Assembly: GCA_014825775.1 (NCBI GenBank)
Contig: MVAQ01000128.1
Span: forward strand, 1 to 59,292
DNA: 59,292 nt
From: Krasilnikovozyma curviuscula
Lineage: Eukaryota > Basidiomycota > Tremellomycetes > Cystofilobasidiales > Mrakiaceae
Direction of reading: 5' to 3'
Shown here: positions 1 to 59,292 of the stretch, piece by piece
How positions within the stretch are numbered: the first letter of the stretch is position 1
Layout of the letters: each line of letters begins with the position of its first letter
Program-made: the position numbers and the translations under genes
The notes under the pieces: generated by a model
Databases searched by the model: none
What the model was told of the DNA's origin: nothing
What the model saw: the letters and a program-made list of their open reading frames with translations, nothing else

Positions 1-466
1 AGTTAGCTGAGAAGATCAGCGAAGCGAACGAAGAGGTTTTGGGTAAAGCTATCAAGATCATCCAAGAGAGTACCAACTTGGGATCTGTGAGTCTTATCAC
101 TTCTATCTTACCCTTCCCCAGCGTTGTTCTGATGAAGCTATTGTAATTTCACAGGGTGACGAAATTGAACTTGATATTGACGCTTTACCTACTGCCACTG
201 TCATCAAGCTTTACAACTTGGTCGTTCGTGGAAACAAGAAACGTCACCGTGGACCCAACAAGCCTGTGAAGGCAACCGGTGGCTTGAACCGAAAGAGCAT
301 GGATGAAGACGCCGAAGCAGAGAGAATCAGGCGATTAGAGGAACAGATGGCTGCTTTTGATAACCAGGGGGGAGCCGCTCCACTACCACCGCAACAACCA
401 GCTGGTGGTGAGGAGAGCGGAAGCGATGACAGTGGAAGTGACAGCGCTAGTGAAGACAGTGACTAG
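1..466 (+). CDS. BDF1: BET-family bromodomain protein, C-terminal part (Bdf1-like)
   Basis: This is the 3' end of a gene that starts upstream of the window. Exons are read as 1-86 and 155-466, with a GT...AG intron between. The first part encodes the NET (extra-terminal) domain of BET proteins: LAEKISEANEEVLGKAI, then IIQES, then GDEIELDIDALPTATV and KLYNLV. After it come a basic patch (RGNKKRHRGPNK), a charged helix (EAERIRRLEEQM) and an acidic Ser/Asp tail. In this family the NET domain recruits chromatin and transcription partners, while the bromodomains, outside the window here, bind acetylated histone H4. The NET pattern makes the family call firm. The name BDF1 rests on the single BET gene usual in fungi. 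Confidence 0.85.
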
Positions 467-1073
467 ATGCTTTTGTCTGGCTCTAGTCTCTATTTCTTTA
501 ATCGGCTTAATTGAACGACTATACCCACCTTTCGCTTCTTTTCTGGCTTTAGGCTCAGTTGATTATACCATACTTCCAACTTTCTAAAATCCCCATATCC
601 TCTCGCGCTACATGCTTGTTGCTATTTCCAAGATGACTTTGTGGTGCAATACATAATGATCAGTGGACACCCAGTCTGAAGCGCAAATCGGCACTGCTGT
701 CCCTGAAGTGTCTTGCGTCTACCAGGAGGGGTAGTGATAATGTGAGAGCAATTCAACCGCAAGGCCATAATTTGTCATATTCGTAGCTTTCAGAATTGGC
801 CATTAATCTGTGATTGTAGCAAATAGATGAGCGGAGACGGAGCTTCTTGATGATCTTATTTTTTGTAACGTCGTTCGTTGTTTTCACTCCTCACATCAGT
901 GCCTCGAAACTTGCATGCTTCTGACACCTTCAGTTCTCTTTAAGCTCATATACACTATATGTTTTCGACGCACTTTCGCTTGATACGGTGTAAGCAGAAT
1001 AATTGTTTATAAATGTATAGTGGTATAGATCTAGAGAGGTGTAGGGTATCAATTTCCAATGTGAAAAAATTGT
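467..1073. other. Intergenic, convergent 3' ends
   Basis: No gene is recognised. The stretch lies between the stop of the BET gene (+) and the stop of HSP78 (-), so it should hold both 3' UTRs. It has A/T-rich runs near 990-1070 but no convincing terminator motif. Confidence 0.6.
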
Positions 1074-4000
1074 CTATTTTGAATTGAGGTCGTCTAATGG
1101 ACTTTCTTCCTCTACCTCTTCTCCATCATGCAAGAAGCTATCTGCCTTGTTTTGAGCGTTGTATACAGGAGCTTCATGGTCAAGCTCATGATTGTCCTTG
1201 ATCTCGAGCTCGTCACCGGACGAAGAGACAGAGATCTCAACGTGATCCCCGTTCCTGTCATACAAGTAGAGTAAAAAGCTGTCAGCTGCCGAAGAGAGCC
1301 TCAGGAGGGTCCAATCTCACCTTATTCTCCCTGAAATGAGCTTTTTCGCAAGGGGTGCCAATAGGTAAGTCTGTAGCGTTCGAGCAACCTGTCTCGCGCC
1401 GTACACATCGCTGTAGCCTTTGTTACCAAGCCATTCCCGGGCTGAATCCAAGATGTTGAGGATGATGCGTCTTTCTCCCAGCCGTGATTGAATCTCAGCA
1501 ATACGTAAGTCAACAATTGAGATGATGGATGCTTTTGATAGTTTGTTGAAGACCACTAAACGAAATAAGGTGACGTGAGCGGCGGCGAACGAAGAGCCTA
1601 GAATCAAGAAAGCTTACCAAGATTGTCCAATCTACGTAGTTTTAAGAATAAGAGAAAAAGAATCAGTAATCTGTTTCAGGTGCAGAGTACGTTCAATGCC
1701 ACTCACCTGTTGATTAGTTCTGGTGGGAAGTGGCTACCAACGGCGTTCAACACTGCCTCCTTAGCCAGACTCGAAACCACTCCATCAAAATCGGTAGCGC
1801 CTGGCAGGTCCAGTGCTTGAGATCCAAGGTTTGAAGTCAAACAGATGATGGTGTTTTTAAAGTCGACGACACGGCCGGTTGAATCAGTGAGTTTGCCTTC
1901 ATCGAGGACTTGAAGCAGGATATTGGCTACATCTCGATGAGCCTTCTCTATCTCATCTGTAACATAGCAGAAGATTTAGACGGAGGACGGTTCACAAGAC
2001 TAACATCCGATCTCACCTAAGCAAATGACGGCGAATGGCCTTCTTCGAACTGCTTCCGTAAGTTGTCCACCCTCTTCATATCCAACTAGTGAAGAAGGGG
2101 GTCAGGATAAAATGAGTTGCATCGTGTCGCGAAGTACATACTGTATCCAGGTGCGGCCCCAATCAGCCTTGCAACGGTGTGCTTTTCTTGATACTCAGAC
2201 ATGTTGATTGTAATCCTGCAACAAAAACGCAGTCAGCTTCCAAGGTCCTACCAAGTTGTGAACAACAGACTTACAATGCATTCCTTTCGTCAAACAAGAA
2301 ACCAGCAACAGCCTTGCAGAGTTCAGTCTTACCAACACCGGTTGGGCCAAGGAACATAAAGCTGGCAAGAGGTCGGTTTGGGTTGTTGAGGCCAGCGCGA
2401 GAGAGTCGAATCGCATCTGAAACCACGGACACGACCTAAAAAGAAAAAATTGAAAATAAACAGCATGTCAGATTGCATGCTATTATTTGCATTCATATGA
2501 AAAACTTACATGGTCTTGTCCTACAATACGAGTCTTGATGCTCTCTTCCATGTGAACAAGCTTCTCTCTTTCTCCTTTGAGGAGACTTTCAACCGGGATA
2601 CCTGTACTTTTAGCGACCTGCATCGTGATAAAGCAAGTCAAAAATGCGCTCAAAAGCATTCTTCGGGATCAAACTTACAACTCTGGCGATATCCTCACTG
2701 GTGACTCTATCTCTGACCATCATGCTTCCCTCTTCTCGTTCTCCGTCCTTCGGCAGCTTAGCTATCAACTGAGGAATGACTTCGTACCTCAGCTGGGATG
2801 CCTTCTCAAAATTTCCTTCTCGTTGAGCTATTGCAAGGTCAGACTTCGCTTGTTCCAATTTCTGACGAGAGAGAGCGAGTCAATAACTGTATTGGTTGAG
2901 ACAAAGTTCGAGACTCACCTCTTTATCTTCCTTCAAATTCTTCAACCATTCCCTTTCATTATCCCAAACTTTAGTTAGTTCTTCAGCCTCTTTACGTTTT
3001 GTCTCCAACTGAGCATCGACGAGTTCTCGTCTTTCAACTGACGCGACGTCAGTTTCATTTTTAAGAGATTCTCGCTCGATCTACAAACAGCACAGTCACC
3101 AGTCAGCGTTATAGCAACAGTTTAGATAGTATTTAACCAAACTTACCTGAAGAGTCATAATATCCCTGTTGAGAGCTTCAAGTTCGGCAGGTTTGCTTTC
3201 TTGAGCTAGACGAAGAGAACTCGCGCTCTCGTCCACAAGGTCGATTGCCTTATCGGGTAAGAACCTGTCTGGTATGTATCTAGCAGCATATACAGCAGCT
3301 AAAATAATCAAAATCTAAGTAAGTGACCTACACCAAAGGATGTAGGATGTGTTAATGTATCCTCTCACCAGTCACAAGCGCAGGGTCACTAATTCCAACA
3401 CCGTGGTGAACTTCATATCGACTCTTCAGACCTCGCAGAATGCTGATCGTGTCCGAGACAGTAGGTTCGTCAATTCTGACTGGTTGGAATCTTCTTGAGA
3501 GTGCTGGATCCTTTTCTATGTTCTTACGATACTCATCCAAAGTCGTAGCGCCAACGAGCTGAAGACCTCGAGCCAGCGCTGGTTTGATCTAAGCAAAGAG
3601 AAAAGATAAGAACAATCGTAGCAATATGATTGAAGTGCTTAAACTACTCACCATGTTTCCCATGTCAAGGCCACCCTCAGCTTTTCCTAAATTGAGAATC
3701 ATGTGGATTTCATCCACAAAGACAATCACATCCCCTTGAGCAGACTGAATATCTGCCAGGAGAGCTTTGAACCTCTGTTCAAACTGGCCACGGACACTGG
3801 AAGGATAACCAAAGGAAATTAGTTTATCGACAAATGGATCGAATTATTTAGTGGACTAACCCAGTACCAGCAATCAAGCCTTGAAGATCGAGAGCCAACA
3901 CTCTCTTATTGAGAAGAGACTAGATAATTAAAAAGAGACTGCTAGGTGAATAGATCACTTTGAGAAAGCAAAGTGAGATTTACTCACCTCTGGAACTTCT

Positions 4001-4510
4001 CCAGCTACAATCCTCTCCGCCAAACCCTCCAGAATCGCCGTTTTACCAACACCAGCTGGGCCAACAAGCACAGGCTAAAGATTGAAAGCACACACACTTG
4101 TCAGACGAATACCCGGTGAGCATTACCTGTCCAAAAGTTGTAAAACTGCTCACATTACTCTTCGTCCTCCTGCTGAGGATTTGAATTGTCCTTCGGATTT
4201 CTTCCTCCCTACCAATCACTGGATCGATCTTCCCTTCCTTAGCCAACTGGGTGAGGTCTATCGAGAACTGCTTGAGTGATTCTCCTTCAGCCGCTGAACC
4301 ACCAGAAAGGGTGAATCCAGATGGCGGTGGAGGTGGAGACTGAGATGAAGCAAATCGAACCTGGGACTGAAAATGAAGGTTGGATGGATACTGTATAAGA
4401 AGGGGGTTGGGTTTCTGAAGTAGAGGTGCAGAAATAGCCAGCCGACGGGATTTTAGTATGTGAGAGGTGGAATTCCTAGCTAACGTCTTCGCCGAGACGT
4501 TTCGTAACAT
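1074..4510 (-). CDS. HSP78: Mitochondrial disaggregase Hsp78 (ClpB-type AAA+ ATPase)
   Basis: Hsp78 is the mitochondrial matrix ClpB, which works with mitochondrial Hsp70 to dissolve protein aggregates after heat stress. The protein starts at 4510 with a Ser/Arg-rich, acid-poor presequence. As is usual for Hsp78 there is no ClpB N-domain: the first AAA module follows directly ([18 protein letters not shown]; Walker A GPAGVGKT near 4040; Walker [10 protein letters not shown] near 3720). A charged coiled-coil middle domain follows (about 3090-2610), then the second AAA module (Walker A GPTGVGKT near 2330). The tail has the ClpB-like [16 protein letters not shown] and ends in an acidic segment. 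Many short introns interrupt the gene; the first exon is 4154-4510. A candidate heat shock element lies upstream. I see no frame break. Confidence 0.95.
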
Positions 4511-4661
4511 AATTGTGGTATAGGCCTATGGTTTGAGAGCTATTCAAGCTGTGGAATAGATTTGGAAAACTTATATGAGAATGCTTGTTTTACAACAGAG
4601 AGGAAGCAGGAAGTTTTGATTTTAGGATGATGCTGGGTCGAGCGAGCTCTTCATAGTGCCA

Positions 4662-4679
4662 GAACCTTCGAGGTGGTTC
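4662..4679. promoter_or_regulatory. Candidate heat shock element upstream of HSP78
   Basis: About 150 bp before the HSP78 start lies GAA-CC-TTC followed, after one mismatched unit, by another TTC in the same 5-bp register (4662, 4667, 4677). This fits a gapped binding site for heat shock factor (alternating nGAAn). A second, weaker match (GAAGCTTTCTTC) lies near 4739-4750. The placement fits known heat induction of Hsp78 genes, but such motifs also arise by chance. The rest of 4511-5008 shows no gene. Confidence 0.45.
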
Positions 4680-5008
4680 AAAGCATGGCGCTCGCTCAAT
4701 TCCATCTTGGATCACCTGATGAGCACTTCAGTGTATCAGAAGCTTTCTTCTAACATGTGATGGATACTTGGAGCTCACGCGGAAGGAAAGCGGTGTAAGT
4801 GTACCCGCGCAATTGAGATGTCAACACACGGTTTTGACAGATCAGCTGGTAACATGAAAACCTATCACCTATGGATCAACAAACAATATAGTTGGAAGTA
4901 GACTTGCGTGTCGACAAAAAGAAAGAAACAATGATTGACAACAGATGTAAGTTTCCGCCTGGCTCATTGGCCATACAACAGCTTATTATAGCGCTTCCCC
5001 TCTACTCT

Positions 5009-6205
5009 TCAAGCATTAGACTTCTCAATTGCCCAATCCAATGCGGGTTCGACCGCTTCCTTCCACCAGTCACCGCCAAACTGTCCTCTCGGGTATCCGT
5101 CAAATTCATGATCAGCTTCAACCTCAAACTTGATAACGTCAACGCCCAACCCCTTCAGCTTGTCATAAAACGCAAACATCTCAGTGGGGTTTACAATGGT
5201 GTCTTTGGTTGGAATGACTATGCATGTTGGTGGGAAAGAGCTGTTCGCGTTGTTGATGACAGACCAAGTTGCGATTTCTGAGTTGGGAAGTGGGAGACAG
5301 TAGGATCTAGCGACTTCTGGAACAGATTCGTCCATAACAGCCTGTAAACAAGTTAAGTATGGGGATCTTATCTAATAACGTTGAGATTAAATAAACTTAC
5401 TTTAGCGAGCCACTTCTTTCGCGGTCCATCTTGAGGAGAAGGATTGCTAAACGCATCCCTACAGTTTTTTCGACAAATACTTAGAGTGAGGACCAGAAAG
5501 AACTGAATTGACTGAGCTTACATGTATGAAAGATGGCTGATAGCAGGCTCTTTGAAGAAAGCTTCAATCTTCTCCCAATCATCTTCAGAGAAATGACGTT
5601 TCATCAGTTCGTCCCTCTCTTTGATGTAACCTTCAGGAAGGTCTGGCCAGTGAGAGGCACCGTAGAACGGCACCAAGCACTTGGGACGAGGAATGGCTAT
5701 ATCACGTTGTGCGAACAGACCCTGCGCGGAAAGGGTAAGGGCAACGCCAGAACCCAAACCGAAGTACAAAGCCGACAAAACTCACGAGAGTAACGGCAGC
5801 CATTGCTCCAGCTGAGAAGCCCATCACAGCAACAGAGTTGGGATTCAGCACATGCTCCACTCTTGTCGGGAGTTCCTCATGAACGAACTTCCAAGCATCC
5901 AACACGTCCTCCATAACCTCTGGAAACGTTACCTGAGGGACGAGCCTGTAGTTAATACTGATTACAACCATCCCATGGTCCAATAAATAGTTCGTCTGGC
6001 CAGGACTGAGGTTAGAATCACATTCGCCAGCGAAGAATCCACCTGCGTGAATGGTTACCATTCCTGGGAAGCCTGCAGTCGGTGGTGGACCAGAGGGGAG
6101 GTAGACGTCGAGATGGCATTCACACCCATCTGGTGCTGTCTTGTAAAGGAGTCTTTGGCGAGGCTGGAGGATGGTTTTGCTGTAGTCTAACGATGAAGAA
6201 GCCAT
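5009..6205 (-). CDS. Alpha/beta hydrolase A (HSL-type esterase/lipase)
   Basis: This is a carboxylic-ester hydrolase of the hormone-sensitive-lipase-like alpha/beta hydrolase fold. The start at 6205 opens MASSSLDYSK. The oxyanion-hole motif reads HAGGF where the family norm is HGGG. The nucleophile elbow is GFSAGA (Ser in GxSxG), the acid region is PTKDTIVNP, and the catalytic His is in DHEFD. The C-terminus (GGDWWKEAVEPALDWAIEK) matches hydrolases B and C. Introns separate the elbow exon from GLFAQRD and the later exons. No signal peptide is evident, so it is probably intracellular. The substrate cannot be read from sequence. It is one of three intact paralogues in the window and the most divergent of them. 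Confidence 0.88.
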
Positions 6206-6925
6206 TTGGATTCGAGTTTTGGAGCCTGATTCTAGAGGAATATCTTATAAATCTTATGCAACGGCTATCAGGTAAATAAAGAGCCTCAGTTGGTGCTTGA
6301 TTTGTAGTACGATGTTTGGGGGTGAGGCCGTCGAGGAAGCGACTAGAATTGCGGAGACGCGGTCGGTCCTACGAAGCACCAGGCTATATTTTCCTTACAG
6401 CAACTAAAAACACTACATCAAGCAACCTTTTATAAGTGTCTGAATTCGAGAACATAGACCAGCTTGCTCTCGAGAACGCCCCTTACTATCAACCTTGGCA
6501 TATGATCACACGCGTGAGATGGTCACCAGCACATCCCCCACTTCCCGCTACGCCGCCAACTCTTCACTGCTGCCTCTCACCACTACCCACTCTTCCCGCT
6601 CTGTGCTTCGAAGTCAAAATAATGATTGGCGCCTTCATTAACTGCAAAAAACAGTCTCGACAACCCAGATTCTTCAGACGTGCCGCGAGATCGTAAGCTT
6701 CCTGTGGGGGGACCAAGATAACATCGGATGGGGCCACAATGAACGCCGATGGAGAACTGGAGGAGCAGTTCAGTGAGATGCTGTCAGTTGTTCGTTCACA
6801 CCTGACCATCAGTTCATCTTATGCGCGCCGGGGGACGCCGTACCTGTAATCAGAACCCAGGATCATTCAAAGGAGCTACATTGAGCATATCACATTGTAT
6901 ATCGATCATTCCCAGACTCATTTCC
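6206..6925. other. Interval between hydrolases A and B
   Basis: This holds the putative promoter of hydrolase A's neighbour relic and the short 3' region of hydrolase B. Apart from the pseudogene near 6560-6770 I see no gene. Confidence 0.5.
6560..6770 (-). pseudogene. Relic of a fourth alpha/beta hydrolase
   Basis: On the minus strand this stretch encodes the C-terminal part of the same hydrolase family in broken form. One frame gives SAFIVAPSDVILVPPQEAYD and then LAARLKNLG, matching the acid-loop region of hydrolases B and C (VPPKEAYDLHKRLKELG in C). Homology then shifts frame to VNEGANHYFDFEAQSGKSG and a stop, matching the catalytic-His region (GASHAFDMHTESGRFGG in C). A further shift follows. 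No upstream two-thirds with the nucleophile elbow was found. It lies between hydrolases A and B, so the simplest reading is a tandem array that lost one member. Confidence 0.75.
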
Positions 6926-8350
6926 CTATGCCTTCAACTTTTCAATCGCCCAATCCAGCGCTGGCTGAACAGCAGCCTTCCACCACTCACCGCCAAACCT
7001 GCCCGAGTTGGTGTGCATATCAAACGCATGGTTCGCGCCCACAGCCTCCGAGAAATGGCTTTCCACCCCCAGCTCCTTCAATCGCTTGTCGAAGTCGCGC
7101 GCGTCCTGCGGGTCGACAGCCTTGTCTGCGGTAGGAATGACGAAGTATGTCGGTGGGTAGGTGCTGTCCGCGTGTTTATAAACGCTGTAGGTCTCAATTT
7201 CGGGGTTGCTCAGTGGAAGCGTGTACGATCGCGCGAGATGAGGCAGCCCAGAACCCCAAGCCTAGCAAACAGAGAGATGAGATCAGAGAATCATGCAAGG
7301 AGGACGTTGAGAAGGCAAGAGGCTGACCTTCATGAGCCAAGCTTTCCGTGGATTCATTGGGGTGTTTGGGTCGAAGACATCTCTGTGATGGATTTTGCGC
7401 CATGACAGGTGTTGACTTATCAGTGTACTACCGGAGCAAATTGAAACAAGTAACGAAGTAACACTTACGCATCTGGATATCCACTGATAGGCTTCTCAGC
7501 CATGAAAGCTGCAATCTCTTTCCATTCCTCTTCCGAACAGAAGCTCTTGAACTTCTCATCCCTCTCGGCCAGGAACCCCTCTGGAAGTGGCAGCCACTGA
7601 GATCTACCGTAGAACGGTACCAGACATTTTGGACGAGCAAGTGTTGCGTCTCGCTGAGCGAAGAGACCCTGTGATCACAAAGTGCACTGGTCGGCGTTTT
7701 ATGCCAATGTTGGAGGGCTGTCGGAGCGAAACCGAAGGGCGATGAAAGACTCACCAGGGTTAAGGTACACATAGCGCCTGCAGAATGCCCCAACACTCCC
7801 ACACTTTTGGTGTTCAACGAGTGCTCCATCATCTCAGGTAGCTGCTCGTGCGTGAACTTCCAAGCGTCCATCACGTCTTCCATAATGGTCGGGAAAGTAA
7901 CTTGAGGAGCCAGACGATAGTCGATGGTGATGACCACCACACCTTGATCATTGAGATAGTTGGTCTGGGATTTGGATACATCGTTGCTCTGGCCTCCCGC
8001 AAAGCCCCCACCTGAAATGCAGACGTTAGTTTCTTGCTCGCGGGAAAACCCGACAAGAAACAGTAAGACTCACCATGGATGGTGAACATTACAGGGAAAC
8101 CACCGGCAGGCGGTGGGACTGGTGGTACATGGACGTCAAAGTAAATCTCACATCCATCGGGGGCTGTCTTGTACAGAACTCGTTTTGCCGGGTTGATAAA
8201 TGTTGCGGTGTAAGGATCTGTAGCTGGGTCAGAGTAACCCATAGGGTTAGGATTCTTACTACAACAGACAGGTATTTCAGCTGTAGTACTCCTTGAAAGG
8301 ATCAAAATTAGGCTGGAAAACTATACAACTCACCGGGCGTCGTTCGACAT
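6926..8350 (-). CDS. Alpha/beta hydrolase B (HSL-type esterase/lipase)
   Basis: This is a paralogue of hydrolases A and C. The start is in a short first exon (MSNDA, 8350). A second exon gives NPMGYSDPATDPYTATFINP, almost the same opening as hydrolase C. The oxyanion motif HGGGF is rebuilt across an intron near 8010-8075. The nucleophile elbow is GHSAGA, the acid region is PTADKAVDP, and the catalytic His is in NHAFD. The stop follows DWAIEKLKA at 6926-6928. All catalytic residues are present, so the enzyme should be active on an ester or lactone, identity unknown. One internal stretch (7807-7934) is almost identical to hydrolase C although flanking sequence differs, pointing to gene conversion. 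A 194-aa open frame on the opposite strand is a shadow. Confidence 0.88.
7807..7934 (-). repeat. Near-identical tract shared with hydrolase C (42787-42914)
   Basis: By eye, 126 of 128 bases match the same region of hydrolase C, covering the strand and helix around LAPQVTFPTIMEDV and EQLPEMMEHSLNTK. The next 60 bases downstream on the plus strand match at only about three quarters. The sharp edge suggests recent sequence exchange rather than uniform divergence. Confidence 0.85.
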
Positions 8351-9599
8351 CTGGAACTCGTCTCCATTCGATCCGGTAGACAGGTCGCAAATCAGCGTAT
8401 AGTCCTAGCTATACAACAGCAGAAACATTCCTAAGAACATAATCTTACATTGCGAATAAAGTACTACTAGTCCTTTTCTGTTGAAGATGGGAATTGGCAG
8501 CCACCAAGCCAAGTTGTGTGCAAATAAGTCAACACCCTCCGAACTTATCCCAAACTGAATCAGTCCAAATTTCTCAAATTTACAGCACGTGAATGGCTTC
8601 AGTGATCAGTCCCGAGGTTAAGATAAGGTTAGTGAAGTGCTTTGGGTAAGAATATGTCTTCGGAAACTGAACGAAACGATTCTCGGCGCTGTAGAGTGAG
8701 CTCGACGCTGGACAAGACAACCGGCAAGAAATTCCTGACTGATGGTTCTACAGAAACCTGCTGGACAAGCACAAATGTGAGGACTGTTCACCTGAATCTT
8801 TGGGCCTTGTCGCTATGCTGAATGGCTCTCTACTTGCTTCGCAATCAGGGCCTTCCTCAATACATCCATCTCTCTTTCCCAACACCAGTTTCACCTACCT
8901 TGCTGAAGATGACATTCCAAGGTGGTTTCACTGGTACCCACTGCTCATTCCAAGCTTCACCGTCAATCTCAGAGCCTCTCGTCGAGAAATTCAGATTCTT
9001 CCCTGAAGATATCAACAGACGGCAGTCGTTCCCCATTTCTGGGCTTGGCGAACCCATCAGCGAAATTAGGCTGGTGATGGAGAAGAGCAGTGATTTCTTC
9101 GGCAGGATAACGGTCTATGAGCTCGATTTGGTGGTGGGCTGAACCCTCTGAGTGGTGTAGAGCTGAAAGAGAAATTTTGTTGGACAGCAGGGTAGCGCCT
9201 GCAGACCGTGAAGCTAAGAGATGCACGGCTACCGGCATAGGTTTGACACCTCAGGAGAGTACAGCTTTCTGTCCCGAGTTCCAATCGCTAAGCGATCACA
9301 GTGTTCGCGCTTGGTTTGAAGGGGTGTGAGCTTCAAAATGCAAAACGCACAGTGTGCTATGATACTGAGTGCCCATATGATTGTACAATTTTATTTTATT
9401 TTCGGATTCACTGCAAGACTGCCCAGCCCCATCTCGAATAGATTCCCAGCTTGCGGCACCGAGCGGTGCTACAAACCACAACACTCTTCGGATTTTTCCA
9501 TTCAAGGAAGCACCAAGCTAACCACTAGAAGCAACTGAAGATCTTTCTTAGGCTTGCAAGCTCAACAGAGGGCTTGCAACCTTCATCTAGAAGTAAATT
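8351..9599. other. Long interval with no intact gene
   Basis: This lies between the divergent starts of hydrolase B (-) and MTG1 (+), so both promoters are here. No complete protein gene is recognised. The middle (8857-9238) looks like decayed coding sequence and is listed separately. The last 250 bases before MTG1 contain nothing recognisable. Confidence 0.5.
8857..9238 (-). pseudogene. Possible decayed coding remnant, family unknown
   Basis: Two overlapping minus-strand frames look protein-like but neither forms a gene. One reads HHQIELIDRYPAEEITALLH and continues to FREESEFLDERL before a stop. The other carries EIDGEAWNEQWVPVKPPWNV with a stop soon after. The composition (Trp, Pro and acidic residues in plausible spacing) suggests one former reading frame split by a shift near 8970-9000. 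I recognise no family. It could equally be chance open frame in moderately GC-rich DNA. Confidence 0.3.
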
Positions 9600-11275
9600 A
9601 TGGCTCTAGTCCCACGAGCAAAGTTTCTGTTGCCCGAACGAGCTCTGTCATGGCATCCAGGACACATGAGGGCATTTCTCCAACAGATGGTCTACCGTTT
9701 GACAGACATTGATTTTGTTATCGAAGCCAGAGATTCGAGGCTACCTCTCACCAGTATCAATCCCAACTTGGAACAGCTCCTGGATTTGGCTTGGGGCAGA
9801 GGGTGGAAGGAGAAGCAGATGGAGAAAGGTTACGTGGGCAGACAGAGGAAGAAGACGATCGTATATACGAAGAAGGACTTGGCTATCTCCAAGTACGAAG
9901 AGGTGAGTTCTACTTGGTCGGTTTACCCGGAGGATGTTACGACACAATTTATCACTTCCCGATCCTTACAGCCGCTGCGGAAGGCCTTCAAACAACATAC
10001 AGGTGATGATGTCTATTTTACATCGATACACGATGTCCAATCGATCAAAACCATCATTGCTCAAACCGTCAGTGAGTTGCGCCGTCACCAATTGACTATT
10101 TTCTTTCGAGAGACGCTGACGCCCCCCTCTTCCTCCCTTGATCTCAGAACACGCAAAGAAGCATCAAGACGTAATTTTCAATATGAACGTCTTAGTCCTC
10201 GGAATGCCCAACGTAGGAAAATCGACACTCCTGAACCATTTACGACATAAAGGCATGGGTAGAGGTGAGCTCTGTGTCAAGCCATCTATTCTAATATATT
10301 TCTAATGGCAATCATTTCTTTATAATCTAGGGAAAGCATTCCGATCATCAGCGACCGCAGGCCACACCACCAAATTGGAAGGCATTGTCAAGATAAATGA
10401 GGATCCGAACGTCTATGTGCTTGATGCTCCAGGAGTGATGCCCACAAATCTGGGAACTGGAGAAGAGGCATCAGAGAGAGGTGTAAAGCTGGCTTTGACC
10501 TGTGAGTGTGATTTATATTCAAGGCTGTTCCTGATTGCTGACATACTCTCCTCACTTTCTTTTCTAGCTGGAATGAAAGAGGGACTTCTAGACCCCGAAA
10601 TCATGGCGGACTACCTACTGTTTTTACTGAATAAGAGGACATATGACGAATCGCTGAAGGATCCGGCGTATCGTGAAGAAGGTAGGTACAGGCCGCTTTT
10701 AGTGTTGTGCTCTTCGAAGGAAAGCCTCCACTCACAATATCACTTTCTGGACAGCTCCTGATTATATCCAACTCCTCAAGATGTCCAAGTTTTTACCATC
10801 GCCAACAGATAGCATCGAAGAATTCCTACAAGCTTACGGCCATCAAAATCGGATGTATTACGCCAACTCGGTGCCCAAGAAAGTAGATGAGGTTCGGACG
10901 GCACGAAAGTTTATCGAGGCGTTTCGACAGGGTGAACTCGGTAAATGGATGCTGGACGACCTGGAGAACCCCGTGTTTGACGATCCGAACGACAACGGTG
11001 TTCTCAGGATTGAAGCACCTTTCGATCCCAACTCACCACCCTGGGCGCCGGCGGAAATTCCAAAATACAATGCAATCGTGAAAGCCGTTTCATTGGAGGA
11101 GAAGGTCAGTGAGACAGTGAGGCAGCATCTCATTGATGTGCATAGGTTGGGAGATAATACACTGGCCGAGTATTTGACCTCGAGGACAGTAGAGCAGAAG
11201 CGTTTGAAGAATAAAGAGAAGAACGTTGAGCGAAAGAAGAGACAGGTTCTTTTACCTGGAAATTTGCATAATTAG
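9600..11275 (+). CDS. MTG1: Mitochondrial ribosome-assembly GTPase Mtg1
   Basis: Mtg1 is a circularly permuted GTPase of the YlqF/RbgA family that helps assemble the large mitochondrial ribosomal subunit at the inner membrane. The start is the ATG at 9600. The permuted order is visible: ARDSR and the G4-like TKKDL come first, then G1 GMPNVGKST (near 10205), the switch region SATAGHTT, and G3 DAPG (near 10425). The family C-terminal helical part follows (EEFLQAYGHQNRMYYAN, then ARKFIEAFRQGELGKWMLDD). Exons include 9600-9902 and 9972-10071; introns split the HAKKHQ segment and the end of the G domain. The gene converges on the GluRS gene with only 75 bp between stop codons. Confidence 0.93.
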
Positions 11276-11350
11276 ACAATCATTGTAGCCATAGCACTCT
11301 CCGACTCGCCTCTCTTGTTTAGATGGTACGCATGTTGTAGAATTCATGAA

Positions 11351-13873
<2,523 letters not shown>

Positions 13874-14194
13874 TTATAGAGAGTTCTCAGGCAATCCTAC
13901 TCAGCGACAGGCAGGCGAGAATTATCGAGTTTGTGGGAGAGTACGTTGGGAGAGAGATCGCGGTTGTTGCAAATGCGCCTGCTTTTGGTGTCAGGTGGTG
14001 TTTATTCCAGATTTCACGGCTGAAGGGAAATCGCCGAAAGGAAGAGCTAATTATAATCCATAGCATTACGATTTGTTTATTAGAGATAAGCTTAATTATA
14101 TGTAACAAGGCTTTGTGGATAAACCCCGAGGTAAACGCTGCGGTCGCATTGAAGCAGCCCAGGTTGAATATAGAAGGTAAGAAAAGACTTTCAA

Positions 14195-14900
14195 TCACTT
14201 CTTTGATGACCTAGAGCAAGCACCAACGAACTCGCCCCAGGCGAGAACGTTCTCATCCTTGATCATCTTTCTGAACTCGACCTCCGAGTATTTATCCCCC
14301 TCCTTAGGAACCTCTATGTGCTTGTTGATGCAAATTACTTGGAAGAAGTACCTGTGAGAACCGTGGTTTATAAGAGGTTTGGGAGGAGCTGTAGAAAGAC
14401 AAGCTCTTCGCTCTGAGACTAGATCCTGGACGCAGGACATTCGAAATGGACGTACTATAAACCGTTCCTCTGAAGCTTTTACCCAATCCCCATTTGAATT
14501 TACTAGCATCTTCTGGGAAGTCCTCAGCAGTGAGCTTGGTGACGGTCGGGGGGATGTTCTGGAGGGGCGAGGACAAGCAGGAAGAATCATCAGATTTGAC
14601 CATCGCACCCTCAACCCTAAAACCCTGACTACAAAAATTACTCACATAGTAGAGACCATGCATCAAACATCCGATAGGCGTGTCAGGGTCTTGCGAGACC
14701 AGGAGGGTCCCAACAGTACCCTCAGGAGGGGTGAAACAGAGCGTTGGGAATGGTCCCAAAGGTTGGAAATCTTCATCTGATGGGCCAATAATGTCGAGGG
14801 TAGGCTCCTTAAGGCCAGGGATGTTTCTGGTGTAAAGGCGGTCGTCGTATCCTTTGCGGTTCTTGCCCACATAGGAGATGAAACGTTCGACAAACTCCAT
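14195..14900 (-). CDS. Phosphatidylethanolamine-binding (PEBP/YbhB-like) protein
   Basis: PEBP proteins have a beta-sandwich with an anion or phospholipid-binding pocket; many modulate kinases or bind small ligands. The motifs follow the family order: PTLCFTPPEGTVGTLLVSQD, then DPDTP (the D-P-D-x-P ligand signature), GLYYNIPP across an intron, FRGTVYTPP across the next intron, and INHGSHRYFFQV (the family H-R-Y-F block). The stop is at 14195. I placed the start at the ATG at 14900 because a pyrimidine-rich acceptor abuts it. The frame is open upstream (HLDYYLLDHSNFSSPE), so an extra N-terminal exon reaching about 15080 is possible. There is no signal peptide in either model. Its target cannot be told from sequence. 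Confidence 0.8.
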
Positions 14901-16654
14901 CTCAGGGGAAGAGAAATTGGAATGGTCGAGCAGGTAGTAGTCGAGGTGAGAAACTCAAAAGTCGCTGGGAGGACAACACCTAAAAGGCCAATCCAGTGGG
15001 CATATCGACGGCCGCTGCTTGGACGCCACCAATCCATGAAGCGAGTTAGGCTGAACCCCCTTGACCTGTCGAGTTTGCCGGCCATTAGCATTCATAGGTG
15101 AGTCTGAGCTTAAAAGTGTCACTGACTATAGAATACAGGTTAGCAGGAAAATGTGCCTGAAGACAGTTGAGAAAATGAGTCGGGATAGCACCTTTCGATT
15201 CGCGTTCGAGTCCACCTGGCCTTTTCGATGACTTTTGGTTTGGGACTCGGTGGTATATATAGAAGTACTACTTTGAGATTTAGACTGAAGTGCTATAATA
15301 TGAAAGGTCTTTCTTAAACTTCTGCTAGAACCTTTTCGGTGTAGCACATTTGGAACGAGACCGCGCTTTGTTTACATTCCCTTAACCCGGGTTTCACAGT
15401 GCAACTGGAGAGATGGAATACACCCATTTGAGTTGATTTAAATATAATTTCATGGAATTAATGAATATTGGTTTCCGTTTTTGATAAGATAGGCCTTACA
15501 GAATGTTTGTAATGGATGCGAAAGCAAGTCAAAGGCGGTTTTGGAGCTTTGCTCGAACACTCTCGTTCAAAAACCAGAAATAAGCGACAGAGTAAAAATG
15601 GATCACGCTTCACTTCACGACAGTATCAACGGAACGGAACGGCCCTAATTGGTCTCTTTACCTTCGGTATGTAGTGTGTTGTTATTTCTCTCAGTGATTG
15701 ATTCTTTAGACTGTTTTGAACTCCAACCTCAACCGTAACACGAGCTTCTCTTTCAATAGTAAAGATCTAGTTTTCTGGTTCGATAACATCAGGAGGACCG
15801 TGATCTGGTTTTAGTCATTGTCTAGAACTCCGCCAAACTGACCGCGCGCTGGAGTTAGGGCACACGGAAAGGGGAAGAGGAAGAGTTGCGAGCGCAGTGT
15901 CCTCTTCAGAGACGAAAGAACAGACATATCCTCTGCTTTTGGGGGTTTCCACAGCTGTCTAGGAGATGATTCAAAAACGTGTTCCACATTGCGACGTTGG
16001 AGTTTGATTTCTTCCACTCGAGCGCAACAAACGTGAGAACCTAACCAAACACCTGGAATGCGTGGCCCGCGCAGTGTTTAAAGGACCTATGAAGGGTTCT
16101 ATTAATGGGAGACAGGGGTCCAAGTCAAGCGGAGTGTTAGCCACCGGGAAATATCGTCGAGGGCGAGCGAGCCATGCTGTTCGAGGCGACAGGACGAGTG
16201 GACCTCATCCATCACAGTCCCAAACGCCTCTTGGATCCTTTCAGCCCTAAAAGAACGACGACCGCTCTGTAAAGAGTCCTCTCGTTTCTGTACAGCAGTC
16301 CCCAACTGTATCCTTTTTTACCCCAATCTCAAAAACAGTGAGTAGCACGCAGGCACAATTTTTCGACGAGTCCCTTTTCGCTGGTCGTCCCATGCTGATT
16401 TTTACTTTGCCAGTCCTCTTTCTATCTCTCTCGTTGGCATCCCCTGTGTACCAACAGATCATAGCAGTCATCTCCTGGTCTTTATCCTAGAGACTCATAT
16501 TTTTTTTACCCAAAGGTATGCTTTGCTGCATGCGCTGCCCAAAAAATGGAATGTTCTTTTCCGTTTGGTTACACACTGACCGTTCCCGATGGGGTCCCCT
16601 TTTTTCGGTCTTCTGTGTCTTTCTCAACCAACACTTTTAGCCTAACGATACCCT
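14901..16654. other. Long interval upstream of the PUF gene
   Basis: It may contain an N-terminal exon of the PEBP gene (to about 15080). The rest is probably the promoter and long 5' leader of the Pumilio gene. Pyrimidine-rich stretches occur around 16310-16640. Short open frames here (for example 15126-15347 and 15811-16017, minus strand) have no family resemblance and I do not call them genes. Confidence 0.5.
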
Positions 16655-19600
16655 ATGGCGACCACCACTACCCCTTCCAGCCCAACGATTGCTGAACCCA
16701 ACGCGAACGCAGTCGGTTCCACTACGACCGACTTCCTCGACTTGGCCGACTCTGTGAGTTTCAAGCTTGTGGTTTCTTTTGCTTTCAGGAAGGTTTTCTC
16801 AACAGTCCTTGTGGTTTTGCTTTTTGCCAGTCTGCGAAGAAAGGGCATTCCCAAGCTGAAATCAATGCTGTTCGTTTCATATTTTTTTTGTCATCCTTCG
16901 CGCCGCAATAACGCAGCTCACTCAAAATGATTTCCGTATGTCAACCATAGCGCATTGAAGAGAAGCGGGTTGAACATGAACGTCAGCGTGCCAACCAAAG
17001 AGCCCTCTTTGAAGCTCAGATGAAGGCTCTCGAGGAGGAACAACTTCGCGAGGAAGCTGCGCTCCTCTCTGGCAACGGCCCCACGACCGGCGCCCAGCCC
17101 GTCACAACCCCAAACTCACCACCAAAAGGTACAATTGGTTCAGGTATTAAGTCTATGCCTGCTTCAAGAAGACCCTCCGGCGGGTCGAAGGACGATTTGT
17201 CTTTCCACCTCGGTAAAATGAGCCTGACGGCTGCTGGAACGGGTGCTGCCGCTGGTACTCCTAACTCAGCTGTTGGTGGTGGAAGAATGGCTAAATCTGG
17301 TACTGCCAATGGAACTGATTCGTTCGGTCACAAGTTGAGCGAGAGATTGAGATTCGAAGACGAGGTCGACGGCGCACCTGGTAAGACATTTTTTTTCTCG
17401 CACCTCATTTGCCGCATGGCTCTTTGCAATTTTTACGCAGCACTGAGACTCAATCTTCTATACAAAACAGCCATTAAGATTGATTCGAATGATGCCTTCC
17501 CTGCTCTCGTCAGAAGGGACTCCTTCCCGGGAATGGTAAGTCATCTCATCTTCCGCCTCCTTTCTTCCCTCTCCTGTCGCAGTCGACTTACCCCCCATTC
17601 TCATCCCCGTCACTTCATCACTTATTCTACGATCAGTTCAATCGTTCATCAGAGACTCAAACTGTCCCCTTAACTGGTCGGACCCCTTCTGAATCAAGAT
17701 CAACAACTGGTGCTGCCGCGATCTCACCATCAGCACGCTCCGTACCAGGAACTCCTCAAGCTTCTTTGACTCCATCGATTGGGACTAACGGCTTGAGAGG
17801 TGAACCAGGGGTTGAAGGTGGGGCTGAGTTCATTACTTCTGCACCGGGTGCAATGAACAGAGGCTTTTCTAACCCAGATCTCACCAAAGCTTTTGGCTAC
17901 GTTGGATCGACCGGTGGCTCTGGATTTAGTGCTGGAGGTGACGGGTACTCTTTCGGAAATGACTCATCTGATGATGTAAGTTGCACTCTTATGACCTTCA
18001 TGGCCATCAAAAATTTCTTCAACGTCGGTCGCTTCGGACACTTATTGACTTCGCGCTTCATACCAATTTGCAGTTTGGTGTCGTCGATCCAAACGTGTAC
18101 CAGTCTATCGGTTTGGGATCTTCTAGATTCTCTCAATACGGTGGATTTGGCTCCAACGGAAATGGATTCGATGGCAAGATTAACGGCCTTGGCGGTGTGA
18201 AGCACAAGAGAGCCGAGATGGATGCTAGAGAAGCTGAATGTAAGTTGCAAGCTCATCTTTTCTATTAAAAATATGGCAACTAACGGTGCAACGTCTCGTT
18301 TCCCGACGTAGTTAACCGCTTCGCTGGTACCAGAATCGAAGACCTCATTGGTGAACTCTTGCCTCTCTGTAAGGATCAACACGGTTGTAGATATCTTCAG
18401 AAGAAGCTCGAAGAGGGTGTCCCAGAGCACAGAGACATGATCTTCAGAGAGACTTACGGCCACTTCGCAGACCTGATGACCGGTTTGTCTTATGTTTTCC
18501 CAATCTTTGCGATGCACTGTCACGCTAACCAACTCAACGTGTCTTCCGTTATTTCCAGATCCATTCGGAAACTACCTCTGCCAAAAGCTCTTGGAGTTCT
18601 CCACCGATGAGCAAAGAAACGCCATTTGCGAGTCTGTTGCCAACGACCTTGTCAGCATCTCCTTGAACATGCACGGAACTAGAGCTGTTCAAAAAATGAT
18701 CGACTACCTCTCGACTCCAAGACAAGTGAGTTTTATTCACTGTTTCTACCAACCCCAATTCACTAATGTCACATCGATGTGCCCAGATTCGATCTATCAT
18801 CATGGCACTTAGCGCCTCCGTCGTCCCTCTCATCAAAGATCTCAATGGTAACCATGTCATCCAAAAGTGTCTCAACAGACTGGTACCAGAGGACAACCAA
18901 TTCATTTACAACGCCGTGGCAGCCCACTGTGTTGAAGTTGCTACTCACAGACACGGATGCTGTGTGTTGCAGAGATGCATTGATCACGCCGCTGACAGCC
19001 AAAGGGTTCAGTTGGTTACTGAGATCACATATCATGCTCTAACTCTTGTTCAAGATCCATTCGGGTATGAGTCACGGATTTTGTCGTCATTTGTCTAGTG
19101 TGTGCTAACGCTCCATTTGGGTTTCGTCTCGACAGTAACTATGTTGTGCAATACGTCTTAGATCTCAACGATAATAGATTCAGTGACGCCGTCACTCGTC
19201 AGTTCATTGGGAACGTTTGTGCCCTCTCTGTTCAGAAGTTCAGTTCCAACGTCATCGAAAAGGTATGTAGAATTATGTCTCCCCTTGGCAAGATCGCTTC
19301 GTCTCATGCTCAAATTGGACTCTTCATCTAGTGCATTCGTGTTGCCGAACCAGAGACTCGTAAAGTTCTCATAGCTGAACTTCTCAACAGAAGTCGTTTG
19401 GAGAAATTGTTGCGAGACTCTTTCGCCAACTACGTTGTCCAAACCGCTTTGGACTACGCTGAACCTGGACAGCGCATGCTTGTGAGTAGACTCTGTTTCT
19501 CCCATATGCCTTACTTCCTGACTGACATTTTTTCTTCTCCTAATCTAGCTGGTTGAATGTATCCGGCCAATTCTTCCAATGATCAGAAACACTCCTTACG

Positions 19601-19989
19601 GAAAACGTATTCAATCCAAGTTGCAGCGTGAACACATGGAGCAACACGGACACTACGGTGGAGGAGGCTTCAACCAGCAGGCTGCCCTTCTGAACTTGGC
19701 TGGTATGTCATTCAACGGTGGAGGAGGTATGGGCATGGGCGGCGGTCACCACCAAAACATTGGCCACCCTCGTCACATCGGCAATCCATCGATGCACCAC
19801 CCGAACGCACTTGCCGAGGCCTATGGCCAACGTCCACCAGTCTTCGGGCAGCACAACTACGCCCCTCAAGCAATTGATCAGTTCTCTGGAGGTGCCCAAC
19901 AGTTCCCAAACAACTTTGCTAGCCCAAGTCTCTCTGGCTTGAGCACGGCGAGCTACGACCCAGCTGGATTCCAAAACCCTTACATGTAG
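16655..19989 (+). CDS. PUF4: Pumilio-family RNA-binding protein (Puf4-like)
   Basis: PUF proteins bind UGUA-type elements in 3' UTRs and control mRNA decay and translation. The ATG at 16655 opens a low-complexity Ser/Gly/Thr N-terminus with a short charged helix (RIEEKRVEHERQRANQRAL). From about 18310 there are eight PUF repeats with base-contact residues in order: DQHGCRYLQK, DPFGNYLCQK, NMHGTRAVQK, DLNGNHVIQK, HRHGCCVLQR, DPFGNYVVQY, QKFSSNVIEK, DSFANYVVQT. They are capped by NTPYGKRIQSK and a Gly/His/Gln-rich tail. Repeats 6-8 carry N..Q, S..E, N..Q, the code for U, G, U, so a UGUA core is predicted. At least eight introns are visible. The Puf4 subtype is inferred from repeat residues and could be another PUF class. 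Confidence 0.9.
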
Positions 19990-20542
19990 AAGAAGCATCA
20001 CGACCGGATCAAGTTTTCTCTCAAGTAATAAAATAATAACAAAAATCTTTTCTTTTATCATTCTCAACAACCTTTAACCTTACACCCTTCCCCATCACTC
20101 CCTATACACCCTCTTCACAAAACAACGTTATCCTCTCCACAACATACCTTCGTGTATAAGCACTCGAACGTCCTCTCCTCTTGTTTCTACAATACCAATT
20201 AAGATGTTAAAATACAACTTTACTTTTATCGTTCTTCGCCCGCACCTCCCGATCCCCCGTCATCTACTCGTTGTTTTACAATTGCTCTTTTCTTTCTTCC
20301 CCTTTACTACCTGCCAATACACAACAATACCACTGTATCATTTTTCATTTTGCATAAAATGTTTCCAGTTTTCCCCTTTCTTTCTTGGTTGTGCGCTGCA
20401 AGTAGGATTCGTGAGCGCTGCACATTCTGTTTTCTCTCAAGATGAACGATTTTGCTTATGCCAAGTGTATGTGTTTAATTTAGTGTTTGGGTATGCGAAA
20501 GAAAAACAAAATGAGCAGAGAGAATTAAACATCTAGTGAAAG
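19990..20542. other. Convergent 3' UTR region of PUF4 and FUR1
   Basis: No gene is seen. The sequence is C/T-rich with several TGTA-starting octamers (near 20153, 20336 and 20467) that resemble partial PUF sites. It should contain the 3' UTR of the Pumilio gene (+) and of FUR1 (-). Confidence 0.5.
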
Positions 20543-21607
20543 CTAGAAATATCTGTCGCCGAAGTCGCCCTAGATGAGTACCACAATAACCCGGTCAGAT
20601 GAGAGATGTTTGACAGCTCCAAGAGAAACTTGACTAACCAAACCAGGAACTATGTAGGCCTTTTCGTTGAGGCCTTCGTCTACTTTGGCGGTGATGACCT
20701 TCAGCAACGGGAACATGGTGCACACTTTCTTCATGCCTTCAGGGCTCGAAATCTAAACAACCGGTCTGTTCAACTTTTGTTAGATGGGAGGAAAATCAAT
20801 GGTATTGCTTACCAAGTTTAGGAATGTGATCTTGTCCTCTGGTACGCCGGCTTCCAGCAACACCTCGATGGCCTTGATGACGGACCCGCCTGTCGCTAGC
20901 ATTGGATCAAGGAGGAGGACATGTCGATCATGGATATCCTCAGGTAGTTTGGAATAGAAAAGCTTTGCTTTGGTCGTTTCTTCGTCCTGTGAAAGCCCCA
21001 AGGTTCGAATTAGTGCCGTCCAAAGCGAGCCCTCAGAGCTTAACGCTTACCCGTTGGATGAGAATCTTTCCAATTCGAACACTTCGACAACACTCTCTCA
21101 ATCCTGCCTCCATTGCCTGTATTGCAGCCCCGTCAGTCAGAAGTCGTCCGGAAACACACAACGGAGCTATTTACCTCTCCAGCTCTCATTATCGAGACAC
21201 CGCAGATTTTACCCTGGAATCCTACACCAGTGTGCGTGCCACCTAGTAATATCGGCTATGAGTTAGAACTAGTCTAGTATACACAGCAGCATCCAAAGCC
21301 TACCTAGTGGCGTCGTGATGGTTTTCTGATACACTGGAAGGTGATTGAGGCCCTCTTCGACTAGTAACCTGATGATTCTGTTGGAGGTAAAGACGAAATC
21401 ACCTCTGCACATGTAGAAAAAGCGTTAGCACGCGTATTCTAGTTTAAGTTCAGGTCGAGGAAGCGCTCACCTGTTGGTATTCACGTCGCGGATGATTGTC
21501 AGGAGACCTTCAAGCTGAGCAGTCTGGTGCAGAGTCATGGCATTTGGGGGAAGATCGTGCCCCTTCCCATTGGGACATTCGGATGCCAGAGGCAGGTAGG
21601 ATGTCAT
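20543..21607 (-). CDS. FUR1: Uracil phosphoribosyltransferase
   Basis: This pyrimidine-salvage enzyme converts uracil and PRPP to UMP; in fungi it also activates 5-fluorouracil. Six exons are read: 21471-21607, 21304-21404, 21175-21242, 21051-21116, 20813-20986 and 20543-20752. Together they make 756 nt, an intact frame of 251 residues. Motifs in order are MTLHQTAQLEGLLTIIRD, FTSNRIIRLLVEEGLN, GVSIMRAGEAMEAGLR, the PRPP loop LLLDPMLATGGSVIKAI, and the C-terminal GDFGDRYF. The start is the ATG at 21607; upstream in-frame codons lack an ATG. It is slightly longer than the typical fungal enzyme at its N-terminus. It is divergent from the zinc-cluster gene. Confidence 0.97.
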
Positions 21608-22125
21608 TTCTATAATTGAAGATTCCAACGGGCGTGGAATCAAGCAAACCAAGTCAGGCGAAAGGAAAGCTCTCCACCTACAGAAAAAAAATTATTAGAT
21701 TTTTACTCACTCTGACCCGCTTGTGAAGTTCCAATAGCCATTGAAAGTGATAACTTGTTTCTATTTAGATGGTGGTTTGAATCAAACGAATATTGACAAT
21801 TTGGGTAGGTCTGGTTGCGTCGGAGGACTGGGTGAGGCTGACCCGCCCCGTCAAAGCGACATTTCTTGGTGAGTCCTCCTCAGGGTCAATCATCTGAGAC
21901 AACGCCCCTCACACGAGCAGAATGAACTGCTCTAAGTGACACGGCATAGGCCTCCAGTTGAATGTTGGACATCAATGCTTCTCTCGTCTATTCCTACTTC
22001 TCCATGTGTGTATCCCTTGCAACCAGAGCTCTGACCCTTGCTTTCCGGGAATCCTTTCTCGTTTTGAATCGACTCAGGAGGATCTGTTGTTCGAAGGGAC
22101 CAACTTCCCGTCACTGCAGAGTGAC
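21608..22125. promoter_or_regulatory. Divergent promoter between FUR1 and regulator 1
   Basis: About 520 bp separate the FUR1 start (-) from the inferred start of the Zn2Cys6 gene (+). Both promoters must lie here. No specific operator is recognised. The regulator could start further upstream if 5' exons exist. Confidence 0.5.
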
Positions 22126-25100
22126 ATGTCTCTTCCCGGCGTGTCTTCTCAGTCAGTCAGTAACCAGGATGCTGGCCTAAGTGCGAGTGGAAGCCCACCC
22201 GTAGTAAGGAAGAGCCAGGTGCGTTAAGGTGCACACCTCTCATGATATCTCGGCTGACATCTTTCGCTCCTGTCTTCTGGTAGAGACAACCCGTGAGTCT
22301 TCGACAGTTTTCTAGCTTAATTCAAAGCGCTGACCTTGCTTGCCTGTAGTTGTCTTGTACGGCCTGCACTAAAAGGAAGACTCGATGTGACAAGGTCATA
22401 CCGTGTCAGAACTGTATCAAGCGGGGGAAAGGAGATGAATGCCATCTAGAAATCACAGTCAAGGACACGCCGAGGTCAGCCAGTCAGTGCGTCAAACTAT
22501 GTTCTCTGATTGTGAACATCCGTTTTGTTTTCATAACTTTACAGAACTGGAAAATTGGATGTCGTCAAAATCGAACAGCAGATTGAAGGTGTACGAGCTG
22601 CAGCTAAGATGGACAACGTCGCTTTACAGCATCGAGTGCTAGCATTGGAAACCATCATCCATCAGATGCTTGGTGCCGGAAGTGACGGAAACAGCCACTC
22701 TCACAGTATGGATCTTCTCCAGCTTCAGCATCATCAACAGCTGCAGATTGAAAACAACGCGGGTGGACTGTTACCGACGGGGGCGACTGAACCTGATACT
22801 GGCGGAGAAGTGGACGCCGAGGCAGATGCTGCCGCTAGTGAGTTACTTTTCTCAGAGTTTTCCCCCCACTCCACTTCCAACTGACATGAGCACTCATCAC
22901 ATAGCTCTTGAGTTGTACGTCTATGAATCTGATACTTCACCCTATATCACTGCGCTAATATTTCCCTCTGAACTCAGCCTCGCAATGGGACGCTCTCGAG
23001 CGAAAACAGCTGGCGCTCTTCTTGGCCTTGATGAAGATTCTGATGATGAGACCCCTGAAGCGGATGGAGAATACACCAACCAAAATCAGACGGGTGGCGA
23101 GGCAGAGGTAGCGCAGATGCCACAATCGCCATTAATAACAGCCCCAGCCTCAGCATCACAGACTCTTTCTGTTCCAGCAATATCAGAAAAGAAGCCCACC
23201 ATTCTTTCTCCACCAAAGTCAAAATCTACCCCTCTATCCACTCAGACTCCCGGCGGCAGCACATCGGCTTCAATGCCGTCCTCGAAGTCAACTCGGAAGG
23301 CCAAGAAGCTCCTCGACCTCGTTCCGACGGAAGAAATTGGTCGAGAAATCATCGAGTATGATGTGAACAACGTCCTGTGGATGCACTGCGCCTACCACGC
23401 AGACACGTTCATATCCGAAGCGGAGGTCTTCTGGACTGACGGCAAAACGGGCGAGGTCGAAGTCAACAAGTCTTGGCTGAGCCTCCTTTTTGCCGTATTG
23501 TGTTCGGGATTGCATCATATGCCAAGGAAAGAACAGCTCAAGCTGTTTCCGGAGGAGAATGAAGCTCAGATCCAGGAGATGCTGCAGGTCTGGTTCAATG
23601 CTTCTGTCGAGGCGCTGCATGAGGCCAATTGGATGCAGAATCACTCACTATATTCGCTTCAGGTGATTGCAATCATCGTTTCGCCTGCTAATCATCTTTC
23701 CAAATCCGATCTGTGTAAGTTTTCGTTTTCCCATCCCCATTCCTTGTTCCTGAATTGACTCGCTACTACAATTGTAGACTATACTATGTTGGCGTGTGCT
23801 GTTCGTATCTCCCAAAACTTAAATATCAACCATCTGGGACCGGATCCTTATTTCACGAAGGGAGAAACCAGCCGGTCAAACTTGATCTTGCGTGAAGGTC
23901 AGTCTCTCTTTCTGTTGGCTGTCACACTCTGATCTGACAACTTGAACCTGATGTGCTTTGTGATGTGTGACTCAGTTTGTAAACGAGTCTTCTGGCAAAT
24001 GATTGTTCAAGATTTCTTTCACCTGGCTTTCAATCGAAGTTGTGCCCTCAACATGAGACAATTTGATACTCCCCCTCCTCTTCACTGTACTGAGGCTAGT
24101 CTGCTTCATCCCTCTCGGCTCCAGCTTCTCTCGGAAGAGAAACCAACTGCTACTAGTCATACCATCCAGCTTGTCAAACGTGAGTCTTCTCAGAGACCAC
24201 CTTGTCTTAGCTCTTCAGATGATCTAACGTCTTGAGTCCCTCCTAGTCGCTGTACTGGTATACCAACTCTACGACGCAATCGGTCTCTCTCGCTCGCCTC
24301 CTTACTCGCTCATTCTCGAATTCGATCAAAAAGCTAAGAATATCTTAGCAGAGGCTCCCAGCTGGATGAAATACGATGAGAACGAGAACCCTAATCCGCT
24401 ACCTCCTGGTGCTCCTGCTTGGCTTGACTGGCAAAGAATGGCCTATATGGTGTCTTCTGCTCATAAGGTGAGTATTGGTATCTCGTGGGCTAGAAAGTAG
24501 TGAGCTGACGTTCATTGTTTTACAAGTTGATCATTCTACATCGTCCCTTCTTGGGTAGAGCATTCCGAGATCCGAAGTACAAGTACAGTCGGGAGGTGAA
24601 TTCTATCTCTGTTTGATCAATTGCAACGTCCCTTGGTCTGAACAAAGTTTCTTCCAGATCTGCGTTTCCGCTGCTCGCCGCATTCTTACCTATCTAAAGC
24701 TTTGTACTGGTGAGCCGTTCCGAAAAACTTGGACGGTCATAGCCCACAGTTTGGCAGCGTCAATTATCTGGTAAGTCGCGCATGATTTCCCCTTCGCGAA
24801 CTGCATCGAAACTAATCAGCGGCTTCTGCGACAGTCTCCTCGACTACACTCACAGAGCTAGTCCTACCTCAACGGCTTCCAATGATGCGGAAGCTGAGCT
24901 GGCCCAGGTGTTAGAGACAATCGCCATATTTGAGGAGATCGCACCGTCCAGTAGTCTTGCTGCGAAAGCGGTTGATGTGCTTTCCGCACTCGTGGAGAAA
25001 GAACGAAACAAAACACCTCATTCCCTCAGGAAGAGAAAGTCGTTTCATGATCCATCGGGCTCTTCTACCATCGATCTTACTGGCAAAACGGAAGAAGAGC

Positions 25101-25567
25101 TCGAGAGGGCAGTCAAAATCTTGAGGAAATCGAATCAGTTGGAAGAAGGAACAGAAGAGTCTGCAGTCAGCGGGTCCAACACGACGGAATCCAGCGTGGT
25201 TATAGCCCCTTCCCCGGGTACGATCTTATCCAGAGCTGGAATGTTTGACCTTAAACAGATGGAGCAACTTCGACAGCACCAGATTTCCCAACCACTCCCT
25301 TTCCAGTCTCTTCCGACTTCATCGCTCCCGACAGCATGGAACTCAAATCTGGACTACACCACTTTGGTCGGGGGTCCGTTAGAGGCTTTCAATTATGGTC
25401 CTGTGCTTGGGAACAATGTAGATTACAACAGCTCTAGTGGAAGTGGTAGCACCCAGGGAGGAGGGAATCACGACGAGATTTGGGGCAATCAGCATCTATC
25501 TCATCAACCCGAGTCGCCTTTCGATTTTTCGGCGTTGATGGAGAGATACGATCGGGGTCTCATCTAA
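22126..25567 (+). CDS. Zn2Cys6 transcription factor 1 with Fungal_trans domain
   Basis: This is a binuclear zinc-cluster regulator. The inferred start is the ATG at 22126 (MSLPGVSSQSVSN). A 9-nt microexon (22284-22292) encodes RQP, joining to LSCTACTKRKTRCDKVIPCQ and NCIKRGKGDEC, the complete Zn2Cys6 cluster. A linker and coiled coil follow (VKIEQQIEGVRAAA). The phase then requires a 7-nt exon at 22905-22911, giving TLDLAMGRSRA. After an acidic and Ser/Pro-rich stretch comes the middle homology region (NNVLWMHCAYHADTF, LLFAVLCSGLHHM, TMLACAVRISQNLNINHL, CKRVFWQMIVQD). The C-terminus is rich in Ser, Gln and Gly. About ten introns are present and I see no break. Targets are unknown; adjacency to FUR1 does not by itself imply control of it. 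Confidence 0.9.
22284..22292 (+). other. Inferred 9-nt microexon in regulator 1
   Basis: The nine bases AGACAACCC sit between an AG acceptor (ending 22283) and a GTGAGT donor (22293). They encode Arg-Gln-Pro and join SQ to LSCTACTKRKTRC, giving the usual basic lead-in to a zinc cluster. The flanking introns are about 65 and 57 nt. Confidence 0.75.
22905..22911 (+). other. Inferred 7-nt microexon in regulator 1
   Basis: CTCTTGA lies between an AG (22904) and a GTTGTACG donor (22912). Introns on each side are 67 and 66 nt. Skipping it would leave the downstream frame wrong and reach an early stop, so its inclusion (or another site choice) is required. The donor is not a strong consensus. Confidence 0.55.
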
Positions 25568-25692
25568 GTTGTATAACAAACAATGGAAGTTGTATAAGCG
25601 GCGGCAATTATTCTGATCTGGATGTCTCTCATAAAAGGCGCGTTTAGCACCACACAGACGCTTTTGTATAGAATGATATCACACCATCATGT

Positions 25693-26787
25693 CTATGATG
25701 AACTAGACTGATTCTCAGTCCCTACGACCAACCCGAAAGACTCCCCTACACCTTTGCTCTCCAAATAAGCCTTCACCGCACCCATGTCACCCCGGTTTCC
25801 ACGCGCACCGTGCTGCTCTATCATACTAGTGATCTCCACCATCGAGTCAAACTTCCTCTCTGTGATATCGGTTTCTCGATATCGTTCAGAAACCTGGAAA
25901 AAGCCACTCGATCGTGAGACAGAAACCCCAGTCATCTTGAGAGAAACACCGCATACCTTCTTTTGATAACTTGGAATATCAGCCCAGCTTGAAGCCAAAG
26001 ATTCTGTCAGAGAACGGAAGAAAGTGGCTAAGCTGATATGGGCATACCTCTCAGCTTTAATGAACGCCATATAGTCATTGACGTCGGTCGGATGTCCTTC
26101 CAAACACATGATACCTGGTTTCCCAGCCAGAACGAAACCAGTAAGCTTCCACTGAGGTGCAAAGTTCACTAGGTCATCTCTACAGTTCACAACAATCCTC
26201 CATCAGCCAAAGAGCAAGAGGCAGATTGTCGCAACTCCTCACCTTTTCTCTCTCGTGCTTAATGACATGAACCAGAACCACACTCTATCACATCTATCAT
26301 CTCTCTGCCGTAATAAAGGCACTTTCTTCTGTATCTCTACTTTAACAAGCGTTGGTCCAATTTCCTTCAAGAACTCCGCCAACTGAAGCAGGGTGTCTGT
26401 CGAGTAAGAATAATAGTCAGATTGGTCGAAGGGCGGCGGAGGGGGGATGCTGTCCACAAGCGACTGGTACTGAGTTCGTGATATGAAGGAGGGTGGGCGA
26501 ATCGAGAGCGTGATCAGCGGTGGCAGATCTGGTTTTCCAGCTTCGAAAGAAAGCGGCAAGCGACCTCCGATCTCTAGCACTCTACCCTCAGGGGGACCTT
26601 CTAGGGACACCTGAAGGATAAATCTGAGCTCTTGAGGTAATGACTTGGTGATGGTGCCCTCTTCAACCTGACTTTTGAGCGCCTTTAGCTCTTCATCTTG
26701 GGGCGCTTGAAGTTGTAGTTCTGGGAACATGGATTCCAGCACATCTAATGTTTGTAGTTGAAGCTCTATAATTTCCAGAGGTAGCAT
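25693..26787 (-). CDS. RWD-domain protein with C-terminal DUF1115 (RWDD2-like)
   Basis: The N-terminus (MLPLEIIELQLQTLDVLESM, then FPELQL) is an RWD domain, the ubiquitin-conjugase-like protein-interaction fold, with the usual LxxLxxMFP pattern and LPLSFEAGKPDLPPLITLSI. The C-terminal part matches the DUF1115 pattern of RWDD2 proteins: VWFWFMSLSTREKR, then LTGFVLAGKPGIMCLEG and DVNDYMAFIK. Three exons are read: 26243-26787, one ending upstream of the intron near 25900-25960 with its 5' edge at 26179, and the last from KVSERYRETDI to the stop at 25693. The molecular role of RWDD2 proteins is not established. The start lies only 129 bp from the divergent PHB1 start. Confidence 0.82.
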
Positions 26788-26916
26788 CTTAGGTAGGGCT
26801 TTATTAGAGTTGAGTTGTCAACGTTTGAGTGGGATGTCGTCCGCGGGTACGAAGCCTTCAGTCTCGATTATTCTTGATCCCAACTCTCACCACCTTCCTT
26901 CCCAATAAAAAACATC
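26788..26916. promoter_or_regulatory. Compact bidirectional promoter, RWD gene / PHB1
   Basis: Only 129 bp lie between the two divergent start codons, so both 5' UTRs and both core promoters must share or overlap this interval. No TATA box is obvious. Confidence 0.55.
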
Positions 26917-28315
26917 ATGAGTGCCTTGGTAAACCTCGCTAGTAGGCTGACGGTACCTATCTTCGTTGGAGCAGGTGAGAGGAATTCTTCACGGTGGAAC
27001 GGACAAGTCAAAAGCTAACATTTCACCCTGCGTCTCCAGCGGTTGTCGGGCAGAGCATATATGATGTTCCAGGAGGGTACCGAGCTGTCTTATTCGATAG
27101 ATTCTCAGGAGTCCAAAGTGTGGTATGTATAGTCCAAGCTTGCAGTGTTGAAATCGTCTTACTTGAGGTTTTCTGGCAGGCGACTGGTGAAGGAACTCAC
27201 TTCTTGATTCCCTGGCTGCAAAGAGCCATTTTGTACGATGTTCGTACAAAACCAAGAGTATGTGATTATGTGACCTCTCAAGTTTGAATTGATGTACTGA
27301 TATATAGCCTTTGCAGAACATTTCTACTGTTACCGGATCGAAAGGTACCACTTTTTCCCTCCGGGTCCACGTTCGCATCATTAAGTAACTGACAAACTCT
27401 CGTGCCTATAACAGATCTGCAGATGGTTTCAATTACTCTCCGTATTCTTTCACGTCCAGATACCGAACACCTATCCACCATCTACCAAAACTTGGGTTTG
27501 GATTACGACGAAAGAGTCTTGCCTTCCATCGGTAATGAGGTTTTGAAGGTAAGAGCTACCTTCGATTTGTTCTTTGATGCAATGCTAACTGTTTTTGCAT
27601 TGTTTAGGCTATCGTTGCCCAACATAACGCTGCTGAGCTGATTGAAGAGAGAGAGTTGGTGAGTTCAAGTACGACTCGAAGACGTTACGCCGTCATCTAA
27701 TCTTCAGCTCGTGTACACAGGTGTCCTACCGAATCAGAGAGGACCTGATGAAGAGGGCAAAAGAGTTTAATATTCGTCTTGAGGATGTGTCCATTGTGAG
27801 TGTGTTCCTGCACCTTAGCCTAGCAGTAGCAAAACTCACACCTTACATTAAACCTCGCAGACCCACATGACTTTTGGTAAAGAATTCACAAGTGCAGTTG
27901 AACGGAAACAGATTGCTCAACAGGATGCTGAGCGAGCGAAGTTTGTTGTCGAAATGGTCCGTCTACTTCCCTCACGCGCCTCTCTTTCGTCATCACACCT
28001 ATTTAACACAATCCTTTTCTACTTAGGCTGAGCATGAGAAACAAGCTAGTGTTATAAGGGCAGAGGGTGAAGCTGAAGCTGCTGTTACCATCGGAAAGGC
28101 TTTGGATAGAGCTGGAGAGGCGTTTGTTGCCCTGAGAAAGATTGAAACGGCGAGGGATGTCGCAACGACACTGTCCAAAGCTAAGGTATGTGTTTTGATG
28201 TCCTTTCATTTTCTGAATTCGTTTGGTTTTTAACCCGACTCTCTTGCCCCTGCAGAATGTTACTTACGTACCAGCATCTGGTGGTAACATGCTGCTCAAC
28301 GTGGGAAGTCCATAG
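26917..28315 (+). CDS. PHB1: Prohibitin 1
   Basis: Prohibitin 1 forms, with Phb2, the ring complex in the inner mitochondrial membrane that stabilises new proteins and scaffolds m-AAA proteases. The ATG at 26917 opens [19 protein letters not shown], a hydrophobic anchor. The PHB/SPFH domain follows ([73 protein letters not shown]). The coiled coil comes next ([20 protein letters not shown], then [12 protein letters not shown]). The end is [18 protein letters not shown]. About eight short introns are visible. The pairwise family match is strong at every block and no residue looks odd. It converges on regulator 2 with 77 bp between stops. Confidence 0.97.
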
Positions 28316-28392
28316 TCATCTACACCTGTGCTATAAAACACCAGTCTTTTACAATGATATGCTTGTGCAAGCATCAGTATAACACTACAACT

Positions 28393-30857
28393 CTACAAAA
28401 TAATGATTCCAAGATCCTCGATGATACCCCTCCAGCTAGGATCCTTCTCCCCATTGTCTCTCCGCCTCCAAAGATCGTCCAGAATAGCCTCAATGTTGCT
28501 AATGTCAAAGCAGAATTTCGTCTCTGCTCTGAAGTGATCCAAGATTGAGTCCGTTTGAGACTTCCCAAACGCGTCGACGCCGAGGATGGACCCGCAAATC
28601 AGGACTGCCCAAGAGAGACCTATAACTTGCGAGTTCTGACGTGCACAGGACGAGAGATAGTGGAGGGCATCATGACCGGACTTTTGGATAGATGGGTGGG
28701 AGTGGGCGTATTCCAAGATGTCAACGTACAGTATGATCTGTTAATCGAGAAGTATGAGATTTGTTTGGAAAGATACGGAGGTGCAGAGGGACATACCTGC
28801 AAGATATTTGCCTCTATTAGGTTACCATACTGAACTCTCGTCATCTCTCTTCCCTTATCACCTCCAGCCTGGTTCATGATTTCTGTCTTCCAGACCTCAA
28901 CCTCAAGTAAGATATCATTAGCCTTTGTTACCACTTCCTCCATCTGCTTCCCTAGTCCATTTACTTCTTCTCCTTTTTTATCCAGCTCAAATTTATTTCC
29001 TACCAGTAACGCGACACGATTCGACAGTTCTACCATTCCTCGGGAAACTCCAGCAGCGTTCTGAATCGATTCGGATGGGTTCAGCTCGGATTCCTTGGTA
29101 GCGTAGTCAAACCACCATGATCCGAACTCCTCAGTCAAAATCTTTGGTTTCGCACATCGACTGCCTAGACATCGTCCAATGTCAATCCCAACGAGTGCGT
29201 CCAGCATCGTCCGTGTCCGAGCTAGCGCCCCAGCATCGACCTTGACTGAACCAAGCAATTTCGCGCATTCGAGCATCACTTTAGGTCCTCCCTAAGAAAA
29301 AGAGAAGTGAGTTGTTTGGTTATCCAATAATTCCAAAAGAAATACTCACTCTGGCGTTGATCAGTTCACATGCAATATCGAAAGCCTCAGACCAGTACGC
29401 ACCTCCAGATAGGCAACTGGAATTTATGATAGCGATACAACTGGCAATCAATCCATCGCTCTCTTGGTACTCTAAATTCTCTGTGAAGCTGATGCTCGTC
29501 CTGACCAAGGACAAACTTGTCTGGCTCAAATTCTTCGCGACTTTAGATAGACGGTCTTGATTCTCTGCTTCAATCGGGTTGGAGTTCTTGTTGCTAAAGG
29601 AGGAGTTATTCATCGATGATTCAATTCCGCTGGTTCCTAAACTTAGTCGTTTCGGGCGCCTACCGAGTTCTGAGCCTCGAAGATGAGCGAGACTACTCTG
29701 GTGAATGGCTGCTATGCTGAGTAGACTGAGGAGGACGGCGTCAGAAGTAAAACTGGTTCCTCTCGGTGTCATTATTATTTGTGATAGAGTGAGGAACTGG
29801 ACTGGTGATGTGTTGGTCACAGGGATAGCCATGAGCAGATCAGGCGCATTTTTCAGGAAGTGCTGCATCTGCAGCGACAAAAGGCAAAACAGTCAATATC
29901 GGTATTACCGCTGCGAGAAGGATTTACAACTTACAAGGCCACGTTCATTCGGGTTGGGAAAACAAAGTGCGAGGCCATCAGTCGGAGCATTTCCGTTCAG
30001 TGAGGAGTTGACGATCGATGTCGAAATAGCTTGGAACTGTGCAGGCTGAGAATTAGTACTTGTAGTCGATGACAGTTGAGTACTTGATATTATATTTGAT
30101 TCTAACGGTGTATTGCTGTTGTCAAGAGACTGGAACCGAGAGAAATCGTTTGCTTGATTTGACTCGTTGGTGACAGCGTTGATTACTGCCATAGGATACA
30201 CACAGTCTTTCTCCGCAAAGATACAGAGTGAACAAGACGGTTTTTCTGGTTGGTAAGAGTGCGAGTTAGATATGCTACATTGACAAAGCTCCCAAGAGCG
30301 CCTACTCACTTTCATCGCTGCGAGAGGAAATATGTCAACATGGCTTCTAACAGCCATACAAAAAAAGCAACATACCATTTTCTTTTACTCCTCCTACATG
30401 CCAAACATCCCGTCTTAGTTCGTTTGAATTTCGGCTTGTTCTCCTTCGCCGGAGGAGACGTTGACGAACTAGATGCCACAGGCTGCTGCTGAGGCTGCTG
30501 CTGCTGAAATTGCTGCTGCTGCTGTTGCCCATAATACTGCTGCTGATTATCATCTAATGAGAAGTCCATAGCTCCTCCTTCGCCTGATCCAGCGAAACCT
30601 TCGGTAAACCGTGCGAAGTCGCTGCTATCTGCTGTTTGGTTAGCCACTCCTCCTAGAAGAGCCTCAGAAGAGGTCAGGTCGACCATATGAGCCTGTAGAG
30701 CTGGGAAAAGAGGCTCGATGTTTTGCAACTGGAAAAACAGGTTCCTAAACGTTTCTATCGAGGAAAGAGGTAAATAAGCAAGTCTCAGCAAGGACGGCGA
30801 GATAAAATAGGAAAGCAGATTTCGTTGCTTGGAATAGTCACCTTCATCGTTCGACAT
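28393..30857 (-). CDS. Zn2Cys6 transcription factor 2 (Fungal_trans_2-like), polyQ
   Basis: The ATG at 30857 opens MSNDEGDYSKQRN. Unusually, the zinc cluster is not N-terminal: about 150 residues with a polyglutamine stretch come first. The cluster is assembled from three exons: CLACRRSKRK plus TG (ending 30376), an 8-nt microexon at 30310-30317, and an exon from 30245 giving KKPSCSLCIFAEKDC. The joined cysteine spacing is 2-6-6-2-6, the canonical Zn2Cys6 pattern. The remainder resembles the fungal-specific Fungal_trans_2 region (MQHFLKNAPDLLMAI, LLSLLSIAAIHQSSLAHLRG, LGSVKVDAGALARTR, ALICG-like end before GIIIL). This second domain call is weaker than the zinc-cluster call. Targets are unknown. 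Confidence 0.85.
30310..30317 (-). other. Inferred 8-nt microexon in regulator 2
   Basis: On the minus strand CGATGAAA lies between TCGCAG and GTGAGTAGG. With TG from the previous exon it makes Cys-Asp-Glu-Lys, supplying the third cysteine's last base and completing exact Zn2Cys6 spacing. Introns are 58 nt (30318-30375) and 64 nt (30246-30309). Confidence 0.85.
30482..30545 (-). repeat. Interrupted CAG (Gln) repeat in regulator 2
   Basis: Read on the minus strand, this is a run of CAG/CAA codons with a few interruptions, encoding most of two Gln tracts around YYGQ. Such tracts are prone to length change and often form part of activation domains. Confidence 0.85.
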
Positions 30858-31240
30858 CTTCGAACCCACTTCCTATTCCTTTCTTACACGCTGATACAAG
30901 TTGTTGGGTCACACGAGATGGTTGTTTGTGGCAGGAGAGCTGAATGCTTGCGTTTTGGACGAATGGAATTTAGCCGATGGCAAAGAAAATAGCGTTCATT
31001 ATTATCGACCTAACTTTCCAATCATACCGTAGAGCTGGAATTTTGAAAACATCTTACTCAGAGGTAGTGGATGTGATGGCGGGGTGCGTGGGGTGAGCGA
31101 GGGGAGCTACAGCTGTTGGCGCATCCGAAGATATGCGGAATCCTGCGTCCCTTCAAGAGCCTGTATTTCTAAGCCTCCATCGCATGCTGAAGAATTTGAT
31201 GCTCACGATCACCTAGACATCGTGACTCTTCGATATGCTT
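30858..31240. other. Upstream region of regulator 2
   Basis: Nothing recognisable as a gene. It should hold the promoter of regulator 2 (-) and the 3' UTR of the following minus-strand gene. Confidence 0.5.
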
Positions 31241-31936
31241 CTAGCTCATCTGCCGCTTCCATATTCCCGTTGCAACATTCGCACCCTCCCTAATCTTCTC
31301 ACCCATTTCCCAAGCTGTACCTCTTGAGCCTCCAGGTACGATGGAAGCTACGAACTGCTCCAGTGTTGAACCTTGTAGAGATTCTGATGAGAGCGGTAAT
31401 GAGCCTAAGCCCGTGTTGACGAGGATAGTCTGGACGTGTGCGAGCTCGGCATGAACTACAGTTGAAAGAGATATCATCACTATTATAGCAGGGTTTTAAA
31501 AGTTTCTTGAGAACTCACGCAGTCGAAGGGCATCAGCTGTTTGTTGGTTTTGTCTCGATGAAGTGATACTCGATTCCCTGATTTGCAAAAGTGCGGCATA
31601 TTCAGCTCGAATTCTGTAACACAAAGTAGCACAGAAACATACGATAGATCAAAGTAGTTGTCAGCTAGTGCCTGAAGCCTCGGGAGATGCTCAGTGAGGA
31701 GCAAACCCATTTGCTGAAGGTTGCGAGCGCCGAATTCAGTAGCTCGTCAGAAAGAGAGTCGGTACAGCTCAAACAAGGAGAGGAAAACTCACCCTCGACA
31801 CTTCAGCAGAAGGTAATAGTACAGAGCTTGACGATATCCCGCTCATTGCCGTGGGAATCCCACCCACAGCAGGTGAAGCGGGGGGTCTGAAGGCAGGGGA
31901 CCCCTTGCTGTACATCGGTGACAGTTTTGAGGACAT
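31241..31936 (-). CDS. Small alpha-helical protein, family unknown
   Basis: Four exons are read: 31793-31936, 31643-31713, 31519-31613 and 31241-31455. They sum to 525 nt, an intact frame of 174 residues from MSSKLSPMYSKG to the stop after GIWKRQMS. The N-terminus is Ser/Pro-rich. The middle is helical and probably coiled (QMGLLLTEHLPRLQALADNY, RAEYAALLQIRESS, then ALRLLHAELAHVQTILVN). No catalytic or metal motif is seen. The length and pattern would suit a subunit of a larger complex, but I cannot name one. The second intron is only 29 nt (31614-31642), and the frame needs it removed. The gene is co-directional with regulator 2. Confidence 0.7.
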
Positions 31937-32209
31937 TTCGTCTGAGATAACAGACTAGTACCGCTGATTATTCAAATGATGAAGAAAGTGAATTTTTGAG
32001 GGTCGACGGTAGGAATCATCTCGAGACGTGAAGTCGCTACGCTGCTCTTCCAGCGGTTAATGAAAGAGAAATGACCTTAAGTCAGAGACACTTTTGAGAA
32101 TTCAATTTGAGTCTAAGTGATCAGTTTGTCACCTTACCCGCTTCATTCAGCGAAAGCAGTGGGCCGAATTGCCAAATTGTGCTTTCCCTGGAATCCCAGA
32201 GCTGAATTT
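31937..32209. other. Upstream region of the small helical protein gene
   Basis: No gene is recognised. It probably holds the promoter of the minus-strand small helical protein gene and runs into the fragment mosaic at about 32210. Confidence 0.45.
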
Positions 32210-32480
32210 CGTTCTCAACAACGAGGACAAGCCAGGGGTCGAATCTTTACCTGAAGATCCCGACACTGTTTAACAAACTGCTATACAAAGCAGCTATACG
32301 TCATACCTGAGCTCGGAAGACAATGATACGGGTTTCACGGGTCGTGATACGGACAAGAGTAACGAGTGTTCAAAATCGTCATTGTCATATTACTCAATAG
32401 TTACATTTTCTAGTCTGATCAGAGCTACTGAATATCTCGCCATGAATGCTACCTTTGCACCACTAATGATTGCACGAGGG
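32210..32480 (+). pseudogene. Degenerate partial copy of the tail-anchored protein gene
   Basis: This stretch matches the gene downstream (about 33330-33590). A 28-base core (AGCCAGGGGTCGAATCTTTA and flanks) is almost identical at 32233 and 33349. The copy then drifts: the WSSKQLC region has small changes, and the segment around TACTGAATATCTCGCCATGA gives TEYLAMNATFAPLMIARGWM against TEYLTMHAISTSLLLKRGYL in the intact gene. Stop codons and length changes break the frame and there is no start or C-terminal anchor. It has the same orientation as the intact gene, so it looks like a partial tandem duplicate. Confidence 0.75.
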
Positions 32481-32494
32481 TGGATGAAACCGGA

Positions 32495-32675
32495 TGGGCA
32501 GCGCTGGTGCTGAAGATCAACGGAGCTACAGACGCTGATAACGGCACCTTTGTGGGCTTGCTTGGCAAAGATCCAGACGTCATTACCTTCCCATTCTAGG
32601 GAATCTTGTATATATTAATGGCAACCAACATGTGTGCTTCGCAATAGCTTCATGGTTGTTTCGTTGATACATGTA
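32495..32675 (+). pseudogene. Fragment of the SDR-1 3' end, inverted copy
   Basis: Plus-strand sequence here encodes KINGATDADNGTFVGLLGKD and then PDVITFPF with a stop, nearly identical to the C-terminus of SDR-1 (minus strand, about 38017-38110). The match continues past the stop: GGGAATCTTGTATATATTAA and on to about 32660 resembles the SDR-1 3' UTR (about 37950-38016, reverse complement). The donor gene is 5.4 kb away on the other strand. It abuts the relic at 32210-32480. There is no upstream SDR part, so the fragment is not functional as an enzyme. Confidence 0.85.
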
Positions 32676-32906
32676 TGACGCGCGTGTTCTTCCGGAGATA
32701 TCGCAACTCAAAAAGCAAGAAATTTCAGCATCTTTGATTGGATTTTCAGAAAAAAGTGTAAGGAGATGTACAGAGAAGGTGTGTGGGATCGATAGGCTTG
32801 AGCCTCCCATTTCTTGCTATTTCCTCCACCCCTCGATTGATTGCAGGGGTCTCGCTCGAAGACAGGGTTACGCCCCCAACCATTTCTTCTTCAAGACATA
32901 CAAAGT

Positions 32907-34241
32907 ATGGATAACCATAGTCCTGTCCCTAGTAGCTCACCGTATCACAGAAGTGATAGGAGGCAGAGCACCAACAGTAACGGCTCCCAAGGTAAGCAGT
33001 GTTGCGCGACTGTTCTTGCCGCTGGCCTGTGCAATAACTGAAGCAATTCCCTGTCACTGCCATTTCAGTTGGACCATATGGAATAATCAACACGTCTGGT
33101 GGCCTTCTCTCTCGGTCTCAGTCCTCACCAGCGAAACACAGGCCGTCCAAGTGAGCAGAACTCGAATTGTTGGTTGAGCGGTCTTTCAGGGGGTATTGAC
33201 ACCTTAATCCTCCTAGATCTTTGTCCTCCGTCCCAATTCCAACAATACCACTATCTCCATATTCAGAAAATGAGGTACCAAGTCCCCTGAAAAGAGGAAA
33301 CTCGACCAAGAGATTTCCACTCAGCCAGCCTTACAACAACGAGAACAAGCCAGGGGTCGAATCTTTACCCGACGATCCTTATACATGGTCTAGTAAACAG
33401 CTATGTATATACCTAAGCTCGGAAGAGAGTGGCATGGCTCTCCCAGGGCGTGTAATGGAGGAGTGAGTAAAGAGTTCTCACTACGAAGGCTTTCCCTGAC
33501 TCAATTGTTGTTACCTTTTTTTCTATCAGGGTAACTGAATATCTCACGATGCATGCAATCTCCACATCTCTACTCCTGAAACGAGGCTACCTCGAAGGTC
33601 TCACCCCACCACCTCCCTTTCTCAAGTCACTCATCAACTCAGCACGAAATCTCCGTCGTGATACGCTGAAGAAGAACATCATGTCAGGTACCAAAGATCC
33701 CTCGTTTCCAACCCACGGGAAGGAACCAAGCACTGTGAGGGAGGTGAGTGAGATGAGCGACAGCGATGGTGAGGGTGACGAGAAAGAAGAAATGATGGGC
33801 AAAAAGGTCCCGCTGAAGGCAGTGCATATGCTTCACAGCGTCAGCATGAGTGATCCGCCAAGCTACACTTCCACCTACGAATTATCAGAATCACCCGTTC
33901 GCGCCGACACTACGGACCAACAACCTCCCGCAAATATCGCGACACATGTTCCAACCTCATTGCCCCTTCCAAATCCAACTACAACCGCTGTCCCTTCTGA
34001 ATTACAACTACCCAAATGCCCTCATCTCCAAACAATCAAGACGCTCACTGAACGGCTGGACGACCTAGAGATGAGACTGTTGGTTTTGGAGACTGCCAAC
34101 ACAGCACCTGATCCAGCACCGCTCAATGCTGCCAAGGATATGTTGTTCACCTTGCCTATATGGTACTCCCTCTTAGGACTGGGACTAGCTACCGGCGTGC
34201 TGCTAGTTCAGATCGTTGCTGGTGGAAGGAGAAGGTTGTGA
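32907..34241 (+). CDS. Tail-anchored membrane protein, function unknown
   Basis: Four exons are read: 32907-32991, 33069-33150, 33217-33462 and 33530-34241, with consistent phase. The N-terminus is polar and Ser-rich (MDNHSPVPSSSPYHR). A block beginning WSSKQLCIYLSSEESGM and continuing VMEEVTEYLTMHAISTSLLL is helical and could be a SAM-like protein-interaction domain; this is only a pattern impression. Then come a charged segment, a Pro/Thr-rich stretch, a predicted coiled coil (TIKTLTERLDDLEMRLLVLE) and one C-terminal hydrophobic segment (LPIWYSLLGLGLATGVLLVQ) ending GGRRRL. This end arrangement is that of a tail-anchored protein facing the cytosol, perhaps on the ER or outer mitochondrial membrane. 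A broken partial copy lies upstream. Confidence 0.75.
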
Positions 34242-34468
34242 ACCTCATCTGCATCTATCTTTCACTATCATAACGAACATTTTTCCCTTTCGATCTTTCT
34301 GCCTTGACGATATTTGCTTACGATCTCTCAATGACTTCTTATGCCCATTGTAACGATTTACCTTTCTTTGCGCTGAAATCATGCGGTTCATAAAATTGAG
34401 TTTGTGCGCGCAGGCAGCCTCTCAGCGCTCGACCGCCATCTTGCCTTGCACGTTAAAGATCACCAAAC
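34242..34468. other. Short interval upstream of the EI24-like gene
   Basis: Nothing is recognised in these 227 bases beyond likely UTR and promoter of the following gene. Confidence 0.4.
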
Positions 34469-35877
34469 ATGCAACGAAGGAAGCCTCGATACGTCGACAC
34501 CTTGAACGAACCGTCAGATGAAGTTTACAAACCAGCAGTGTCTCCTCCTGCTGTCTCACCTTCCCCAGTCATAGTCCAGTCGAATCCCTACACCCCGTCC
34601 TCGTCGATATCACCTCAGAAACCCTCGACAGCTTACTTTGGTCACCAACGATCCCAGACAATCTCACACAGGAGACCATCATTCAACAACGATGTAGGCA
34701 GAGATGGGAACGGATTCAGTGTGCCTCAGAAAATACCGAAAGAGGTGTTCCTCCTGCATTTTGGTTACTTCAAAGCTGGACTGCACGATTCGGTGCAGTT
34801 CAGTAGGGTGGTTAGGATGGTGTTGAATGATACTCACCTGCAAGCTGCACTGGTGAAGTCTTTGTGAGTTTCTCATACCTGCGTCTGTATCTCCTGCCAC
34901 TTAGGGGTGACGAGCTGAGCCGTGTTGCTTGTCGTGATGGCCATTCTAGACTCATCAATGCGATCTGTACATCCACCTTGATCTTCATCAATGTGGTTGT
35001 GCTACCCATGCTAGGTGGAAGGTGGACTGTGTTTGACGACGAGCTGTATCAGCTCGTCTTTTTCGCCGTGTTCTTCGTCAACTCTCAGCTTAGTGGGGCA
35101 GTCAGCAAGAGAGCTGCCATGGACGTCAGCGGCCCTTCAAGGAACCAGTAAGTAGTATGTCCGTGTCTTTACGTGAACTTGAGATCTCACTTGGTTACTG
35201 TCTCGTCAATCAGAGTTCCGAACTACACACTGGAAGCCGCGAAGAAGGTCTTCTGCATCCTCGACTCCTTCATTGTCGGATGGTTGCTGAATAAGATCCC
35301 AATTCTCGGATACATTCTATCTGTCTCTTATTTTGGGTGAGTTTTGTTCATACTCTGCCTCTTTGCACTTCAACTGACGCGCGCCGTCTTCAGACTCATC
35401 AACTCTTACTGGGTATCCCAAACCCACTGGACCACTCGAGGCTGGCCAATGGCTGAGCAAATACATTTCATTGAGACTCATAGCGCCTGTAAGAAAATGT
35501 GCTCCCGTTCAAGAAGCTTCATTATTAACTGCCTTTCTCTATCAACCAAACCAGACTTCTTCGGATTTGGCTTCCTCCTCTCATTCATCTCGAGTCTCGG
35601 CGGAATGGCTCTCAACACCGCTCTTTACACAATTTCATTTCCAGTCTACACGATCCTATCACCAACATCACGCCCTGTCCCAGAGGACGAGTCAAGTGAT
35701 TTGCTGGCTAGCGAAGGCGGCAACATTGGTCAACCAGCCCAAGGAAACACCAAAATTCCCATCATGTTCCCGTTGGCAAAGCTCCTCGCTGCCGTTGCGG
35801 ATAGTATCGATGAGTATATTGAAGGCAGAGAAAGGGCTAGGAACAGAAATGGGTTTGGTGCCAGAAAGTTCCACTAG
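34469..35877 (+). CDS. EI24-domain multi-pass membrane protein
   Basis: EI24 proteins are multi-span ER membrane proteins linked in animals to autophagy and p53-induced death; the fungal role is unclear. The ATG at 34469 opens a polar, Pro/Ser-rich tail (MQRRKPRYVDTLNEPS). The core begins FKAGLHDSVQFSRVVRMV, then LLINAICTSTLIFINVVVLP (TM), LYQLVFFAVFFVNSQLSG (TM), VFCILDSFIVGWLLNKIPIL, YILSVSYFGLINSYW, and FFGFGFLLSFISSLGGMALN (TM). This order, with Tyr/Trp before the Gly-Phe-Gly segment, resembles the EI24 pattern. The C-terminus is charged (ADSIDEYIEGRERARNRNGF). Four introns are visible. It converges with the LETM1 gene, 116 bp apart. Confidence 0.78.
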
Positions 35878-35993
35878 ACGCGGAGAAGGCGCGTAGATAG
35901 GATCGAGACCAAAAGCTTTCGATTGTAGATTATGGAGATCATCTCCCGCAGAAAGTGGTGAAGTGCATCTATCGATGTACAGCAAGAGCGTAG

Positions 35994-37515
35994 CTACCTA
36001 TCCTCTTCTATATCCTTCAGTATCTGGGCAACGACGAATTGTGGTTGGGCAGCATCATCAGCAGTCTTGGACCTCCGAGAGCACTCTTCCAACCACTTCA
36101 CTAACTTAGGCACTAGCTCTTCATTCGGTTTCTCAAGACATTTGCTGCGAAGAAAAGAAAATAGTGAGATCGATGGAACAATTTGATCACGATGAGTAAC
36201 ACAGCTTACAAGCCTCGTTCACCCAGGATCCTAACAATCTCTTCGCTGGTCAAACCATTGAGTGGGAGTTTATGCAGGAGAAGTTGATCGTCCTTTAATA
36301 TAAAGTCAAGGTGGTTTCGTAACTTCCTGAGAAGCAATGAGCGTGTTGGAGCAAGCAAGGTGGGAATATTCATTGTTCTGTGAAGACCAGAAAGCAAAAG
36401 GCGATCAGCATCATAGTACCAATACACTCGAACAAGAACAGAGGATGTGTACTCACCCACATAACGCTCTGAGGTTTTGAGAGTCCCAATCTGTGTACGG
36501 CGTCCCTTGGAGCGCCAACAGTTGCGTCTCTAGCAGATCTCTAGAGTCGATTCGTTCATCTTCTTCTTTCCTCTGGATTTTTCGTTGCTGAGAAGGAAGA
36601 AGACACGTTGATGGAAGTGTGTTCGGTGCCCAGACCGCAAGAACCAGGATGATCTCCTCTAACGTTGCAGCGAGAATCGCAAATGGCACGAGTCTGTGAC
36701 AGAAAGCGCATCAATTAGATAAGTTGGAACGAACACTGGATAAACTTGATCCAAGCTTACTTCACTACATCACTTTTCGACGTGATTCTCATTCTCTCCT
36801 CTCTCCAGTCTCTAGATGGTCCGCCTGATTTTATCCTGTTACTAACTTCAACAACAGCCTGTCGATTGTGGTAGATCAACTTCATTGCTTTCCCTACAAA
36901 AGAAAAGAAATCAAATACATCAGTTTCAAACCAAGCAAGAACGTGACTTTGTACTGACAATAAAATTTCAGTAACTCGACAAAATTATGTTTCCACCTTC
37001 CTAACGTGCCTGTTCCTTCAGGCGGCTGTGGTAGATCAGCAACAGCATGCGAAATAGCAACCGTGATCCCTTCTTTACTGCTAGCATGATGCCTGTGCTT
37101 CTTTTCAGTTGCTACTTCCTTCGACGAAGTTGCTTTTGGTGACGGCGGCGGAGGTGAAGACGAAGACGAATAGCTCCGCTGCTGTTGTATGGAGCTGAGG
37201 TTATGAAAAGTAGACTGGTAGATGCTGGAAGGGTATAGTAATCGTGACTTGGGTATAATGCTGGTGGTTTTGAAGCTGCTTGAAGGTGAGAGTGCTGAAG
37301 AACGAGGATGAGAGCTAAAGTTTCGACTGGAACCTATCAGATTTGAAACTATCGGTCGATAGAGAGTCTCTGAGCGTAGCGAGCCATGGCCTATCACCCT
37401 ATAGCCTAGACGTAAGCTCGAGGAGCTGGGAAAAAGAAATAGACAGACTTTAGAGCATTGCGATTTACGCTGGAAGAGAAACATTGAGCCCTCACCTTCT
37501 ACTGACTGAGTTCAT
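35994..37515 (-). CDS. LETM1-domain mitochondrial inner-membrane protein
   Basis: LETM1/Mdm38/Mrs7 proteins act in mitochondrial K+/H+ balance and ribosome anchoring. Exon 1 (37515 down) gives MNSVSR, joined to SSSSLRLGYRVIGHGSLRSE, an Arg/Ser-rich, acid-free presequence. After a Ser/Pro linker comes the start of the conserved core (GRWKHNFVELLKFYCRG), then KAMKLIYHNRQAVVEVS, the hallmark ITSKSDVVKLVPFAILAATL, and LPSTCLLPSQQRKIQRKEE. The second half carries TPTRSLLLRKLRNHLDFILK, NGLTSEEIVRILGERG and the final exon ending AQILKDIEEDR at 35994. The single TM span expected in the family would be ILAATLEEIILVLAVWA. It is shorter than yeast Mdm38 and lacks the long C-terminal coiled coil, so it may be a LETM1-like paralogue. 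Confidence 0.82.
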
Positions 37516-38016
37516 AGCCAGAATGGCTCTCTATATCAGCAAGTCCGGTTTGATGACCGCTCGAAGGTTCTTACTTGTAGCGAGATCGTGGTCGATTGCT
37601 GTCGATGCGACGAGCGAGCTGCCGAGGCTTTTCGTCCTTTGATGGCGCCGCATAACACACTCCAAGGCAAGTCTCGTTAATTTTAAGAAGTGTGCGACTC
37701 GATTCTTTTCCTAAGGAGGTTTCAATACTTGTCCATACTTGCTTTTCACCCTCGGCGAACGAAGCGTGGGTCACCGCCAGGGGAAACACACACCAGCTCG
37801 ATACCGGTTGCTCATCGCTCTCACGAGGGTACAGATTACACAACCGTAATTCGAGTTCAAAGAGTTACATTTTCATAGCCGTCTATAAGAAACAACCATA
37901 GCTGTTGCTTCGTTTGAGCTGCGATACTAGCGTTGGAGTCATTTAAGAATAACAAAACAACCAGGAAGCGATTGCGAAGCACACACGTTGGTTGCTATCA
38001 ACATATACATGATTCC
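37516..38016. other. Interval between LETM1 and SDR-1 genes
   Basis: It contains the promoter of the LETM1 gene and the 3' UTR of SDR-1. The SDR-1 3' UTR (about 37950-38016) is conserved in the fragment at 32600-32660. A 90-codon open frame at 37571-37843 has no family resemblance and I reject it. Confidence 0.5.
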
Positions 38017-39431
38017 CTAGAATGGGAAGGTAATGACGTTAGGATCTTTGCCAAGCAAGCCCACGAAGGTGCCGTTATCAGCGACTGTAGCTCCGTTGAT
38101 CTTCTCGATGAGAGCCAAGGCGCTCTCAGCTGGAGTGAAATCTGGAACGATGGTCGGCTAGGGGTGTCACCATTAGATTCAGCAGAACAAACAATGGGGT
38201 GTCCTTTATCAGATATTGATGACAGCTACAGCGAAAGAACCATGACCAAATAGCTCACGTCGTTGAAAGCGGCAGCACCAGCATTTCCCATATCCGTTTT
38301 AACCCAGCCAGGCCCCCATGCGATACACTTGAATCCTTCAGCCTTCAGTTCGTAAGAGAGGATGGTGTTGACGGCGGTGTTGGCGCACTGTAGCGAAGAA
38401 ACACAGTCCTTAACTTCTGCAATGGTCATTCACGATTGAAAGGACTGACCTTGCTCAAGTTGTAAGCACCAGCAGACGGGAATACATTTTGAGGACTGGT
38501 AAGCATTCTGTAGAAATGTGGGAACAAAAGCACCAAAAGTGTCAGAAGTACCCTCCTACCAAGAGTGACTCGGTCCACAGCGCACCCTTGTGATCCTAAT
38601 CCAGAGGAGAAATTTATGATAATCTTTTCCTTTCCAGCCCTCAAGTAGGGAAGTAGAACGAGAGTAGCGTAGAGTGGGCCCATAACGTTGACGTTCATAA
38701 CGGTTTTTACCGCTGAGATGCTCTCCTTGATCAAGGCTGTTGGACCGTTGCTGATTCCAGCATTACTGTGAACGTTTAAATCAATAAGTTATCAGATTTG
38801 TTCAAAAAGTAAACTCAATAAAGGGTGGAAGAGTTGGCGAAGGATTGAACGGACTTGATCAGAACATCCAGGGTACCTCCAGTGATGGAAGCGAGTTCTT
38901 TAGCTCCATTCTGAGCCGTCGGTAATACACGCCATTAAGTTTCCAGAACCTAAGTCAGAACGTGGTGGGATATGTAGAGTAACAGGACTGCTTTACCTCA
39001 ATACTACCCTCGTCGCCCAGGTCAAAACCTACGATCTTGACGTTGGCTCTGTCGAGTTTCTCCAAGGCACTGACGGACTTGACGTCTCTTACGAGAGCAA
39101 GTACTAAAGTGTTTGGTTCTTTGTGGGAGATTTGGTTCACCAGCTCGAAACCAAGACCCCTGGCAGCCTGCGATACGAAATAACAAGCGATCAACAGATG
39201 TGAGAGATAATTGCGAAAGGTTTGTCACTCAAGTGGCATAGCCGGAGAGTGTGAAAAAGGGTAATCAAGAAGGTCAAGTATGATTCTTACCCCAGTGACT
39301 GGGGTTGGTTACGTTGGACATGAGCGAAGAAGCAAAGAGAAAGAAAACGAACGATAAGTTTTGTACCCGCCAAAAGGGAATGTTAGATAAAGCAGCAGCT
39401 CACCAGCAACAGATCTAGTAAAGGTAGTCAT
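38017..39431 (-). CDS. Short-chain dehydrogenase/reductase 1 (SDR-1)
   Basis: This is a classical NAD(P)-dependent oxidoreductase. The first exon is 28 nt (39404-39431, MTTFTRSVA); an 8-nt microexon (39291-39298) and the next exon (from 39167) then give VTGAARGLGFELV, the TGxxxGxG cofactor motif. Further along are NAG-type SNAGISNGPTALIKE, MNVNVMGPLYATLVLLPYLR, IINFSSGLGS (catalytic Ser), AGAYNLSK (catalytic Tyr and Lys), and GPGWVKTDMG. The C-terminus is NGTFVGLLGKD and FPF with the stop at 38017. A typical length near 250 residues is expected. The substrate is unknown. It is unrelated to SDR-2 beyond superfamily. A fragment of its 3' end lies at 32495-32675. Confidence 0.9.
39291..39298 (-). 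other. Inferred 8-nt microexon in SDR-1
   Basis: On the minus strand TCACTGGG lies between CCCCAG and GTAAGAATC. Joined to the first exon's last base it makes Val-Thr-Gly, followed by AARGLG, the SDR cofactor loop. Introns are 105 nt (39299-39403) and 123 nt (39168-39290). Confidence 0.82.
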
Positions 39432-39894
39432 AGATTTTGAAATTGCTTTGAATTGAGAGTCGGGTTGGCGTTGATTGAATTGACTGAATTTGTTTACATT
39501 TGCGCCTTTATGTGCCAACGGGGTGGAGGGTTCAACGGCCTTATTCAGCAGCGGCCTCCAAGATTTCAAGGGTGGACAGCCCGATAATACAGCCCGGAAC
39601 TCACTTTACGTAAGGTATTTCTCACACTATTATGGATATTCAATGATAAGCGGCGTCGGAAAGTCGAAAAGCAGAATGGCCGACGGGAAAGCTGGCGGTT
39701 GAAACCATTTGACGTTTGCGAGCTGTTCTGATCGTCATCACAGGCACCTCAGAAAAACCGTTGAGTTCTTGCCGAATAGATTAGAAGAAGTGAACTGGAT
39801 ATCATGATCTCAGCAATATGGAGTCGTTTTTACTTTGGTTCTCGAACGACCTGCGTACAACCCGGACCTAAGCCCGTACGATGTCGCTACTTTC
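39432..39894. other. Interval between SDR-1 and aldose 1-epimerase
   Basis: No gene is recognised. It should hold the SDR-1 promoter and the 3' UTR of the epimerase gene. Confidence 0.45.
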
Positions 39895-41623
39895 CTAGGA
39901 TTCCTCAACGACCTCTAGCAAAACGTAGTTGTTGTAAACGTCACCTTTCTTTAACACGGTATTCCAGCCACAGAGAGGATTGTTGTTGAGTCCCTCATGG
40001 ACGAACATTGCGTAGGGCTGATGGAACTCCAGAGCACAGGAGCCTACAACCAACATGTAGTCAGTCAACCAGCTGGCTCTGAGACTAGGAATCGAATGGT
40101 GTCCACTCACTATGTTTCTCATACCCTTCGCCCTTTCCAACCCTTCCAGATCCACCATGAACAATCTTTCTTGGGTTTCCATCAACGTTGATGCCAGGAG
40201 CAGTGTAGCACTGAACTCCGGCTTGATTGGTATAAAATCTCAAGGCGAGGTTCTTGGCTGGCGAAGAGAGGACGGTCGCGACAGGTGATGTTGGGTTCAC
40301 AGCGGGAACAAATACCTGAGAAGAGGCAAGAAGGGCTTCAGGGAATGTTGGCGGAATGGATGAATCCCTGTTACGCGAGTACTAAGATGTCAGTGAGACT
40401 TCGATGCGCATAAGGGAAACACATACGCAATCCCAGCATCAAAGAGATAGAAATCATCAATTCCTCCACTTGGAGCATCGTAAGGGTACAGTTCCCCAAT
40501 TGGTCTGTTCAATTTGCGGTCGTGCGTCGAATTGGGCTCTGTTGGTAGGAGTGAACCAGTCGGAAGAGCTGTCGTCTTGTCGAGATCCAACGTATTGGAA
40601 GTCTTTAACATAAAACAAGTCATTGGAACAATCTAATCTTCAAGCTTGAGGGGGGTAGCTCACTGGAATAAAGAGGTTGTGTGACAAGATTGGAGCGCTT
40701 CTCGCACCGGCCGCAACACCAGAAGCCTCCAAGTTGAAAGCCCAGTGCTAGAAGGAAAATAATTAGCTAGATTCAAAAGGGAAAGGGAGCTGGGAAGAAC
40801 CTACTTGAGTCAAGTTACAAACAGTTTCTTTCACGACATTGTCTACGAGCTTGGCTCTATAGATGACGGCAATCTTGCTGTGCCCTTCAGGGAGATAGAA
40901 AACAACCTCAGATAGCATTGTGCCATGGTAGCCATCTGATTCTGATGGGACCAGAAGAGAAAAAATGGCGCTGCAACGAAAACTCGAATCAGTTGAGAGC
41001 TGCCGATCGGGCTGAAAGTCAAGCTCACCTTTGCTTTTTTGAAGCAGGGGCAGCAGAATCTATCGTAGATAATTCTGCCTGAGTGAAGAGCTATGGAGAG
41101 AGGACAGTTCTCAGATCATGTACGCTTTTCCTCAGCAACATGCACCTCAAGCGCACCTTAGCTTCGGGAGAGGGGATGAACGTCCAGTCATTCGTATCCC
41201 ATCCATTTGGACCACCATGAAGACTGACTCCCTATAGAGATGGGAAACCAGGAGAAGAATAAGTGGTCAGGGACGTTTCCTCGGTAAAACCTTGGAAGAG
41301 GAGTCTAACCTTTCCAGCGAACTCCTTTGGCTCTACATAGTCCCCTTCAGGGCTCAATCGATGCTTGCCAGTCTTTTAAAAGAAGACAAAGGGCTCAGGA
41401 AGCAGTTGAAACGAAAGAAGAGAAACAGGAGGCTCACAGGCAGTCTGTTAACTGTTCTTCCCACGATGCAGTTCTGGAAACTCCTGTCTTTGGGAGTGAA
41501 GTACTCTGGACCTGTGATGAGATCGTTTGAGTTCTTGTAGATGAGTTTGGTGATTGTGAGACCAGAAAGTTGGATGGTGATCGACAGCGTCGAAGAAGAA
41601 AGGGTGATTGATTCAGTGGACAT
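39895..41623 (-). CDS. Aldose 1-epimerase (galactose mutarotase family)
   Basis: This enzyme interconverts alpha and beta anomers of hexoses such as galactose and glucose in the cytosol. The ATG at 41623 opens MSTESITLSSSTLSI. Conserved blocks are GPEYFTPKDRSFQNCIVGR with NRL, then across an intron TGKHRLSPEGDYVEPKEFAG, GVSLHGGPNGWDTNDW (the family LHGG-GW signature with an active-site His), HWAFNLEASG (second His region, family H-x-Y/W-x-N-L), GIDDFYLFDAG (the D-D-x-Y block), and the C-terminal LRFYTNQAGVQCYTAPGINV. The end is KGDVYNNYVLLEVVEES at 39895. The N-terminal residues are somewhat unlike yeast Gal10-type mutarotase, so it may belong to the YihR/YeaD-like side of the family. Confidence 0.88.
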
Positions 41624-41937
41624 TTTTGAGTCGAGGTGAAAAAGTTGGGGTTGGTTGATATCTGCTTTCTCTGTTCAAAAATGAGGTTGGAATGAAGTCA
41701 AAGGAAATAAGTAATGAGCGTCAGGATGGGAAGTGCTGTGTGAAATGCCCTGCTGCCCAGAATTTCCCCATCAGGCTGACCGGCCGATCGCAATTGTTTT
41801 CTTTCGCCATCTCACGGTGCTTACTACCATAAAATCCCCAAACTATGTAGCCAAAGAAAAGTTATACAGTACATTAAACTCTGAAGTTGAGCAAGTCTAA
41901 AGCGACATTCCTGCACCCATTTTGACAGCCGCGATAT
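41624..41937. other. Interval between epimerase and hydrolase C
   Basis: Nothing recognisable as a gene in these 314 bases. It is likely epimerase promoter plus hydrolase C 3' UTR. Confidence 0.4.
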
Positions 41938-43293
41938 TTACGACCTGAACAACCTCTCCACAGCCCAATCCAAAGCAGGTTGTACGGCCCCTTTCCACCA
42001 CTCTCCACCAAACCTGCCCGATTCTGTGTGCATATCAAAAGCGTGCGAAGCACCAACGGCCTCACTGAGCTCAGTGTCGACCCCGAGCTCCTTCAGGCGC
42101 TTGTGCAGGTCGTATGCTTCCTTAGGAGGCACCACGGGGTCCATAGTAGGTACTATGAACCACGTTGGTGGGTAGGATGAGGTTGCATTGGGGAGAACGC
42201 TCCATTCGGCGAGGACATCGTTGGACGCGGGGAAGTTGAAAGCGTCGAAGAGATGTGGTGGTCCGACCAGAGTCTGTTACAAAGCAAGTACTCACATCAG
42301 CAAAGAATTCAATACAAGGGGTCCATCTCTCTCTTCGTTACCTTGAAAAGATAAGTTTTGCGGGGATTCTCAGGTGTTGTCCTGTCAAAGGTGAGACTGA
42401 AAATCAAGAGAGTGTGACCTCCGTCAGCCGGTAGCTCATCAACATCACATTATCACATTATACTGACTTATCAGGAAACCCGCTGATGACTGGTTCATCC
42501 AAGAATGCCTTCATCGCCTCCCATTCGCCTTCAGCCGTGCACACCTTCTCCAACTCAGCGCGCTGGTTTCCAGCGAGCCCCTCGGGGAGAGCCGGCCAGT
42601 GGCTGAACCCATAGAATGAGAGCAAGAGGTTGGGCATGGGGATAGAAGGGTCTCGTTGGGCCATCAAACCCTGCATGGCAAAAAGGCAGGCGCGTGAGAG
42701 GGAACGGCTTGCCGACAGGGAGCAAAGCACGTACGAGAGACAATGTTGCCATAGATCCGGCTGAATGGCCCATTACTGCAGTCTTCTTGGTGTTCAACGA
42801 GTGCTCCATCATCTCAGGCAGCTGCTCGTGCGTGAACTTCCAAGCGTCAATCACGTCTTCCATAATGGTCGGGAAAGTAACTTGAGGAGCCAGACGATAG
42901 TCGATGGTGATGACGACAAGACCCTTGTCATTCATGTAGTTCGTCTGGGATTTTGATACGTCTTTGCTCTCCCCACCGACGAATCCACCGCCATGGATCG
43001 TAAACATGAGCGGGAAGCCGCCCGCAGGAGGAGGCGTTGAGGGAACATGGACGTCGAGGTAGATCTTGCAGTTGTCAGAAGCCGTCTTGTAGTGAATTCG
43101 TCTCGCTGGGTTGATGAATGTCGAGGTATAAGGATCTGTGGGAGCGATAGTGTAACCCATTGGGTTTGACTCAACGCTGTTTCCGGGAAGGAGGAGAGAA
43201 CTTCAAGTGTAAGTATTCTGGTTACAGCGCCATATTGCCTAGAAATCGAATAAGTGAGGAACTGACGTCTTGATACCTGATTCTTCTCCCATC
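41938..43293 (-). CDS. Alpha/beta hydrolase C (HSL-type esterase/lipase)
   Basis: This is a close paralogue of hydrolase B. The inferred first exon (ATG at 43293) gives MGEESGIKT; the next opens VESNPMGYTIAPTDPYTSTF. The oxyanion motif is intact (HGGGFVGGE), the nucleophile elbow is GHSAGS, the acid region is PTMDPVVPP and the catalytic His is in SHAFDMHTESG. It ends DWAVERLFRS at 41938. About five exons are read. All catalytic features are present, so activity on an ester is expected. It lies within the all-minus metabolic block between the epimerase and SDR-2. The tract 42787-42914 is nearly identical to hydrolase B, 35 kb away, while the rest is diverged. Confidence 0.88.
42787..42914 (-). 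repeat. Near-identical tract shared with hydrolase B (7807-7934)
   Basis: This is the partner of the tract at 7807-7934: two mismatches in 128 bases counted by eye. The sharply better match than in the flanks suggests gene conversion between paralogues about 35 kb apart. Confidence 0.85.
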
Positions 43294-43729
43294 TTGTTCA
43301 GCCTGTGGAGATCTGAAATCGTGGTGGTTAGACGAAAATGACAAAGAAACGGAAATGTCCTCCTTCACTTTCTCCTTTCTTTAAAACGCCGAGCGTAGCT
43401 CGCCAGGTGATCAGATTCCTCACGTATCAGAAAATAGATATTTAAAACCCCATCTGGCTTTGAAACAGGGTAGAAACGTACTGCAGAGCTGTTCAGTTTC
43501 TGTCCCAATTCTCATTTATGCAGATGGGCGAGACGAAGATCAGCGTGACTGCGTGCGCGAAGCGATAATCTGCGCTTCGGAAAACAGGAGCTCTCTCGCT
43601 TTGTAAGGAAGACCAGACCTAAGCCCAACAGGATCTGATAAGCTTTATTCTCTATTGTTCCCTATCTAAAACTGCGGGCACCTCGACCCCGTGGCTTCAC
43701 CAATTATCGGTACCTGTAGTCGCGGTGCA
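43294..43729. other. Interval between hydrolase C and SDR-2
   Basis: Hydrolase C promoter and SDR-2 3' UTR are expected here. No gene or distinct motif is recognised. Confidence 0.4.
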
Positions 43730-45021
43730 TCAGCCCCTTCCCACAAATGGCATGTTAGACGCCCTGTGCAATGAAACAGAGAAAACAAAGTCAATATGTC
43801 ACCCAATGGGTTTTCAATTGAAAGGAAAGACGCTACTTACATGACGGTTACATTCAAGATGTTGGCACCGTTGGGCTGGCTGGCCATGAAGACGATGGTA
43901 TTTCCCACTTCATCAACAGACATGTTTGGCTCCACCATTCGATCACCGTTTGGTTGGAGCTGTGAAAAGTCGACGCAATGGGAGGAGGAAGGTGAGATAT
44001 CAGCAACGGCCGCCGGAGCGCCAGCGGAAGACGACAGGTGTGTACACACCTTAGCACCAATTCTTGTGCTCAATGCTGAACAAGACAGAGAAGGACAAAT
44101 GTCAGTTAGGTAAGGATCACGTACGAGCGTGAGACGATCGTACCAGTTGAAGCATTGCCAACATCAACCTGTCCGCACGAGATGTTAAATTCTCTGCCGT
44201 CCAGCGCCAAGCTCTTCGTCAATCCAGTAATAGCGTGCTTGCTAAGAGTATAAGGTGCGGAATTAGGTCTTGGGGCGTAAGCACTAATGGATCCATCTGA
44301 AGTCACCGCCAATAGAAACCAACAATTAGCAAAGCATTACACAAACAGCTGAGAACGAGGTGGTTGACTGACTGTTGATGATTTTACCACCTTGAGGATT
44401 CTGAGATTTCATCTGTTTGAAAGCAGCTTGGCTCATCATAAATGAGGCACGGATGTTGGCACTGATGATTTGATCGAAAAGCTCCAGAGAGTGCTCTTCA
44501 ATGGGGACATCAGGGCCTCCCATACCAGCATTCTTGAGATTAAACGACCATGTTCAACATGAAGGTAGAATCAAAGTTTGGAGTTTGCTTCGCGTTAGTA
44601 GCCGAAAGCAAGTCGGGCGATCGGAGAAACGGGGTTCAGACTCACGTTGAACACCAAATCGACTCTTCCAAACTTCTCCTTAGCAAATGAGAACAGAGCT
44701 TCGACTCCCTCAGGGGTGTTGATGTCTGAGACGACTGGAAATCCACCACCACCGAACTCTGTCGAGCACAACGCAGCAGTCTCTGCTGTCTCTGCTTTAC
44801 GACGACCAGAGACGACGACGGTCCACCCAGCTTTGGAGAGAGCAATGGCTGATGCTCGTCCAATACCTGTAGCATAGCAACAAAAATAGACATATGAAAA
44901 AATCGGGACGAGGCGACAAAATGTTAGCAGGAGGGAATGGCTACGCCAGAGGTGGAGAATGAAAGCTCAGAGGATTCGCACCTGAGCTGGACCCAGTCAC
45001 GATGGCAACACGAGGTGTCAT
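43730..45021 (-). CDS. Short-chain dehydrogenase/reductase 2 (SDR-2)
   Basis: This classical SDR starts at the ATG at 45021 with [20 protein letters not shown]; the cofactor motif TGSSSGIG is joined across an intron whose acceptor follows [20 protein letters not shown] marks the second strand; [15 protein letters not shown] and [12 protein letters not shown] follow, then [20 protein letters not shown], the catalytic Tyr-Lys in [20 protein letters not shown], and [13 protein letters not shown]. The C-terminal part is [27 protein letters not shown], and a last exon ending FVGRG at 43730. The DxGN-type Gln-Val-Asp-Val-Gly after the active site is typical of SDRs with an unknown alcohol or keto substrate. 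An adjacent decayed copy indicates a tandem duplication. Confidence 0.9.
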
Positions 45022-45747
45022 GATAGCTGATGTGTAGGTAGTGATAGTTAGGCAGCGATAAGGGAGGGCGATGTGGTTGAGGGAGAGGCAAAGAAAGCAC
45101 CAGGGAGCAAGCGACTGGTCGTGTTCCGGTCGTCGGTGCGGTGGTCCGCACAAGTCTATTTTTTCAGCTTTCAGCGAGCTATTCATGCACATTTTTCGAA
45201 GTGCACAAATTCTCATAATGTAGAGCTGATTAGTTTGGAAGCAGTGATGTTTTTCCCCGCTCTGTGGAAACATCCCTCTTCTCCAACAATCTTTTCCTAT
45301 TGGCGCCCTGTGATCATACATCTGGTCCTGTATATGAAGTAGCTCATTCGTGCAGCAGTAACAGCGGGAAATGGTAATAACCCGACCAAGAATCTCACGA
45401 AAATGTATCACATTTTGAAGCTGCAATGACAATGCGCCAGTGGACACTTCTGCTGAGATGTTAGACTTCTCTGAGCAAAACACACGATCTCTGCTGCAAG
45501 GGCCTGTTACTGAAATAAGTAGCAATTTAATGAGGAACCATACAAAGTGAGCTTTGCTCCTGGACAATATTCACAACGGTGATAGGCAGCGAGAGCTTCA
45601 GCTGCTGAACTCTGCGACTGCAAAGCCAGATCCTCTAATCTCTTCCCATAAGCGGCGTGTGGGTTGCCCTTTTAAACCCTCCAATAAGAATGGTTCCTCA
45701 GATGCAGGTAGCATAATAAGCTTTCAGGAACAAACAGCGATACTTAC
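45022..45747. other. Interval between SDR-2 and its pseudogene
   Basis: The SDR-2 promoter lies here. A 208-codon minus-strand frame (44941-45567) overlaps the SDR-2 start and runs into this interval; it has no family resemblance and is rejected. Nothing else is recognised. Confidence 0.45.
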
Positions 45748-46428
45748 GTAACAACGATATTCAAGATGTCTGCGCAGTGAGGCCAGTTCGCCATACAGGC
45801 AATAGCGTTGCCTACTTGCTCGACTGACATGCTGGGCTCAAGCTCCCTGGTTCTCTTTGATTAAAGCTGTTGATATTGATAAGTGGGCAGAAGGAATGTC
45901 GGCTTGGATCATCTTGAATGGTGCCCTGATACTGACGCTAACGATTTGATCGAAGTTCTCCAAGAAGTGCTCGTTGAGGGGGATCTCTGGACCGCCCATG
46001 CCTGCATCCTAGGAAAGTTAGCTTTGCGAGTAGCCGTTATTTGATCTCAAAAAGGGAATGTAAGATGTCGAAAACACTACTGTCGTTGAAGACAAGGTCG
46101 ACCCTCCCAAACGTGTCCTCGGTCAACTTAAACAGCGCTTCGACACCTTCAGGCGTGTGATATCCGGCACGACGGCCTATCCCCACCACCGAACTCTGTC
46201 GAGCACAAAGTATCTGTCTCTTCTGTTTCTGCGTTACGACGGCCCGAAACGATGACTGTCTAGCTTGCTTCGGAGAAGGCGATGGCTGATGTCCGACCAA
46301 TGCCTGGCGGCAACAGGAGAGGAAGGCAGGTTTTGTATATGGAGATTGCCGTTAATAATAGGACTGAGAGGTGAAGAGAGTTTCTTGCCTGCACTGGCTC
46401 CTGCGACAATGAAAACTCGAGAAGTCAT
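45748..46428 (-). pseudogene. Decayed tandem copy of SDR-2
   Basis: The copy starts like SDR-2 (MTSRVFIVAGASAG, 46428) but is broken in several ways. A stop codon follows the cofactor helix (SAIAFSEAS then stop, near 46261), and another lies close to the GGGG segment. The [20 protein letters not shown] block is intact, then frames shift. After IRAPFKMIQAD the sequence jumps to a stop and then to the C-terminal EPSMSVEQVGNAIACMANWP and ADILNIVV, so the region with the catalytic Ser-Tyr-Lys is deleted. It cannot encode an active enzyme. Some short stretches remain identical to SDR-2. Confidence 0.85.
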
Positions 46429-46861
46429 ATTGGTTTGAGAGTGAGTTGAGACGAGAAGAGAGAGATGAAAGTCGTGGGTTGTTAAAGAAAAGGATTAGGG
46501 AAAAGTCAGAGAAGCGAGTGAGTTTGATACTGGTGCTTAAAGCGCCTGAGTTACCTCGATGCGACTGAGTTACGGCGCATGAGTGTGTGGCTGCTCGGTA
46601 CGCTATCCACCTTGTTACCTAATTCAACTGTTGCTCTGTCATTCGGGAATCTCTCCACAATAATAGGTATTCATATAACAGAGATTGTACCGGTCGAAGG
46701 GACCTCAGTGACACATCTGCCCTTTTACAGACACGCGTAGATTTCTCCTCTCTGGTTCGCGGCAGATCCCCTCCTCAATTGCCGTCAATCTGCATGGCAT
46801 CCTGGTTGGAAATGAAGTCATTCACACCTGTAGCAATGATGAAAAAAAAAGGCAACATTAG
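46429..46861. other. Interval between the SDR pseudogene and the RSC gene
   Basis: No gene is recognised. It lies downstream of the RSC-type gene (-) and should contain its 3' UTR. Confidence 0.45.
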
Positions 46862-49800
46862 CTACAAGCACCGCTGAATTATGTTATCAGCCAAACGCTG
46901 GCATTCCTTACCATTTGCCAATAAATTCAACTCCTCCGAATTTTGAAACTCTGCACTCAAGGTCTCCCATATGGCGATCTTCTCCAATGGTTTCTGTGCA
47001 TTGTCAAGAGCTGCCACCAGACGGGGATCCAGCGCTGGCTCTGTCGATGGTTTGGCCTCCACCTTTTGACGTTTGGCGGAGCGGTGCATGAGATACGTGA
47101 GGGATGGCTGGAGACCACGGTGTGCTGGGATGAACGTTGGTGGACCAGAGAACCACAGAAGACTCTTGTGTACCTTGTCAAACTTGTTAACTAGATCCAT
47201 TGCGTTCTCTTCAGTGTCAAATCGAACATGAAAGGAATTAACGGAAGAAAACGGCGCTCACCGATATCTGCAGGCAACTCCTCCGTGATTCCTGTTAGTC
47301 TCAACTTTTCCTTTCCTCCAACAGCAGCAGCAATGCTTCGATCAGCGCCCAACTTGAGAATCGTAGGTTGTTTCGTTACCGGTGCGACTGGCCGTGATTG
47401 ACCTCCAGGAGCTTGAGGAGGACCAGGTCTACCGAAACTATGAATCTGCCCAGGCTTGGGCATCATTGGTCCAGCTGGCACAGACGGTATTTGCGCCCAG
47501 ACAGTGGATGAACTGGGCGGCTGACTCGGTTGACGACTAAACGTTCCACTGCCTATGGGTGTTGCTGATCCAGAAGCACCTACCATCCTATTCAGACCTG
47601 GTCTCGGCGTGCCATCGGATGGAACAATCACAGTTTGTCCTTTAACAAACATTTTCTTGGCAATTCCAACATTGAGGCCTGATCTTCCAGGGGTTGCTGT
47701 ACTTCTTCCTCCCCCTTCATCATCATCGTCGTCATCTCCTCGATCGGCAGTGACCAGACCAGCTGCACCAGCTTTTGGCATTCCGACATGTCCAGTCACA
47801 CCCCCACCAGTTGTACCTATCAGGAAAGGCGATTTGACTCGGCCAAGTTTGATGACATGGTTGAAAGGGTCGAAGGGCATGAAGTCCGTTTTACGCAACT
47901 CCTCGGGAATACACGAATTCCAGTTCTTGATCTTGATCATCTGTTGTTCTTTGTCGTTGTATCGAGAGTCACATACATCTGTGTATCGAACAAACAGGTG
48001 TTAGAAGCTTCTTGATGGACCACAACCGAGATCCACTCACACAGTGGATAGCCAGGGTACCAGAATGGAGGTTTTGGTCGACCACGAATTGACTTCGTGT
48101 AGAATTGACAGCCAACCTTCTCAATGATATCCTCCAAGATGTGGTCAACGAAGTGACCCGTCTTAAAGACTTCTCTCTCGTAGAATCGTTGACGAAGTGG
48201 ATGGACGGTCTGAGAGTTGGGCAACCAGTCAGCACACTTAACGAGAGAGGAGATCAAAGCTGCAGCTATTAATTACCTGCTCTGGTCTATAGTAGTAGCA
48301 GGCAGCGACCGACATCTCCTTCTTTCCGGTGTTTGGGTCAGCGACGGTAGGCATGAAGATCTTGAAGATGTGGGCGATGATAGGTCGACCAGCTTCGTCA
48401 GGATTGATGAGATGGACGTAGTCACCACAAGTAAAATTGGCGCCCTTGTAGTCGATCGAGTTGATGAATTCCCTGTCCTTGGTCTGGATTCTAAAAGAGG
48501 TGACGGTTTCGCCAGTATTCACTAGAGGAAGATCCGCTGTTCGTGCTGCTTTGGCTCGACCTGGTCCGGCATTGGTGGAGGAGAATGAAAACCGAGGTCC
48601 AGCTGTAGATGAGCCAGGAGTTGTGAGGTGTTGATAGTACCGCTGCGGAAAAAGCTAACGTTAGCTGTGCGTCTTGTATTACTAACTAAAGATGAATATA
48701 CCTGTATGAGTAAGATTTCGCCATATTCTCTGCTACCCTCAAGATAGAATCTTCGACCTTTCTCAAAAAGTCGCATCATATCTTGATCTAAATCTTCCGC
48801 GCCAGAGTAACCTCTTCCAACCAATTTCTGTTCAATCATGCTCAACGAAAGAGGGGTCTGAAATTACAATAAAGGTGAGTAAGTGACAGCAAATGGAGTT
48901 GGAATGAGACTCACAGTGTACGACAGCAGCAGATCTTCTGAAGTTTCAGGTAAAGCGTCTAAACTCTCCATGGGTCTTCCTAGCGCCTTCAACCTCTCGA
49001 AAATTCGTTCCACAGCATCCCAAGACCAGTCCTGATCTTTCATAAACCCAACATCGGACTCAAAACCATCCAATCTAGGCAGCGAGTTCTCCAACTCAGC
49101 TACAGCCTCAAGCCCATCGTTGTACTTGACGACATCGTCAGGCGACATGTCTTCCTCCTCTATCATATCTTCAGAGATTTCGTACCCAGAAGTTGGTCCA
49201 GCACTGATCTCACCAGGTGCTGGCGAGTTATAATCGTTCTCATACGATCCTGGTGCTGGTGAATACATGAATTCATCCCCACCAGCTGGCGCTGGTGGTT
49301 CCTGGGTGGCGAGCGCCTGTTGAATCAATAATTGAGCAGCTGCATTTTGACCGGCATCGATAGGTTGTGATTGTGCTACTTGTGATTGCTGTGATTGATT
49401 TACAGCTGCAGCTGCCAGAAGGGCATTGAAACCTTCACCTGCAGGCGGCTGCTGCTGGGGCGTTTGCTGCAAGACAGACAGTACTTGTGGTTGCGGAGTA
49501 GGTTGTGGTGATTGATTGGTCTGAGAATGAAGATTTGATTTCGCTTGTAGTTGGGGTGTTGTTACCGATCTGATGGATGGGATGGTAGGTGGTAGCTGGC
49601 CAGCCAGGTGAGGATTCGCAGCCAAGAACTTATTACGTTCCTTTTCTTCTTTGGATTTGACTTTGTAGGGTCCACGGACCTTCTTGACTGGTGCAGCTCC
49701 TGGTGTTGATTGGCCTGCAGCAGCTGGTGATTTTATGGCAGCTCTAACAGCTGGGTGAGGGGGTGGCGATGCGGCTGTTGCTGATACTGTAGGTCCTTGT

Positions 49801-50487
49801 ATAGCTGGCAAGGTACCTCTGTTGACTGCTATTGACCAGGTGTGCGTGATGAGGTGCTGAAGTTGGGTAGCATCAACGTAAATTTGAGAGCCAGGCTCGT
49901 TGTCTAGCAAAGGAGAGGAACGAGTTTTAACAAGCATTTAATGTGTGAAAGAGGCCTCAGATGTCACTCACAGTACTGTGCATTGAGAAAGACCAACTGT
50001 TCAGAAAGTATGACTCGTTAGTTATGAGTACTGTAAGCTTCGGGGGGAACATGTACTCACTTGAAGGTCCCTGTAGAAGTCTTGTGCAGTCCTGTACTGA
50101 TTCTGCTCAAGTCCAGTCTAGAGTAAAAGATCATATAGTAAACAGTCAGAAATAGGTGTCTCAGCTACACGGCCTGGATGGTGAATCAAAGCTAGGCCCT
50201 GAAGGCAAGGGACGCACAAGCAAATCGTTCAGACACATTGGTTCAGATATAACAGCATAATAATCGGGCCAGTGGTTCCTATCTGGAAGCTCTCTGAACT
50301 GTTCACCTAAAAGTCTTCTGCTTTTGGCATCTGTCTCTTGAAGGACCACGGAAAGGATCTCGTTGCAAGCTTGAACCTGAACTGGGGACATGGGCTTGGA
50401 CGTCGAATGAGAAGGAGAACCCTGCTGGGAGTTGGCTCTCTTCAGGGGAGCTGATGATGGTGGAACACTTCCTGACTTTGAAGACAT
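46862..50487 (-). CDS. RSC1/RSC2: RSC chromatin-remodelling subunit with two bromodomains and BAH (Rsc1/Rsc2-like)
   Basis: Rsc1/Rsc2 are alternative subunits of the RSC nucleosome remodeller and read acetyl-lysine marks. The ATG at 50487 opens a Ser/Pro tail, then bromodomain 1: WPDYYAVISEPMCLNDLL, YRTAQDFYRDLQ, LVFLNAQYYNEPGSQIYVDA. Its acetyl-lysine-contacting Tyr-Asn falls at the joint after a 25-nt exon (49972-49996). A Pro/Gln/Ala-rich linker follows (about 49000-49800). Bromodomain 2 is compact: SMIEQKLVGRGYSGAEDLDQ, DMMRLFEKGRRFYLEGSREY. The BAH domain covers FTCGDYVHLINPDEAGRPII, YYYRPEQTVHPLRQRFYERE, and VFKTGHFVDHILEDIIEKVG. The end, DPFNHVIKLGRVKSPFLIG and on to NIIQRCL, fits fungal Rsc1/2. 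Many introns are present. Confidence 0.87.
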
Positions 50488-51185
50488 GCTTCAGGCTAAT
50501 AGTCAAGGTATCCTCACGGGGGAAGGGGGGTACAGCAGACTAGGAGTGGTCTGCGGGCAGGCAAGGTGGAAAATCGATTCAGGATCAGCACTACCTCCAA
50601 TCTAATGCTATAGATACCCCCAACTCACCAGAAAAAAAGGAGTTCTTATACCTGGAAAGCTATCCCACCGCCGTAAACAACAGGCAGCGCGCGCAGGGAG
50701 CCCGCTAGTAAGAAAGAGTAGCTGGGTTTGAAACAGAGATCGAACTGTCAGTCAAGAACCTAGAAGTAAGCTAGCTTGTGGGATCCTTATGGAAACTCAC
50801 TTGGAGCTGTGGGAATCTCCTTCCTGAGGCGTTGTAGGAGGGAGAGCAACAGGCTTCAAGCTCAGTAGCAGGTCGGACGACAGTGGCAACTTCGTTACGG
50901 TAGAAAAATACAAATTATAGTGCTTTGTTGAGTCTGATATTTACTGAGGTATAATAGATTTCATTGAGATACATTTTCAAAGCAGATTCCGTTTGACTGG
51001 TCGACTCGAAAATTTCTACCCAATGCGAGTTCGAGCTTTTCAACTCGAATACTCAAACGGCCACTGCCTCATTTTATACCTGTAAGCAGTGAAGCTGTGG
51101 TACCCAGAACAAGATTAGGAGGCTTAATTTTCGCTACCTTCTAAATTTCCAGATCTTAGGGACGACGACTGGAACCCACAGGTCC
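50488..51185. promoter_or_regulatory. Divergent promoter region, RSC gene / TRM2
   Basis: About 700 bp separate two divergent starts. No gene is recognised and no specific motif stands out beyond A/T-rich runs near 50900-51010. Both promoters must be here. Confidence 0.5.
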
Positions 51186-53706
51186 ATGAAGCTTTCCCTT
51201 CGTTCAATCCCATTATCCAGCAGATCCTACCACAGCAGACCCAAGTTCAATTCTAGAGGAGCAGACAGTCATAACAGATCCAACAACTGGGGTAAACCAA
51301 AGCCTTTTGGCCTCTCACTACCTCCCAGAGATCCCTCAGAACCACCAAGAATCAAACTCCCCCCAGCTCGATATCCCAACTTCACTTTATCTTCCTTACG
51401 CCAGCATAACCTTTCAGAAATCAAGATGGATCCTGATGAAGAAATGTCCACCAACAATGGCTCGAAGGCAGCTCAGATCGGAGCTCAAACTTTCACTCCT
51501 GCACCAGGAAGGAAATGGGATAATTTGTCTCAACCACCTGCCAAACGTACCAAGTTCAGCGAGAGGGACGCTCCTACTCATGTAGCTGACTCTAACGATC
51601 TAACGGAGGAAGCAGAGTTATCTAAGATGGTAGTCGACGAAGCTGTCCAACCCGCTGAAGGCAGCTCATCAACAAGGCCAGCATTGACACCCGAACAGAT
51701 CGCAAAGCGTAAAGCTGAAGCCGATAAAGCTCGGAAAAAGAAACTTAGGAAGACGGTGCAGGATCCTGTGTTGTTTGCTGACATCGTCAGCATCATCGGA
51801 GCGGAAAAGATGGAAGAGATATTGGCTAAAGAGAAAGAGATGGATAACTCGAGGACTGGCAAAGGACCTAAGGTCGAGGATGATGAGGGAGATGCTGAGG
51901 GTCAGTGGTGGGACACATATACTGTTCCAAACAGTCTAAAAACAGCGGAGGAAGTGGAAGTAGTCATTAGCTTAACTGGTCACCACGGTGGGGTTTCCTT
52001 TGTTTACTTCTGCTGCTTTCCCCACGGGACCTGACATTTATTCTCATCTAGGTGAAGGAATGGGTTTATACCAGCTCGAGGGATCCAATAAGCCTTGGAT
52101 TCTGTCTGTCCCATTCGGTCTTCTTGGAGAGAAGCTCAAAGTCAGACCCAACAACTACCACATGGAGCGACTGCTGACGCCTTGTAAAATCATTGAGATC
52201 ATTACCCCATCCCCCCAGCGGAACGATTCTCTCGTCAAATGTAAATACTTCGGTGAATGTGGAGGCTGTCAATTCCAGATGGTCTCGTACGAACACCAGC
52301 TGAAGATGAAGAAGGACATCGTGAGGAAGAGTTACATCAACTTTTCTGGTATCTCAACCGATATCATTGACAGTGTGCTCAACAACACGATTGAATCGCC
52401 AAAGCAATATGCTTACCGAACCAAAATCACTCCTCACTTCAACGCGGTGCCTAGGAAGCTGAAATCAGCTGCTGCAGCTGGCAATGACATCTTCGCTGCT
52501 CAGGAGGACGGTACGCCTGGGTATCAGGTTGACATTGGATTCGACTCAAGGGGAACAAAGAAGGTGATTGATATTGAAGAGTGTGCCATTGGAAGTCCAG
52601 CTGTGAACGTTGGATTAACCGACGAGAGAGCTAGGGTAAAAGCGTACGCGTCGTTCAAAGCTTTTCCCTCCAAATTCTTTTTCTGACTTTTTTTCACCTC
52701 CATAATCTGTAGCAACATTCTGGATTATGACAAGATGGCGACGATCCTGCTCAGAGACTCCACCACGAAAAAGTCGTTCACTACTGAAAATACATACCCT
52801 CAAGTGACGATGGAGAACATGAAGAGTCTGACTATGACCGATGAAGACGACCATGTTTATGTGACTGATCATAAAGGTGAACCAGTCTAGCTCATGAAAG
52901 GTTTATAGCTTGTAACTGACTCCTCCTGCATCCAGAAACCATGTACGAGCGAGTCGGGCCATACCAGTTCACTTTCCCAGCTGGTTCTTTCTTCCAGAAC
53001 AACAACTCAGTTCTCGTTCCTCTCCTCCTCCACGTAAAAAATGCCATCTTTCCACCGAACCAAACAACACCGTCACCTCTGGCCAACCTGATCGACACCT
53101 ACTGCGGCTCAGGTCTCTTCTCGATCGGCCTCTCCCCATACTTCCAAAAGGTACACGGCATCGAGATTGATAGGAACTCTATCAAGTACGCAAATGAGAA
53201 TGCTAAGCTGAATGGGGTTCAGGACAAGTGTGTGTTCATGGAAGGCGACTCGGCGTCCATTTTCGCGACCGTCCAGACCTTGAAGCCTGAAGACAGCTGT
53301 ATCGTTATAGATGTAAGTATTTCTCTAACAGTGTTTGGCCTGGGTTTGTTACTGATCGCGGGCTCTGGTCGCCCTCAAACCTAGCCACCAAGAAAGGGAT
53401 GCGACGAGCGATTCCTGCTGCAACTTGCCGCCTTCAGACCCGCTACTGTTGTCTACGTGTCTTGTAACGTCCATACTCAGTCCAGGGATATTGGTTGGCT
53501 CTTCAAGAAGCAGGAGAGCGAACCCCACGCTAGTGGGAAAAAGTACAGGCTGAAGAGCTTGACTGGGTTCGATCTATTCCCTCAAACTTACCATGTTGAG
53601 AGGTGAGAATCCATACACCTATTTTATGAACGCTTCGTTTTTGAGTTCTTCTACTGACCTTCCAAACCGTCTTTGTTTTAGTGTCGCCGTCTTGGAGTTA
53701 GCGTAA
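51186..53706 (+). CDS. TRM2: tRNA (uracil-5-)-methyltransferase Trm2
   Basis: Trm2 uses S-adenosylmethionine to make ribothymidine-54 in the T-loop of tRNAs. The ATG at 51186 opens MKLSLRSIPLSSRSYHSRPK, an Arg/Ser-rich, acid-free segment like a mitochondrial presequence; a second in-frame ATG at 51426 opens MDPDEEMSTNN. A TRAM-like beta part (EGMGLYQLEGSNKPWILSVP) leads to CKYFGECGGC, the C-x5-C-x2-C of the Fe-S type RumA family. Then come TYCGSGLFSIGL (SAM motif I), HGIEIDRNSIKYANENAKLN (motif II), IVIDPPRKG (motif IV, across an intron) and VYVSCNVHTQSRDI with the catalytic Cys. It ends VAVLELA at 53706. About six introns are visible. The gap to the next gene is 204 bp. Confidence 0.95.
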
Positions 53707-53910
53707 TTTTTGTTAATGGTATTTAACCGTGCCTCATATTTTCAGTGTTCTCAAAAATCGTAAAATCGTATTGCAAGTTCAAGGTATACATCTCGTACGG
53801 GTGGTTTGAACCATGTAACATAGCTATACTGATCTCAGGCGACGACTTTTCTGCGGAAACGCGTCTTCAGATTCGAGTGTTTTTCCAACGACATTTTCAC
53901 TTTCACCGAG

Positions 53911-56900
53911 ATGATGGCAACCAGGCGACCAGGTCCGCCGCAGCTGAACAGGCTGGATCTTCAAGATGTGGAGTCGTCCGGCAGACAGAACCAGGGTGAC
54001 TTCAATTTAACGAGCCCTCCTGGCAACATCAAGGCGGGAGCGTTTTGGAGCAGCCGCAGGTCCTCAGATGATGAAGGGGTGAGTAGCCATATCTATTACA
54101 GCAGCAGCTGCCTGCTGCATATGGAAATATCTATAGTAGGACTGTGGTTTAGTAGGGGCTGTAGGAATACAACCAACGGGTTGTTTTCTTGCTTGTTTCC
54201 GCGTTTGAGCTTTTTCCATACTTTCACCTTGGCTGGACCCGAACATTCAATAGAGACAACTGACTTTACTCTCCTTATGATCATCTTATAGCGTCGTTCT
54301 CCCTCTCCAGTTAAACGATTCGCTTCTTCAGTCAACAAACCCCAGCTTAGCAGCTTCCGCCCTCCCTCAGAAGAAGAAGACTTCGAAGAGCAGCGCCCAG
54401 TTCAGTTCAGCCCCCAAAAACATCAGCATAAGGAACAGCAGAGATCGTATCAGCAGCAGCAACCCCCTCCTTCATCCTATCGGGGTGCACAAGAACAGGC
54501 TCCTTCGTCGAACTACCTGAACCCGTCGTCTTACCTTGGGGGAGGTGATCAGATTGCCCCGGGATTGACCACTCCAAATTTGATATCTTCGCCAGCAGCT
54601 ACAGCAGGTACGAAAATTGATCAGGGGTTGCTTGAAATTGAACACAGGATGCTGACCAGCCTAAAACCAACTCACCTGTTTCTAGGGCACTCTCCTAATT
54701 TGCAGCCTCAATCTACAAACCCGAACTCTCCCTTTGCGCTATCCATGTTCGAAAAGACACCTCGAATTAACGGTCCCGATGGAAATGATCTCCAATATCA
54801 GCAACAGCAGGGTTACCGACGCCAACAAGCTAACGGTGGTGCCTCGAATCTGTTACAAGCCACCCCTTCCAGCAACAACTCGGAATATCCTCTCGGAAGT
54901 CCTAATGATTCTATTACCGATGGAAACTCTGAGCTTCTCATGAGTCTGATGGCTGGCCAGGCTCGCGTTGATATCAACACAAGGTCATTTCAGACGCTTA
55001 GGTGGGAAGAGGTCGAGGAGGGTAAAAAGGTGAGTGATTCGTAGATGTAACAACAGCATGAAATTGATGAAATCATTTAACAACGTTATTTTCTAAATCT
55101 ACAGGAACTCATTCTGCTCTCAACCCGCCTGGAATCTCTGGTTTCCCGACACAACCGTGAGCAAAAGATCTTGACCGCAGCGCGTACTCTAGACAAACTA
55201 CACGCTGGCCACAAGAGGTACGTCACTTCTCAAGAACAAAGTTATATGCTTCCCCTAACGTGGCAGCTGGATTTTGTAGGATGAGCAGGCAAACAGCAGA
55301 ATCTCTTGAAGTCGCCGAACAACGTGCCATCTCCGCAGAAAAGGTATGGGCTTCGAGCGCTGTCAACTATATAACGACCTGAGCTCATTTTTCATGCCGT
55401 TTTTAGGACATGTGGGCTGTAATGGAACGTGAAAACATTTTGCGACGCAAACTCAACGAGCACTGGGCGGCTGTACTTGCTTGGGAAGCCAAACGACTCG
55501 AGGGCATTAATGCTACTTTGGAAGCTAACTGGGAAGCTGGCGGTGGTGAAAACAACATCAAGGGCAAAGAACGCGAAACCGAGAAGTCCATTGAGATTGA
55601 ACGGCTCCAGGCTCGCGTTCAAGAGCTGGAAGAACTGGTTGAAGACGCCAGTCATCGTGAAGCTGTCCACGCGCAGGAACAGAAGTCGATGCGAAAAGAT
55701 CTGGAGTCGGCTCGGTCAAAACACTCAGCACTGGAGTCCAAGGCGGCTGCTTGGGAAGGTGAGAGGCGGATATTTGTAGAAAAGCATGAGGATATTCAGT
55801 CGAAGTGGCTGGAAGAGAAGGAGCGTTCTAAAGGGCTGGATGGTGTTTCAGCGTCTGTTTTGGAACTGGAAGGCACCCTGGAAACTGTCAGATCTATGTT
55901 GGCTCCGGTATTGCTCTCTCCACCAGTCGACGATGATGTCCCAGTCGAGAGGGTGGCTCAGCGCGTGGTGGATGAGTTCGAGCAGCTCGAGTATGCCGCA
56001 AAGGAACATAAAGATGAGTTGAAAGAAGTGAGAGAAGGGCTTGAGGAAGAGATGTCTAGAGTTGTGAGGGACAGAGACAGTCTTCGCAAGAAGATTGCCG
56101 ACTCTGAGAAGAGTTGGGAAAATCAGAAGTCTGATTTTGAGAAGAAACTACAGGAGCAGGTTGTAGTCATTGAGAGCCTGTAAGTGATGTTCGGTCCTTT
56201 TGAAAATCTGTCGTATTGCCTCTCACATTCGCCCTCGGTTTCCAGGTCGGCTGAAACTACTCGAAACTCGCGCGACATGAAGGCAACCACTGAACTGACA
56301 GCATTAACCTTCAAGCATGAAGACGTCCTATCTCAACTCCAAGCCATATGGCTCACGCTCCCATCGAAATCTGTACCGATACCTAAGAGTGCACCATCTT
56401 CGCTCACTTCCAGGACTCGCGGTGCTTCGATTCCATCGACATCTTCAGACTCAGACTTCGGTGCTTTGGCTGCCTCTTATACTCAACTCAACACTGGCCA
56501 GCTTCCAGGTGTGAAGGAACTTGCTGATCGTGTCAAGGGCCTAACCGAAGAAGCGAAGACACTTTCAGAGCTGACGGCGAAATACGCCAAGGAGAAGGAG
56601 GTTTTCAGAAGTGGTGCGGACAGAGCTCAACGGTTGTTCCAGGAGAGTAGGGCTGGCTTGGAAACTTATCAAAGACAAGTCAAGTTGCTCGAAGATCAGC
56701 TGGAAAGAACTTCTGGTGCTGGTCCCACCAACGGCAGGTCAGCTCCTCCCCTTTGTTATCGTGGCGTGCTTGAACTATAATTCTGAAAGAACTTCTTTTT
56801 ATAGTTTGGCCCAATTCAATGAGTTGGAACGCACGATTGCAGCCTTGAGGCAGGAGAAAAGCCGCGTTGAGACGTCTCTGGCGGCTCAACAAGCGACGAC

Positions 56901-57314
56901 TGACACACTCAGTGAAGCTAACGAGTCAGTGCTCATTGCATTGTTTTACAACCATTGACGTGGTGAGGCTGACTGACCCATCTTTTCCGTAGTGCTCTTT
57001 CAACGAGGGCACTCACGATAGCGCAGGATGCTGAGAAGGATAAGCAAGAACTCCAGCTGCGAATGCAGGGCAAGATCGATGAGCTCGAGCACGAGCTGCA
57101 GGTCGCGAAGGAGGAAGTTGATGACATTCGATCGAGGTGAATAATCTTTCGATCCCCAACTTGTCCCGAAAAAGCGCTGACTATTTTAATTATTATTCAT
57201 CATTGTGTTCCTAGGGAAAGCGGTCAGGGAATTGCGCTGTTAGACGAACTTAATTCTCTTCAGATGGAAGTTCAGACTCTCAGGAACCAGTTACGGAATA
57301 GAGGGTCTGCATGA
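53911..57314 (+). CDS. Uds1-domain coiled-coil protein (septation-linked)
   Basis: The ATG at 53911 opens MMATRRPGPPQLNRLD. The first third is Gln/Ser/Pro-rich with SRRSSDDEG and RRSPSPVKR, likely phosphorylation targets. The domain near 54930-55230 (LLMSLMAGQARVDINTRSFQ, TLRWEEVEEGKKELILLST, RLESLVSRHNREQKILTAAR) matches the Uds1 (up-regulated during septation) pattern, PF15456. The rest is a long coiled coil in several exons (RENILRRKLNEHWAAVLAWE, DASHREAVHAQEQKSMRKDL, KELADRVKGLTEEAKTLSEL and others), ending MEVQTLRNQLRNRGSA at 57314. Such proteins in filamentous and dimorphic fungi localise near septa or polarity sites; the precise role here is inference. About eight introns are visible and no frame break. 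Confidence 0.83.
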
Positions 57315-59292
57315 TGACGATCTACAATACTCTTATTATATTTTTGCGTGGTAATATAATGTATTCTTGCTTCATAGTGGAGAGGCTGCGCAAGTTTTAG
57401 GTAGTGGGGAACAGGACTGTGGTGGTGGAACTTCTAATTCCACACACCCGCTGCGATGTTGAATTGTGCCTACAGCTCCTATGTCTTTCATGTGCTCAGT
57501 GATGGCACCAGCGAGCAAAGTGATCGGTGGAATTCTAGAACTGAACCGAAAATACAAAGAGAAGGTTGACTCATTGACCGACGCAACTCAACGCCTCTCG
57601 CATTGGTGTCGTGTATAAGAATACCCTCTTCCTCTTCATTCGACTCTCAACTTATAGCCTGCTTCCTCTCGCTGTCCCAAAGTTGTCCAGTATTGTCTCT
57701 TAACGTCGAGGGTTTGTTTGTTCGTAATTAAAGTTTGCGCTTACGACGCTTAAGAATTGCTTCTCTGGCGGTGACAACGTTGCCCCTTGACTTAAAAACC
57801 TCTCCATCCATCTATACACAGTACACCTAGGTGTTTGTTCATTTGTTTCTGCCATGGGTGCGCAGGAGCTCTGCAGAGGAGCGATCGCATCGAGCGCAAC
57901 TTCGGGTCACATCGCCCGTGCGTGAAACAAGATGCCTGCAAACCACCGTTGCGACAGCAAGGGTTTGCTTTTGTCTAACGGTATTGTCTTGATGTAAAAA
58001 CGTCGAGGTTATGGTTGGGTTGAGGGAAGGGGAGAAATTCTGAGAAAAACAGTCAGGGGTGAAGCTGAAACGTTGATCTAGCGCTAGCAACGTCAGCATG
58101 TCCGAGACTAGGTTTTATGGACTATAGCACACAGCACATTGCAGCTCGATATCCTCTCAGATAGTCCTTCAAACCCTTCTTACTCTCGTCTCCCAACCCA
58201 TCATCTAGTGAGCTTAGTCGAATAGCGCTGTCGAAAACTTTGTTGCTCACGCGTTACAAAGACAGGTGCGCGGGAAGATAGCCCTACGAAGCGTCTGGCA
58301 AACCATCAACCTGTCGAATCATTGTATCCATACCCAAAAACCCACTCCAAGCACCCCGCACCTCTATCTGAGGTCCCCTCTACGTAGGAACAGCACCAGC
58401 AACAGCAGCAGATCGACACCAAAGCTAAACCCCAGTCGTCCGCAGCTCGAGGTCCGTTTTTCTACGGTTTTTAGACGACCCCAGCTCGTTTTCTGCGAGA
58501 TTGAGCTGATATCCCATCTATACATACTCAATAGGTGTCTTGGGCTGTCCTAGATTTCAGCTCTGCCGTCAAGTTTGCCTTGGCTACCAACGTTCGTGCT
58601 AATTTGGTCGTCACCTCGCTCCTTCGACCTCACACAGCCTGGTAAATCACACGTCCTTCTGGAACAACAAACGTCCCTACGGTCACCAGACAGTAGAAAA
58701 AGTCATCTCACCGAAAGAGTTTACAAGAACCTGAAAAGGACCCGTAACGGAAACTTGTAGCTTTCAAATCAACTAAACATCGTGAGTTTTTTTGTGTGTC
58801 TCTCGAGCGTCGTATGGTCCCACTTTGCTCTTCGAGGCGAACGTGAAAACGCAGCTTTCATCAAAGTTTGCTTGATATTGCAGTTTGATGTGGGACGCGT
58901 CGTGTTGATATTAGGCTGGTACCTTCTTTTACTGGTGGTGATCATGCAGCGCCAGAGGTTCCTTCAAGATCCGGTCGCCGGCCCATTTGCGCTGAGTCTC
59001 AGGATCGTTCTCATAGTGCTTCCAACTACCACTAAGTTCTGTTGCCTTAAGAACTGGTAAGATCTACCACTATGGGAGACGAAGGTTTCGATGATATCGC
59101 TTCGGTTTCGCAGGCGAAGAAGCATCGTGCTTTGCGGGGACCAAGCTTCGACCTCCTTTACTTCAACCAGCCACCACCTTTGGCTTGTTTGTTTCCCGGA
59201 TATTTATTAACAAACTGACGCAACTCATTTTCTCCTTTGCTCTGTACTATTCCATCACACGAAATCTCCTGTGCGACCTGCTGCTCCTACCC
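57315..59292. other. Unresolved terminal region; possible 5' part of a plus-strand gene
   Basis: No product is recognised. From about 58380 there are protein-like scraps on the plus strand: QHQQQQQIDTKAKPQSSAA between a TACGTAG acceptor-like site and a GTCCGT donor-like site, a Lys-rich frame near 58650-58735 (NNKRPYGHQTVEKVISPKEF), and an ATG at 59078 opening GDEGFDDIASVSQAKKHRAL. Donor-like GTGAGT (58781) and acceptor-like TATTGCAG (58881) suggest introns, some in the 5' leader. The gene would continue beyond the window. The stretch 57315-58260 shows nothing beyond short chance frames on either strand. Confidence 0.25.

What the first reader, a model, noticed from the sequence alone, without database searches (positions are those of the whole stretch)
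30310..30317. 8-nt microexon completes the zinc cluster of regulator 2
Seen: the cluster is split so that an 8-nt exon (CGATGAAA, minus strand) joins two others. Only with it does the cysteine spacing become 2-6-6-2-6. Known: Zn2Cys6 clusters need all six cysteines. Inference: skipping this exon shifts the frame inside the DNA-binding domain, so splicing of these 8 bases could act as an on/off switch for the factor.
Basis: partly seen in the sequence, partly recalled or inferred. Interest (0 to 1): 0.75.

Follow-up and report, generated by a model that had tools for sequence, protein, structure and literature searches.

The report
Eight-base exon completes fungal zinc cluster
A fungal gene regulator's DNA-gripping domain takes its standard form only if the cell splices in a separate eight-base exon; the tiny exon looks real, but nothing yet shows that the cell uses it as a switch, and a similar switch is already published in another fungus.

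Summary
On the minus strand an 8-nt exon, CGATGAAA (30317-30310), lies between a 58-nt and a 64-nt intron. Only with it does the gene encode a canonical Zn2Cys6 cluster (2-6-6-2-6) joined to a Fungal_trans_2 domain. Of 20,000 shuffles of the DNA between the outer splice sites, 42 gave a microexon with the right spacing and none the real D-E. Skipping makes the junction codon TGA. The splice sites next to the exon are strong (acceptor 80th, donor 99th percentile), which fits routine inclusion. An alternative acceptor (30275) keeps the frame with 13 residues between Cys3 and Cys4, so 'all or nothing' is too strong. In the same genome 55 of 66 modelled zinc clusters are cut by introns, and several need tiny exons: 13 nt in a paralogue with the same first intron position, 10 nt at one identical position in four low-scoring models. 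The 8-nt exon is thus the extreme of a habit of this genome. The switch idea has a published precedent (20-nt microexon of Trichoderma virens Xlr2, PMC11121469) but is untested here; no RNA data were available.

The parts
30376..30686 (-). Exon 1 (from the ATG at 30686; an earlier in-frame ATG at 30857 is also possible): glutamine-rich N-terminus, then KFKRTKTG-CLACRRSKRK and the first two bases (TG) of the Cys3 codon
   Evidence: open frame; start codon not settled
30318..30375 (-). Intron 1, 58 nt, GTATGT...CTCGCAG
   Evidence: donor at the 36th and acceptor at the 80th percentile of 74 modelled introns of other zinc clusters of this genome
30310..30317 (-). 8-nt microexon CGATGAAA: third base of the Cys3 codon, Asp, Glu and the first base of the next Lys
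   Evidence: chance test
30246..30309 (-). Intron 2, 64 nt, GTGAGT...CTAAC...ACCAG
   Evidence: donor at the 99th and acceptor at the 32nd percentile; resembles intron 2 of paralogue C59 (5 of 2,000 shuffles as similar)
29935..30245 (-). Exon 3: KKPS-C-SL-C-IFAEKD-C-VYP, then linker; an in-frame Met follows directly after the cluster (VYPMAVIN)
30275..30275 (-). Last base of a possible alternative intron (30375-30275, 101 nt, ...AATGTAG); the exon would resume at 30274 in frame with a Cys3-X13-Cys4 loop
   Evidence: acceptor at the 50th percentile
29350..29868 (-). Exon 4, start of the Fungal_trans_2 domain
28797..29291 (-). Exon 5, Fungal_trans_2 domain
28393..28737 (-). Exon 6 with the stop codon, end of the Fungal_trans_2 domain

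Best explanation
CGATGAAA is a genuine protein-coding microexon, normally included, of a Zn2Cys6/Fungal_trans_2 transcription factor. Two ordinary short introns happen to lie 8 nt apart inside the DNA-binding domain. Each is probably recognised across the intron (intron definition) and the two are removed one after the other, so an 8-nt exon poses no special problem. The exon completes the Cys3 codon and supplies the conserved Asp and a Glu. It exists because zinc clusters of this genome carry introns at many positions, and it is the shortest credible exon of that pattern. Skipping, or retention of either intron, gives an early stop and thus no DNA-binding factor; regulation of that loss is possible but unproven. 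Shown here: the anatomy, the consequences for the reading frame, and the pattern in the genome (from models). Inferred: actual splicing, order of intron removal, routine inclusion, fate of the failed mRNAs.
For: Canonical cluster and both domain matches over the Pfam cut-offs with the exon, and no competing splice model near it in score. The arrangement is rare by chance: 42 of 20,000 shuffles for spacing alone, 0 of 20,000 with D-E. Acceptor into the exon at the 80th and donor out of it at the 99th percentile of 74 modelled introns. In the same genome 55 of 66 modelled clusters (this one included) have at least one intron and 20 of 66 at least two; 11 internal exons of 30 nt or less lie in 10 of the 66 (8, 13, 15, 21, 21, 21, 21, 23, 24, 25, 30 nt). 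Paralogue C59 has a 13-nt microexon after an intron at the same base of Cys3, and its intron 2 resembles this one. Relatives C349 and C322 also have clusters made of small exons, at other positions. Four other genes share a 10-nt microexon at one identical position between Cys5 and Cys6, in models of lower score (20.6-28.0).
Against: No transcript was seen. No orthologue could be compared: the protein search found nothing at E <= 0.001 (7,985 candidates scored) and the genome has no relatives in the collection. The acceptor of intron 2 is only at the 32nd percentile and an alternative acceptor at 30275 scores higher (50th). The skipping intron would be 130 nt, within the range seen here (median 76, maximum 155), so skipping is not excluded by length. 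The exon is not shared with the nearest relative found, C349, which is cut at other places. The splice percentiles and cluster counts come from models chosen with my own simple site scores, not from transcripts.
Confidence: 0.78

Rival explanations
1. Regulated switch: inclusion of the 8-nt exon varies with conditions; the skipped mRNA has TGA at the junction and gives no DNA-binding factor, perhaps with a protein lacking the DNA-binding domain made from the Met just after the cluster.
For: Skipping makes TGA exactly at the junction. The same kind of element is reported as glucose-dependent in Trichoderma virens Xlr2. The 130-nt skipping intron is within the length range. An in-frame Met follows the cluster. 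Exon skipping is reported among the splice variants of Cryptococcus neoformans (PMC3990503, passage).
Against: The splice sites next to the exon are strong; no unusual RNA structure; small exons are common in zinc clusters of this genome, so a special control element is not needed to explain it; in Xlr2 itself no reads joined exon 1 to exon 3, so even there simple skipping was not seen.
Confidence: 0.12
2. The main mRNA uses one 101-nt intron (30375-30275) and the protein has a 13-residue Cys3-Cys4 loop; the 8-nt exon is unused or a minor form.
For: In frame with all six cysteines; acceptor at the 50th percentile, above that of intron 2; loops of 13 residues occur in other modelled clusters of this genome, loci L049 and L096.
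Against: Profile score 30.5 against 61.1; it loses the D after Cys3, which 27 of 41 training clusters have; one-intron routes with a 5-12 residue loop arise in 2,626 of 20,000 shuffles, so such open frames are easily had by chance; the perfect 8-nt fit would then be a coincidence.
Confidence: 0.06
3. The gene is a pseudogene or not expressed, and the arrangement has no function.
For: No expression data.
Against: All six modelled exons are open with GT-AG introns and 662 residues, and the C-terminal domain is nearly complete (residues 210-659 match positions 2-379 of 384).
Confidence: 0.04

Closest known systems
Microexon of Xlr2, Trichoderma virens (PMC11121469; abstract, sections 8, 9 and 16 and passages read)
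   Same: A tiny exon (20 nt) inside the N-terminal Zn2Cys6 cluster; not a multiple of three; without it the first exon's frame stops at the junction
   Different: 20 nt against 8 nt; the Xlr2 exon encodes two cysteines, this one only the last base of one; Xlr2 carries PF04082 and a putative transmembrane segment, this gene Fungal_trans_2 (PF11951); Xlr2 has RNA evidence for glucose-dependent use, this one has none
Zinc cluster with 13-nt exon in the same genome (contig C59, locus L040)
   Same: Intron 1 at the same base of the Cys3 codon; intron 2 similar in sequence; Fungal_trans_2 gene
   Different: Microexon 13 nt, with the second junction 5 nt further on; domain only distantly similar (26-31% over 74-77 residues); intron 1 shows no similarity (663 of 2,000 shuffles as similar)
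Microexons in P450 genes of Phanerochaete chrysosporium (PMC1184071; three passages read, one of them in the abstract)
   Same: Small exons (shortest 6 bp) in a basidiomycete gene family with short introns
   Different: Enzymes, not DNA-binding domains; alternative splicing suggested there as a possible consequence

Membership tests
Zn2Cys6 (Zn_clus, PF00172) transcription factors | Six cysteines CX2CX6CX5-12CX2CX6-8C (spacing range recalled) | tested here: met
   2-6-6-2-6 with the exon; 35.8 bits against cut-off 21
Zn2Cys6 transcription factors | Similarity to solved zinc-cluster domains | tested here: met
   LAC9 1cld E 1.7e-5, PPR1 1pyi E 0.0034, GAL4 1d66 E 0.015 (12 sequences at E <= 0.1)
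Fungal_trans_2 (PF11951) regulators | C-terminal domain over the curated cut-off | tested here: met
   87.4 bits against 21, residues 210-659
Microexons | Length 3-30 nt (range from PMC11121469, section 16) with splice sites on both sides | tested here: met
   8 nt, AG before and GT after
Microexons | Presence in mature mRNA | not testable with these tools
   no RNA data held
Regulated microexon switch of the Xlr2 kind | Inclusion differs between conditions | not testable with these tools
   no RNA data held
Orthologue of Xlr2 | PF04082 middle domain | tested here: not met
   PF11951 found and no PF04082 at E <= 1
Orthologue of Xlr2 | Putative transmembrane segment | not tested
   no prediction was run

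The most novel reading that the evidence does not exclude
In this fungal lineage tiny exons inside zinc clusters (8, 10 and 13 nt, in several transcription factor genes) form a shared splicing checkpoint: conditions that lower splicing fidelity disable the DNA-binding domains of a whole set of regulators at once, since loss of any of these exons breaks the frame.
Probability: 0.07. Interest if true: 0.75.

Novelty: new member of a known kind. Interest (0 to 1): 0.4.

Why it matters
Exons this small are easily missed by gene prediction, and the regulator is then annotated without its DNA-binding domain, as the authors report for Xlr2 in most Trichoderma species examined (PMC11121469). If the pattern modelled here holds, other zinc-cluster regulators of intron-dense fungi may be mis-annotated in the same way (inference). 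If any of these exons is regulated, it is an efficient off-switch for a transcription factor, and the set of paralogues makes that directly testable.

Tried and rejected
Homologues: the protein search gave no match at E <= 0.001 (7,985 candidates scored), so conservation across species could not be tested; the other two protein searches were not used, because I judged from this that fungal proteins are hardly held. RNA structure as a control element: fold z -0.87, 38 of 200 shuffles fold as well; rejected. Introns aiming at cysteine codons: 33 of 76 introns fall at cysteine columns (binomial p 1e-6), but only 8 of 32 distinct positions (p 0.37), so shared positions, above all the one just before Cys3 (12 cases), may explain it; rejected. 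Search of the genome for the microexon cassette by pattern: only this site matches exactly; 15 further sites have one mismatch, and the backward control has 19. A regex scan for unsplit clusters with this exact spacing and R/K after Cys2 found only 2 and was replaced by a splice-aware search. Homology of intron 1 with that of C59: 663 of 2,000 shuffles as similar; no support.

Limits: the survey starts from the 106 PF00172 matches at E <= 10 and the 29 PF11951 matches; the loci fetched cover 104 of the 106 (the matches on C333 and at C387:19024 were not fetched) and all 29. The profile was trained on 41 clusters from these same loci, with the window left out. The 66 clusters counted are those scoring 33 or more (68 rows), less two dropped rows (a second start of L099, and L042, whose model lacks Cys3); two of the 66 (L021 and the second of L084) lack Cys6 in the model and were kept. 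One search listed 89 rows at 20 or more; the 21 below 33 were left out of the counts, and the four genes with the 10-nt exon are among those 21. Cluster C322, found later, is outside the 66. Of the 18 fetched Fungal_trans_2 loci (L031-L048), L035 (second-best tblastn match to this gene), L041 and L046 gave no cluster at 20 or more, L032 gave 25.6, and L042 is the dropped row. The 91 PF04082 matches were not examined for split clusters. Models with 1- or 2-nt exons (L080 and L004, others) are taken as artefacts. The last library search listed 8 of 18 papers.

Full report
What is there. The minus strand around 30420-30230 reads an open frame ending KFKRTKTGCLACRRSKRK plus TG, a GTATGT donor, a 58-nt intron ending CTCGCAG, the eight bases CGATGAAA (30317-30310), a GTGAGT donor, a 64-nt intron with a CTAAC branch-like motif and an ACCAG acceptor, and then AAAAACCGTCTTGT.... 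Joined, these give C-LA-C-RRSKRK-C-DEKKPS-C-SL-C-IFAEKD-C-VY, a textbook zinc cluster. With three further exons (six in all) the model is 662 residues and matches Zn_clus (35.8 bits) and Fungal_trans_2 (87.4 bits), both over the cut-off of 21. The cluster resembles solved ones (LAC9, PPR1, GAL4). The start codon is not settled (30686 or 30857).

Is it more than chance. With the flanks and the outer splice sites held fixed and the DNA between them shuffled with its dinucleotides kept, 256 of 20,000 shuffles gave some microexon restoring a six-cysteine cluster, 42 gave six residues between Cys3 and Cys4, 12 had D, N or S after Cys3 as well, and none had D-E. One-intron routes with a loop of 5-12 arose in 2,626 shuffles, 70 of 20,000 with loop 6 and D/N/S; the real sequence has none of these. 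The test is conditional on this site. A splice-aware profile search trained on 41 other clusters of the genome scores the two-intron model 61.1, the best three-intron model 53.2, the best one-intron model 30.5 and the unspliced model -5.0. On reversed sequence the best score was 12.1 in 746 windows (slightly different settings, real site 62.1).

What losing it does. Skipping joins TG to A and makes TGA at the junction, so the product ends after ...SKRK, 103 residues. Retaining intron 1, intron 2 or both also gives an early stop. One other route stays open: the acceptor ending at 30275 gives Cys3 followed by 13 residues before Cys4. Loops of 13 residues occur in other modelled clusters of the genome (L049, L096), so an isoform of this kind is not excluded, although it loses the Asp that 27 of 41 training clusters have.

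Is it weakly spliced. Against 74 modelled introns of other zinc clusters of the same genome, the acceptor into the microexon lies at the 80th percentile and the donor out of it at the 99th; the donor of intron 1 lies at the 36th and the acceptor of intron 2 at the 32nd, below the alternative acceptor at 30275 (50th). Introns of 58 and 64 nt are on the short side (median 76, middle half 69-95). The fold of the region is unremarkable (z -0.87). This looks like routine splicing. The 130-nt intron that skipping would need is, however, within the range seen (maximum 155). The comparison set was chosen with my own site scores, which favours good-looking sites.

The wider pattern. Of 66 modelled clusters, this one included, 11 have no intron, 35 one, 19 two and one three; 11 internal exons of 30 nt or less occur in 10 of them. 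The paralogue on contig C59 (L040) has a 13-nt exon, CGACGAATCAACA, after an intron at the same base of Cys3, and its intron 2 is like ours (both begin GTGAGTAGGC; 5 of 2,000 shuffles as similar), while intron 1 shows no similarity (663 of 2,000). The best tblastn match among the fetched loci, C349 (L045, 41% over 254 residues), and another relative, C322 (L111, 35% over 82), have clusters of small exons, 30 and 21 nt and 22 and 30 nt, at other positions; the second-best match, C361 (L035), gave no cluster model. Four further genes (loci L049, L066, L093, L096) share a 10-nt exon that runs from the second base of a split Gly codon to TG of Cys6, at one identical position; these models score lower (20.6-28.0), partly because of long loops, but above the best reversed-sequence score of 12.1. 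So the 8-nt exon is the shortest credible one of a class. It most likely arose because two introns came to lie 8 nt apart in a domain that carries many.

How it most likely works. Short fungal introns are thought to be recognised across the intron (recalled; a paper on intron definition in S. pombe is named in the reference list of PMC11121469, and I did not read it). On this view the two introns are removed in turn, and an exon too short to be recognised by itself is no obstacle. This step is inferred.

What is known. PMC11121469 (abstract, sections 8, 9 and 16 and passages read) describes a 20-nt microexon inside the zinc cluster of Trichoderma virens Xlr2, seen without glucose and not with it; without it two separate transcripts appear, and no reads joined exons 1 and 3. 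Its abstract says that functional microexons had not been described before in filamentous fungi. PMC1184071 (three passages) reports exons down to 6 bp in P450 genes of a basidiomycete. In the Cryptococcus papers found (PMC3990503, PMC8022950, PMC10470540; passages only) the word microexon stands only for a setting of read mapping; PMC3990503 also lists exon skipping among its splice variants. Ten library searches were made; in what they listed I saw no report of an 8-nt exon in a zinc cluster or of such a pattern across a genome, but the library lacks most subscription journals and I read no listed paper in full.

Verdict.

Noticed in passing
L049, L066, L093, L096 (contigs C40, C142, C351, C40): Four zinc-cluster genes share a 10-nt microexon at one identical position between Cys5 and Cys6, each ending in TG of a split Cys6 codon; model scores 20.6-28.0.
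   Followed up: partly
L040, contig C59: 13-nt microexon in a zinc cluster, first intron at the same base as in the window's gene.
   Followed up: partly
L045 (C349) and L111 (C322): Zinc clusters of relatives of the window's gene split into small exons; the C322 cluster is not among the PF00172 or PF11951 matches listed.
   Followed up: partly
window 30274-30246: The last 29 bases of intron 2 are an open, in-frame extension if the acceptor at 30275 is used, giving a cluster with a 13-residue Cys3-Cys4 loop.
   Followed up: partly
window 25696-26202 (-): ORF with a sub-threshold match to Prp3_C (23.6 bits, cut-off 27.6), about 2.2 kb from the end of the regulator gene.
   Followed up: no
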